Source of the DNA: Clostridia bacterium
GTDB lineage: Bacteria > Bacillota > Clostridia > Christensenellales > Aristaeellaceae
Assembly (NCBI GenBank): GCA_030530315.1
Contig: JAUMVG010000025.1
Location: 1-43,766 of the forward strand
Direction: 5' to 3'
Length of the DNA: 43,766 bases
Part shown: in pieces, positions 1 through 43,766 of the stretch
Layout: each line of letters starts with the position of its first letter
Position numbering within the stretch: position 1 is the stretch's first letter
Made by a program: the position numbers and the translations under genes
Notes under the pieces: generated by a model
Told to the model about the DNA's origin: nothing
Databases searched by the model: none
The model's input: the letters and a program-made list of their open reading frames with translations, nothing else

Positions 1-269
1 CCGACCGCCGCATCGCCCAGGCCAAGGCCGAGGAGCGCCGCGCCATGGCCGTCGCCCACGAGCAGGAGATGAAGGCCAGCGTGCAGGAGATGCGCGCCAA
101 GGTGGTCGAGGCCGAGGCCGAGGTGCCGAAGGCCATGGCGACCGCGCTGCGCGAGGGCAAGCTGGGCGTGATGGACTACTACCAGATGCAGAATGTGATC
201 TCCGACACCCGCATGCGCGAAGCCATCGCCGGGGACGGGACCGCGGCTGCCGACAAAGAGAAGAAGTAA
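1..269 (+). CDS. floA: Flotillin-like protein FloA, C-terminal fragment
   Basis: Only the last 88 codons are present; the gene is cut by the window start and reads in frame from base 3. The visible part is a charged coiled-coil rich in Ala, Glu and Lys, followed by a segment with [12 protein letters not shown] and a SDTRMREAI stretch. These match the conserved end of bacterial FloA (YqfA), a membrane scaffold protein that organises functional membrane microdomains. The membrane-hairpin and SPFH core lie upstream and cannot be seen. The stop is followed by a 9-bp hairpin (288-310) and then a small gene with its own Shine-Dalgarno, so an operon is likely. The family call rests on the C-terminal signature alone. 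Confidence 0.85.
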
Positions 270-287
270 TGACCGCTGAGGATTACC

Positions 288-310
288 GCCGGGCGCGTTC
301 AGCGCCCGGC
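288..310 (+). terminator. Intercistronic hairpin after floA
   Basis: GCCGGGCGC (288-296) and GCGCCCGGC (302-310) form a perfect 9-bp stem around GTTCA. No U-tract follows. It is better read as an mRNA-stabilising or attenuating hairpin than a full terminator, because the next gene starts 22 bases later. Confidence 0.5.
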
Positions 311-332
311 GCTTGACGAGGGAGGCGATTTC

Positions 333-884
333 GTGGAGCTCATTGCGCTGATACTGATCATCGTATTCATCGCGGCCTCCGGCGGCAAGGGCAAGAAGAA
401 CCGTCAAAATGCCGCCCGCCGTCAGCCCCAGGTGAATCGCAGGCAGCCGTCCCCCTCCGCGGAGATCCGGGAGATGCTGAACCAGTTCGCCGCGAACCGC
501 CAGGAGGAAGCGCAGCCGTCGGTCGCCGTGCCGCGCGCTGCCGAAACCGTGCTGGCCGGCCCCGCGGGAGAGGGCGAGAGCGCGCTGATGGACGAGGATT
601 GCCGCGGCGGCTCCATGCCTCACACCCACGAGGAGGGCGTGAGCGCGCTGGCGGACGAGGACTGCCAGGGCGGTTCCATGGCCCACAGCCACACCGAAGG
701 CGTCGGACGCGCGTCCCAGACCCGCCGCATGGCGAAGCTGGACGAAGCGGGACACGGCCCTGCGGAGCCGATGGAGCACCGACCGGTGCTGGCCGCCGCC
801 GACATCGACGCCCAGGCCATGCGCCGCGCCGTGGTGATGGCCGAGGTACTGGGCAAGCCGAGGGCCCTGGCGCGCAGGAGGTAA
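333..884 (+). CDS. Small membrane-anchored protein with Cys/His tandem repeats
   Basis: The product is a 183-residue unknown protein. It starts at a GTG with GGGAGG seven bases upstream. Residues 1-16 are hydrophobic (LIALILIIVFIAAS) and are followed at once by a Lys/Arg patch, so a single N-terminal anchor with the rest in the cytoplasm is the natural reading. In the middle are two near-identical units, each containing DEDC, GGSM, then HTH or HSH and EGV. Each brings one Cys and two His, a possible metal-binding pattern, but no family is recognised. The C-terminus is basic. Its place directly after floA suggests a link to membrane organisation; this is inference only. Confidence 0.75.
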   Translation: MELIALILIIVFIAASGGKGKKNRQNAARRQPQVNRRQPSPSAEIREMLNQFAANRQEEAQPSVAVPRAAETVLAGPAGEGESALMDEDCRGGSMPHTHEEGVSALADEDCQGGSMAHSHTEGVGRASQTRRMAKLDEAGHGPAEPMEHRPVLAAADIDAQAMRRAVVMAEVLGKPRALARRR

Positions 885-970
885 TCGAAGACGAATGAAT
901 GACCAGAGGCTGCGCGATCTGCGCGACGGCGTGCTGCCGGAGAGCGGATCGCGCCACGGAGGGAAACGAC

Positions 971-1249
971 ATGATCCTGCCATTCAATCGCGTCAAGCTG
1001 ATCGTGGACAGTTCGCCGGAGACCGTGGCCGCCGTGTGCGACAAGCTGCGGGCCGGCGGCATTCCCTATGACCGGCGCACCAAGCAGACCCGCGGGGCGC
1101 TGGGCAAGGCGGTGACCGCCGGGCGCGGCGTGTCGGGCTACCTGGGCGGCATGCCCGCCGCGTCCTTTTCGGACGCCCTGGGCTATGTCTACACGGTGTA
1201 CGTGCGCCGCGCCGACGAGGCGCGGGCCCGGAAACTCTGCGATCTCTGA
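971..1249 (+). CDS. Small DUF2007-like protein of unknown function
   Basis: The product has 92 residues and starts at the ATG preceded by GGAGGG with a seven-base gap; an in-frame ATG at 899 has no well-placed Shine-Dalgarno. It is a compact alpha/beta protein. It opens with a strand (RVKLIVDS), then a helix (PETVAAVCDKLRAGGIPY), a Gly/Ala-rich loop, and closes with VYTVYVRRADEARARKLC. That order of strand, helix, loop, strand and helix recalls small putative signal-transducing proteins such as DUF2007, but the similarity is general and no motif settles it. It follows the Cys/His-repeat gene on the same strand. Confidence 0.65.
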   Translation: MILPFNRVKLIVDSSPETVAAVCDKLRAGGIPYDRRTKQTRGALGKAVTAGRGVSGYLGGMPAASFSDALGYVYTVYVRRADEARARKLCDL

Positions 1250-1330
1250 GAGGGGCCCGTCGCCCGGCGGGTGAAGGATGACAATACATCACAACGAGCG
1301 CTTGAAGGGCAGCGTCGGATTCCGGCGCTG

Positions 1331-1350
1331 CCAGACGGCGTGTCTGGAGG
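1331..1350 (+). promoter_or_regulatory. Hairpin overlapping the Shine-Dalgarno of the LytTR regulator gene
   Basis: CCAGAC (1331-1336) pairs with GTCTGG (1342-1347), whose last two G bases belong to the GGAGG ribosome site at 1346-1350. A second stem with one wobble (CAGCGTCGG with CCGGCGCTG, 1311-1330) lies directly upstream. Partial occlusion of the ribosome site is possible; whether it is used for control is not known. Confidence 0.3.
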
Positions 1351-1358
1351 AAGCTGAT

Positions 1359-2129
1359 ATGGATCCGATTCGCATACTGATCGCCGACGACGACGCGGGC
1401 ATGCGGCTGGTGATGCGCAAGCTGGCGGAGCAGGCCGAGGGCTATGCGCTGGTGGGCGAGGCCGCCGACGGCAATGAGCTGATCGCGCTGTACGACCAGC
1501 TGCGGCCCGAGGTAGTGCTGATGGACGTGGAGATGCCCGGCATGACCGGCATCGAGTGCGCCCGCGCCATCCAGGACCGGGATCCGCGCACGGTGCTGGT
1601 GTTCGCCACCGCTCACGAGGAGTACATGAGGAGCGCCTTTGAGGTGTACGCCTTCGACTACCTGGTGAAGCCCTTCCGGGTGGAGCGCGCCCTTCAGACC
1701 CTGGAGCGCATCCGGGACCGGCTGCGCGGTTCCGTGGAAGAGGCGCTGGAGATGCCCACAGCCGGGGCCGCGGAGAAGGCCGCGCCGGTGGAGCCCGTGC
1801 CCGGGCGGATGATGCTCAAGCACCGGGAGGGCGTCAGCTTCATCGACATCCCGGACATCGCCATGGTGATGCGCGAAAACCGCGCCACGATCCTGCTGAT
1901 GAAGGACGGCACCCGCTATGTGGTGGGGGACGGCATGGCCGAGCTGGACGAGCGCCTGCCGGACGACCTGTTCTTCCGCACCCACAAGAGCTACATCGTG
2001 AACCTGAATCTGATCGACTCCATCGCGCCCTACGGCCGCTGGACCTTCATCGTGAAGCTGAAGGGCCTGAAGGAGGACGCGCTGATCACCCACGAACGGT
2101 TCGAGGAGCTGCAGAAGCGGTTCATCTGA
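1359..2129 (+). CDS. LytTR-family response regulator
   Basis: The product is a 256-residue two-component response regulator. Residues 1-125 form a receiver domain: acidic pocket IADDDAG, phospho-acceptor Asp in VLMDVEMPGMTG, Thr/Ala in VFATAHE and Lys in YLVKPF. A linker follows, then a LytTR DNA-binding domain from about residue 150 (FFRTHKSYIVNLNLI is the typical core). Members usually control cell-wall, surface or secretion genes from LytS- or AgrC-type kinases. No histidine kinase lies nearby, so it is an orphan here. The start is the ATG behind GGAGG (1346-1350); an in-frame ATG at 1278 lacks a ribosome site. A small hairpin overlaps the Shine-Dalgarno. Confidence 0.9.
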   Translation: MDPIRILIADDDAGMRLVMRKLAEQAEGYALVGEAADGNELIALYDQLRPEVVLMDVEMPGMTGIECARAIQDRDPRTVLVFATAHEEYMRSAFEVYAFDYLVKPFRVERALQTLERIRDRLRGSVEEALEMPTAGAAEKAAPVEPVPGRMMLKHREGVSFIDIPDIAMVMRENRATILLMKDGTRYVVGDGMAELDERLPDDLFFRTHKSYIVNLNLIDSIAPYGRWTFIVKLKGLKEDALITHERFEELQKRFI

Positions 2130-2246
2130 GGCGCCCCGGGGCGGCTGTCCCTTGCGGGACGCGCCGCTTTGAACGAAGTGAAGAATCCCCCATCCCCAGG
2201 GGTGTCGGCTTTGCCGACGGGGCATTTATCATAAAGGAGTAAGCCT

Positions 2247-3629
2247 ATGATTTTGAAGAGCACTGCCGAACAGGTATTGAATGAGGCGCTGAAGACCGGC
2301 GGCGACTTCGCGGAGATCTTCTGCGAGGACCGGCGCAGCGGCGTGGTGGGCCTGGTGGACCGCCGGGTGGAGAACGCCTCCACCGTGCGCCGCCACGGCG
2401 CGGGCATCCGCGTGTACCGCGGGCTGAACAGCGTGTACGTGCACACCAACGACACCAGCCTCTCCGGCCTGACTGCCGCGGCCCGAAAGGCCGCCGACGC
2501 GGTCAGCGGCGAGGCCTGCGTGGGCGATATCCACCTGACCCAGAGCCTGACGGCCAACATCCACCCCGTCAAGGCCATGCCCATGGACGTGGCCGGCGCC
2601 CGCAAGGCCCAGCTGCTGAAGGACATGGACCTGGCGGCGCGGGACGTCTCCCCGGAGATCCACCAGGTGCGGGCCAATCTGATCTATTGGGACAGCGACG
2701 TGCTGATCGCCAACAGCGAGGGCCTGTACACCGGCGACCGTAGGGTGTACACCCGCATGGCCTGCTCGGCGGTGGCCGAGGGCGGCGGCGAGAGCCAGTC
2801 CGGCAGCGCCTCCCCCGGGGCGATGATGGGCTTTGAGCTGTTCGAGGGCCGCGTGGACGTGGCGGAGCAGGCCCGCAAGGCGGCCCGTCAGGCCGTGACC
2901 AACCTGCACGCCCAGCCCTGCCCGGCGGGCGTGATGCCGGTGGTGATCGACGGCGGCTTCGGCGGCGTCATCTTCCACGAGGCCTGCGGCCACTCCCTGG
3001 AGGCCGCCGCGGTGGCCTTCGGCAATTCGGAATTCGCCGGCAAGCTGGGCGAGGTGATCGCCTCTCCCATCGTCACCGCCGTGGACGACGGCACCCTGCC
3101 CGGGGAGTGGGGCAGCCTGAACATCGACGACGAGGGCACGCCCACCACCCGTCTGGTGCTGATCGAGGACGGCGTGCTGCGCAACTATATGATCGACCGG
3201 CTGAACGGCCGCCGGATGGGCATGGCACCCACGGGCAGCGGCCGCCGGCAGGACTACACCTTCGCCCCGACCTCCCGCATGCGCAACACCTACATCGCGG
3301 CGGGCAGCGACGACGAGGCGGAGATCATCGCCAGCTGCGGCGACGGCCTGTACGCCAAGAGCATGGGCGGCGGCAGCGTGAACCCCGTCACCGGCGAATT
3401 CAACTTCGCCGTGGCCGAGGGCTACCTGATCCGCGGCGGCAAGATCGACCGGCCCGTGCGTGGCGCTTCGCTGATCGGCCGCGGCTCCGAGGTGCTGCGG
3501 AAGATTGACCGCGTGGGCGGCAACATGTGGATGGCCCAGGGCATGTGCGGGGCGTCCAGCGGCTCGATCCCCACCAACGTGGGCCAGCCGATGATCCGCG
3601 TGACCGATATGACGGTGGGAGGTCGATGA
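2247..3629 (+). CDS. tldD: Metalloprotease TldD
   Basis: The product is 460 residues, the usual TldD length. TldD is the catalytic subunit of the TldD/TldE zinc peptidase, which degrades unfolded peptides and in enterobacteria trims the microcin B17 leader and the antitoxin CcdA. The metal-binding HExxxH motif appears as HEACGH (H244, E245, H249), followed by the conserved SLEAA and, later, NYMIDRLNGRRMG and the Gly-rich end of the family. The partner tldE follows and overlaps the stop codon, so the two are translationally coupled. The ribosome site is AAAGGAG. No RiPP precursor is visible nearby, so general protein quality control is the safer guess. Confidence 0.93.
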   Translation: MILKSTAEQVLNEALKTGGDFAEIFCEDRRSGVVGLVDRRVENASTVRRHGAGIRVYRGLNSVYVHTNDTSLSGLTAAARKAADAVSGEACVGDIHLTQSLTANIHPVKAMPMDVAGARKAQLLKDMDLAARDVSPEIHQVRANLIYWDSDVLIANSEGLYTGDRRVYTRMACSAVAEGGGESQSGSASPGAMMGFELFEGRVDVAEQARKAARQAVTNLHAQPCPAGVMPVVIDGGFGGVIFHEACGHSLEAAAVAFGNSEFAGKLGEVIASPIVTAVDDGTLPGEWGSLNIDDEGTPTTRLVLIEDGVLRNYMIDRLNGRRMGMAPTGSGRRQDYTFAPTSRMRNTYIAAGSDDEAEIIASCGDGLYAKSMGGGSVNPVTGEFNFAVAEGYLIRGGKIDRPVRGASLIGRGSEVLRKIDRVGGNMWMAQGMCGASSGSIPTNVGQPMIRVTDMTVGGR

Positions 3630-3631
3630 GC

Positions 3632-4996
3632 ATGGAGAGAAACGAGTTTATCGCCAAGTTGTTCCAGCGGGCCCGGGAGAAGGCGGGGCAGGCCCCGGAC
3701 TTCGCCTGCGAGGCCAGCTACAGCGCGGGCAGCGAATTTGAGGTGTCGGTGCTGAACGGCGAGATCCTGCGCTACAGCGTCGCCGACAGCGGCGGGCTGG
3801 GCTTCAGGGTGCTGGTGAACGGCAAAATGGGCTACGCCTCCACCCAGATCCTGGACGAGGCCGCCGTGGATATGCTGGTGGACGGCGCGCTGGAAAACGC
3901 CGCGCTGGTGGAGAGCGTGGACAGGCAGTTCATATTCGAGGGCAGCGAGCGCTATCCGGAGCTCGCGCTGTTCAACCCGGAGCTGGAGGCCCTGGACGCC
4001 GCGAAGAAGATCGAGATGGCCCGGGAACTGGAGAGGCTGACCCTGGCCCAGGACCCGAGGATCGTGCGCGTGGACGAGTGCGCGGTGTTCTCCACCTGCG
4101 CCGAGAGCGGGCTGGTGAACAGCAAGGGCCTGGACGTGAGCCAAAAGGGCAACCTGCTGGGCGGCTACGCCTCCGCCGTCGCCCAGGAGGGCGAGCAGGT
4201 GAACACCGGCTTCAAGGTGTTCTTTGTGATGGATCCCGGCAAGATCGACTTGGAAAAGGTGGCCCGCACCGCGGCCCAGGAGGCCCTGGCGGGGCTGAAC
4301 GCCGCGCCGGTGCCCTCCGGGAGCTATCGGGTGCTGCTGCGCAACGACGTGGCGGGTACGATGCTGAGCACCTTCTCCGGCGTGTTCTCCGCGGACAACG
4401 CCCAGCGCGGGCTGTCCCGGCTGAAGGGCCGGGAGGGGGAGAAGGTGGCCGCCGAGTGCCTGACGCTGATGGACAACCCCCATCTGGCGGACAGCGCCGC
4501 CTCCACGCCCTTCGACGGCGAGGGCGTGGCCACTGTGCCCAAGGCGGTGATCGAGGCCGGCAGGCTGAACACCCTGCTGCACAACCTCAAGACCGCCAAC
4601 AAGCAGGGCGTTGCCACCACCGCCAACGCCTCGCGGCCCGGCTACGCCGCGCCGGTGGGCGTGGCTCCCAGCAACTTCTACTTCAAGCCCGGCGAAGCGG
4701 ACTTCGACGCGATGCTGGAGCGGTTGGGCGACGGCCTGTTGATCACCGACATGCAGGGCATGCACGCCGGCGCGAACCCCATCACCGGGGACTTCTCCCT
4801 GGCGGCCAAGGGCTTTTCGGTGCGCGGCGGCAAGCTGGCGGAGCCGGTGGCCCAGATCACCATCGCCGGCAACTTCTACGAGGTGCTCGGCGCCGTGGAG
4901 GCCGTGGGCAGCGACCTGGAATTCCACGCGCCCGGCGCGAGCTGCTTCGGCAGCCCCAGCCTGCTGGTAAAGCAGCTGTCCGTGGCGGGGCTGTAA
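3632..4996 (+). CDS. tldE: TldE/PmbA family protein, TldD partner
   Basis: The product is about 454 residues and has the PmbA/TldE fold. It is homologous to TldD but lacks HExxxH, as expected for the non-catalytic subunit that forms the substrate channel with TldD. Recognisable parts are the GLGFRVLVNGKMGYAST segment near residue 60 and the C-terminal GDFSLAAKGFSVRGGK and ITIAGNFYEVL blocks. GGGAGG at 3617-3622 is nine bases from the ATG at 3632 but only three from an ATG at 3626, so 3632 is chosen. The 3626 ATG overlaps the tldD stop (ATGA) and would add two residues. A strong terminator follows. Confidence 0.92.
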   Translation: MERNEFIAKLFQRAREKAGQAPDFACEASYSAGSEFEVSVLNGEILRYSVADSGGLGFRVLVNGKMGYASTQILDEAAVDMLVDGALENAALVESVDRQFIFEGSERYPELALFNPELEALDAAKKIEMARELERLTLAQDPRIVRVDECAVFSTCAESGLVNSKGLDVSQKGNLLGGYASAVAQEGEQVNTGFKVFFVMDPGKIDLEKVARTAAQEALAGLNAAPVPSGSYRVLLRNDVAGTMLSTFSGVFSADNAQRGLSRLKGREGEKVAAECLTLMDNPHLADSAASTPFDGEGVATVPKAVIEAGRLNTLLHNLKTANKQGVATTANASRPGYAAPVGVAPSNFYFKPGEADFDAMLERLGDGLLITDMQGMHAGANPITGDFSLAAKGFSVRGGKLAEPVAQITIAGNFYEVLGAVEAVGSDLEFHAPGASCFGSPSLLVKQLSVAGL

Positions 4997-4998
4997 TG

Positions 4999-5049
4999 AA
5001 AAGAAGGATTCTTCACTTTCCTTTGGGATGTGAAGAATCCTTCTTTTTT
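4999..5049. terminator. Bidirectional terminator between tldE and the GDPD gene
   Basis: An 18-bp perfect stem pairs 4999-5016 (AAAAGAAGGATTCTTCAC) with 5030-5047 around a 13-base loop. It ends in a T-run on the plus strand and an A-rich start that gives a U-tract on the minus strand. It lies between convergent genes and serves both. Confidence 0.9.
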
Positions 5050-5081
5050 GATGCTTGCCCCCGGGCAGACGCGCCGCGCCG

Positions 5082-5921
5082 TCAGCGTGCGTCGCCGGCC
5101 TTTCCGGCGGGCAGGGCGCCTTTGCCCTCGAAGATGTTCATCTCGTGTCGCCGGGCCACCAGGGCGGCGAGGCCCTCGTCCCGCACGGTCCAGGCCGCCA
5201 TGGGGGTGTGGAACAGGAAGCGCTGGAAGTGGGGTGAGAAGAACCGGGGCGCGTTGGCGTCGTAGGCCACGAAGTCGGGCCGGGACAGGCAGTTCAGCAG
5301 CAGGCCCGCCATCACGAACCCGGCGATGGCGTTGACCTCCGGCCGGTAGCTGGGCAGCGGTCCCACCAGCTGCCCCCGCACGATGTGGGGCGCGTGCAGC
5401 CGGAACCAGGTCACGATCAGCGGGTTGAAGGACTCGACGATGTACTCGCCGGAGTAGTCCTCCAGCAGGTCCATCAGCGCCCGGCACAGCCGGGGGTTGC
5501 TGCCGCCGTTCTTCAGCTCGATCAGAAGGGGCGTCCTGCCGTCCACCGCGTCCAGTACCTCCCGGAGGGTGGGGATCCGCGCGTCCTCCCGGCCCGCCAG
5601 GGGGATCGCCTTGAGCTCGGCCAGGGTCAGCTGGCAGACCCTGCGGCTGTCGCCGCACAGGCGCAGGAGGTCGTTGTCGTGGAACACCACCACCTGCATG
5701 TCCTTCGAGAACTGGATGTCCAGCTCCATGCCGTAGCCGTTGTCCCGGGCAGCCTCAAAGGCGGGCAGCGTGTTTTCCACGATGCCGCGGCTGAGGTCGT
5801 GCAGCCCGCGATGGGCGAACTGTTGACCGCGCCAGCGATGTACCTTGTGCAAGTTCAGGCTGGGGTGGGTCAGGAAGGCGAGGACGGCCAGCAGCATGAT
5901 CAATATGATCCAAATGGACAT
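5082..5921 (-). CDS. Membrane-anchored glycerophosphodiester phosphodiesterase family protein
   Basis: The product has 279 residues. Residues 2-17 (IWIILIMLLAVLAFLT) form an N-terminal membrane segment, followed by a GDPD TIM-barrel domain. Catalytic features are visible: FAHRG, the VENT motif, the metal-binding MELDIQ and the VVFHDND general-acid region. GDPD enzymes split glycerophosphodiesters to glycerol-3-phosphate and an alcohol; the anchor suggests lipid or teichoic-acid-derived substrates. The start is the ATG after GGAGG with an eight-base gap; an upstream in-frame TTG at 5942 overlaps that site and is rejected. It lies downstream of, and probably in one transcript with, the MFS transporter gene. 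Confidence 0.9.
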   Translation of the reverse strand: MSIWIILIMLLAVLAFLTHPSLNLHKVHRWRGQQFAHRGLHDLSRGIVENTLPAFEAARDNGYGMELDIQFSKDMQVVVFHDNDLLRLCGDSRRVCQLTLAELKAIPLAGREDARIPTLREVLDAVDGRTPLLIELKNGGSNPRLCRALMDLLEDYSGEYIVESFNPLIVTWFRLHAPHIVRGQLVGPLPSYRPEVNAIAGFVMAGLLLNCLSRPDFVAYDANAPRFFSPHFQRFLFHTPMAAWTVRDEGLAALVARRHEMNIFEGKGALPAGKAGDAR

Positions 5922-5985
5922 AACCAGGGCCTCCGTTGGCAAAATTGGGATAGGGGCGTCGCGCGGACTCCTGGGCAGGACGAAC

Positions 5986-7251
5986 TCAGTCCTCCACGTC
6001 GAAATGCTCGATCAGCGTTTTCGCCGCCTGGGGGCGGTTGTCGCCGTGCTTGACGAACAGCATGGTCACAAAGGCCAGGGCGACGGCAGTCGTGGCGTAG
6101 GGGAACAGCGTGTGATAACCCACGTGCTCCAGGAGCCATCCGGAGAGGATCGGGGTGACGATCTGGGCCGCCATGGAGAAGGTGTAGTAGTAGCCGGTAT
6201 ACTTGCCCACGTCGCCGCTGAGGCTGATCTCCACCACCATCGGGTAGGAGTTGACGTTGATCGCCGCCCAGGCGAAGCCGATGACCACGAACAGCACATA
6301 GACCATGAAGCTGAACGTCTTGACCATGCCCGCCAGGGCGAAGCAGGCCGCCAGGATCGCCACGCCCACCAGTATCATCTTTTTGCGGCCAAAGCGGGAG
6401 GAGAGCATGCCCACCGGCACGTAGGAGACCACCGCGCCGCCGGTGGCGATCATCAGGCAGGTGGCGGCGCCGGACAGGTCGCCCCACATGCGGGTGAAGT
6501 ACTTGGAGTAGGCGGTGGTCACCGCGTTGTAGCCCATGTACCACAGCGACACCGAGCAGAGGATCAGCACCAGGCTGCGCATCTGCTCCGGGGGCAGGCG
6601 GCCGGTGGTGGCCTGCGCCTCCTCCGGGTCGGCGTTGGCCTGGCGCAGCGCGTTCTCCCGGACCCGCCAGACCAGCAGCGCCACCGACAGCGCCATCAGC
6701 GCGGCCACGGCGATGAATACAGGCGAGTAGTCGGCCCGCCCGTCGGGGTGGCTCTTCACCAGCAGCCGTATGGCGGCCAGGGCGTAGATGCCGCCCAGCG
6801 CGCCCATCAGGTTGATGATGGCGTTGGCCTTGGAGCGCAGCGGCTTTGGGGTGACGTCGGGCATCAGGGCCACCGCGGGGGAGCGATAGGTGCCCATGGC
6901 GACCAGCAGCAGCCCCAGCAGCGTGATGAACAGCGGGAAGCGCCCGGGCGCATCCGCGCCGCTGAGCGCCAGCGTCAGCGCCACGGCGCAGGCCGTGCCG
7001 CCGAGTATGTAGGGCATGCGCCGCCCAATGGGGGTGTCGGTGCGGTCGGACAGCTTTCCGAAAAGCGGCAAAAGCACCAGCGCCAGAACGTTGTCCGCCG
7101 CCATGATTGCGCCGGACGCGCTGTCGCCGATGTGGAAGGTGTCTCTCAGGATCAGAGGAATGATGGTGTCATACATCTGCCAAAACGCGCAGACGGAGAA
7201 GAAGGCCAGGCCGATCGTCAGTGTCCGGCGAGTGTTCAGTTTCACACGCAT
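5986..7251 (-). CDS. MFS transporter, sugar-type
   Basis: The product has 421 residues and about twelve hydrophobic segments typical of the major facilitator superfamily. The inter-helix 2-3 motif reads GKLSDRTDTPIGRRMPYI, close to the disaccharide and glycoside-pentoside porters of the SLC45/GPH type. A second copy (SRFGRKKM) starts the C-terminal half. Sugar transport fits the divergent beta-glucosidase gene, but the substrate is inferred. The ATG at 7251 lies almost on top of its GAGGG. A GTG two codons downstream (7245) has better spacing and may be the true start. Its promoter lies beyond the MITE-like repeat, so the leader contains the whole repeat. Confidence 0.85.
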   Translation of the reverse strand: MRVKLNTRRTLTIGLAFFSVCAFWQMYDTIIPLILRDTFHIGDSASGAIMAADNVLALVLLPLFGKLSDRTDTPIGRRMPYILGGTACAVALTLALSGADAPGRFPLFITLLGLLLVAMGTYRSPAVALMPDVTPKPLRSKANAIINLMGALGGIYALAAIRLLVKSHPDGRADYSPVFIAVAALMALSVALLVWRVRENALRQANADPEEAQATTGRLPPEQMRSLVLILCSVSLWYMGYNAVTTAYSKYFTRMWGDLSGAATCLMIATGGAVVSYVPVGMLSSRFGRKKMILVGVAILAACFALAGMVKTFSFMVYVLFVVIGFAWAAINVNSYPMVVEISLSGDVGKYTGYYYTFSMAAQIVTPILSGWLLEHVGYHTLFPYATTAVALAFVTMLFVKHGDNRPQAAKTLIEHFDVED

Positions 7252-7273
7252 TCCCTCTTTCGTTTGGGCTGAT

Positions 7274-7439
7274 TTAGAGTGTGTTTCCAAATTCACCAAG
7301 ATGCATTTTTGATGTCTTGAACTGCATTTCTGCGTTGATTTCCCTTGACTTAGCGCCACTAAGCCTGCGGAAAATCGCCTTGAACTGCACTTCAATCCAC
7401 TCAAAGCTGCACATGTTTCATTTTGGAACCACACTCTAA
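7274..7439. repeat. MITE-like inverted-repeat element
   Basis: Terminal inverted repeats of 18 bp, TTAGAGTGTGTTTCCAAA (7274-7291) and TTTGGAACCACACTCTAA (7422-7439), differ by one base. The 166-bp interior is partly self-complementary, with a core CTTAG/CTAAG stem near 7350-7365 and GGGAAATC/GATTTTCC arms around it. It also holds two CTTGAACTGCA copies (7316-7326 and 7378-7388). There is no reading frame of note. It is AT-richer than its surroundings. Size, termini and palindromic interior fit a non-autonomous miniature transposable element; no target duplication can be shown, because the flanks extend the palindrome. Confidence 0.65.
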
Positions 7440-7467
7440 TTATACCGCAGAGCCCCGGAGAATGCAA
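7439..7467 (-). promoter_or_regulatory. Promoter of the MFS transporter gene
   Basis: Read on the minus strand: TTGCAT (7467-7462), a 17-base spacer, then TATAAT (7444-7439). Transcription would start near 7432, inside the right terminus of the inverted-repeat element. The leader of about 180 bases would contain essentially the entire element. Confidence 0.7.
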
Positions 7468-7508
7468 AGAGAATAGTGCCCTTTGGGGTGGATTTTTCCA
7501 TGGATACA

Positions 7509-7517
7509 TGCTATCAT
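7509..7517 (+). promoter_or_regulatory. Extended -10 element upstream of the beta-glucosidase gene
   Basis: TGCTATCAT is an extended -10 (TGnTATCAT, one mismatch to TATAAT). No good -35 lies 16-18 bases upstream, which is tolerated by extended -10 promoters. It would place the start of transcription about 30 bases before the GTG at 7555. Confidence 0.4.
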
Positions 7518-7554
7518 GTTGCCGGAAGCAGACTTTACCGGGGAGGGATGCCGC

Positions 7555-10113
7555 GTGCCCGCGCTGATGCTGCCCATTGAGAGAGTTTTCGACCCGGACG
7601 CCATCGACGCCCGCTTTTCCGTGTTCACCCGGCTGCCCGGCTACGTGGCGGTGATGGCCTTCGCGCCGGTGCGGGAGGGCTGCGGCCAGGTGACGGTGGA
7701 CGGCGTGGCGCTGACCCGCTGGGAGCCGATCACCGTCTACGGCCTCCAGCTGCTGCTGATCCCGGTGGGCGAGGTCGCCCGGGAACACGGCCGCAGCTAC
7801 CGCGTGGTCCTGGAGGGCTTCCGCACCCTCAAGGGCCGCCGGTTTCCCCGGTGCGCCTTCCGGCTGCGCACGTCCCTCAGGCGGGCGCGCCTGCCGGAGT
7901 ACGACGCCAACGACGCCCAGGCCCTCGAGGCGGCCCGGGAGGGCATGGTGCTGCTGAAGAACGACAACGGCGCGCTGCCCCTGCCGGCGGATGCCACGCT
8001 GAACTGCTTCGGCCGGGGCCAGCACCTCTGGCGGGTCAGCGCGGCGGGGGCCTCGATGATCAATCCCCGGTGGAAGCCCGGCCTGCACGAGGCGGTGGCG
8101 GAGCACAGCGGCTTCACCCTCAACGAGGAGCTTTCCGAGCACTACCTGGACCCCAGGGCGGGGCTGCCGGACGCGGAGACGCTGGCCCGGGCCCGGGAGA
8201 GGAGCGACTGCGCGCTGGTGTTCATCGAGCGCCACTCCGGGGAGATGCAGGACAACCGGCTCAAGCCGGGCGAGTACGCGCTGACCGAGGGTGAGCGGGA
8301 GATGCTGGCCGCGGCGCGGGCGAACTTCTCCCGGGTGATCGTGATCCTCAACGCCGGCTATCCCATCGCCATGGACTGGTTGCGGGAATGCCCGGTGGAC
8401 GCGGTGCTGTACGCCGGGTACGCGGGCATGCTGTCCGCCTGGGCGCTGGTGGAGATCCTGGACGGGCGCACAAACCCCTCCGGCCACCTGCCGGATACCT
8501 GGCCCTGGGCCTTCGCGGACAACCCCGTCAGCCGCAACTTTCCCATGCCGGACCCGGACGCGCCCTATGTGCCGGAGGACGCCGTGGGCGTGCGGGTGTA
8601 CTACGAGGAGGACGTCTATCTGGGCTACCGCTATTTTGACACCTTTGGCGTGCCGGTGGCCTTTCCCTTCGGCCACGGGCTGAGCTACACCCGCTTCGAG
8701 CTGGAGCCGGTGGGACTCGAGCGCCGCAGAGGCGCGGTCGTGGTCCGCGTGCGGGTGAAAAACGCCGGCCAGCGGGCGGGAAAGGCGGTGGCGCAGCTCT
8801 ATGTCCAGCCGCCCCAGGGGCGGCTGGAGAAGCCGGTTCGGACGCTGGCAGGGTTCGAGAAGACCCGGCTGCTGGCGCCGGGGGAGGAACAAACGCTGGA
8901 GATCACCGCCCGGTACGCGGATATGGCCTCCTTCGACGAGGAGCGCTCCGCCTGGGTGCTGGAGGCCGGGGAGTACGCCCTGAGCGTGGGGGAGAGCCTC
9001 GCGCGGCGGGTTCCCTGCGGCAGCCTGCAATTCGCCGAGCCGCAGGTGCTGGAGGAGGTCCTGCCCCTGGGCGCGCCGGTGGAGCGGATCGACCGACTGA
9101 CCCGGGAGAGCCCGGAGGTCAAGGGCGGGCGCTCCGGCATGGTGCCCCTGGGCGAGCAGATTGCCGTCGCCGCGCCGAGGATGGCCTATGCCCCCGCGCC
9201 GCTGCGCCGATCCGGGCGGCGGGTGCGCTGGGGAGAGGTCGTCAGGGATCCGAAGAAGCTGGAGGCCTTCGTGGCCCAGCTGTCGCTTTACGAGCTGTGC
9301 CGGCTGAACGTCTGCGGCGGCAGCCGCTGGATGCCCTGGCAGGACGGCGCGGCGGGCTTCACGCCCCGTCTGCCGTGGCGCGGCCTGCCCTCCTTCGTGG
9401 TGGCGGACGCCAACGCCGGGTTGAACCTCAAGCGGCCCAACATCGGCTTTCCCGCCAGCAGTGTCATCGCGGCCACCTTCAACCGGCAGATCGCCTATCA
9501 GGTGGGCCGGGTGATCGCTTCGGAGTGCCCGGAGCACGGCGTGTGCCTGAACCTGGGACCGGCGATGAACCTGCACCGCAGCCAGCTCTGCGGGCGGCAC
9601 CCGGAATACTTCTCCGAGGACCCGCTGCTGACCGGCGAAATGGCGGGCTGGCAGGGCAAGGGCCTGGTTGAGGGCGGCGTCGGCTGCTGCTACAAGCACA
9701 TGTTCTGCAACGGCAGCGAGCTGGGGCGGCTGGGCAGCCACAGCGTGGTGTCGGAGCAGGCGCTCCGGGAGCTGTACCTCCGGCCCTTCGCCATCGCCTT
9801 TGGGGTGCAGAAGCCCAGGGCCGTGATGACCAGCTACAACGCCCTGAACGGGCTCTACCCCGGGGAGAACGCGGCGCTGCTGCAGGGGCTGATCCGCGGC
9901 GAGTGGGGCTTTGACGGCGCGATCATGTCCGACTGGGGCAGCTACCGCACCGTGGACGCCGTGGAGATGGTCAGGGCGGGCAACTGCTGGATCACCCCCG
10001 GAGGCCGGAAGTGGGTCTGGCGCGTGTGGCGCGCCGCCCGCCGGGGAGGGATCGACCGGGCGGTGCTGGAAAACAACGTGAAGGCGCTGCTCAAGGGCCT
10101 CGCGGGGCTGTGA
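7555..10113 (+). CDS. Beta-glucosidase, GH3, with permuted domain order
   Basis: The product has 852 residues and no signal peptide, so it is a cytoplasmic glycoside hydrolase. The usual GH3 order is reversed. The alpha/beta sandwich comes first (REGMVLLKNDNGALPL, then ERHSGEMQDN with the acid/base Glu), followed by the fibronectin-III-like domain (FPFGHGLSYTRF, then LAGFEKTRLLAPGE). The TIM-barrel comes last (LNLGPAMNLHR, then the nucleophile Asp in GAIMSDWGSY near residue 793). This permuted layout is known from Ruminococcus albus and Butyrivibrio beta-glucosidases. The start is the GTG with GGAGGG seven bases upstream; an ATG at 7516 overlaps the probable -10. It is divergent from a sugar-type transporter. 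Confidence 0.92.
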   Translation: MPALMLPIERVFDPDAIDARFSVFTRLPGYVAVMAFAPVREGCGQVTVDGVALTRWEPITVYGLQLLLIPVGEVAREHGRSYRVVLEGFRTLKGRRFPRCAFRLRTSLRRARLPEYDANDAQALEAAREGMVLLKNDNGALPLPADATLNCFGRGQHLWRVSAAGASMINPRWKPGLHEAVAEHSGFTLNEELSEHYLDPRAGLPDAETLARARERSDCALVFIERHSGEMQDNRLKPGEYALTEGEREMLAAARANFSRVIVILNAGYPIAMDWLRECPVDAVLYAGYAGMLSAWALVEILDGRTNPSGHLPDTWPWAFADNPVSRNFPMPDPDAPYVPEDAVGVRVYYEEDVYLGYRYFDTFGVPVAFPFGHGLSYTRFELEPVGLERRRGAVVVRVRVKNAGQRAGKAVAQLYVQPPQGRLEKPVRTLAGFEKTRLLAPGEEQTLEITARYADMASFDEERSAWVLEAGEYALSVGESLARRVPCGSLQFAEPQVLEEVLPLGAPVERIDRLTRESPEVKGGRSGMVPLGEQIAVAAPRMAYAPAPLRRSGRRVRWGEVVRDPKKLEAFVAQLSLYELCRLNVCGGSRWMPWQDGAAGFTPRLPWRGLPSFVVADANAGLNLKRPNIGFPASSVIAATFNRQIAYQVGRVIASECPEHGVCLNLGPAMNLHRSQLCGRHPEYFSEDPLLTGEMAGWQGKGLVEGGVGCCYKHMFCNGSELGRLGSHSVVSEQALRELYLRPFAIAFGVQKPRAVMTSYNALNGLYPGENAALLQGLIRGEWGFDGAIMSDWGSYRTVDAVEMVRAGNCWITPGGRKWVWRVWRAARRGGIDRAVLENNVKALLKGLAGL

Positions 10114-10121
10114 GGATGGAA

Positions 10122-10144
10122 GGACCGCTCCGGGAGGGCGGTCC
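10122..10144 (+). terminator. Hairpin after the beta-glucosidase gene
   Basis: GGACCGC (10122-10128) pairs with GCGGTCC (10138-10144). There is no U-tract, so termination would be weak. It is followed by a stronger hairpin at 10171-10214. Confidence 0.4.
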
Positions 10145-10170
10145 TCAGACCGCTGACAAAGTCTGCAAAC

Positions 10171-10214
10171 GCAAGAATCTCTGCCGACGAAGAAGAACAG
10201 GCAGAGATTCTTGC
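10171..10214 (+). terminator. Long perfect hairpin downstream of the beta-glucosidase gene
   Basis: GCAAGAATCTCTGCC (10171-10185) and its exact complement (10200-10214) form a 15-bp stem around 14 bases. The tail TTGCTGTGTT is only modestly U-rich. It probably ends or processes the beta-glucosidase transcript. Confidence 0.55.
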
Positions 10215-10370
10215 TTGCTGTGTTGGCTGCGCCTGCAAAATGCGGTCACTTACGACCGGGTAAGCTCCCTTTTTTGCAGGCTTGCCGCCTTGCCTTGCAG
10301 GTTTTTCAGCAGTCTGTCAGTCTGTTGTCTATTCACGTCGTTGAGGTGGTTTCATGAGATACTTTTTGCG
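10215..10370. other. Gene-free stretch with one further structured segment
   Basis: No open reading frame with a ribosome site is seen. CTGCAAAA (10233-10240) can pair with TTTTGCAG (10272-10279), enclosing a smaller CGGTC/GACCG stem (10243-10258). The rest is T-rich and leads into the promoter at 10371. Confidence 0.4.
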
Positions 10371-10399
10371 TTGAAGTATTGTTTGCTCCATGGTATAAT
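10371..10399 (+). promoter_or_regulatory. Promoter of the ParB-HAD / HAD operon
   Basis: TTGAAG (10371-10376), a 17-base spacer and a perfect TATAAT (10394-10399). Transcription would start near 10406, about 40 bases before the ATG. Confidence 0.85.
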
Positions 10400-10447
10400 T
10401 CATATTGGCCAGGTTAGCGGACCGGGCACTCTGAATAAAGGAAAAGG

Positions 10448-11344
10448 ATGAACATGGCTGAATCCAAGACGAGCTTCCAGCTCTTTCTGGAAGGTGAGGT
10501 CAATCGATACAAGGGCGTATATGTGCCCGTAAAGACCGCCTTTCTCAAGCGCGCCTTTGTCAGGGAGCTGCCCGTAAAGAAGCTGCATCCCAACCCGGAA
10601 GACGAATTCTGCGATCCCCAGATAGGGCCCAATGACGAGATCGTTTCCCGCTATCAGCACGAGATTTGGGTGGCAAAGAAGCAAAGGCGGATCAGAGAAA
10701 TCGAAGAGGATCTGATCGTTGAAAGGATCCGCCCGGACGGGTATATACTGCTGAACGGACACCACCGTTGGGCGGCGGCCAAGCGCATGGGCCTGCGCAG
10801 GGTGCCGGTCAGGATCGTCAATCTGACGCATTCCAGCGACATCAAGAAAATGCTGAAAAACGCGAAGCACGACAAGAGGGTCGCCCTGGATTTGGATGAA
10901 GTCGTATTTGCCTCCGGCCAGGACACGGCGATGGAAAAGGCGCTGCCCTTTCCTGCCAACAGGGTGTATAAGGAGCGCCTGCGCTACGGCGTGCCCGCGC
11001 TGATCCGATATTTCAAGACCAATGGGTACGATGTCTGGGTATACACGGCAAAATACTATTCCATGGAATATATTCAGCACCTCTTCAAGTGGTACGGCGT
11101 GCGGATCGACAACATCGTGACGGGCACCTCCCGAAAGGGCAAGGCGGACGCGGAGGAAAGGAAAAGGCTGGAGACCCTGGTCACCCGGAAGTACCCGCAG
11201 ATGATCCACCTGGACGCCAACTCGCTGGTGCGTATCGACCGCGGCACAAAATCGTTTGAGGAATTCGCGCTGTCGGGCAACCCCCGGACATGGTCCCAGG
11301 AGATCATGGAGATCGTTGGAGGGGCTGAGAAGCATGAAGGATAA
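10448..11344 (+). CDS. ParB-like domain fused to a HAD-type phosphatase domain
   Basis: The product has 298 residues. Residues about 35-125 form a ParB/sulfiredoxin-like domain: a strand with LPVKKLHPNP, a long helix and the nucleotide-site-like LNGHHRWAAAKRMGLRRVPVRIV (NGHHR at 103-107). Residues 143-290 form a HAD-like domain with motif I LDLDEVVF (D148, D150) and motif II VYT (T200). The motif IV position reads HLDANS (D256), lacking the usual second Asp. The HAD half is clearly paralogous to the next gene's product. The start ATG at 10448 has AAAGGA five bases upstream; an ATG at 10454 is also possible. Codon use looks less GC-biased than in the neighbours. Function unknown; a nucleotide- or nucleic-acid-related role is inference. 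Confidence 0.82.
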   Translation: MNMAESKTSFQLFLEGEVNRYKGVYVPVKTAFLKRAFVRELPVKKLHPNPEDEFCDPQIGPNDEIVSRYQHEIWVAKKQRRIREIEEDLIVERIRPDGYILLNGHHRWAAAKRMGLRRVPVRIVNLTHSSDIKKMLKNAKHDKRVALDLDEVVFASGQDTAMEKALPFPANRVYKERLRYGVPALIRYFKTNGYDVWVYTAKYYSMEYIQHLFKWYGVRIDNIVTGTSRKGKADAEERKRLETLVTRKYPQMIHLDANSLVRIDRGTKSFEEFALSGNPRTWSQEIMEIVGGAEKHEG

Positions 11345-11843
11345 AGTGCCCGGGCAGAAGATGCGCATATCCTTTGACCTGGATGAAGTGCTGTTTGTGT
11401 CCCCGGAAACCCATAAAACGGAACCGCCCCTCGCCTTTCCCTTTAACAGGCTGTATCAGGAGCGGCTCCGCCTGGGCACGCCGGAGTTGATCAACACCCT
11501 GCAATCCCTGGGCTATGAAGTGTGGGTCTACACGTCCTCCTTTCGATCGGAAGGCTATATCCGCAGGCTGTTTCAGCACTATGGCACGCGCTTTGACGGG
11601 ATCGTCAACGGAAATCGGCACCTTCGGGAGGTTCAGCGGGACCAAAAGACCATCCTGCCCCAAAAGCTGCCCAACCACTATCGCATATCGCTGCATGTGG
11701 ACGATGAAACCGTCATCTGCACCCTGGGCGGACAGTATGGCTTCCGCACCTACCAACTGGATGCGCAGGACGATGACTGGGTGAAAAAAATCATAGCCCG
11801 CGCCGACGAAATCAGAAAACTGACACAGTACGAACGAAAATGA
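11334..11843 (+). CDS. Stand-alone HAD-like phosphatase, paralogue of the upstream fusion
   Basis: The product has 169 residues. Motif I is FDLDEVLF (D15, D17), motif II VYTSS (T67), a candidate motif III Lys lies in QKTILPQK near 105-111, and motif IV is a full HVDDET (D123, D124). No large cap insertion is present. It aligns through most of its length with the C-terminal half of the preceding protein (FPFNRLYQERLR versus FPANRVYKERLR; YEVWVYT versus YDVWVYT). Its start overlaps the upstream gene by 11 bases and uses GGAGGGG nine bases ahead, so the two are coupled. Related HAD folds include deoxyribonucleotidases, but the substrate cannot be told from sequence. Confidence 0.82.
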   Translation: MKDKVPGQKMRISFDLDEVLFVSPETHKTEPPLAFPFNRLYQERLRLGTPELINTLQSLGYEVWVYTSSFRSEGYIRRLFQHYGTRFDGIVNGNRHLREVQRDQKTILPQKLPNHYRISLHVDDETVICTLGGQYGFRTYQLDAQDDDWVKKIIARADEIRKLTQYERK

Positions 11844-11868
11844 GGTTCTTTACGAAAATTGGGGAAAT

Positions 11869-11894
11869 GCCGTTGGCCTTCATTGACCAACGGC
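11869..11894 (+). terminator. Hairpin after the HAD operon, first of two
   Basis: GCCGTTGG (11869-11876) pairs with CCAACGGC (11887-11894). No U-tract follows; the stronger terminator is 28 bases further on. Confidence 0.5.
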
Positions 11895-11921
11895 GTCAAA
11901 AGAGACGGTTTACAGACTGCT

Positions 11922-11959
11922 TCGGCTCTTTCCCGGATTTCCGTGAAGAGCCGATTTTT
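11922..11959 (+). terminator. Intrinsic terminator of the HAD operon
   Basis: TCGGCTCTT (11922-11930) pairs with AAGAGCCGA (11946-11954), followed by TTTTT. It ends the two-gene unit before the convergent ABC exporter genes. Confidence 0.85.
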
Positions 11960-11984
11960 GTACTTTGAAAAACGGGCAATGCGC

Positions 11985-12716
11985 TCAGCGCTTCCCGCCC
12001 CGCATGCAGCGCAGGAAGGCCCAGGCCGCCATGGCCAGCAGAATGGCGGCGCAGGCGGCCACGGGCGGCAGATGACCCCAGACGCCGGGGCGTCCGGCGG
12101 CGGCGGCGCGGGCGGCCTCCACCGCGTGGAGGAAGGGCAGGGCATTGGCGACCGCGGCGAAAGCGCCGCCCACCAGGCGCACGTCGAACCAGATGCCGCT
12201 CAGCCAGGCGGACAGGTTGGTCAGCAGCGCGCCGCAGACGCCGCCCACCTGCTTTTCGTTCAGGAGGCTGCCGAACAGCAGGCCCAGGGCGATGTAGAAC
12301 ACCGCGCTGACCATCAGCACGGCCAGCGTGCCGGGCAGGTGCGCCAGGGAAAAGCCCAGCGGGGCGCCGGCCAGCAGGCAGAGCAGCGCCTGGAGCAGCG
12401 CCAGGGGCAGCAGCGGCAGCGCGTAGCCCAGCATGAAGTCCGCGCCGGTCATGGGGGAGGCCATCAGCCGCTGGGTCAGCGCCGAGGCGCGGTCCTTGGC
12501 GATCAGCAGCGCGGCGAACAGCGTCAGGAAGGACTGGCCGAACACGGCGATGGCCGGGGTCAGCGCGCTGATCTCAAACAGCGGCACGGGGACGCTGCGC
12601 TGTATGGCGCTCAAAAGGCCCAGCAGCACCAGCGGGAACGCCGCGCCGAAGAACAGCGTCAGCGGGTCCCGGATGAGTTCCATGAGGTTTCTTTTCGCAA
12701 AGGCAAGCATTCTCAC
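11985..12716 (-). CDS. ABC-2 type transporter permease
   Basis: The product has 243 residues and about six hydrophobic segments after a short cytoplasmic N-terminus (FAKRNLMELIRDPLTLFFG is the typical first part of an ABC-2 permease). It is the membrane half of a drug-, peptide- or lipid-type exporter with the ATPase encoded just upstream. The chosen GTG start overlaps the ATPase stop (GTGA) and has AGGAGG seven bases ahead; an ATG two codons later has poor spacing. It is the last gene of a four-gene minus-strand operon with a DUF3021 protein and a LytTR regulator. The substrate is unknown. Confidence 0.85.
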   Translation of the reverse strand: MRMLAFAKRNLMELIRDPLTLFFGAAFPLVLLGLLSAIQRSVPVPLFEISALTPAIAVFGQSFLTLFAALLIAKDRASALTQRLMASPMTGADFMLGYALPLLPLALLQALLCLLAGAPLGFSLAHLPGTLAVLMVSAVFYIALGLLFGSLLNEKQVGGVCGALLTNLSAWLSGIWFDVRLVGGAFAAVANALPFLHAVEAARAAAAGRPGVWGHLPPVAACAAILLAMAAWAFLRCMRGGKR

Positions 12717-13447
12717 GGGCGCGCCTCCTCTCCGGCAGCCAGGGCCACGAAAGCGTCCTCGAAGGTGGCGCATCCGGACCGGCTGATGAGCTGCGCCGGG
12801 GTGCCCAGGGCCTTCAGGGTGCCTTTGGCCATGATGCCCACGCGGTCCGCGAGGGCCTCCGCTTCCTCCAGGTAGTGGGTAGTCAGCACGATGGTCATTT
12901 CGCTCCGCAGCCCCTCGATCACGCGCCACAGCTCCCGGCGGGCCAGCACGTCCAGCCCCAGGGTGGGCTCGTCCAGGAACAGCAGCTTCGGGCGGGAGAT
13001 CAGCCCCATGGCGATGCTCAGCCGCCGCTGCCAGCCGCCGGAGAGGGTCTTCGCCCGGCGTCCGGCCACCTCCGAAAGGCCCATGCGCTCCAGCATTGCC
13101 TCGGCGGCTTCGGCGGCCGCGCGGCGATCCATGCCGTAGACGCCGGCGATGAACCGCAGGTTTTCCCGCACCGACAGGCCCCCGGCCACGGCGGTCTCCT
13201 GGGGAGAGATGTTCAAAAGGGCCCGGGCGGCGGATGACTCGCGGGTGATGCTGTGTCCCAGCAGCAGCGCGTCGCCGGAGGTAGGCGGCAGCAGCCCGCA
13301 GAGCATGCGAATGGCGGTGGTCTTGCCGGCGCCGTTCACGCCCAGCAGAGCGAACAGCTCCCCTTCGGGGACGGTCAGGTCCAGGTTGCGAACGGCCTCC
13401 ACCGCGCCGAAGCGGCGGGTGAGCCCGTGGGTTTCGATGGCGTTCAT
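12713..13447 (-). CDS. ABC transporter ATP-binding protein
   Basis: The product has 244 residues. Walker A is GVNGAGKTT, the Q-loop region is NISPQETAV, the signature is LSGGWQRRLS, Walker B is LLFLDEPTLGLD and the switch His is in LTTHYLEEAE. This is the ATPase class that drives ABC-2 exporters such as those for drugs or lantibiotics. It is coupled to both neighbours by overlaps: its ATG overlaps the DUF3021 stop, and its stop overlaps the permease start. GGAAGGAG lies seven to eight bases ahead of the ATG. Confidence 0.93.
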   Translation of the reverse strand: MNAIETHGLTRRFGAVEAVRNLDLTVPEGELFALLGVNGAGKTTAIRMLCGLLPPTSGDALLLGHSITRESSAARALLNISPQETAVAGGLSVRENLRFIAGVYGMDRRAAAEAAEAMLERMGLSEVAGRRAKTLSGGWQRRLSIAMGLISRPKLLFLDEPTLGLDVLARRELWRVIEGLRSEMTIVLTTHYLEEAEALADRVGIMAKGTLKALGTPAQLISRSGCATFEDAFVALAAGEEARP

Positions 13448-13911
13448 GCTTCTCTCCTTCCGTTGACGGCCTTGATCTTCGCGTCCAGGGCGCGGACCCT
13501 GTGGCGGTAGACCAGGTATTGGGACAGCCAAGTGGCGGCGTAGCTGAACAGCCAGCTGCCCGCCAGAGCCATGGCCCAGGCGGCGTTCTCCGGCCTCCAG
13601 CAGTACAGGCAGACCGGTATGAGCACCACGGAGGTGATGCCCAGGTGGACCAGGCCCTGCTTTAAAAAGCTCCAGCGCTCGATTTCAAAGATCACCGAGC
13701 AGGCGGCGAACACCGCGCCGACCAGGCCGATCAGCAACAGCTGGACGATGACCGCGGTGGTATCGCTGGAAAAGCGGGCGGCAAAGGCCGGGGTGACCGG
13801 CGAATAGCGGCCGTCGGCGCGGACCAGGGAGACGCAGATGCCCACCAGCTGGTTGACGAGCATGCTCGCGGGCGCGCTGACCAGGGCGCGGGAAAGCATC
13901 TTCTTCAGCAT
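13444..13911 (-). CDS. DUF3021 family membrane protein
   Basis: The product has 155 residues and four predicted membrane segments (about residues 14-30, 55-75, 90-105 and 112-130), ending in a basic cytoplasmic tail. Size, topology and position directly after a LytTR gene match DUF3021, a family usually found beside small LytTR regulators and thought to act as their membrane partner or inhibitor. The conserved segment IGICVSLV lies in the first helix. The ATG follows GAGGTGA. The function is inferred from gene neighbourhood and not from a known activity. Confidence 0.8.
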   Translation of the reverse strand: MLKKMLSRALVSAPASMLVNQLVGICVSLVRADGRYSPVTPAFAARFSSDTTAVIVQLLLIGLVGAVFAACSVIFEIERWSFLKQGLVHLGITSVVLIPVCLYCWRPENAAWAMALAGSWLFSYAATWLSQYLVYRHRVRALDAKIKAVNGRREA

Positions 13912-13922
13912 TCGGCTTCACC

Positions 13923-14360
13923 TCACACATCAAACTGTTTGCGGATCTTGGAGACATAGCGGCGGGAGGCGTAGGTCACCAGGCCGCCGCGCAGGCTCAT
14001 CCGGATCGTACCGGTCAGGCTGAAATCCATGCCGGTGATCATGGCGGCGTTGACGATCTCCGAATTGGAGATGCGCACGAAGCGGTGCGGGGCGAGGCGC
14101 TCCTCCAGCTCGTAGAGCCGCTGGCGCAGGACGAACACGCCCTGGGCCGTCTGGGCCAGAACCTGCTGGCGCTCGGCATAGACGCGTATGACCTCCGGGA
14201 TGGGTAGGAACACCGCGCCGCGGTCGGTGTGGGCGGTCAGCTGACCGCCCTCGTCCTCCAGCCGGCGGGCCAGCGCCTCCAGCTCCGGCGTGACCTTCGG
14301 CGCGCACAGGACCGCCTTCGGTTCCGCCAGACTGGGGTCCACGCGAATCTCCACCTTCAT
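13923..14360 (-). CDS. LytTR-type DNA-binding regulator
   Basis: The product has 145 residues and no receiver domain. Residues about 45-145 form a LytTR domain: FLPIPEVIRVYAERQQVLAQT, the basic LAPHRFVRISNSEIVN core, and a TYASRRYVSKIRK C-terminus typical of the small LytTR proteins that pair with DUF3021. Residues 1-40 form a short alpha/beta extension. It leads the operon with the DUF3021 protein and the ABC exporter and probably controls it. The ATG is preceded by GGAGGTGA. Its promoter overlaps the terminator of the upstream radical SAM gene. Confidence 0.88.
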   Translation of the reverse strand: MKVEIRVDPSLAEPKAVLCAPKVTPELEALARRLEDEGGQLTAHTDRGAVFLPIPEVIRVYAERQQVLAQTAQGVFVLRQRLYELEERLAPHRFVRISNSEIVNAAMITGMDFSLTGTIRMSLRGGLVTYASRRYVSKIRKQFDV

Positions 14361-14411
14361 GGGGTCACCTCCGTCGTCGCCGATAACCGGCGTTCTCTTC
14401 AGCTCGGGGAA

Positions 14412-14440
14412 AGCATAACAAAAAACCCGTTTGGTGTAAA
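14412..14440 (-). promoter_or_regulatory. Promoter of the LytTR-DUF3021-ABC operon
   Basis: On the minus strand: TTTACA (14440-14435), 17 bases, then TATGCT (14417-14412). The -35 lies in the loop and 3' arm of the terminator hairpin at 14422-14448, so promoter and terminator share DNA. Confidence 0.55.
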
Positions 14441-14448
14441 CGGGTTTT
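14422..14448 (-). terminator. Terminator of the radical SAM gene
   Basis: AAAACCCGTTT (14422-14432) and AAACGGGTTTT (14438-14448) form an 11-bp perfect stem around GGTGT. On the minus strand it runs into a T-rich tail, giving an intrinsic terminator for the gene at 14525-15649. Confidence 0.8.
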
Positions 14449-14524
14449 AGATGAATGGTCGTTTTTGCGCAATGAACGGTCGCTCGCGAGGGCCGAAGCG
14501 GCACGTGGAGAAGGCGCTTTTGCC

Positions 14525-15649
14525 TCAGAGCACCACGTCGCCGGGACGGTAGCCCTCGGGCAACGGCTCTTCCTCCAGGAAGGGGAAGCTGTCGTCCCCG
14601 AGGATCGGCAGGAAGGCGGCGTAGGGGATCCCGGGGAATTCCATGCCATAGCTGCTGGCCCCGAACCAGCCGCCCTCGTGGGCGCGCAGGTTCAACCCCC
14701 GGGCCAGCTTGGTGCGGTTGCAGCAGTCGTGCACGGCGATGGGCCACTGCTCCTCGGCGGCGCGGCGCATCAGCTTCAGCGTCAGCTCGTGGCTCCAGAT
14801 GGGGGACAGGTAGCCCTGCCGGTACATGTACAGGTTCTCGCCCCAGTAGTTCTCCAGGTTGTTGGGGTTCAGGTGCAGCTCCGCGCAGTTCATGAAGTCC
14901 AGCCCCGTGGCGAGGATGGCGTCCTTCTTCTTGAGGAAGGTCTCGTATAACTCTGGGGTCATGGGCGTCTCGATGCCCACCATGGGGATGTACCTCTTGG
15001 CGATGCCGATGGTCTCGATCACCCGGTCCGCGCAGCCGCTGGCTCCCAGGTTGAACCGCAACTCGTCCAGCCCCGCCTCGCCCAGGGCCCGGAGGTTTTC
15101 TTCGGTGGCCAGGGTGCCGTTGGTGTACAGGTGCTGGTAGACGCCCGCGTCCCGGAACCTGCGGATGATGCCGTAATACTTTTCGATCTCCACGAAGGGC
15201 TCCAGGTACACGTAGGCGATGCCGGTGGGGCGCTTGTCCACGGAAAAGACCAGGTCCAGGTCCTCCTCCCTCAGCTTCGTGCCGCCGATCTCCCAGAAGC
15301 CCTCGCCGATGGGCGGCTGCAGGTCCATTTCGCCGTAGTCATAGCAGAAGCGGCACTGCAAATTGCACCGGTTGGTCTTGCGCACGGCGCTGAGCCCCGT
15401 GCCCAGCAGGCAGGACCGGCAGCCCTTGGGGAAGCGGGCATCCTCGCCGACGTAGAGGGTGCGGCCGTTCAGCGACTTCAGGCCGGGGATCTCAGCCTTC
15501 AGCGCCTCGATCCGCGTCTCCTCCGCCAGTTCGATCTGGGAGAGCGTCGCCAGGGCAATCTCCTGCTGCCGGGGCAGCAGCGGCTCGTCCTCCGGCAGTT
15601 CGGCAAAGAATTCAAACCAGGTCAGGGCATCGGCTTTGGATATGAGCAT
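14525..15649 (-). CDS. Radical SAM protein of unknown function
   Basis: The product has 374 residues. The radical SAM cluster motif CxxxCxxC is C95-C99-C102 (TNRCNLQCRFCYDYG). A CRSC pair (C77, C80) sits just before it, and further Cys occur in MNCAELH and HDCCNRT, so an auxiliary iron-sulfur cluster is possible. Conserved strands of the partial TIM barrel follow (AYVYLEPF, HLYTNGTLA, LRFNLGAS). No SPASM domain is obvious. The substrate is unknown. The gene stands alone: the ATG follows AGGAGGTAA, but the upstream DNA is the palindromic end of the RAYT element, which begins only 16 bases before the start codon. No clear promoter is seen there. Confidence 0.85.
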   Translation of the reverse strand: MLISKADALTWFEFFAELPEDEPLLPRQQEIALATLSQIELAEETRIEALKAEIPGLKSLNGRTLYVGEDARFPKGCRSCLLGTGLSAVRKTNRCNLQCRFCYDYGEMDLQPPIGEGFWEIGGTKLREEDLDLVFSVDKRPTGIAYVYLEPFVEIEKYYGIIRRFRDAGVYQHLYTNGTLATEENLRALGEAGLDELRFNLGASGCADRVIETIGIAKRYIPMVGIETPMTPELYETFLKKKDAILATGLDFMNCAELHLNPNNLENYWGENLYMYRQGYLSPIWSHELTLKLMRRAAEEQWPIAVHDCCNRTKLARGLNLRAHEGGWFGASSYGMEFPGIPYAAFLPILGDDSFPFLEEEPLPEGYRPGDVVL

Positions 15650-15665
15650 GGGGTTACCTCCTGTG

Positions 15666-15739
15666 TGGAATAAGGGGACGGTTCCTTATTCCATAATTGA
15701 CGGACTGATTAGTGGAATAAGGAACCGTCCCCTATTCCA
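15666..15739. repeat. Left palindrome pair of the RAYT element
   Basis: Two near-identical copies of about 27 bases in inverted orientation: 15666-15693 (TGGAATAAGGGGACGGTTCC plus TTATTCCA) and 15713-15739. They share GGAAC/CGTCCCC cores, and together they form a long imperfect hairpin. The stop codon of the transposase gene lies inside the second copy. The same sequence frames the other end of the element. Confidence 0.85.
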
Positions 15740-16493
15740 TTTTGGTAAACCGGAATATGGTCGTGGAGGGTATGCCGGTGAGGCGGGCGATCTGGGCGAT
15801 GGTCAGGTGAGCCTGGCGCAGCCGAACGACGCAGTCACGCTGGGTGGCCTTGTCCAGCTGGCGGAAGGCTTCCGGGGTCTTGCAGTGGGTGAGCTCCGAG
15901 GCGACGGCGGCGGCCTTTTCGTCACTGAGGTGGACGGCTCTCGGATGCTCGTCCAAGGCGCGATCCGTATTCTGCTGGCACAGATAGTCGAGCAGCGCCG
16001 CGCGATCCGTGAAGAAGCCGTCGGCGAAGGCGGTGTCGGTGAGGAAATCCTCATTGCCGCTGTAGTGGGCATAGCTGCTCCAGGGCCAGCTGCCCGGTAC
16101 TTTCTCCAGCCCCGCCTTCATCGGGTTTTGAAGGATATAGCGCAGCACGGTCAGGAAGTAGGCATCTTCCTCCACAGGCTCGCTCCTGTAGCGATCCTGG
16201 AACAGGTGGCCGACCCGCTCGTACTTCATGTTGTACCACCAAACAAAGCGGCTGCCGATGCGCTTGATGATCTTCTCCAGCGGCTCGTTCCGCACATGGA
16301 TCAGCAGGTGGACGTGGTTGGGCATCAGACACCAGGCGTACAGCTCAAATCCGCTGAGCTGCTTGCAATCCGACAGGGTGCGCACAAAGCGGCGGTAGTC
16401 CTCATCGTCCATGAAGATTTGCTGGCGATTGATGCCGCGCAGCATCACATGGTAGGTGTCTGTGGCGCTTAGCCTTCTCGCGCTTCTGGGCAT
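15732..16493 (-). CDS. REP-associated tyrosine transposase (RAYT), IS200-like
   Basis: The product has 253 residues and the Y1 HUH fold of TnpA-REP proteins. It shows LYAWCLMPNHVHLLIH with the HxH metal motif (H60, H62), and VLRYILQNPMKAGL with the likely catalytic Tyr (Y119), followed by a WPWSS motif. The C-terminal 60 residues carry a helix-turn-helix-like segment (TIAQIARLTGIPSTTIFRF) that probably recognises the flanking palindromes. RAYTs act on single-stranded REP sequences and are tied to REP spread. The gene seems intact. It is flanked on both sides by matching palindrome pairs, making a unit of about 920 bp between pfkA and the radical SAM gene. AAGGA precedes the ATG. Confidence 0.9.
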   Translation of the reverse strand: MPRSARRLSATDTYHVMLRGINRQQIFMDDEDYRRFVRTLSDCKQLSGFELYAWCLMPNHVHLLIHVRNEPLEKIIKRIGSRFVWWYNMKYERVGHLFQDRYRSEPVEEDAYFLTVLRYILQNPMKAGLEKVPGSWPWSSYAHYSGNEDFLTDTAFADGFFTDRAALLDYLCQQNTDRALDEHPRAVHLSDEKAAAVASELTHCKTPEAFRQLDKATQRDCVVRLRQAHLTIAQIARLTGIPSTTIFRFTKME

Positions 16494-16514
16494 GGCAATT
16501 TTCCTTTCCGGAGA

Positions 16515-16586
16515 TGGAATAGGGGGACGGTTCCGTATTCCTTTTTCGTCGCAATGAGTGGAATAAGGAACCGTCCCCCTATTCCA
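16515..16586. repeat. Right palindrome pair of the RAYT element
   Basis: TGGAATAGGGGGACGGTTCC at 16515-16534, extended to 16541, and its inverted partner at 16559-16586 form a hairpin matching the left pair (15666-15739) almost base for base. A run of seven T follows on the plus strand. Confidence 0.85.
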
Positions 16587-16593
16587 TTTTTTT

Positions 16594-16618
16594 GGGAGCC
16601 GCCCGGAGGGCGGCTCCC
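16594..16618. terminator. Hairpin downstream of pfkA
   Basis: GGGAGCCGCCC (16594-16604) pairs perfectly with GGGCGGCTCCC (16608-16618) around a 3-base loop. On the minus strand it is followed by A, not U, so it is not a canonical terminator. It may protect the 3' end of the pfkA message. Confidence 0.5.
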
Positions 16619-16634
16619 TGGGAAAGGGGGCTTA

Positions 16635-17708
16635 TCAGTCGCCGAAGCTGATGCCCAGCATCTTGGCCTCCTTGATGATGGAGGCGTCAGGGTCGACCAT
16701 CTTCAGCTTGCCGGCCACGTCCTTCAGCGGGACCTTGACGATCTCGCGGTTCTTGTAGCCCACCATGAAGCCGAATTCCTTCTTCAGGATCAGCTTGCCG
16801 GCCTCGGAGCCCAGGCGGCTGGCGAACACGCGGTCATAGGGGCAGGGCGCGCCGCCGCGCTGGGTGTGGCCGGGGACGGTCACGCGCACGTCGTAGCCGG
16901 TCTTCTTGGTCAGCTTCGCGGCGATCTCGTAGGAGACGGACGGATAGGGGGACTCGGCCTGCTTCTTGGCCAGCTCCTTCTTGGAGAGCTTCGCGTCCTT
17001 CTTGGAGATGGCGCCCTCGGCGACGGCGAGGATGGTGAAGGAGGCGCCGCGGTCGTGGCGTTCCTTGATCTTCTCAGCCACCTTGTCGATGTCGTAGGGG
17101 ATTTCGGGGATCAATATGATGTCCGCGCCGCCGGCCATGCCCGCGTTCAGCGGCAGCCAGCCCACCTTGTGGCCCATGATTTCCACGATGAAGATGCGGC
17201 CGTGGGAGGCGGCGGTGGTGTGGATCATGTCGATGCAGTCGGTGGCGATGTCCACGGCGCTCTGGAAGCCGAAGGTCATGTCCGTGCCCCACAGGTCGTT
17301 GTCGATGGTCTTGGGCAGGGTGACCACGTTCAGGCCCTGCTCGCTGAGCAGGTTGGCCGTCTTGTGGGTGCCGTTGCCGCCCAGGATCACCAGGCAGTCC
17401 AGCTGCAGCTTGTAGTAGGTCTGCTTCATGGCCGCCACCTTGTCGATGCCGTCCTCCTCGATGACCTCGATCATCTTGAAGGGGGTGCGACTGGAGCCCA
17501 GGAAGGTGCCGCCCTTGGTGAGGATGCCGGAGAAATCGTCATAGGTCAGGAGGCGGAAACGGCCGTGGATCAGGCCCTGGTAGCCGTTCAGGAAGCCGTA
17601 GATCTCCACTTCCTCGTTGGAGTTGTACAGGGTTTTCGCGACGCCGCGCATGGCCGCGTTCAGAGCCTGGCAGTCGCCGCCGGAGGTCAGCATACCGATG
17701 CGAATCAT
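16635..17708 (-). CDS. pfkA: 6-phosphofructokinase
   Basis: The product has 357 residues. It phosphorylates fructose 6-phosphate in glycolysis. The N-terminal TSGGDCQALNAAMRG loop, GGNGT (110-114), catalytic PKTIDND (132-138, base D136) and the MGHKVGWLPL substrate segment are all present. The Gly at the position of E. coli Gly104 predicts ATP rather than pyrophosphate. However, the preceding Asp (E. coli Asp103) is Asn here, and Lys replaces Gly124, as in PPi-type enzymes. It is therefore a mixed-signature, group-III-like PFK and not a close PfkA of Bacillus type. The ATG follows AGAGGTG. It has its own strong promoter. Confidence 0.93.
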   Translation of the reverse strand: MIRIGMLTSGGDCQALNAAMRGVAKTLYNSNEEVEIYGFLNGYQGLIHGRFRLLTYDDFSGILTKGGTFLGSSRTPFKMIEVIEEDGIDKVAAMKQTYYKLQLDCLVILGGNGTHKTANLLSEQGLNVVTLPKTIDNDLWGTDMTFGFQSAVDIATDCIDMIHTTAASHGRIFIVEIMGHKVGWLPLNAGMAGGADIILIPEIPYDIDKVAEKIKERHDRGASFTILAVAEGAISKKDAKLSKKELAKKQAESPYPSVSYEIAAKLTKKTGYDVRVTVPGHTQRGGAPCPYDRVFASRLGSEAGKLILKKEFGFMVGYKNREIVKVPLKDVAGKLKMVDPDASIIKEAKMLGISFGD

Positions 17709-17765
17709 GGGGACACCTCTTTCTCATGTTGTAATGTCGTTAAATAGAAAACATCAGTTTAACAT

Positions 17766-17794
17766 ATTATAGCGCATTTTTTCACTCAATACAA
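17766..17794 (-). promoter_or_regulatory. Promoter of pfkA
   Basis: On the minus strand: TTGTAT (17794-17789), 17 bases, TATAAT (17771-17766). The leader is about 55 bases. Confidence 0.85.
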
Positions 17795-17857
17795 GCCCTG
17801 CGCGCAGAAATTCGGGCCGAACGCACAATTGTGTCGATGTTTTTTCGATCTGTGCGG

Positions 17858-17886
17858 TTGGAAAACCGGGCGCGGTCTGATATAAT
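17858..17886 (+). promoter_or_regulatory. Promoter of ppk
   Basis: TTGGAA (17858-17863), 17 bases, TATAAT (17881-17886). Transcription would begin near 17893, which rules out ATG codons upstream of that point as the ppk start. Confidence 0.85.
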
Positions 17887-17950
17887 GAAGGGGATAATGG
17901 GTAAGTCTGGATTGAAGCGGGCGCCCTGCACCCGGAAGGAAGGTACACAA

Positions 17951-20137
17951 GTGGAAAACGCACCCATTTTGAAGCGCGACATGAGCTATACCCAGAACCG
18001 CGAGCTGAGCTGGCTGAAGTTCAACGAGCGCGTGTTGGCCCAGGCCGTGGATCCCACCGTGCCGCTGATGGAGCGGATGCGGTTCGTCTCCATATTCACC
18101 AGCAACCTGGACGAGTTCTTCATGGTCCGCGTGGGCAGCCTGATCGACATGGACATGCTGGCCCCCGAAGAGGAGGACAACAAATCCGGCATGACGCCCC
18201 GGGATCAGGTCAGCGCCATCTGCGCGGCGGTGGTGCCGCTGATCGAGCGGCGGGACGCCATCTTCCGCGAGCTGTCCAACGAGCTGGACAACGCCGGCGT
18301 CACCGAGACCTCCTTCGAGGAGCTGACGGCGGCCCAGAAGGCCTACGTCCAGGAATACTATAAGGAAAACATCCGGCCGCTGCTTTCGCCCCAGGTGATC
18401 GACCGCAGCCATCCCTTTCCCCACTTGAAGAACAAGGCGCTGTACGCAGCGGCGCTGCTGACCCTCAGCGGCAAGCCCGCCTCCGGCAAGCAGGCGGGAG
18501 GCAAGCAGTCCGGCGGCAAGCAGGCGGCCGGGAAGCAGGCCGTGGGCAAGCAGCCCTCGGTGCTGGGCATCGTGGATGTGCCCACGAGCCTGCCCCGGGT
18601 GATCATGCTGCCCGGCGGGGGTGTGCGCTTCATCCGCACCGAGGCCGTCATCGCTGCCCACCTGAAGAAGATCTTCAAGATCTACGATGTGTCGGAGCAG
18701 GCGGTGATCTCCATTACCCGCAACGCCGACATCAGCCTCAGCGAGGAGCACTACGACGAGGAGAACCCGGACTTTTTGAACTACATGCGCAAGCTGCTCA
18801 AGAAGCGGGACCGCCTGGCTCCGGTGCGGCTGGAGCTGGAGGGCCGCGCGCCGAGGCTGGCGAAGCGGCTTATGGACTTCCTCAAGCTGACCCCGGAGCG
18901 GGTCTACAGCTGCGACTGCCCGCTGAAGCTGGACTACATCGACCAGATCGAGCACTGCCCGGCGGCGCTGTTCAACGTGCCCCACGCGCCGGTCTACCCG
19001 GACTACCTGTTGGCCGACCGTCCCATCTGGGAGCAGGTGGTCCAGCGGGACGTGCTGCTGTTCTATCCCTACCAGAGCATGCAGCCCTTCCTGGACCTGC
19101 TGCGCCAGAGCGCCAAGGACCCGGACGTGCTGTCAATCAAGATCACCATCTACCGCCTGGCCCGCAATTCCGCCATCGCCAAGGCGCTGTGCGCCGCCGC
19201 CGAGAACGGCAAGGAGGTCACGGTGCTGATGGAGCTGCGCGCCCGATTCGACGAGCAGAACAACATCGACTGGACCGTGGAGCTGGAGGAGGCAGGCTGC
19301 CGGATCATTTACGGCCCGGAAAACCTGAAGTGCCACGCCAAGCTGTGCCTGATCACCCGGCGGGAGCGGGGCGGCCTGGGCTATATTGCCCAGATCGGCA
19401 CCGGCAACTACAACGAAAAGACCTCCACGCTGTATACCGATTTCTGCATGATGACCGCCGACGCTGCCATCACCCGGGACGCGGTCAGCTTCTTCGAGAA
19501 CATGCTGATCGGCAACAGCGAGGGCGAGTATGAAAAGCTGCTGGTGGCCCCCAACGCCATGAAGAACAGGATCATGGCCATGATCGACGAGCAGATCGCC
19601 CGGGGCGCGGACGGACGCATCCGCATCAAGGCCAACTCCGTCACCGACCGGCAGCTGATTGACAAGCTGAGCGAGGCCAGCTGCGCCGGGGTGCGGATTG
19701 ACCTGATCATCCGCGGCATCTGCTGCATCCTGCCCGGCGTGCCGGGCAAGACGGAGAACATCACCGTCACCTCGGTGGTGGGCCGCTTCCTGGAGCACAG
19801 CCGCATCTATGCCTTTGGCGAGGGCGTGGAGATGAAGCTGTACCTGTCCTCGGCGGACTTCATGACCCGCAACCAGGACCGGCGGGTGGAGGTCGGCGGG
19901 CCGGTGCGCTCGCCGGAGCTGAAGGCCTTCCTGGAGGAATACCTGAACCTGCTGCTGGCGGACAACACCCGGGCCTGGCGCCAGCACGCCGACGGAACCT
20001 ATACACGGCTGACCCCGGGCGACGCGCAGCCCATCGACGTGCAGGCCTGGTACCTGGAGCATCCGATTGAATTTGCGAAGTCGCAGGCACCGCGGGAGAA
20101 CCTGAAGGAGCGCTTCCGCAGGCTGTGGCGGCGCTGA
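17951..20137 (+). CDS. ppk1: Polyphosphate kinase 1
   Basis: The product has 728 residues. PPK1 makes inorganic polyphosphate from ATP through a phospho-His. The N-terminal domain opens with NRELSWLKFNERVL, and the catalytic half has KITIYRLARNSAIAKAL, the active-site LKCHAKL (His near 462) and SSADFMTRNQDRRVE. The GTG start has GGAAGG seven bases ahead and lies downstream of the promoter; upstream ATGs lack ribosome sites. An odd insert at residues 173-201 is made of GKP/GKQ units five residues apart (18467-18553), absent from typical PPK1 and probably a flexible basic loop. A membrane protein gene follows after 16 bases. Confidence 0.95.
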   Translation: MENAPILKRDMSYTQNRELSWLKFNERVLAQAVDPTVPLMERMRFVSIFTSNLDEFFMVRVGSLIDMDMLAPEEEDNKSGMTPRDQVSAICAAVVPLIERRDAIFRELSNELDNAGVTETSFEELTAAQKAYVQEYYKENIRPLLSPQVIDRSHPFPHLKNKALYAAALLTLSGKPASGKQAGGKQSGGKQAAGKQAVGKQPSVLGIVDVPTSLPRVIMLPGGGVRFIRTEAVIAAHLKKIFKIYDVSEQAVISITRNADISLSEEHYDEENPDFLNYMRKLLKKRDRLAPVRLELEGRAPRLAKRLMDFLKLTPERVYSCDCPLKLDYIDQIEHCPAALFNVPHAPVYPDYLLADRPIWEQVVQRDVLLFYPYQSMQPFLDLLRQSAKDPDVLSIKITIYRLARNSAIAKALCAAAENGKEVTVLMELRARFDEQNNIDWTVELEEAGCRIIYGPENLKCHAKLCLITRRERGGLGYIAQIGTGNYNEKTSTLYTDFCMMTADAAITRDAVSFFENMLIGNSEGEYEKLLVAPNAMKNRIMAMIDEQIARGADGRIRIKANSVTDRQLIDKLSEASCAGVRIDLIIRGICCILPGVPGKTENITVTSVVGRFLEHSRIYAFGEGVEMKLYLSSADFMTRNQDRRVEVGGPVRSPELKAFLEEYLNLLLADNTRAWRQHADGTYTRLTPGDAQPIDVQAWYLEHPIEFAKSQAPRENLKERFRRLWRR
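18467..18553 (+). repeat. 15-bp tandem repeat inside ppk1
   Basis: Six imperfect 15-base units encode Gly-Lys-Gln/Pro plus two small residues (ASGKQ, AGGKQ, SGGKQ, AAGKQ and so on). The frame is kept, so the insert is translated. Slippage can change its copy number. Confidence 0.85.
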
Positions 20138-20153
20138 CGAGGAGAAGAAAGAC

Positions 20154-20696
20154 ATGAAAAAGTGGTTTGTGAAGCTGAACCGGAGCAACATATGGCTCTC
20201 GGCCGTGATGGTGATACTGGGGCTGGTGCTGTTCCTGTGGCCGGGCAAGACGCTGGAGCTGCTGGGCCGTATCGTGGGCATTGCCCTGCTGGTCGGCGCG
20301 GTGGTGGCCGCGATCAACTGGTACTGGGGAAAGCGCCGGAACGAGGCGGACTACGTCACGCTGGCGATGGCGCTGCTGTGCCTCGCGGCGGGTATCGTCG
20401 TGCTGGTCGCGCTGAAGGGCGTGGTGTCGCTGCTGCCGAAGCTGATCGGTGTGGTCATTGCCGTCAATGGCTTTTACAACCTGGCCCAGGCCCTGGAGCT
20501 GCGCGGCGCGGGACAGCCCCGGTGGGGCGCCTCCCTGGCGATGGCCGTTCTGACCATACTGCTGGGCGCGTTCGTGTTCTTCCACGCCTTCAGCGTGATG
20601 AAGGCCGCCGTGATGGTCATCGGGGGCATCTTCATCTACAACGGGGCCAGCAACCTGTGGATCGAGTCCCGCTGCCGGAAGCTGTTCCGCCGGTGA
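20154..20696 (+). CDS. DUF308 / HdeD-like membrane protein
   Basis: The product has 180 residues and six predicted membrane segments arranged as short hairpins: SAVMVILGLVLFLWP, GIALLVGAVVAAI, LAMALLCLAAGIVVLVAL, LIGVVIAVNGFYNLA, LAMAVLTILLGAFVFF and AAVMVIGGIFIYNGAS. This repeated two-helix pattern, with Pro or Gly ending the helices, is that of DUF308/HdeD, a family tied to acid stress in E. coli but otherwise unassigned. It is probably co-transcribed with ppk1, and a strong terminator follows. Confidence 0.82.
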   Translation: MKKWFVKLNRSNIWLSAVMVILGLVLFLWPGKTLELLGRIVGIALLVGAVVAAINWYWGKRRNEADYVTLAMALLCLAAGIVVLVALKGVVSLLPKLIGVVIAVNGFYNLAQALELRGAGQPRWGASLAMAVLTILLGAFVFFHAFSVMKAAVMVIGGIFIYNGASNLWIESRCRKLFRR

Positions 20697-20747
20697 CGCC
20701 CGGTCCCAATAATCCCACGTTATAAAACGCAATTCAAAATCCTTCGC

Positions 20748-20796
20748 CCTGCCCGGGCGGCGCCTCACAGAGGCGCCGCCCGGGCAGGACTTTTTT
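20748..20796 (+). terminator. Strong intrinsic terminator after the ppk1 operon
   Basis: A perfect 19-bp stem (20748-20766 with 20770-20788) around ACA is followed by AC and six T. It separates the ppk1 unit from the iron operon. The remaining bases between 20697 and 20843 hold nothing else recognised. Confidence 0.95.
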
Positions 20797-20843
20797 GTTC
20801 TGGATCATACGGCAAAATGTTTGTGAAAAAATGATTACCCGTC

Positions 20844-20872
20844 TTGACAACGGAAGGGAGGTTAGTTATACT
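20844..20872 (+). promoter_or_regulatory. Promoter of the iron-uptake operon
   Basis: TTGACA (20844-20849), a perfect -35, then 17 bases and TATACT (20867-20872). Transcription would begin near 20879, leaving a leader of about 125 bases before the FTR1 start. Confidence 0.88.
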
Positions 20873-20899
20873 GAACACACAGAGTTAGAGGAGACAAAC

Positions 20900-20918
20900 T
20901 ATCTTCTGATAGAAGATA
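20900..20918 (+). promoter_or_regulatory. Palindrome in the iron-operon leader
   Basis: TATCTTCTGATAGAAGATA is a 19-bp palindrome with 7-bp arms and a 5-base centre, about 20 bases after the predicted transcription start. It could be an operator for an iron repressor (Fur or DtxR class), or an RNA hairpin. It does not match the classic Fur box closely. Confidence 0.45.
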
Positions 20919-21002
20919 TTGCCTGCCCCTGAATTCGAAGAGCGCGAGGCTGCCACGGACATGTGGGGGCGGGGCGCTTCGAAAGAGTGGGAGATGTTCG
21001 AT

Positions 21003-22775
21003 ATGAAACGCATGGGTTCCCTGCGGCGCGCGCTGTGCGCCGCGATGGCGCTGCTGATGCTGTTCGCGGCGGCGCTTCCCGCCTTCGCCGAGGCGGAGGC
21101 CGTGCCCCTGACCTGGGCCGAGTGGAAGGAAGCCCACGGGGTGGGGGACGAGGAAAACTACGAGACCGTGGCCGGGGCGATCGAGGAGGTCGTCAACCAG
21201 GCGGTGGCGCTGTACGAGGCTGGCGACAAGGACGCGGCCTATACCTACGCCCGGGCGGCCAACTCCAGCTACTACAAGTCCTCTGGTTTTGACGCCAAGG
21301 TGCGCACCCAGATGTCTGGCAGCGACGCCAGCCACGCGGCGTCCCTGTTCTCGGCGCTGCGCAAGTCCATCAAGAACGACCTGGGCGCGGAAGCGGTCCG
21401 GGTTGCTGCAGACGAGCTGATCGCCTCCATCCATGAACAGGGCACGGCCATGAACATGCAGCTGGGCATCGCGGTGACGGGCTCGATCGCCAACTACAGC
21501 GAACTGACCTACGACAATGTGGCCGACTACGTCTCCAAGGACGTGCCCAAGACCTGGGAGGAGTGGGAGAGCGCCAACGGCCTGGCGGGCCAGCCCATGA
21601 ACTTCGAGACCGCCGCAACGGCCATCGACGAGGTCATCCTCAAGTCCGTGGCACTGTATGAGAGCGGCGACAGGGCCGAGGCCTACGAGTACGCCAAGGC
21701 CACCTACTGGGGCTATTACGAGACCACGGGCTTCGAACGCTGCGTGATGACCTACGTCTCCGGCGGCGAGGTCAAGAAGGCCGAGGGCCTCTTCACCAAC
21801 TTCCGCACCGCCGTCAACCAGGACAAGGGCTCCGAGGCCGTCCGCGCGGCGGGCAACGACCTGAGCTCCATCCTGCACAAGCAGGGCACCGCCCTGAACG
21901 GGAAGCTGGGCATCGGCGGCGAGAACGAGGGCGGCAGCGGCAGCGCGAAGCTGGCCTCCTTCCTGGGCGCCTTCGGCATCATCCTGCGCGAGGGCCTGGA
22001 GGCGATCCTGATCGTCGGCGCCATCGTGGCCTACCTGATCAAGTCCGGCAACAAGGCCGCCGTGAAGCCGGTGTACATCGGCGCGGCGTTCGCGGTGCTG
22101 TGCTCCTTCGGCATGGCGGCCGTTATCGCCGCCCTGAAGCGGGCCAGCGCGGAGAACGCCATGTCCCAGGAGATCATCGAGGGCATTGCGGCGCTGCTGG
22201 CGGTGTGCGTGCTGTTCTACGTGAGCAACTGGATGGTCTCCAAGGCCGAATCGGCGGCATGGAACCAGTACATCGAGAACAAGGTGGCCGTCGGCGCGAG
22301 CCGCGGCAGCATGTTCACGCTGGGCTTCACCGCCTGGCTGGCGGTGTTCCGCGAGGGCGCCGAGGTGATCCTGTTCTACCAGCCGCTGCTGCAGGGCAAC
22401 TACTCCGGCATGGTCTGGGCCGGCTTCGGCGTGGGCTGCCTGGCGCTGGTGGTGGTGTTCGTGGTGATCCGCTTCCTGTCCATCAAGCTGCCGCTGAAGC
22501 CCTTCTTCCTGGGCACCAGCATCCTGATGGCGCTGATGAGCGTGTGCTTCCTGGGCGCCGGCATCATGGAGCTGATGGAGGGCGGCGTGATCGACGCCGT
22601 GACCCACGACTGGTTCGTGGTGACCGACGTGCTGGACATCTTCGGCATCTACCCGGTGTTCGCGACGCTGATCCCGCAGGTCGTGCTGCTGCTGGTGCAG
22701 GTGGCGACCTTCGCCTATCAGATCGGCAAGAGCAAGGGCATGACCATGCAGCTCGAGCGGGTCGGGGCGAAGTGA
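21003..22775 (+). CDS. FTR1-family iron permease with duplicated extracytoplasmic domain
   Basis: The product has 590 residues. A signal peptide ends near AFA-EAEA (about residue 29). Two tandem extracytoplasmic units follow, roughly 37-152 and 184-299, sharing TW-EW, ALYE-GD, YYxxxGFE or GFD and a GTAxN end. The C-terminal half is the FTR1 membrane domain of about seven helices with both REXXE iron motifs, REGLE (329-333) and REGAE (450-454). It carries iron across the membrane in the P19/FetMP-type system encoded by the next six genes. The start ATG has GGGAG nine bases ahead. Typical bacterial homologues have one such outer domain, so the duplication stands out. Confidence 0.92.
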   Translation: MKRMGSLRRALCAAMALLMLFAAALPAFAEAEAVPLTWAEWKEAHGVGDEENYETVAGAIEEVVNQAVALYEAGDKDAAYTYARAANSSYYKSSGFDAKVRTQMSGSDASHAASLFSALRKSIKNDLGAEAVRVAADELIASIHEQGTAMNMQLGIAVTGSIANYSELTYDNVADYVSKDVPKTWEEWESANGLAGQPMNFETAATAIDEVILKSVALYESGDRAEAYEYAKATYWGYYETTGFERCVMTYVSGGEVKKAEGLFTNFRTAVNQDKGSEAVRAAGNDLSSILHKQGTALNGKLGIGGENEGGSGSAKLASFLGAFGIILREGLEAILIVGAIVAYLIKSGNKAAVKPVYIGAAFAVLCSFGMAAVIAALKRASAENAMSQEIIEGIAALLAVCVLFYVSNWMVSKAESAAWNQYIENKVAVGASRGSMFTLGFTAWLAVFREGAEVILFYQPLLQGNYSGMVWAGFGVGCLALVVVFVVIRFLSIKLPLKPFFLGTSILMALMSVCFLGAGIMELMEGGVIDAVTHDWFVVTDVLDIFGIYPVFATLIPQVVLLLVQVATFAYQIGKSKGMTMQLERVGAK

Positions 22776-22837
22776 TCCAAGTGGTGATATTGGCGCCCGC
22801 CGGGCGTTGATATAAATCAAGAAAAGGAGAAAGTACA

Positions 22838-23386
22838 ATGAAGAAAACTCTGGTTCTGGTTCTGTCCCTGGTGCTGGCCATGTCTCTGCTCATGGCTGCC
22901 TCCGCTGAAGCGGGCTTCACGGAGTATCCGATCTTCGAGGACGAGGAAGTTGCCTTCCTGCACGTCAACGCCGTCTATTTCCAGGCGGTTCCCATGGCTC
23001 CCGGCCAGGAGAATTTTGAGGACTATGACATCCATCTGGAGTGCGACGTTGCCGCTCTGGAGAACAACCTGGGCTATGGCGTGGACGACTGGGTTCCCTA
23101 CCTGACCATCGATTTCGAGGTCATCGACGAGGCCACCTCCGAGACCGCCGCTGACGGCACCTTCATGGTCATGTCTGCTTCCGACGGCCCCCACTACGGC
23201 GCCAACATCAAGCTGCCCAATGCCGGCACCTACACCGTGAAGTTCACCTTCCACAGCCCCGCTGACAATGGCTATCTGATCCACAGCGATTCCGAGACCG
23301 GCCCCGGCGGACTGCTGGAGGAGTACTTCGGCGACGGCCCCCTGACCCTGGAATACTCCGGCTGGGACTACGTGCCGCTGAGCTGA
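22838..23386 (+). CDS. P19/FtrA-type iron-binding protein
   Basis: The product has 182 residues, with a signal peptide (residues 1-24, cut near ASAEA-GF). The mature domain is the P19 (Tp34, Fe2+ transport protein) fold: YDIHLECDV, a Met-containing FMVMSASDGPHYGANIKL block with the conserved DGPHYG, and GTYTVKFTFHSP. The Met and His residues fit the known Cu/Fe site. In Campylobacter and uropathogenic E. coli, P19 hands iron to the FTR1 permease encoded upstream. Codon use differs from its neighbours, with many GCT and GTT codons, and the gene is bounded by hairpins. Both suggest higher expression. AAAGGAG precedes the ATG. Confidence 0.92.
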   Translation: MKKTLVLVLSLVLAMSLLMAASAEAGFTEYPIFEDEEVAFLHVNAVYFQAVPMAPGQENFEDYDIHLECDVAALENNLGYGVDDWVPYLTIDFEVIDEATSETAADGTFMVMSASDGPHYGANIKLPNAGTYTVKFTFHSPADNGYLIHSDSETGPGGLLEEYFGDGPLTLEYSGWDYVPLS

Positions 23387-23416
23387 TTCAATTCGCCCCT
23401 GAATTGAACGCTTTCC

Positions 23417-23451
23417 CGATAGACCTGTGCCATTTTGGCATGGGTCTATCG
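23417..23451 (+). terminator. Intercistronic hairpin after the P19 gene, first
   Basis: CGATAGACCTGTGCCA (23417-23432) pairs with TGGCATGGGTCTATCG (23436-23451), 16 bp with two wobble pairs. TTGGGTTT follows, a weak U-tract. A smaller TTCAATTC/GAATTGAA stem lies just upstream (23389-23408). Confidence 0.65.
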
Positions 23452-23504
23452 TTGGGTTTACGGACTGGGTAAATTCTGCTTTAACTTTGGGTGAAAGATA
23501 TCAT

Positions 23505-23541
23505 CCCATCCGGGAACGGCGCGCGGCCGCTCCCGGATGGG
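23505..23541 (+). terminator. Intercistronic hairpin after the P19 gene, second
   Basis: CCCATCCGGGA (23505-23515) and TCCCGGATGGG (23531-23541) form a perfect 11-bp stem. There is no U-tract. With the hairpin at 23417 it may trim or stabilise the upstream message and lower read-through into the DUF2318 gene. Confidence 0.6.
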
Positions 23542-23599
23542 ACGGGCCCGCGGGGCGGAGCTGCCGCCCCGACACCTTCCGCGAATAGGAGCAACGATC

Positions 23600-24862
23600 A
23601 TGCTGAAATACCTGATAGCGGTAACCGGAAGCACGGCAGTGCCGGCAGTGTTGCTGGGATTGCTGTGCGCATGGATTGTGCCGGCGTACAAGCGGCGCGG
23701 CACGCTGACGGTCTGCGTCAGCGCGGTGGCCGCCACCCTGGCGGCGCTGGCCTACACGATTTTGAGAAATACGACGAAGGTCATCGATAAGTCCGGTGGC
23801 GCGTCCATGTGGAATGTGCGCGTGTTCGCCGTGTCGGCCTTCGCGTTGATCATATTCTACATCTTCAGCCCCCTGGCGGCGCGGCGGAAGGCCGGCGGCG
23901 CGGTGCGCGCGCTGGCCCTGGCCGCCGCGGGCGTCCTGACGCTCACCCAGACGTTCTACGCCATGGCCCAGGTGATGATGAACATCAGCAAGTTCAACCT
24001 GGGCGGCGAGGGGATGCTGTCCACGGCCTTCATCACCCGCATCATCGGCCTCATCCTGGGACTGGTGATCGCCGTGGTGATCCTGACCGCGATGATCCAG
24101 GTGGCCCTGCGGATGAAGCCCGGCACGGTGCTGGCCCTGCTGTGGGCGGTGCTGTTCGTGAACGCCTTCCAGCAGGTCTCCTCGGCCCTGGGCACGCTGT
24201 ACAGCAAGCGCTACATCAGCGGGCACGGGCTGTTCCAGTTCATCAAGTTCACCACGAACCACAGCGACCTGTTCACCTATGTGATCATGGCCGTCGCCTT
24301 CGCGATTCCCGTGGTGCTGTGGATCCGCTCCTTCGACGTGCGCGAGCCCTACCGCAACGCCGCTGAGCACCGCAAGATCAAGGCCAAGTGGCGCAGCATC
24401 CGCCGCTGGTCCACGGCGCTGGTCTGCGCCTTCGTGCTGGTGGTGCTGTGCCTGACCTGGTTCACGGCCATCGACAACCGGGAGATCGAGCTGTCCCCGG
24501 TGGAGGAGTGCGAGGTCCGCGACGGCGCCTGCTACGTGGCGATGACCCAGGTGGACGACGGCCACCTGCACCGCTTCGCCTACACCACCGAGAACGGCGT
24601 GGAGATCCGCTTCATCATCATCAAGAAGCCCAACTCCAGTTCCTACGGCGTGGGCCTGGACGCCTGCGACATCTGCGGTGAGACCGGCTACTTCGAGCGC
24701 GGCGGCCAGGTGGTGTGCAAGCTGTGCGACGTGGTGATGAACATCAACACCATCGGCTTCAAGGGCGGCTGCAACCCCATCGTGGTGCCCTGGAGCATCG
24801 AAGAGGGCTTCATCGCGCTGCCCATCGAGGGCCTGGTGGAGTACGAGAGCGAGTTCAAGTGA
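23600..24862 (+). CDS. DUF2318 membrane Fe-S protein of the iron-uptake system
   Basis: The product has 420 residues. The first 300 hold about eight membrane helices. The C-terminal soluble domain is DUF2318, with CDIC (about 356-359), CKLC (373-376) and a further Cys near 391 in KGGCNPI. The family is predicted to bind an Fe-S cluster. It is the Cj1660-type member of P19 operons, where it probably moves electrons or iron across the membrane with FTR1. The ATG is preceded by AGGAG with an eight-base gap; earlier in-frame ATGs fall in the hairpin region. It is followed closely by the ABC permease genes. Confidence 0.9.
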   Translation: MLKYLIAVTGSTAVPAVLLGLLCAWIVPAYKRRGTLTVCVSAVAATLAALAYTILRNTTKVIDKSGGASMWNVRVFAVSAFALIIFYIFSPLAARRKAGGAVRALALAAAGVLTLTQTFYAMAQVMMNISKFNLGGEGMLSTAFITRIIGLILGLVIAVVILTAMIQVALRMKPGTVLALLWAVLFVNAFQQVSSALGTLYSKRYISGHGLFQFIKFTTNHSDLFTYVIMAVAFAIPVVLWIRSFDVREPYRNAAEHRKIKAKWRSIRRWSTALVCAFVLVVLCLTWFTAIDNREIELSPVEECEVRDGACYVAMTQVDDGHLHRFAYTTENGVEIRFIIIKKPNSSSYGVGLDACDICGETGYFERGGQVVCKLCDVVMNINTIGFKGGCNPIVVPWSIEEGFIALPIEGLVEYESEFK

Positions 24863-24877
24863 GAAGGGGGGATCGGC

Positions 24878-26161
24878 GTGTTTTTTAGAATGATCAAGGG
24901 CGCGTTCGTGCGCCAATGGAAGAAAATGCTGATGATTGCCCTGACCATCGCGCTGGGTGCGTCGCTGGCCACGGCCATGCTGAACGTGATGATGGACGTG
25001 GAGGACAAGGTCAACCAGGAGCTCAAGACCTACGGCGCGAACATCACCGTCTCGCCGAAGAACGCCTCCATCCTCCAGGACCTGTACGACGTGGAGGGCC
25101 AGGCCGAGGCGGCCTACCTGAAGGAGTCGGAGCTGGGCAAGATCAAGACCATATTCTGGGCGAACAACATCGTGGACTTCGCCCCGTTCCTGGAGACCGA
25201 CGTGTCGCTGAACGGCGAGGCGGGCGTGAAGCTGGTGGGCACCTGGTTCAACCACCACCTGAGCCTGCCCACCGGCGAGGAGCTGGACGCGGGCGTGACC
25301 AGCCTGCGCTCCTGGTGGGACATCGCCGAGGGCGAGTGGCTGGACGAGCAGGCCCACGAGGACGACGCCGTGATGGTCGGCGCGGCCATCGCCGCGCGGC
25401 TGGGGCTGCACGCCGGGGACACCGTGACGCTGTCCAGCGGCAACGGCGAACGCTCCGCCCGGGTGGCCGGCGTGTTTGACGCCGGCGGCGACGAGGACGA
25501 CGCCGTGTACGCGCCGCTGCACATGGCCCAGGACCTGGCGGATGCCGAGGGCTTGATCGGCAGCATCGAGGTCAGCGCCCTGACCACGCCGGACAACGAG
25601 CTGGCCATCAAGGCGGCCCAGGACCCCGGCTCCCTGTCCATCAGCCAGTACGAGCTGTGGTACTGCACGGCCTACGTCAGCTCCATCTGCTACCAGATCA
25701 TGGAGGCCATACCGGACTGCGTGGCTTCCGCGGTGCGCCAGGTGGCCGATTCCGAGGGCGAGATCCTCGAAAAGACCAAGCTGCTGATGGTGCTGATCAC
25801 GGTGCTGAGCCTGATCGGCTCGGCCCTGGGCATCACCAACCTGGTGACGGCCAGCGTGATGGAGCGCAGCCAGGAGATGGGCCTGATGAAGGCCGTGGGC
25901 GCCCACAGCCGCTCCATCTCCGGCCTGGTGCTGACGGAGATCATCATCACGGCCATCATCGGCGGCGCGATCGGCTACGGCGTGGGCTTCGGCTTCGCCC
26001 AGGTGATCGGCCACAGCGTGTTTGGCTCGGCCATCGAAATGAAGCTGATGGTGGTGCCCATCGTGGCGGTGCTGGTGATCCTGGTGTCTCTGGCGGGCAG
26101 CGTGCCGGCGATCCGCTCGCTGCTGAAGCTGGATCCCGCCGAGGTGCTGCACGGCCATTGA
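24878..26161 (+). CDS. FtsX/MacB-type ABC permease, first of two
   Basis: The product has 427 residues. An N-terminal helix (MLMIALTIALGASLATAML) leads to an extracytoplasmic MacB-like core domain of about 250 residues. Three C-terminal helices follow, with the FtsX signature ERSQEMGLMKAVGAHSRSI between them. The start is a GTG behind GGGGGGA. It corresponds to Cj1661-type permeases of P19 iron operons and pairs with the next permease and ATPase. Whether the ABC part moves iron, a ligand or acts as a mechanical drive is not known. Confidence 0.9.
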   Translation: MFFRMIKGAFVRQWKKMLMIALTIALGASLATAMLNVMMDVEDKVNQELKTYGANITVSPKNASILQDLYDVEGQAEAAYLKESELGKIKTIFWANNIVDFAPFLETDVSLNGEAGVKLVGTWFNHHLSLPTGEELDAGVTSLRSWWDIAEGEWLDEQAHEDDAVMVGAAIAARLGLHAGDTVTLSSGNGERSARVAGVFDAGGDEDDAVYAPLHMAQDLADAEGLIGSIEVSALTTPDNELAIKAAQDPGSLSISQYELWYCTAYVSSICYQIMEAIPDCVASAVRQVADSEGEILEKTKLLMVLITVLSLIGSALGITNLVTASVMERSQEMGLMKAVGAHSRSISGLVLTEIIITAIIGGAIGYGVGFGFAQVIGHSVFGSAIEMKLMVVPIVAVLVILVSLAGSVPAIRSLLKLDPAEVLHGH

Positions 26162-26231
26162 TGCCGTCGAGCCGCCTCCGGCCCGCGCCGGGGGCTCCCC
26201 ATGGAACATGTCGGAAGGTAGGCGATTTGCC

Positions 26232-27386
26232 ATGAAACGACAACAGATGTACTTCAGGATGATCTCCGCCTCGCTGCTGCGGCGGCGCTCGAGAATGTTG
26301 GTGGCCCTGCTGGCCATCGCCATCGGCGCGACCATCCTTTCGGGTCTCGTGACTATCTACTATGACGTGCCCCGCCAGATGGGCGCGCAGTTCAGAAGCT
26401 ACGGCGCGAACATGATCTTCACCGCCGCGCCGGACTCCGACGGGCTGACCACCGACCAGGTGGAGCGGGCGTCGGCGCTGATCGAGGCGGAGGACCTGGT
26501 GGGCCTCGCGCCCTACCGCTACGAGTCGGTGCGGATCAACGAGCGGCCCGTCATCGCCGCGGGCACGGACATGGCCGGCGCCCAGAGCACCAGCCCCTAC
26601 TGGTTCGTCACCGGCGAGTGGCCCTCCGGAGACGGTGAGGCGCTGATCGGCAAGGCCGTGTCCAACACCTATCGCCTGGGCCCGGGGGACACTCTCACCG
26701 CCCAGTACGTGCCGGAGCACGCTGCGGATGACGTTGAGGTCGAGCCCTTTGAGCGGACCTTCAAGGTGACGGGCGTGCTGGACACCGGCGGCTCCGAGGA
26801 GGAATACCTGTTCATCTCCCTGGCGGACATGGCCGCGCTGACCGGCGTGGACGACCGCCTGGACGTGGCGGAGCTGAGCGTGTCCGGCGGCCAGCCGAAG
26901 CTGGAGGAATATGCCGAGGCCATCGCCGCCGGGGTGCCCGAGGTGACGCCGCGGCTGGTGAAGCGGGTGACCCAGTCCGAAAACACGGTGCTGAAGAAGC
27001 TGCAGGCCCTGGTGCTGCTGGTGACGGTCATCGTGCTGCTGCTGACGATGATATGCGTCTCCACCACGATGATGGCGGTGGTCTCCGAGCGCCGCAAGGA
27101 GATCGGCCTGAGGAAGGCCCTGGGCGCGTCGGACAACAGCATCATCATGGAGTTCATGGGCGAGGGCCTTCTGCTGGGCGGCATCGGCGGCCTGCTGGGC
27201 TCCGGCCTGGGCTTCGCCTTCGCGCAGATGGTCAGCCGCAACGTGTTCAACAGCTCCATCACCTTCCAGCCGCTGCTGCTGCCGGCGACGATCGTCGTGT
27301 CGATCCTGGTCACGGGCCTGGCCTGCCTGAGCCCCGTGCGCAGCGCGACGGACGTCGATCCGGCGCTGGTGCTCAAGGGTGAATGA
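26232..27386 (+). CDS. FtsX/MacB-type ABC permease, second of two
   Basis: The product has 384 residues and the same layout as the preceding permease: an N-terminal helix (MLVALLAIAIGATILSGLV), an outer domain and three C-terminal helices with ERRKEIGLRKALGASDNSI. The two share about the same length and motif spacing and would form a heterodimer. The start ATG at 26232 follows GGAAGGTAGG; an ATG at 26208 lacks a ribosome site. It ends in ALVLKGE, 17 bases before the ATPase start, which has its own strong ribosome site. Confidence 0.9.
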   Translation: MKRQQMYFRMISASLLRRRSRMLVALLAIAIGATILSGLVTIYYDVPRQMGAQFRSYGANMIFTAAPDSDGLTTDQVERASALIEAEDLVGLAPYRYESVRINERPVIAAGTDMAGAQSTSPYWFVTGEWPSGDGEALIGKAVSNTYRLGPGDTLTAQYVPEHAADDVEVEPFERTFKVTGVLDTGGSEEEYLFISLADMAALTGVDDRLDVAELSVSGGQPKLEEYAEAIAAGVPEVTPRLVKRVTQSENTVLKKLQALVLLVTVIVLLLTMICVSTTMMAVVSERRKEIGLRKALGASDNSIIMEFMGEGLLLGGIGGLLGSGLGFAFAQMVSRNVFNSSITFQPLLLPATIVVSILVTGLACLSPVRSATDVDPALVLKGE

Positions 27387-27403
27387 TTCGAGGAGGTAAG
27401 CGT

Positions 27404-28078
27404 ATGAGCCTTTTGGAAGTCAAGAATATCTCGAAGGTCTATCCGGGCCTGAAAGCCCTGGACAATGTGAGCCTGACCGTGAACGAGGGCGAGTGGGTGG
27501 CCATCATGGGCCCCTCCGGCTCCGGCAAGAGCACGATGATGAACATCATCGGCTGCATGGACAAGCCGACCTCCGGCGAGGTGCTGCTGGACGGCGTGGA
27601 TATCGCCAAGGAATCCAACAAGAACCTGACCAACATCCGCCGGGACAAGATCGGCCTGATCTTCCAGCAGTTCCACCTGGTCAACTACCTCACCGCCGTG
27701 GAGAACGTGATGGTGGCCCAGTACTACCACAGCCTGCCCGACGAGAAGGAGGCCCTGGAGGCCCTGGAGCGGGTGGGCCTGGCGGAGCGCGCAAAGCACC
27801 TGCCCAGCCAGCTCTCCGGCGGCGAGCAGCAGCGCGTGTGCGTCGCCCGGGCGCTGATCAACCATCCCCAGCTGGTGCTGGCGGACGAGCCCACCGGCAA
27901 CCTGGATGAGACCAACGAGAACATCGTGCTGGACCTGTTCCGCCAGCTGCACCGTGAGGGCACCACGCTGATCGTGGTCACCCACGACCCTGAGGTGGCG
28001 GAGGCCGCCCAGCGCACCATCGTGCTGGAGCACGGGCGCCTGGTGAAGGAGATCATCAACGAGAACTTCGTGAGCTGA
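27404..28078 (+). CDS. ABC transporter ATPase, LolD/MacB class
   Basis: The product has 224 residues. Walker A is GPSGSGKST, the Q-loop is GLIFQQFHLVNYLTAVENV, the signature is LSGGEQQRV, Walker B is LVLADEPTGNLD and the switch His is in VVTHDPE. This is the standard ATPase of FtsX/MacB-type permeases and serves the two encoded upstream, as in Cj1663 of the P19 iron operon. The ATG has GAGGAGGTAA just ahead. An ATG at 27383 overlaps the previous stop and is rejected. Confidence 0.94.
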   Translation: MSLLEVKNISKVYPGLKALDNVSLTVNEGEWVAIMGPSGSGKSTMMNIIGCMDKPTSGEVLLDGVDIAKESNKNLTNIRRDKIGLIFQQFHLVNYLTAVENVMVAQYYHSLPDEKEALEALERVGLAERAKHLPSQLSGGEQQRVCVARALINHPQLVLADEPTGNLDETNENIVLDLFRQLHREGTTLIVVTHDPEVAEAAQRTIVLEHGRLVKEIINENFVS

Positions 28079-28093
28079 CGGGAGGGCGGACGC

Positions 28094-28570
28094 ATGAATT
28101 GCACTGTGAAACGGATGCTGGCCTGCCTGTGCCTGCTGCTCTGCGCGGCGCTGCTGGCCGGCTGCGGCGAAAAAAAGCCCGCCAACTACAGGGATGGCGA
28201 GTACGAGGGGCGGAGCGAGCCCCACGTGTTCGAGGTCGTGGACGAGGAGGACGACGAGGACAGCAACGCCGACGGCTACGGCGTCGTCAAGCTGACCATC
28301 AAGGACAACGTCATCACCGCCTGCGAGTTCGCCACCTACGACCTGGACGGCAACTTCAAGGACGAGGAGTACGGCACCAAGCGCGGCGAGGTCGCCAACC
28401 GGGACTTCTACAACAAGGCGAAGAAGGCCTTCCTCGCCTGCGGCATGTACGCCGAGCAGCTGGTGGAGACCAACGACATCGACAAGGTGGACTGCATCTC
28501 CGGCGCGACCTACAACTACCACGACTTCAAGGACGCCGTGAAGGACGCGCTGAACAAGGCAAAGGAATAG
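28094..28570 (+). CDS. FMN-binding lipoprotein
   Basis: The product has 158 residues. The signal peptide ends in a lipobox LAGC (C24), so it is a surface lipoprotein needing Lgt and LspA, both encoded further on in this window. The domain is FMN_bind: DGEYEGRSE, a DGYGVVKLTIKDN strand pair and DCISGATYN, matching the D-x-x-S-G-A-T site where the flavin is linked to Thr by an ApbE/Ftp transferase. An acidic insert (VDEEDDEDSNADG) is odd. As last gene of the iron operon it is well placed to act as a redox partner of the DUF2318 protein, where other bacteria use thioredoxin-like proteins; that role is inferred. Confidence 0.9.
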   Translation: MNCTVKRMLACLCLLLCAALLAGCGEKKPANYRDGEYEGRSEPHVFEVVDEEDDEDSNADGYGVVKLTIKDNVITACEFATYDLDGNFKDEEYGTKRGEVANRDFYNKAKKAFLACGMYAEQLVETNDIDKVDCISGATYNYHDFKDAVKDALNKAKE

Positions 28571-28581
28571 CCGCGTGCCTC

Positions 28582-28621
28582 TCCCGCGCCGCGAAGCGCG
28601 GCCGGGACGGCGGGCGCTTTT
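28582..28621 (+). terminator. Terminator of the iron operon
   Basis: TCCCG-C-GCCGCG (28582-28593) pairs with CGCGGC-CGGGA (28597-28607 region), with one bulged C and an AAG loop. A GC-rich stretch and TTTT follow about ten bases later. Confidence 0.55.
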
Positions 28622-28668
28622 ATTCCGTTGCGCCTGGTACCTTCGTTTAATACTAAATCCGAATACAA

Positions 28669-28698
28669 GCGCCCCGCAGCCGATCGGCCGCGGGGCGC
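28669..28698. terminator. Hairpin between convergent genes
   Basis: GCGCCCCGC (28669-28677) pairs with GCGGGGCGC (28690-28698). It sits just beyond the stop of the minus-strand dehydrogenase and probably ends that transcript; the U-tract (TTGTATT on the minus strand) is weak. Confidence 0.55.
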
Positions 28699-28715
28699 GC
28701 TGTGTAAGAAATGGT

Positions 28716-29822
28716 TTAGTCCCAGGGGAAGGCGTATTTGCCGGTCAGGCCGGTCTCCTCGCGGACGAAGTTTAGCTCCGCCTGCACGGACTCGTTCACG
28801 GGCACGCCGTCCTTGCGGGCCAGGCGAATCTCGTACTCCTTCTCGCCGGCGGTGTAGATGCGCTCGGCGCCGGGCATCTTCTTCGAGGCGCGGATCTCGC
28901 GAATGATGTCGCCGGCCTTTTTGCGGCAGACATCCTCGCCCAGGAAGTGGTCGGTGTCGATAGCGATGAAGAAGTGGCCCAGGCGGGGGGAGCACTTCTG
29001 GCCGTTCTCGTCCACGCCGTTGAGCTGCTTGCCGTAGAAGCCGTCGGAGAGCACGGAGGAGAGGAACTCCACGAACATGGCGAAGCCGTAGCCCTTGTAG
29101 CCGCCCAGCATCTCGCCGATGCCGCCCACGGTCACCAGCGCCGCGGTGCCCTGGCGGATGCGCTTCAGGGCCGCGCCGCCGCCGCCGGTCACGGGTTCAC
29201 CGTCGTCGCCGATGACGGTGCCGGGCGTCACGTCGTGGCCGATGCGCTCGTAGTACTCGAACTTGCCGTTCTGGGTGATGGAGGTGGCGCAATCAAAGTT
29301 GAAGTCGAAGGGCTCGTCGGTGGGCACGCCCAGGGTGAAGGGGTTGGTGCCGAACATGCCCTCCACGCCCCAGGTGGGCGCCACGGAGGGGCGGGCGTTG
29401 GTGCCGGTCATGCCGATGCAGCCGGCCTTGGTGGCCATGGAGGTGTAGTAGCCGGCGATGCCGTAGTGGCAGCTGTTGCGGGCGACCACCATGCCCATGC
29501 CGTACTCCTTGGCCTTTTTGATGGCCAGCTCCATGCTGCGGTAGCCGATGACCTGGCCCATGCCGTCGTGGCCGTCCACTACCGCGGTGGTGGGGGTCTC
29601 TTTGATGATTTCATAGTTGGTCACGGGCTTCTGAACGCCGGCCTTGATGCGGTCCAGGTAGATGGGCTTGAAGCGGTTCACGCCGTGGGACTCGATGCCC
29701 CGGCGATCGGACTCCAGCAGCACGTCCGCGCAGATCTTCGCGTCCTCCTCGGGAACGCCGTACTTCATAAAGGCCTCTGTGACAAACCCGGTGATGGTCT
29801 TCCAATCGACGATTTGAGCCAT
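28716..29822 (-). CDS. Malate/L-lactate dehydrogenase family oxidoreductase (Ldh_2)
   Basis: The product has 368 residues. This NAD(P)H-dependent family includes malate, ureidoglycolate and sulfolactate dehydrogenases, and is unrelated to classical LDH. Visible features are DRRGIESHGVNRF near residue 40, the catalytic-region His in SCHYGIAGYY, GTNPFTLGVPT, DCATSITQNGK and GGYKGYGFAMFVEFLSS. The exact substrate cannot be read from these. The ATG follows AGGAGG with nine bases between. It has its own consensus promoter and stands alone between the iron operon and the divergent amidohydrolase gene. Confidence 0.92.
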   Translation of the reverse strand: MAQIVDWKTITGFVTEAFMKYGVPEEDAKICADVLLESDRRGIESHGVNRFKPIYLDRIKAGVQKPVTNYEIIKETPTTAVVDGHDGMGQVIGYRSMELAIKKAKEYGMGMVVARNSCHYGIAGYYTSMATKAGCIGMTGTNARPSVAPTWGVEGMFGTNPFTLGVPTDEPFDFNFDCATSITQNGKFEYYERIGHDVTPGTVIGDDGEPVTGGGGAALKRIRQGTAALVTVGGIGEMLGGYKGYGFAMFVEFLSSVLSDGFYGKQLNGVDENGQKCSPRLGHFFIAIDTDHFLGEDVCRKKAGDIIREIRASKKMPGAERIYTAGEKEYEIRLARKDGVPVNESVQAELNFVREETGLTGKYAFPWD

Positions 29823-29912
29823 GCTTATTTTCCTCCTGTCTGTTATGCGCGGCAATGGGCCGCCCGTTTGCGCGCGGGACCTCGGCTTTTCCGGCGCCCG
29901 CTTATCAGCGCT

Positions 29913-29941
29913 ATTATAGCAGATTCCGGGGGCGAGTTCAA
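29913..29941 (-). promoter_or_regulatory. Promoter of the dehydrogenase gene
   Basis: On the minus strand: TTGAAC (29941-29936), 17 bases, TATAAT (29918-29913), about 90 bases before the ATG. Confidence 0.85.
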
Positions 29942-30009
29942 CGGTTTGACCGGGAGGAGACGGTGTTATATTTGATGGGCGCCCTGACCGGAAAGGGGCC
30001 GGGCTGGCC

Positions 30010-30038
30010 TTGCTTTTCCCGACGCCTGCCACTATAAT
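30010..30038 (+). promoter_or_regulatory. Promoter of the amidohydrolase gene
   Basis: TTGCTT (30010-30015), 17 bases, TATAAT (30033-30038). The leader is about 57 bases to the ATG at 30102. Confidence 0.82.
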
Positions 30039-30101
30039 AGGGGTGTGCCCGCGTAAGATGATCTTCCGCCAGGCGCGGAAATGAAGAATGAGGTTTATAC
30101 G

Positions 30102-31241
30102 ATGGATGAGAGATGGCTGATCGAACAGTTCAAGTGGCTGCACCGCCACCCGGAGCTGGGCCTGAGGGAATACGGGACCACGGCGTTTGTGAAGGACGCG
30201 CTGCGCAAGGGTGGCGTCGAGCTGCTGGACGCGGAACTTGAGACCGGCGCGATCGCAATGGTGGGCAGGAAGGACGGCCCCGTGGTGGGGCTGCGCTGCG
30301 ACATGGACGCGCTGCCCATCCAGGAGGCGTCCGGGCTGGACTACGCCTCCGAGAACGCGGGCGTGATGCACGCCTGCGGCCACGACTTCCACACCGCCTG
30401 CATGCTGGGGGCGGCGCTGCTGCTCAAGGAGCGGGAGGCGTCGCTGCCCGGCGCGGTGAAGGTGGTCTTCCAGCCCGCCGAGGAGATCGACAACGGCGCG
30501 AAGCTGGTCGTGGCCACCGGGCTGCTGAACGACGTGCGGGCGTTCTACGCCGTGCACAGCTATCCGTGGTTTGAACCGGGCACGCTGGGCATCAAGGCCG
30601 GGCCGGTGATGGGCGCGGCGGACCGCTTCGCCATACGGCTGAAGGGCCGCGGCGCCCACGCGGCGCACCCGGAGAAGAGCGTGGACGTCATCCCGGCCCT
30701 GGCCGCGGTGATCGGCTCCGCCCAGAGCGTCGTCAGCCGCAACGTCAGTCCCTTCGACTGCGCGGTGGTCTCCGTCACCCGGGTCCAGGCGGGCACCACC
30801 TGGAACATCATTCCCGGCGAGGCCGAACTGGAGGGCACCGTGCGCACGCTGTCGCCGGCGGTGCGGGACGAGGTGCAGCAGCGGCTGGAGCAGGTCGTCC
30901 GCCTGACCGCCGAGGCCTACGGCTGTGCGGCGGAGATCGAGTTCGAGCGGGGGACGGACCCGGTGGTCAACGACGCCTCGGCCTGCGAGCGGGCGGCGGC
31001 GCTAGCCCGGGAGATGGGCTTCGCCGTGGACCGCCAGGAGGACGCGCTGGAGGCCGAGGACTTCAGCGACTACCTGAACATCGCGCCGGGGGCGTTCATC
31101 CGCGTGGGCACCGGCGGCACCTGCGCCGCTCACCATCCGGGCTTTACCGCCGATCCCGCGGCGCTGTATCCCGCCGCGCGGTACTTTGCCGCCCTGGCGG
31201 AGCGGGAACTGGAGCGCCTGAGCCGGGAGGATATGCGGTGA
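30102..31241 (+). CDS. M20 family amidohydrolase (N-acyl amino acid / hippurate type)
   Basis: The product has 379 residues. It is a two-metal peptidase-family enzyme that removes acyl groups from amino acids or short peptides. Metal and catalytic motifs are in order: LRCDMDALPI, MHACGHDFHTA and VVFQPAEEIDNGAK (Glu pair), the dimerisation domain with RGRGAHAAHPEKSVD-like sequence, and AEDFSDYL plus CAAHHPGF near the end. There is no signal peptide. The chosen ATG has GAGG eight bases ahead; an in-frame ATG at 30081 would add seven residues but lacks a ribosome site. A nitroreductase gene follows after 37 bases. Confidence 0.92.
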   Translation: MDERWLIEQFKWLHRHPELGLREYGTTAFVKDALRKGGVELLDAELETGAIAMVGRKDGPVVGLRCDMDALPIQEASGLDYASENAGVMHACGHDFHTACMLGAALLLKEREASLPGAVKVVFQPAEEIDNGAKLVVATGLLNDVRAFYAVHSYPWFEPGTLGIKAGPVMGAADRFAIRLKGRGAHAAHPEKSVDVIPALAAVIGSAQSVVSRNVSPFDCAVVSVTRVQAGTTWNIIPGEAELEGTVRTLSPAVRDEVQQRLEQVVRLTAEAYGCAAEIEFERGTDPVVNDASACERAAALAREMGFAVDRQEDALEAEDFSDYLNIAPGAFIRVGTGGTCAAHHPGFTADPAALYPAARYFAALAERELERLSREDMR

Positions 31242-31278
31242 AGGGCGCGGCTGGGAGAACTACTGGGGGAGGACAGCC

Positions 31279-32040
31279 ATGAACGAGGTCATCAGGCAGC
31301 TGTATGAGCGCAAATCCGTCCGGGTCTTCGAGGACCGGGAGATCGAGGAGCCCATCGTCCAACAGATCCTTCGCGCCGCGACGATGGCGCCCACCGCCGG
31401 CAACCAGCAGATGTACACCATCCTGCGGATCACCGATCCCGCATTGCGGGAGAGGCTGGCGGAGTCCTGCGACCACCAGCCGTTCATCGCCCGGGGCAAG
31501 CTGGTGCTGGTGTTCTGCGCGGACTGCCTCAAGTGGTACGAGGCGTTTCGGGACGCGGGCTGCGCGCCCCGCCGGCCGGGCCCCGGGGACCTGATGCTGG
31601 CCGTGGATGACGCGCTGATCGCGGCCCAGAACGCCGTGGTCGCAGCCCAGGCCCACGGCATCGGCTCCTGCTACATCGGCGACATCATGGAGAACATCGA
31701 GGTTCAGCGGGAGCTGCTGGGCCTGCCGGAGCTGGTCTTTCCCGCCGTGCTGCTGGTGTTCGGCTATCCCACCCGGCAGCAGCAGGAGCGCCCCAAGCCC
31801 GAACGCGTGGACCTGGACTGCGTCGTGCACGAGAACCGGTATCGCCGGATGGACGGTGCGGCGCTGCGGCGCATGTTCCGGGGGAAGGCGGCGGGCGGCG
31901 ACTACGAGGCGTGGATGGCGGCCTTCTGCCAGCGGAAGTACAATTCGGATTTTGCCCGGGAAATGAGCCGCTCCGTGGGCGAATATCTCAAGCAATACGT
32001 GGCGCCGGAGGGAGAGCAGGGGTCGGGGAGCGTCCTGTGA
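31279..32040 (+). CDS. Nitroreductase family flavoprotein
   Basis: The product has 253 residues and an FMN-dependent nitroreductase fold of the NfsA/FRP branch. It shows ERKSVRVFEDREIEEP at the start, MAPTAGNQQMYT (FMN-binding loop), DALIAAQNAVVAAQAHGIGSCYIG in the middle, and a C-terminal extension of about 60 residues ending in YLKQY. Such enzymes reduce nitro compounds, quinones or flavins with NAD(P)H; the natural substrate is unknown. GGGGGAGG precedes the ATG. It is probably co-transcribed with the amidohydrolase. Confidence 0.9.
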   Translation: MNEVIRQLYERKSVRVFEDREIEEPIVQQILRAATMAPTAGNQQMYTILRITDPALRERLAESCDHQPFIARGKLVLVFCADCLKWYEAFRDAGCAPRRPGPGDLMLAVDDALIAAQNAVVAAQAHGIGSCYIGDIMENIEVQRELLGLPELVFPAVLLVFGYPTRQQQERPKPERVDLDCVVHENRYRRMDGAALRRMFRGKAAGGDYEAWMAAFCQRKYNSDFAREMSRSVGEYLKQYVAPEGEQGSGSVL

Positions 32041-32161
32041 GCCCCTTGGGTTTACCGCACTTTTACCGGGGTGGTCGGACGCGGTTTACACCGCTGTGGC
32101 ATAGTGGCATGGAGCGCTGCGTGGGATCTCCGAGGCTGCGGCGCGGAAGCGAGGAATCGAA

Positions 32162-32605
32162 ATGATCAGGATACTGTTTGTCTGCCACGGCAACATCTGC
32201 CGGTCGCCGATGGCGGAGTTTGTGATGAAGAAGCTGGCGCGGGACGCGGGTATGGAGAACCGCTTTGAGATCGCCTCGGCGGCCACGAGCCGGGAGGAGA
32301 TCGGCAACCCGGTCTATCCGCCGGCCCGGGCGGAGCTGGCGAAGCACGGCATCGAGTGCAAGGGCCACAAGGCGCGGCAGATGACCCGCGCGGACTACGA
32401 CTACTACGACTATCTGGTGGCCATGGAGCCCTACAACATCCGCAACATGCTGCGCATCAGCCCCGACCCCGAGGGCAAGATGCGGCTGCTGATGTCCTTC
32501 GCGGGCTCGGACGCGGCCATCGACGACCCCTGGTACACGGGGCGTTTTGCCGAGGTCTACGAGCAGATCGAGACGGGCTGCCGCGCGATGCTGGACACCC
32601 TTTAA
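32162..32605 (+). CDS. Low-molecular-weight protein tyrosine phosphatase
   Basis: The product has 147 residues. The P-loop VCHGNICRSPMAE at residues 8-20 holds the nucleophile Cys and binding Arg (CxxxxxRS), and the general acid Asp is in AAIDDPWYTGRF near residue 120. Such phosphatases often oppose a bacterial tyrosine kinase in exopolysaccharide control, but none is encoded here. The ATG follows GAGG with about eight bases. No promoter is clear in the 120 bases upstream, so read-through from the nitroreductase gene is possible. Confidence 0.93.
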   Translation: MIRILFVCHGNICRSPMAEFVMKKLARDAGMENRFEIASAATSREEIGNPVYPPARAELAKHGIECKGHKARQMTRADYDYYDYLVAMEPYNIRNMLRISPDPEGKMRLLMSFAGSDAAIDDPWYTGRFAEVYEQIETGCRAMLDTL

Positions 32606-32641
32606 GCGGCCGGCGGTGCCGGCTTCCATCTGCTGCCGCGT

Positions 32642-32660
32642 TTGAGCACAGTGTGCTCAA
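32642..32660. promoter_or_regulatory. Perfect palindrome between phosphatase and lgt genes
   Basis: TTGAGCACAGTGTGCTCAA is a perfect 19-bp palindrome with 9-bp arms around one G. It looks like a protein-binding site but lies at the 3' end of two convergent genes, so it may instead be part of the transcript ends. Confidence 0.35.
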
Positions 32661-32688
32661 CCCCAATTGCTGCCGCCTTTCTATTATC

Positions 32689-32723
32689 AATTCCCAGCGC
32701 CATAGATTCAAGCGCTGGGAATT
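32689..32723. terminator. Hairpin between convergent phosphatase and lgt genes
   Basis: AATTCCCAGCGC (32689-32700) pairs with GCGCTGGGAATT (32712-32723), a 12-bp stem. Short T-runs follow on both strands. It probably ends both transcripts. Confidence 0.65.
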
Positions 32724-32781
32724 TACGTTGGTAGGTATAGCTTTTTTCCGGGTTTTCCTGCCTGCGCGAAGGACGAATCCG

Positions 32782-33696
32782 TCAATCCGGCCTGTCGCTC
32801 TCCGGCGAGCCGAACAGCTGCCACAGCGCGCAGGCCAGGGCCCCGGCGGCAGGCAGCAGGGCGGGGAGGGCGTGCCCGGTGAGCAGCAGCGCGGCCATCG
32901 CCGCGGCGCACGCCAGTGTGATGGAGGGCAGGAGGCTGCGAGGACTTCTGACCAGCGCCAGCGCGGCACAGGCCAGCAGGGCGGCCAGGCTGAGCAGCTG
33001 GGACACCCGCAGGCTGCCCAGGTACAGGCTGTCGGTGCGCAGGCCCTCCACCAGGGCCCGCTCCAGCGCGTAGAGGAAGGCGTAGGCGATGAACAGCTCG
33101 CCGTCCCGGCGGTCGCGCCGCCGGCGCTCGGCCAGCAGCAGGAGGACGACGATGATTAAACACCAGGCGGACTCATAGAAGAAGGTGGCGTAGTGCCACT
33201 GGCCGTCGGCCTGGATCAGCACGCCGATGGGGAAGTGCCGCTGCCAGTCGTGGGCGACGGCGCGGCCGTAGGCCTCCTGGTTGACAAAGTTGCCCCAGCG
33301 GCCGATGGCCTGGCCCAGGGCGATGGACGGCGCCGCCAGGTCGGCCAGCTTCAGGAAGGGCAGGCGCTTGCGCCGGGCATAGAAGAAGCCGGCCAGCACG
33401 CCGCCGATGATGCCGCCATAGATGGCCATGCCGCCTTCCCAGATGAAGAGCGCGCGAATGGGCTCCTTGGCGTAGGCCTCCCAGGAGAAGAACACGTAGT
33501 ACAGGCGGGCGCAGACGATGGCGGCGGGGATGCCCAGCAGGGCCAGGTCGACCGCCGTCTCCCCCGGCAGGCCCATGCGCCGCTCCCTGGCGCAGGCCAG
33601 GGCCACGGCCAACGCCATGCCCGCGGCGATGATGACGCCGTACCAGTGTATGGTCAGCCCGAAGGCGATGAGCGCAGTGGGGGTAAAGCGGAGCAA
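32782..33696 (-). CDS. lgt: Prolipoprotein diacylglyceryl transferase
   Basis: The product is about 304 residues with seven or so membrane helices. Lgt attaches diacylglycerol to the lipobox Cys, the first step of lipoprotein maturation. The family signature GRWGNFVNQEAYG, the N-terminal IHWYGVIIAAG and the middle GGMAIYGGIIGG are present. The TTG at 33696 has GGAGGG seven bases ahead and is taken as start. The longer frame to an ATG at 33735 cannot be right, since that ATG overlaps the promoter's own -10. A C-terminal hydrophobic extension beyond the usual end adds two helices. LspA, the next enzyme of the pathway, is encoded at 38548. Confidence 0.92.
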   Translation of the reverse strand: MLRFTPTALIAFGLTIHWYGVIIAAGMALAVALACARERRMGLPGETAVDLALLGIPAAIVCARLYYVFFSWEAYAKEPIRALFIWEGGMAIYGGIIGGVLAGFFYARRKRLPFLKLADLAAPSIALGQAIGRWGNFVNQEAYGRAVAHDWQRHFPIGVLIQADGQWHYATFFYESAWCLIIVVLLLLAERRRRDRRDGELFIAYAFLYALERALVEGLRTDSLYLGSLRVSQLLSLAALLACAALALVRSPRSLLPSITLACAAAMAALLLTGHALPALLPAAGALACALWQLFGSPESDRPD

Positions 33697-33733
33697 GGTC
33701 GATCCCTCCATTGGTTTCAGGGTGGTGTCCACC

Positions 33734-33763
33734 ATTATAATGTGAAAGGCACGAAAAAGTCAA
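33734..33763 (-). promoter_or_regulatory. Promoter of lgt
   Basis: On the minus strand: TTGACT (33763-33758), 18 bases, TATAAT (33739-33734). The -10 runs into an ATG that would otherwise look like the start codon. Confidence 0.8.
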
Positions 33764-33773
33764 TTCATGCGCA

Positions 33774-33802
33774 TTGAATCCTAACCGAATAGGGCGTATA
33801 AT
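33774..33802 (+). promoter_or_regulatory. Promoter of the HlyD-like/division operon
   Basis: TTGAAT (33774-33779), 17 bases, TATAAT (33797-33802). It is back to back with the lgt promoter, only ten bases apart. The leader is about 80 bases. Confidence 0.85.
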
Positions 33803-33889
33803 ATAGAATACGATGGTTGTACCCTGTCCATGCCATCGCCGCGGGACCCGGGCGCACACCGGGATTGATGATCGATCGGAGCGTGAGCT

Positions 33890-35071
33890 ATGCGCAAGAA
33901 GAGAGTGACCGGCAGGTTTTATATCTTTCTGCTGGGCTTGCTGGTGATCGCGTTCCTGCTCCTGCGGCCGACGCTGTTCCCCGGTTCCCGGGAGACGGTG
34001 ATCATGATGGCGAACTCCTCCCAGCGGCAGACGGTGGACTGCGTCATCATCCGCGACGAGAGCGTCACGGCGTCGGACTCCACCGCCCGGGTGGAGTACA
34101 TCGCCCCGGAGGACTCACTGGTCGCCGCGGGGGCGAACGTGGCCAACCTGTACACCACCGGCTATTCCGAGAGCCTGCTGGACAACCTGGAGGCCACCCG
34201 GAAGAAGATCCAGGAATACCACAAGCAGCTGCTGGCCAACATCGTGGACGAGGAGCTGAACCGGCTGGACCGGGTGGTTGCCTACATGGCGCTGGAGTTC
34301 AAGAACCTGATCACCCGCCAGACCACCGGCAACCTGAAGACCGTCACCAGCCAGCTGGAGACCGCCATGGTGAACCGGCAGGAGTACCTGCGGCAGAACA
34401 AGCGCGGCGACAGCAAGCTGACCAAGCTGTACGACGAGGAGAACACCCGTCTGGCCAGCATACAGTCCTGGCGCAAGGCCTCCACCGCGGACCGGGACGG
34501 CGTGGTTTCCTTCTACATCGACGGCTATGAGCGGGACCTGACGCCGGACGGCCTGAACAACCTGAGCATTTCAGATGTGCGCACCGTGCTGGGCGGGGGA
34601 AACCTGGCCAACACCAAGGCCACCCGCAACGACGGCATCTACCGCATCGTGGACCAGGATCGCTGGTACGTGGCGGTGCTCTCCACGGGCAGCCTGTGGA
34701 CGCCCATGGTGGGCCAGGACAACTACTACATGCAGCTGGAGGGCTTCGACGACCTGACCTTCACGGCGTCGGTCTACAGCGTGCAGAAGGAAAACGGCAC
34801 CACGCTGGCGGTGTTCGAGATCCACGACCCCATCGGCCCGCTGATCTACCGGCGCAGCGGCAAGGCGAAGCTGAGCATCACGCTGACCGGCCTGTCCGTG
34901 CGCACCGACGCGCTGTACAACGAGAACGGCCAGATGGGTGTCTGGGTATACGACGTGCCCGGTGGCACCTTCGTGCCGGTGGAGGTGCTCTCCACCGACG
35001 GCAGCATCGCCATGATCCAGCCCCTGGTGGAAGGCGCGCTGCAGCTGGGCCAGACGGTGCTGATCAAGTAG
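33890..35071 (+). CDS. HlyD-like membrane protein upstream of the division genes
   Basis: The product has 393 residues. A basic N-terminus and one helix (FYIFLLGLLVIAFLLL, residues 10-25) anchor an outer region. That region has a biotinyl-lipoyl-like half (VIIRDESVTASDSTARVEYIAPEDSLVAAGANVANLY), a coiled coil at about 100-200, and beta-rich C-terminal parts resembling HlyD/RND adaptors. In Clostridia, proteins of this kind are often found just before yggS and sepF. No exporter partner is encoded nearby, so a role in envelope or division structure rather than secretion is possible. The ATG has a modest ribosome site (GGAGCG). Confidence 0.82.
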   Translation: MRKKRVTGRFYIFLLGLLVIAFLLLRPTLFPGSRETVIMMANSSQRQTVDCVIIRDESVTASDSTARVEYIAPEDSLVAAGANVANLYTTGYSESLLDNLEATRKKIQEYHKQLLANIVDEELNRLDRVVAYMALEFKNLITRQTTGNLKTVTSQLETAMVNRQEYLRQNKRGDSKLTKLYDEENTRLASIQSWRKASTADRDGVVSFYIDGYERDLTPDGLNNLSISDVRTVLGGGNLANTKATRNDGIYRIVDQDRWYVAVLSTGSLWTPMVGQDNYYMQLEGFDDLTFTASVYSVQKENGTTLAVFEIHDPIGPLIYRRSGKAKLSITLTGLSVRTDALYNENGQMGVWVYDVPGGTFVPVEVLSTDGSIAMIQPLVEGALQLGQTVLIK

Positions 35072-35109
35072 CGCGGGGCGCTCGCCCGCGCGGGATGGGA
35101 GACAGTGAC

Positions 35110-35793
35110 GTGAATCGCGAGGATTTGCTATCGAATATCCGCCTGTGGCAGCAGCGCGTCGGCGAGGCTTCGGCCCGCTGGGGCGGCGCGGAGATCTGCG
35201 GCGTCAGCAAGACCATCGCCCCGGAGACCATCAACCTGGCCTGGGAGGGTGGCATCCGCACCCTGGGGGAAAACCGGGTGCAGGAGCTGCTGGGGAAGAT
35301 CGACCGGCTGAACCCCGATTTCCGCATCCACCTGATCGGCCAGCTGCAGACCAACAAGGTGAAATACATCATCGACAAGGTGGCCATGATCCAGTCTGTG
35401 GATCGGGAGGCGCTGGCGCTGGAGATCTCCCGCCGGGCCGAGGCCGCCGGCGTGCGGATGCCGGTGCTGGTGCAGGTGAACATCGCCCGGGAACCTCAAA
35501 AGGCGGGCATCGACGAGGAGCTGCTCGTGCCCTTCCTCCGCGCCTGCGCGGAGCTGCCGGGCATCGAGGTGCAGGGCCTGATGGCCATCATGCCCATCGC
35601 CGACGACCCTGAGGACGTGCGCCCCTATTTCCGCCGGATGCGGACGTGGTTCGACCGCCTGCGGGACGACCCGGTCCCCGGCGTGACCATGCGCACCCTG
35701 TCCATGGGCATGTCCGACGACTGCCTCGTCGCCGCCGAGGAGGGCGCGACGATGGTGCGCCTGGGACGGGCCCTGTTCGGCGCCAGGTCCTGA
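35110..35793 (+). CDS. YggS/YlmE family PLP-binding protein
   Basis: The product has 227 residues. It is a pyridoxal-phosphate homeostasis protein with the alanine-racemase-type barrel. The PLP Lys is in GVSKTIAPETI near residue 34, followed by GENRVQELLGK, HLIGQLQTNKVK and, near the end, LSMGMSDDCLVAAEEGATMVRLGRALFG, all family hallmarks. The start GTG has GGGAG eight bases ahead; an ATG at 35095 overlaps that site. It precedes sepF, as ylmE does in Bacillus. Confidence 0.93.
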   Translation: MNREDLLSNIRLWQQRVGEASARWGGAEICGVSKTIAPETINLAWEGGIRTLGENRVQELLGKIDRLNPDFRIHLIGQLQTNKVKYIIDKVAMIQSVDREALALEISRRAEAAGVRMPVLVQVNIAREPQKAGIDEELLVPFLRACAELPGIEVQGLMAIMPIADDPEDVRPYFRRMRTWFDRLRDDPVPGVTMRTLSMGMSDDCLVAAEEGATMVRLGRALFGARS

Positions 35794-35862
35794 CCCCGCC
35801 GCCGGGAGGATGCCCGGCGGCACATCAAGCTACTTACGCAGATTTGAAAAGAGGAGAACGCC

Positions 35863-36588
35863 ATGGCGCGCAATAAATCCGGAGGACTCAACAAGCTTTT
35901 GAACTTCATCGGCCTCGTGGACGATGAGGACAACCGGGATACCTATGGAGAGGAGTACTCCAGCGATAACTATGGGCGGCAGGCGGCCTATACGCCCAAC
36001 CGCACCCAGCGCGTGCAGACGGGCGCCCGCGCGGCCACCCAGCGCCAGAGCCAGAGCGCTTCCCGCAGGCTGCCGGAGCGCACTCCCTCCCGCAGCCGCT
36101 ACGAGAGCCGCTACGACAGCCGCGGCGCGTCCACGGAGCGCGCCTCCGCCCGGGGCTATGACGACTATCGCTCCACCGAGCGCCGCGCGACCTCCCGCTT
36201 CGAGGAGTCGGACTACGGCGCGCGGGCGCCGAGGCAGAGCACCCGCTATGCCCAGCAGCCTGAGAGCCGCTACGGCAGCAGCAACGTGCCCCAGCGGCGC
36301 GAGCCCCAGCGGGCCATGCGCGTGAGCCAGCGCTCCCGCACGGTGATGTATTCCCTCCATTCCCTGGAGGACTGCTGTGAGGTGATCGACCAGCTGATCG
36401 CCAACAACACCGTCGTGCTCACCATGGATGAGCTGGACGGCCGGCTGCTCCAGCGCGCCGTGGACACCCTCTCCGGGGCGGTGTTCGCGCTGCACGCCAG
36501 CATCCGGAAGGCTTCCGACAAGACCTACCTGGTCGCGCCGATGTCGGTGGAGGTCAACGAGGCCTACGACCTTGACCGGCGGTTCTGA
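35863..36588 (+). CDS. sepF: Cell division protein SepF
   Basis: The product has 241 residues. SepF ties FtsZ filaments to the membrane. Residues 1-19 (RNKSGGLNKLLNFIGLVDD) form the membrane-binding helix. Residues about 155-240 form the SepF core (TVMYSLHSLEDCCEVIDQLIANNTVVLTMDELD, then LLQRAVDTLSGAVFAL). Between them lies an unusually long disordered linker of about 120 residues, rich in Arg, Ser, Tyr and Gln (YESRYDSRGAS and the like). The linker is longer than that of B. subtilis SepF. AGAGGAG precedes the ATG. It is in the dcw-adjacent order yggS-sepF-yggT-ylmH-divIVA. Confidence 0.95.
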   Translation: MARNKSGGLNKLLNFIGLVDDEDNRDTYGEEYSSDNYGRQAAYTPNRTQRVQTGARAATQRQSQSASRRLPERTPSRSRYESRYDSRGASTERASARGYDDYRSTERRATSRFEESDYGARAPRQSTRYAQQPESRYGSSNVPQRREPQRAMRVSQRSRTVMYSLHSLEDCCEVIDQLIANNTVVLTMDELDGRLLQRAVDTLSGAVFALHASIRKASDKTYLVAPMSVEVNEAYDLDRRF

Positions 36589-36626
36589 ACCCGGATTTTT
36601 TCAGCGCAATGGGGAGGTGACGGCGC

Positions 36627-36917
36627 ATGCTCGGGCTCTATGAGGTCTTCTACGCGGGCTACCTTTTCCTGCGCCTGATCACGACGGCGATCCTCGTCTA
36701 CTGCGTCCTCAGCTGGTTCCGGCCCACCTTCCGGGCATTCGAGTGGCTGCGGCGGTTCATCGCGCCCTTCGTGTCGCCCTTCCAGAAGCTGTCGATGAAG
36801 GCGATGCGGTACTTCCGCGCGCCGGTGGACTTCACCTGCCTGTTCGCGATCATCGGCTATCAGATCGTGGAGCGCCTGTGGTGGCGGCTCTACATCCTCC
36901 TGGCGCGGCTGCTATGA
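36627..36917 (+). CDS. YggT family membrane protein
   Basis: The product has 96 residues and two membrane helices (FYAGYLFLRLITTAILVYCVLSW and FTCLFAIIGYQIVERL) joined by a basic loop containing FIAPFVSPFQKL. It belongs to the YggT/YlmG family, which lies between sepF and ylmH in many Firmicutes and affects nucleoid or division-site organisation. GGGGAGGTGA precedes the ATG. Its stop overlaps the ylmH start (ATGA). Confidence 0.92.
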   Translation: MLGLYEVFYAGYLFLRLITTAILVYCVLSWFRPTFRAFEWLRRFIAPFVSPFQKLSMKAMRYFRAPVDFTCLFAIIGYQIVERLWWRLYILLARLL

Positions 36918-37666
36918 TGACGGACGCGCCGGAGAAGCGCCTGAACGAGCTGGCCCTGCGCTGCGCCCACAGCGGGCGGACCCAGTTCACGAAGTTCCTG
37001 GAGCCCTCCGCGGAGGCGGCGGCCCGGGCGGCGGCGAACCGCGCCGGCGTGCAGCTGGCCCTGTGGGGCGGCTATGAAGAGGCGGAGCGCCGCGTCGCGG
37101 CCTTCTACGACCTCGAGCCCCCGGAGCCGGAGGCGTACCCGCTGACGGCGCTGCGCATCCAGTGGAACGCCAAATTCGCGAATCCCGGGCACCGGGACCT
37201 GCTGGGCGCGCTGATGGGCCTTGGCATCGACCGGGAGACCACCGGGGACATCGCGATGGGCACCTGGAAGGGCGAGGGCTGCGCCTACCTGTTCGCGCTG
37301 GAGGAGATGGCGGATTACATCGCCGCCAACTTCGAGAGCGCCGGGCGGGCCTCGGTCCGCGTGACCGCCCAGGCGGAGCCGCCCGAGCTGCTGCCCCCGG
37401 AGGGGGAGACGCTGCGGCTGACGGTGCAGCAGGCCCGATTGGACGCCGTGGTGGCGGCGGCCTGCCGGCTGTCCCGGAGCGAGGGCCAGCGGCTGATCAC
37501 CGCCGGCCTTGTGAAGCTGAACCACGTCCCCTGCCTGCGGACGGACGCCCGGGTGGACGAGGGCGACATGCTCTCCGTGCGGGGTTACGGCCGGGCGAAG
37601 GTGGTCGGGTTCATGGGGGAATCCCGCCGGGGCCGGCAGGTGCTGGCGGTGTTCAAGTATAAATAA
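36914..37666 (+). CDS. ylmH: YlmH-type S4-domain RNA-binding protein
   Basis: The product has 250 residues. The N-terminal YlmH region (TKFLEPSAEAA, ALWGGYEEAERRVAAFY, then HRDLLGALMGLGIDRETTGDI) is followed by a C-terminal S4 domain (RLDAVVAAACRLSRSEGQRLITAGLVKLNHV) ending in VKVVGF-like sequence. YlmH is linked to division and, in recent work, to rescue of stalled ribosomes. It starts within ATGATG overlapping the yggT stop. There is no good separate ribosome site, so it depends on coupling. Confidence 0.93.
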   Translation: MMTDAPEKRLNELALRCAHSGRTQFTKFLEPSAEAAARAAANRAGVQLALWGGYEEAERRVAAFYDLEPPEPEAYPLTALRIQWNAKFANPGHRDLLGALMGLGIDRETTGDIAMGTWKGEGCAYLFALEEMADYIAANFESAGRASVRVTAQAEPPELLPPEGETLRLTVQQARLDAVVAAACRLSRSEGQRLITAGLVKLNHVPCLRTDARVDEGDMLSVRGYGRAKVVGFMGESRRGRQVLAVFKYK

Positions 37667-37794
37667 TCGAAAGATAATGTTGGCTTGCAGGAATTCCGCC
37701 GTCGCGCGGCGAAAATAAAAAGGATTGATTCCAGTGGCCCCCGTGGCCATACCCATACGGCACATACTTCAGAGACGAAAGGACGGTTATCGAT

Positions 37795-38376
37795 ATGGCG
37801 ATCAGCGTTAGGGACATTCAGGAGAAGGAATTTGGCACGCAGGCCACCGGCGGCTACAATATCGAGCAGGTTGACGACTTCCTGGATGAGATTTCCGAGC
37901 AGATGGCGACCCTCGTGCGCGAGAACATGGAGCTGAACAAGCAGATCAAGGGCCTGGAGGCGGACGTTCAGGCCGCGCGCTCCGCGGCCGCGGCGGCGGA
38001 AGCCAAGACGCCCGATTACAACGAGAAGAGCTACTTTGCGAACCTCCAGAATGCCATGCGGGAATCCCTGATCGGGGCCCAGCGCATCGCCGACGAGACC
38101 CTGGAGGAGGCCAACCGCAAGGCCCAGAAGACCGTGGGCGACGCCCAGGTCCAGGCCGACCAGATCACCGTGACCGCCCGCGAGAAGGCGGACACCCTGG
38201 TCAGCAAGGCTCAGGAGGAGGCCGAGCAGATCACTGCCGACGCCCGCACCCGCGTGGAGACGCTGGAGAAGCGCTACGAGACCCTGAAGGCCTCCGCCAC
38301 CAGCTTCAAGGCCGAGTTCAGCCGCATGCTGGACCAGCAGGCGACCGCGCTGCGGGAGAGCAACGGCCTGTTCTGA
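37795..38376 (+). CDS. divIVA: DivIVA cell-division/polarity protein
   Basis: The product has 193 residues. The N-terminal DivIVA domain is clear (ISVRDIQEKEFGTQATGGYNIEQVDDFLDEI), with the membrane-binding loop and first coiled coil. A Lys/Ala/Glu-rich second coiled coil fills residues 75-180. DivIVA marks curved membrane at septa and poles. The ribosome site (AAAGGA) is rather far from the ATG. The 128 bases upstream hold a small GC hairpin (CCGC/GCGG near 37695) and no clear promoter, so read-through from ylmH is likely. Confidence 0.94.
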   Translation: MAISVRDIQEKEFGTQATGGYNIEQVDDFLDEISEQMATLVRENMELNKQIKGLEADVQAARSAAAAAEAKTPDYNEKSYFANLQNAMRESLIGAQRIADETLEEANRKAQKTVGDAQVQADQITVTAREKADTLVSKAQEEAEQITADARTRVETLEKRYETLKASATSFKAEFSRMLDQQATALRESNGLF

Positions 38377-38417
38377 TGCGAACAAGCGGACCGGAGGGCC
38401 CGCATAGAGATACCTGT

Positions 38418-38490
38418 GTAGGGGCGCCGGCGAGGCGTCCGACGGACGCGGCGCGTCGCCGCACCGGCGGGCGGCGCGCCGCGCCCCTAC
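38418..38490. repeat. Inverted-repeat intergenic element before lspA
   Basis: GTAGGGGCGC (38418-38427) and GCGCCCCTAC (38481-38490) are exact complements bounding a 73-bp, very GC-rich segment that contains more self-complementary CGCC/GGCG stretches. It has no reading frame of its own that looks real. It has the look of a dispersed intergenic repeat, but a single copy is present in the window. Confidence 0.55.
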
Positions 38491-38547
38491 TGCCATGTGG
38501 CGCAAACAGCCTGACGGAACGGCAGGACCGATCCAACGGAGGAGAGT

Positions 38548-39015
38548 ATGAGAAGGATTCGCGGACTTCACGGCGCGTGGATCGCCATTCTGGCGGCGGC
38601 CGCCGACCGGGTGAGTAAGGCGGCGGTGGCGCGGCTGGCCCACCGCGGCGCGCTGATCCCCGGCATCGTCAACCTGAGGCCGGTGGAAAACCGCGGCGCG
38701 GCCTTCTCGATGCTGTGGGGGCAGGGCGCGGCGCTGATCCTGCTGACCGTGGCGCTGATCGCCGGACTGCTGGCGTGGCTGATCGCCAGGCCGGAGGCTC
38801 CCCGGGGGCTGCGGACGGGCCTGTGGCTGATCGTCGGCGGCGGCCTGGGCAACCTGTACGACCGGCTGTTCTTCGGCGTCGTGGCGGACTTCATCGAGCT
38901 GGCCTTCGTGCGGTTCGCCGTGTTCAACATCGCGGATGTCTGCATCTGCGCCGGGGCGGCCCTGGCGGTGATCGCCGTGGCGCTGGATGAGCGGAAGGGG
39001 AAGAGGGCCCGATGA
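38548..39015 (+). CDS. lspA: Signal peptidase II
   Basis: The product has 155 residues and four membrane helices. It is the aspartyl peptidase that cuts the signal peptide from lipoproteins after Lgt action. Family boxes are DRVSKAAV, VENRGAAFSML, GNLYDRLFFGVVADFIEL (first catalytic Asp) and FAVFNIADVCI (second Asp). GGAGGAG precedes the ATG. It overlaps rluD by four bases. The order lspA-rluD after divIVA is common in Bacillota. Confidence 0.95.
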   Translation: MRRIRGLHGAWIAILAAAADRVSKAAVARLAHRGALIPGIVNLRPVENRGAAFSMLWGQGAALILLTVALIAGLLAWLIARPEAPRGLRTGLWLIVGGGLGNLYDRLFFGVVADFIELAFVRFAVFNIADVCICAGAALAVIAVALDERKGKRAR

Positions 39016-39932
39016 GCGAGGCAATGGTTTTTGAGCGCGCCGTGGAGGACGGGCGCGAGGGCGAGCGCCTGGACGTCTTCGCCGCCGAGCTGGCGGACGT
39101 CACCCGGTCCCGGGCTGGCGCGCTGATCCGGGAGGGCCGGGTTTCCGTGGACGGCGCGGCGCAGCCCAAGGCGGGCTTCAAACTGAAGCCGGGCATGGCG
39201 GTGCGGGTGGAGGTGCCCGCGGCGGTGCCGGCGGAGGTGACCGCCGAGGACATCGACCTGGAGATCCTCTACCAGGACGACGACCTGGCCGTGGTGTACA
39301 AGCCCTCCGGCATGGTGGTGCACCCCGCGGCGGGCAACGAGAGCGGCACGCTGGTAAACGCGCTGCTGAAGCACCTGGACAACCTGTCCGGCATCGGCGG
39401 GGAGATTCGCCCGGGCATCGTGCACCGCATCGACAAGGACACCTCCGGCCTGCTGCTGGTGGCGAAGAACGACCGCAGCCACGTCTGCCTGTCGGAGCAG
39501 ATCCGCGCCCACACGGTGCACCGGGCCTACCGGGCCATCGTGATCGGCGGCTTCCGGGAGGAGGAGGGCACCGTGGAGGGGCCCATCGGCCGCCATCCCA
39601 CGGACCGCAAGCGCATGGCCATCGTGCCCGGGGGCAAGGAGGCCGTCACCCACTGGCGGGTGCTGGAGCGGCTCAGGGGGGCGACGCTGATCGAGGCGAA
39701 GCTGACCACCGGCCGCACCCATCAGATCCGCGTGCACATGGCCTCCATCGGCCACCCCGTGCTGGGCGACCCGGTGTACGGACCGAAGAAGTCCCCCTAT
39801 CCGGTGGCGGGCGGGCAGCTGCTGCACGCCTTCCGCATCGGCTTTATCCACCCCTCGACGGGGGAGGAGATGCTGTTCGAGGCGGAGCCGGAGCCCCGCT
39901 TCACCCACTGGCTGGAGAAGCTGCGCCTGTGA
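39012..39932 (+). CDS. rluD: RluD-type 23S rRNA pseudouridine synthase
   Basis: The product has 306 residues. An N-terminal S4 domain (RLDVFAAELADVTRSRAGALIREGRVSVDG) is followed by the RluA/RluD catalytic domain with GIVHRIDKDTSGLLLVAK (catalytic Asp in HRIDKDTSG), HRAYRAIV, and TGRTHQIRVHMASIGHPVLGDPVYG. It isomerises uridines in 23S rRNA; the exact positions cannot be told. The ATG lies in ATGA overlapping the lspA stop. No strong terminator follows. Confidence 0.93.
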   Translation: MSEAMVFERAVEDGREGERLDVFAAELADVTRSRAGALIREGRVSVDGAAQPKAGFKLKPGMAVRVEVPAAVPAEVTAEDIDLEILYQDDDLAVVYKPSGMVVHPAAGNESGTLVNALLKHLDNLSGIGGEIRPGIVHRIDKDTSGLLLVAKNDRSHVCLSEQIRAHTVHRAYRAIVIGGFREEEGTVEGPIGRHPTDRKRMAIVPGGKEAVTHWRVLERLRGATLIEAKLTTGRTHQIRVHMASIGHPVLGDPVYGPKKSPYPVAGGQLLHAFRIGFIHPSTGEEMLFEAEPEPRFTHWLEKLRL

Positions 39933-40001
39933 GCTGCGTCAACCGCCAGTTGCATTGCGAAATGTAAAGCCGACTTGCTGGCGTTCGCGGGCGGAGAACG
40001 G

Positions 40002-40007
40002 TATAAT
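40002..40007 (+). promoter_or_regulatory. Possible -10 element before the XRE membrane regulator
   Basis: A perfect TATAAT without a -35 at the right distance (TTGCTG is 21 bases away). It sits 40 bases before the ATG at 40047. Confidence 0.4.
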
Positions 40008-40046
40008 GGCGCTGATACGATGGATTCCCGAAGAGGGGGAGAGATC

Positions 40047-40901
40047 ATGCTGTCAGAGAAAATCGCGGGCCTTCGCCGGCGGGAAGGATGGTCCCAGGAG
40101 GAATTGGCGGAGCGGTTGGGCGTGTCCCGCCAATCGGTCTCCAAGTGGGAGAGCGGCACGGCCCAGCCAGACATAGAGCGCGTGCTGGCGCTGAGCGACA
40201 CCTTTGGGGTCAGCACCGACTACCTGCTGAGGGACGGCGTCGGGGAAGTGACGGCGGAGTTTCCGGCCCCGGAGGTCGTCCGACCAGCCTGTAAAGAGGA
40301 AAAGGGTCCGGCGGGACTTCGGCTGGTCACACTGGCTGAGGTCAGCCGCTATCTGGAGAACCGCCGCCAATGCGCGCCGCTAATCGCGCTGGGCGTGGGG
40401 ATGTGCGTGGCGTGCGCGGCGCCGCTGCTGGCGCTGCTGGGCCTGTCCGGACCCGCCTGCTGGCCGTGGCTGAGCTCAAACATGGCCGTCGCCCTGGGCG
40501 TCGGGCTGCTGATCGTCATCGTCGCCGCGGCGGTGGGACTGTTCATCTCCATTGGCTTTCGCATGAAGCGATACACCTATCTGGAGCGGGACAGGTATGC
40601 CATGCCCGACGCCGTGAAGGCGTCCATCGAGGATGAGCTGAGGCAGTACCAGCCGCAGCACCGCCAGGCGGTGGGCGAGGGCGTGGGGCTGTGCCTGCTC
40701 TCTGCGGTGCCAGTCAGTGTGGCGGGCATCCTGGGTTTGCACCTGTGGGTGATGCTCGGCGTGGCCGCGTTGCTGGTGATGATCGCCCTGGGCGTGTACA
40801 TTCTCGTGCGGGACGGCGTGATCCTGAGCAGCTCCTCCCGGCTGTTGAGACGCGCCGAACGCAGTCTGCGGCGGGCGCTGCGCCAGAGCGGCAAGGATTA
40901 A
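40047..40901 (+). CDS. XRE-family regulator with membrane-anchored C-terminus
   Basis: The product has 284 residues. Residues 1-65 form a helix-turn-helix of the Cro/C1 type (REGWSQEELAERLGVSRQSVSKWESGTAQPDIERVLALSDTF, typical of clostridial XRE proteins). Two pairs of hydrophobic helices follow (about 113-135, 147-170, 215-232 and 235-255), with a short charged loop and a basic tail (RLLRRAERSLRRALR). A DNA-binding domain fixed to the membrane suggests control in response to an envelope signal. The start has GGGGGAG ahead; earlier ATGs lack one. Confidence 0.85.
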   Translation: MLSEKIAGLRRREGWSQEELAERLGVSRQSVSKWESGTAQPDIERVLALSDTFGVSTDYLLRDGVGEVTAEFPAPEVVRPACKEEKGPAGLRLVTLAEVSRYLENRRQCAPLIALGVGMCVACAAPLLALLGLSGPACWPWLSSNMAVALGVGLLIVIVAAAVGLFISIGFRMKRYTYLERDRYAMPDAVKASIEDELRQYQPQHRQAVGEGVGLCLLSAVPVSVAGILGLHLWVMLGVAALLVMIALGVYILVRDGVILSSSSRLLRRAERSLRRALRQSGKD

Positions 40902-40948
40902 AGATTTCAAAAATACGATGAAATGTGTCTAAAATATTACAAATCATC

Positions 40949-40977
40949 TTGAAATCCCTCTGAATCTGTGGTAAAAT
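40949..40977 (+). promoter_or_regulatory. Promoter of the L,D-transpeptidase gene
   Basis: TTGAAA (40949-40954), 17 bases, TAAAAT (40972-40977). Transcription would start near 40984, which rules out an ATG at 40968. Confidence 0.8.
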
Positions 40978-41009
40978 GGGCCTACCATTTTATGGATGGA
41001 GGGATTTTC

Positions 41010-42971
41010 TTGCGCTTCAGGCGAATGATATGCGCGCTGCTGGCGCTGTGCCTGGCGGCGACCGCGCTGCCGGGGCTGATGCCCGTGGCCCGGGCCGCGG
41101 CGAAATACTATATCACCGTGGACATCACCAACCAGATCGTCACGGTCTATGACAACGGAAATGTCTCGGACTCCGGCATCGCCCGTCAGATGATCTGCTC
41201 CACGGGCAAAAACGCCACGCCGACGCCCACGGGCACCTATTCGCTGCCCAGCAAGCGGTACACCGCCGAGCGCCAGGAGTGGTACTACTTCTCCGAGTAC
41301 AACTGCTACGCCAAGTGGGCCACGCGCATCGTGGGAGGCATACTGTTCCACTCCGTGCTGTACAGCGCCTCCAAGCACGGCCCCACCAGCAGCTCCGTGA
41401 ACGCCCTGGGTTCCAAGGCCTCCCACGGCTGCGTGCGGCTGAGGGTCGCGGACGCGAAGTGGATCGCCCAGAACTGCCCGGCGGGCACGAGGTGCCGGAT
41501 CTTCAGGGGCAGCAGCGTGAACAGCGACCTGCGCAAGCGGCTGCTGAAAAAGAGCTTCTCCCGTGGCAGCCAGAGCTACGACAGCTTCATGGGCCGCGCC
41601 GAGGGAAGCACCCCGGTGAAGATCAACCTGTACAAGGGCTGCAAGGGCGAGCAGGTGCGCCAGCTCCAGCAGCGCCTGCGGGGGCTGGGCTTCCTGAATT
41701 CCGCCGCGGACGGCAAGTTCGGCAACAGCACCAAGACCGCGGTGAACAAGTTCCAGGCGGCCTGCGGGCTGAAGAAGACCGGAAAGGTCAACAAGGCGCT
41801 GTGGGACAGGATGTTCGCGGACGGCGCGCCCACCGAAACCGTGGCGACGCTGGCGGAGGGCTGGCAGGGCCCGGCGGTCTCGGTGCTGCAGAGCGCGCTG
41901 AAGGATTTGAAGTTCTTCACCGGAAACGTGGACGGCGTGTACGGCGCGGCGACCGCCGACGCGGTGCGCCGCTATCAGGCCAGCTTTGGCTTCTCCGCGA
42001 CCGGCAAGGCCCCGACCAAAGTGCAGAAGGACGCCATCAGCCGCGCCAGGAGCATCAAGGAACAGTTCGCCGGCGGCGAATACCAGATGATCTCCACCAC
42101 CAACGAGGTCCAGATGGCCACCATCAAGGCCAAGAGCTACACCCGCCTGCGCAGCAAGCCCAACGCAAAGAGTAAGGCGCTGACCAAGCTGAAGAAGAAC
42201 GCCAAGGTGAAGGTGCTGGCGGACGGCGCCAACTGGGTGAAGGTGCTCTCGGGCAAGAAGACGGGCTACGTGCAGCGCAAGTATTTGAAGATCTATACCG
42301 CCACGGAGACCACGGTGACCTACGAGCCGGTCCCGACCCCGACGCCGGAGATCTTCATTCCGACGCCTACGCCGGAGGTCTACATCCCGCTGCCCACGCC
42401 CACGAACGCCGTGGTGCTGGGCGAGCCCGCGCCGACGGCCGAACCGACGCCTGTTCCGACTGTGACAGTTGAACCGATGCCCGAGCCGACTGCGACGCCT
42501 GAGCCGACGGTCGAACCGACGCCTGAGCCGACGCCCGAGCCGCTGCCGAAGTACGCGGTGGCCCGCAGGGATGGCGTCAGGCTGTACGCCGAGGCGAAGC
42601 AGAAGGACGAGCTGGTGGTGGCGGAGCTGTACAAGAATGCCGCTTTGGAGGTCGTCTCCGTCGAGACGGACTGGATCGAGGTGCGCTTTGAGAAGCACAC
42701 GGTTTGGATGGCCAGGGCGGACGCCGAATTTACCGATATAAAGCCCGAGCCGACGGCCGCGCCCACTGCGGAGCCCACGCCCGTGCCGACGGCTGTGCCT
42801 ACGCCGGAACCGACGGAAGAACCGACGCCTGAGCCAACTGCCATGCTGACGGCAGAGCCTACGCCTGAGCCAACCGCTGCGCCGACGCCGGAACCGACGC
42901 CGGAACCGACCGCCGCGCCGACGGCTGAGCCCACGCCCGCGCCCGTGGAGGAGCCCGCCGAGGCGGCGTAA
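41010..42971 (+). CDS. Secreted L,D-transpeptidase with peptidoglycan-binding and SH3 domains
   Basis: The product has 653 residues. A signal peptide (RMICALLALCLAATALPG, cut near ARA-AAK) is followed by a YkuD domain with SKASHGCVRL, catalytic C141. Two peptidoglycan-binding-1 repeats follow (INLYKGCKGEQVRQLQQRL and VSVLQSALKDLKFFTG), then an SH3-like domain near 365-430. A Pro/Thr/Glu-rich stalk (441-511), a second SH3-like domain (about 515-575) and a longer Pro/Thr/Glu tail to the end complete it. It cross-links or modifies peptidoglycan outside the cell. The TTG start has GGAGGG six bases ahead. The tail lacks a sorting motif, so wall-bound attachment by the PG-binding domains is likely. 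Confidence 0.92.
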   Translation: MRFRRMICALLALCLAATALPGLMPVARAAAKYYITVDITNQIVTVYDNGNVSDSGIARQMICSTGKNATPTPTGTYSLPSKRYTAERQEWYYFSEYNCYAKWATRIVGGILFHSVLYSASKHGPTSSSVNALGSKASHGCVRLRVADAKWIAQNCPAGTRCRIFRGSSVNSDLRKRLLKKSFSRGSQSYDSFMGRAEGSTPVKINLYKGCKGEQVRQLQQRLRGLGFLNSAADGKFGNSTKTAVNKFQAACGLKKTGKVNKALWDRMFADGAPTETVATLAEGWQGPAVSVLQSALKDLKFFTGNVDGVYGAATADAVRRYQASFGFSATGKAPTKVQKDAISRARSIKEQFAGGEYQMISTTNEVQMATIKAKSYTRLRSKPNAKSKALTKLKKNAKVKVLADGANWVKVLSGKKTGYVQRKYLKIYTATETTVTYEPVPTPTPEIFIPTPTPEVYIPLPTPTNAVVLGEPAPTAEPTPVPTVTVEPMPEPTATPEPTVEPTPEPTPEPLPKYAVARRDGVRLYAEAKQKDELVVAELYKNAALEVVSVETDWIEVRFEKHTVWMARADAEFTDIKPEPTAAPTAEPTPVPTAVPTPEPTEEPTPEPTAMLTAEPTPEPTAAPTPEPTPEPTAAPTAEPTPAPVEEPAEAA

Positions 42972-43001
42972 CGAGATCAAAATATCCTGGAGGACAATGC
43001 G

Positions 43002-43703
43002 ATGAGCCGATTGGGCGATACCATCAGAAGCGCCCGCCTGAAGGCGAAGATGACGGAAAAGGCGCTGGGCAAGAAGTGCGGCCTGGCGGAGAACTACATC
43101 AAGGACGTGGAGTCGGGGCGGAAGATCGTCTCCGACGACCAGGCCCAGCGCATCCTGAAGGTGCTGGGCGTGGCGAACCCCGTGTCCACGGAACTGGAGG
43201 TGGCCTCGGAGCCACCAGTGAAGCTGCGTCCCAAGCCCCGGGCCTACGTCCTTCCCGTGGAGGAGCAGGAGCAGGCCGCGAAGCAGGCCGCCGAGGCTTC
43301 CTCAGACGCCTGGCTGGACGCGCTGAGCGGCGTCGTGAAGCGCGTGCCGGTGATGTCGCCGGACGGGCTGGTGATCGACCACGTGCTGACGCCCATCGTG
43401 AACGGCAGGATCGAGGGCGGCGCGCCGGACAAGGTGCTGTACTACCGCTGCCCGGACGATGCGCTGCGGGGCTTCCGCGTCTATGCGGGAGATCTGCTGC
43501 TGGTGGTGCCGGCTTCCAAAGCAGAGGACGGCCAGCTGATGCTGGTGGAGTACCAGGGCCAGCGCATGGTGCGCAAGCTGCTGAAGCTGGACGGAGGCCG
43601 CATTCAAATGCAGGCCTTCGACCACGAATTCGCCGCGCAGGTGGGCACGATCATCGACGTGAAGGTGCTGGGCCGCTGCGTGAAGCTGGAGCGCCGGCTG
43701 TAA
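43002..43703 (+). CDS. XRE-family regulator with S24-like C-terminal domain
   Basis: The product has 233 residues. Residues 1-60 form a Cro/C1-type helix-turn-helix (MTEKALGKKCGLAENYIKDVESGRK). After a Gln/Ala linker, residues about 115-230 resemble the S24 fold of LexA and CI repressors (FRVYAGDLLLVVPASK, then QGQRMVRKLLKLDGG). However, the position of the nucleophile Ser is Ala (DDALRG) and the Lys position reads Arg, so self-cleavage is not expected. It may bind a ligand instead. TGGAGG precedes the ATG. It lies 30 bases after the transpeptidase gene and is probably co-transcribed with it. Confidence 0.85.
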   Translation: MSRLGDTIRSARLKAKMTEKALGKKCGLAENYIKDVESGRKIVSDDQAQRILKVLGVANPVSTELEVASEPPVKLRPKPRAYVLPVEEQEQAAKQAAEASSDAWLDALSGVVKRVPVMSPDGLVIDHVLTPIVNGRIEGGAPDKVLYYRCPDDALRGFRVYAGDLLLVVPASKAEDGQLMLVEYQGQRMVRKLLKLDGGRIQMQAFDHEFAAQVGTIIDVKVLGRCVKLERRL

Positions 43704-43741
43704 ATCGGAATTAAGTAACTACTGATTAATTCGAGGAGGTA

Positions 43742-43750
43742 TGGTATAAT
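43742..43750 (+). promoter_or_regulatory. Extended -10 promoter at the window end
   Basis: TGGTATAAT is a perfect extended -10. The -35 position (CTGATT, 17 bases upstream) is weak. It points to a gene beyond the window. Confidence 0.55.
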
Positions 43751-43766
43751 CGAGAGAGAAAGCGAG

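Follow-up and report, generated by a model that had tools for sequence, protein, structure and literature searches.

The GxxR-type motif of a ParB_N domain binds phosphate, and in the ParB-fold kinase SerK the Glu of the PHE stretch is catalytic. HAD enzymes that lack a cap domain tend towards large substrates. SerK has been described to phosphorylate free serine with ADP (PMC5120207), and some proteins with a ParB domain have been reported to have nuclease activity (PMC5512222). Tox-ParB domains of polymorphic toxins carry a conserved DGHHR motif (PMC3482391). In partner-switching signalling, phosphatases of the SpoIIE/RsbU type act on STAS proteins (PMC11418112). Finally, a 2025 survey of the ParB fold leaves open which processes are regulated by the lineage-specific ParB fusions (PMC12704722).

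Here, we analysed a stretch of 43,766 nt, hereafter the window, from contig JAUMVG010000025.1 of assembly GCA_030530315.1, a Clostridia bacterium (Christensenellales; Aristaeellaceae). It contains two overlapping genes, referred to as A and B, with the following features:

10371..10399, + strand: promoter-like site TTGAAG-17-TATAAT with TG ahead of the -10, sigma-70-like, 10/12 matches
10448..11344, + strand: gene A, 298 aa, with an N-terminal ParB/Srx-type (GHHR class) domain and a C-terminal HAD-type domain
10586..10840, + strand: ParB/Srx-type part of A, residues ~47-131, with HxNxxDEF, GPxxxI and NGHHRWAA
10877..11317, + strand: HAD-type part of A, residues ~144-290, with the DLD motif retained and the motif III Lys and the second motif IV acid gone
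11334..11344, + strand: overlap of A and B, 11 nt
11334..11843, + strand: gene B, 169 aa, a small HAD standing on its own, with all motifs complete (D15xD17, T67, K111, D123 D124)
11922..11959, + strand: intrinsic terminator (-19.2 kcal/mol), in which TTTTT comes after a stem-loop

Both open reading frames and their overlap of 11 bases exist as claimed in an earlier, sequence-only reading of this DNA, and so does the intrinsic terminator. The 121-nt terminator region folds at a z of -4.8; the terminator is absent from the listing of a pattern scan, presumably because of the scan's loop limit of 8 nt. The consensus promoter named in the same reading is present 48 nt before the ATG of A; however, as a sequence match it is unremarkable, i.e. 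one such site was found while shuffles of the region 10100-12050 give an expectation of 1.1, and thus its position alone speaks for it. Among the A loci, no common promoter is apparent and the sites differ from locus to locus; a promoter-like site with at least 9/12 matches within 110 nt is present at 4/21 A loci, including that of the window. The pair is flanked by a gene for a GH3 glycosidase on one side and by an ABC transporter on the other. The glycosidase (window 7483-10113) has a swapped domain order, i.e. GH3_C (155-382), Fn3-like (436-505) and GH3 N-terminal (632-822). An antisense ORF over A (window 10400-11368, - strand, 322 aa) is a high-GC shadow frame and no gene candidate. Elsewhere in the window, an IS200-like Y1 transposase gene is located at 15732-16493; a related transposase gene follows B immediately in another contig (L003:6781-7524).

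The unit is richer in AT than its neighbours, as the earlier reading had held: its GC content is 0.557 compared with 0.658 in the flanks, and 0/392 flank windows of unit length have a lower GC content. This AT-richness is not general, and GC is above that of the own flank at 6/21 measured A loci. The genome of a relative, G023, has a copy of the module at the same site as in the window; the flanks of the two are 94-96% identical, the modules just 87%. In the G023 copy (L045, 8987-10430), both genes are split over different frames, and the module is adjoined by ~5.6 kb of extra DNA (L045 3368-8986) absent from the window. This extra DNA holds an ORF of 1860 aa without a Pfam match. The same-site comparison is consistent with a unit that is gained and lost, with an assembly error as an alternative. 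In the window, we read the unit as a self-contained two-gene operon that was probably acquired.

A was detected in 19 genomes across samples of relatives and of the order, class and phylum, which overlap; 18 of these genomes have an intact A and one (G023) a decayed copy, and B is present in 19/19. A and B are adjacent in 16/19 genomes and apart in G260, G331 and G679. Among the 16 intact pairs, which come from 15 sampled genomes and the named contig L003 (the latter is one of the 21 A sequences compared below and is outside the 19 genomes), 15 overlap by 4-38 nt, and in the remaining one the genes are 8 nt apart; the gene starts used here are those of the ORF calls. Thus, homologues do occur as a pair, and the pair is kept together in several bacterial families. 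Two A copies (L035 and L037) lack an adjoining B, both in genomes that also hold an A-B pair; these second copies, in G017 and G025, lie in surroundings where G010 has A and B.

In the 150 relatives, 16 genomes match, including the window's own; these comprise ten with an intact A, the decayed G023 copy, two with a distant solo B, two with B fragments and one with another ParB-domain protein. The order sample of 396 genomes gave 28 matches (six with A and B, one B fragment and 21 with the ParB part only, E 4e-7 to 9e-4), and the class sample of 391 genomes gave nine at 1e-5 (five with A and B, three solo B and one ParB domain only). The single match among the 209 genomes of the phylum sample is the window's own genome. 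The named relatives with A/B are uncultured Clostridiales genomes. In two genomes, a GNAT acetyltransferase gene lies directly behind a distant solo B (L046:534-998, L047:3199-3648).

The HAD part of A and B are 35% identical, and a profile-profile comparison of the two gives a probability of 100 and an E of 4e-42. In a tree, all 21 A-HADs are on one side of a branch with a support of 100/100, while B and four distant solo B are on the other; therefore, a single duplication suffices to explain the two HADs. The 21 A sequences, like the 16 intact pairs, leave out the decayed G023 copy (L004/L045) and L005, in which A is open only over the last 93 aa. While the proposed origin of the pair by duplication is thereby supported, the companion claim, that the second protein is the same HAD as the first, needs to be changed, as the two HADs are not equivalent. 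In B, the residues that we take by their position to be motifs I-IV, i.e. D15, D17, T67, K111, D123 and D124, are invariant in 24/24 full-length sequences (the fragments L048 and L049, the decayed L045 and the truncated L102 were left out; the B relative L102 is without the DD). By contrast, the HAD part of A lacks two catalytic motifs. With its columns matched to B by profile-profile alignment, A has kept the DxD of motif I (D148 and D150 in 21/21), an S or T in motif II (19/21) and the first Asp of motif IV (D256, 20/21); however, column 244, which faces K111 of B, is Lys in 1/21 sequences (2/21 at column 243), and column 257, which faces D124, is D or E in 3/21 and mostly Asn or Ala. Judged by these columns, the HAD part of A looks like a pseudophosphatase subunit; with DxD and most of motifs II and IV kept, it may retain activity. 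B is better conserved than A, i.e. identity to the window is 65-80% for B (11 non-solo rows), 43-45% for two solo B and 42-56% for A. The predicted model of B has a HAD-like fold and is of middling quality (mean pLDDT 55).

The ParB/sulfiredoxin-like domain that had been read into the first protein is borne out by sequence profiles. A has the GxxR-type motif of the superfamily in the form of NGHHR at residues 103-107, and this motif, as well as HxNxxDEF and the GP motif, is invariant over the columns of the 21 A sequences. The match to Pfam ParB_N has an E of 2e-4 and is below the Pfam cut-off. Because the AlphaFold model of A (pLDDT 34, built from a 2-row alignment) is unusable, the assignment of a fold to residues 35-125 is based on sequence profiles. 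In A, no HTH following the ParB_N domain was matched in Pfam and the HAD part is found there instead; A was therefore rejected as a canonical ParB partition protein. The closest named model for A of the window is SerK, which matches 21/21 A sequences with a best E of 8e-10; the score is 30.8 bits against a cut-off of 380 and thus falls short of a full-length match, and the profile alignment of the N domain is good for the second half only. Profile hits in the PDB are to SerK and SbnI, with SerK as the best match of known activity.

These matches are in line with the possibility that A and B act against each other: the GHHR domain of A would be a SerK-type kinase acting on a hydroxyl of a small molecule or a protein, and B, with the HAD part of A as a dock, would remove the phosphate, giving a reversible two-gene switch. 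The phosphorylation of free serine by SerK and the targeting of STAS proteins by SpoIIE/RsbU-type phosphatases agree with such a switch. However, the low score against the SerK model and the restriction of the alignment to the second half of the domain argue against it, as does the variability of the A column that faces the catalytic Glu of the PHE stretch. Moreover, if one complex combined a kinase with the phosphatase that reverses its action, some gating would be needed to avoid futility, and we regard this alternative as doubtful.

In the class sample, the N-domain profile finds its best match outside A in the tail of a G772 protein of the RHS/pre-toxin type, with 65 bits compared with at most 29 for the others; DEF..P.IGP and NGHHRW are common to A and this tail. 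The G772 protein (L101:441-2314) is of the RHS/pre-toxin TG kind, and the ORF of its ParB-domain tail is in another frame than the RHS part. NGHHR of A corresponds to DGHHR of Tox-ParB with N replacing D. Based on the likeness to the G772 tail and on the Tox-ParB motif, we assign the N domain of A to a branch of GHHR domains whose members include a kinase as well as toxin tails. With SerK and an RHS-toxin tail as nearest relatives, the profiles suggest nucleotide binding or phosphotransfer for the N domain rather than the choice of substrate proposed in the earlier reading, and most likely the GHHR domain of A binds a nucleotide.

The same likeness could mean that A is a domesticated polymorphic-toxin domain and that A-B forms a toxin-antitoxin or inter-bacterial immunity pair. 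However, Tox-ParB domains are placed C-terminally in secreted or RHS proteins, whereas the domain of A is N-terminal in a protein of 298 aa in which Pfam detects neither a secretion nor an RHS part. Moreover, a toxin-antitoxin pair would not easily tolerate an A without an adjacent B, as found at the loci described above. Among phage records there was no match for A or B, and among plasmid records none for A. Altogether, this origin of the pair appears highly improbable. In viral contigs, B was not detected, and the search with A gave just an ORF of 114 aa with NGHHRW (L051:7791-8135), a single-domain ParB-like protein. The defence role on which the sequence-only reading had speculated gains nothing from these searches or from PADLOC, which gave two weak methyltransferase matches for A (E ~0.02) and no match for B; judged on the two proteins themselves, A/B is therefore not supported as a known anti-phage defence system.

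Most neighbours of the pairs are common only to loci in the same surroundings. Beyond these, an ABC-transporter family, an abundant kind, is present in six loci, and an unannotated family, here called C, is the neighbour with the most recurrences across sites. Members of C have 177-225 aa and occur singly or doubly (e.g. L036:5545-6078, L040:11148-12300 and L140:6610-8124). There is no convincing match to C in Pfam or the PDB. Neither hhalign (probability 1.4, E 0.04) nor Pfam nor PDB sequences lend support to a relationship of C to RsbW/HATPase; an in-register N-terminal alignment of the two is suggestive only. C is perhaps a divergent anti-sigma or RsbW-like protein.

C is located within 5 kb of A/B in 10/24 loci from four families compared with 0.23 expected, with the reservation that C was picked after being seen beside A, that some loci share surroundings and that genomes of related organisms do not count as independent. 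C is immediately upstream of A in L036 and L038 and immediately downstream of B in L040, L107 and L108; in L034, L095, L097, L098 and L103, it is no more than 5 kb from the pair, from A or from B. Counted as ~7 independent arrangements, the chance of at least 7/24 is 2e-9 in a rough model. By genome, C is present in 18/19 with A (G549 has A-B without C), in 3/3 with B remnants and in 0/5 with a distant solo B. In the order sample, 29/396 genomes have C, including 6/6 with A (p 9e-8 per genome and 5e-4 per genus).

A STAS gene adjoins C in 24/31 fetched C-bearing stretches, which are part of the C hits, and is within the stretch in 26/31; a SpoIIE-type phosphatase is present in 10/31. In L040 and L107, the gene order is A, B, C, C, STAS and SpoIIE+HATPase with all genes co-directional, and L108 is alike with one C; this co-directional arrangement is found in one genus. 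In L098, a gene of the sigma-70 family (L098:10274-10759) has a B without A on one side and a double-C/STAS pair on the other. A MatE transporter fused to HATPase_c_2 (RsbW-type) is recurrent near C (L040:7586-9559, L136:7481-9325 and L145:7299-9140). In the 43.8 kb of the window, C, STAS and SpoIIE have no match; in the window's own genome, C genes are on other contigs (L140-L142).

The neighbourhood bears on two further explanations. In one, A-B would be an ordinary small-molecule phosphatase, its ParB-like part would be a lineage-specific extension, and the surrounding C and STAS genes would be incidental. The neighbours that differ between most sites and the 14/24 A/B loci without C within 5 kb are in line with this, and so are the promoter-like sites at 4/21 A loci, including that of the window. 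However, the co-location of C with A/B in four families is far above expectation, and the preference of cap-less HADs for large substrates argues in another direction. We consider this explanation quite improbable. In the other, the pair processes ends of nucleic acids, i.e. the ParB domain would cut or sense nucleic acid, as the nuclease activity of some ParB-domain proteins would allow, and B would be a 3'-phosphatase of the polynucleotide-kinase type. B is below every Pfam cut-off, and its strongest named match is PHROG 415 'polynucleotide kinase' (13/14 members, best E 4e-9), with HAD_PNKP of Pfam found weakly in 2/14. However, NIF of the CTD-phosphatase type matches more members (8/14), although also weakly, PADLOC gave nothing for B, and the recurrent neighbours identified (C, STAS, SpoIIE, HATPase, MatE and the ABC transporter), among which annotation is partial, are not nucleic-acid genes. 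Thus, a function of the pair in end processing seems unlikely.

Our preferred reading, which we put forward tentatively, is that A and B form one heteromeric enzyme, a nucleotide-gated phosphatase accessory to partner-switching signalling. B, which has the full set of HAD motifs I-IV, would be a small phosphatase and the active subunit; A would be the regulatory subunit, its degenerate HAD part docking on B and its ParB/SerK-type GHHR domain binding ADP, ATP or CTP and in this way gating or feeding the phosphatase. A heteromer in which A would regulate B agrees with the pairing and overlap of the genes, with the single duplication behind the two HADs and with one HAD being intact and the other degenerate; it is from these features that we infer a physical complex. 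In many relatives, the A/B unit would be an accessory of a C-STAS-SpoIIE/RsbW partner-switching module. Because C and STAS are co-located with A/B in many relatives, the unit would most likely serve, under stress, to control a signalling component that is phosphorylated. As to the class of substrate, the neighbouring genes suggest signalling through phosphorylated proteins, although the best profile match of B is of the nucleic-acid phosphatase type. The absence of C, STAS and SpoIIE matches from the window, the A-B pair of G549 without C, the copies of A without an adjoining B, the three genomes in which A and B are apart and the motif residues still present in the HAD part of A speak against this reading.

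A more specific version, in which an active HAD and a pseudophosphatase paralogue bearing a SerK/Tox-ParB-type domain are nucleotide-gated and wired into STAS switching via C, is in our estimation distinctly unlikely. If true, it would add a second phosphorylation layer above the RsbU/RsbV/RsbW logic, and a toxin-type ParB domain would have been recruited into signalling. If the link to C and STAS holds, A/B would be an unrecognised component of a widespread bacterial stress switch. For the question left open by the ParB-fold survey, A/B is a compact testable case with a partner enzyme, a clear split into intact and degenerate paralogues and a signalling neighbourhood.

Compared with known systems, the N domain of A has in common with the free serine kinases SerK and SbnI a GHHRW/GVHR-type motif and the helix that follows it; unlike these, A continues into a fused HAD part, carries an invariant HxNxxDEF..GP motif of its own and reaches ~31 bits of the 380 set as the SerK cut-off. 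With Tox-ParB of polymorphic (RHS) toxins, A shares the motif [DN]GHHR; by contrast, A is small, has no secretion parts, and has a HAD fusion and a HAD partner. B is alike in fold, size and motifs to small HAD phosphatases, i.e. NIF/SCP CTD phosphatases, MDP-1 and the PNKP phosphatase, but is under the Pfam cut-offs and is accompanied by a degenerate paralogue to which a ParB-type domain is joined. Components of RsbU/SpoIIE-RsbW-STAS partner switching are frequent neighbours in A/B relatives, with none by the pair in the window; to our knowledge, none of A, B and C belongs to the partner-switching systems described so far. Like the ParB-CTPase-fold fusions, A joins a ParB-fold domain to a lineage-specific domain, and the main text of the ParB-fold survey names no fusion to a HAD (PMC12704722). 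Similarly, the titles and abstract beginnings of the open-licence PMC matches listed contain no ParB-HAD pair, motif split or link to C. In the case of AdoMetDC and its prozyme, an enzyme is activated by a catalytically dead paralogue (PMC5201418), so that intact and degenerate paralogues are paired as in A/B; the enzyme is a different one, and in A/B the complex is a predicted one. In total, we conclude that the folds of A and B are each already known and that, within the open-licence PMC matches listed, the pairing, the motif split between the two HADs and the association with C are what is new.
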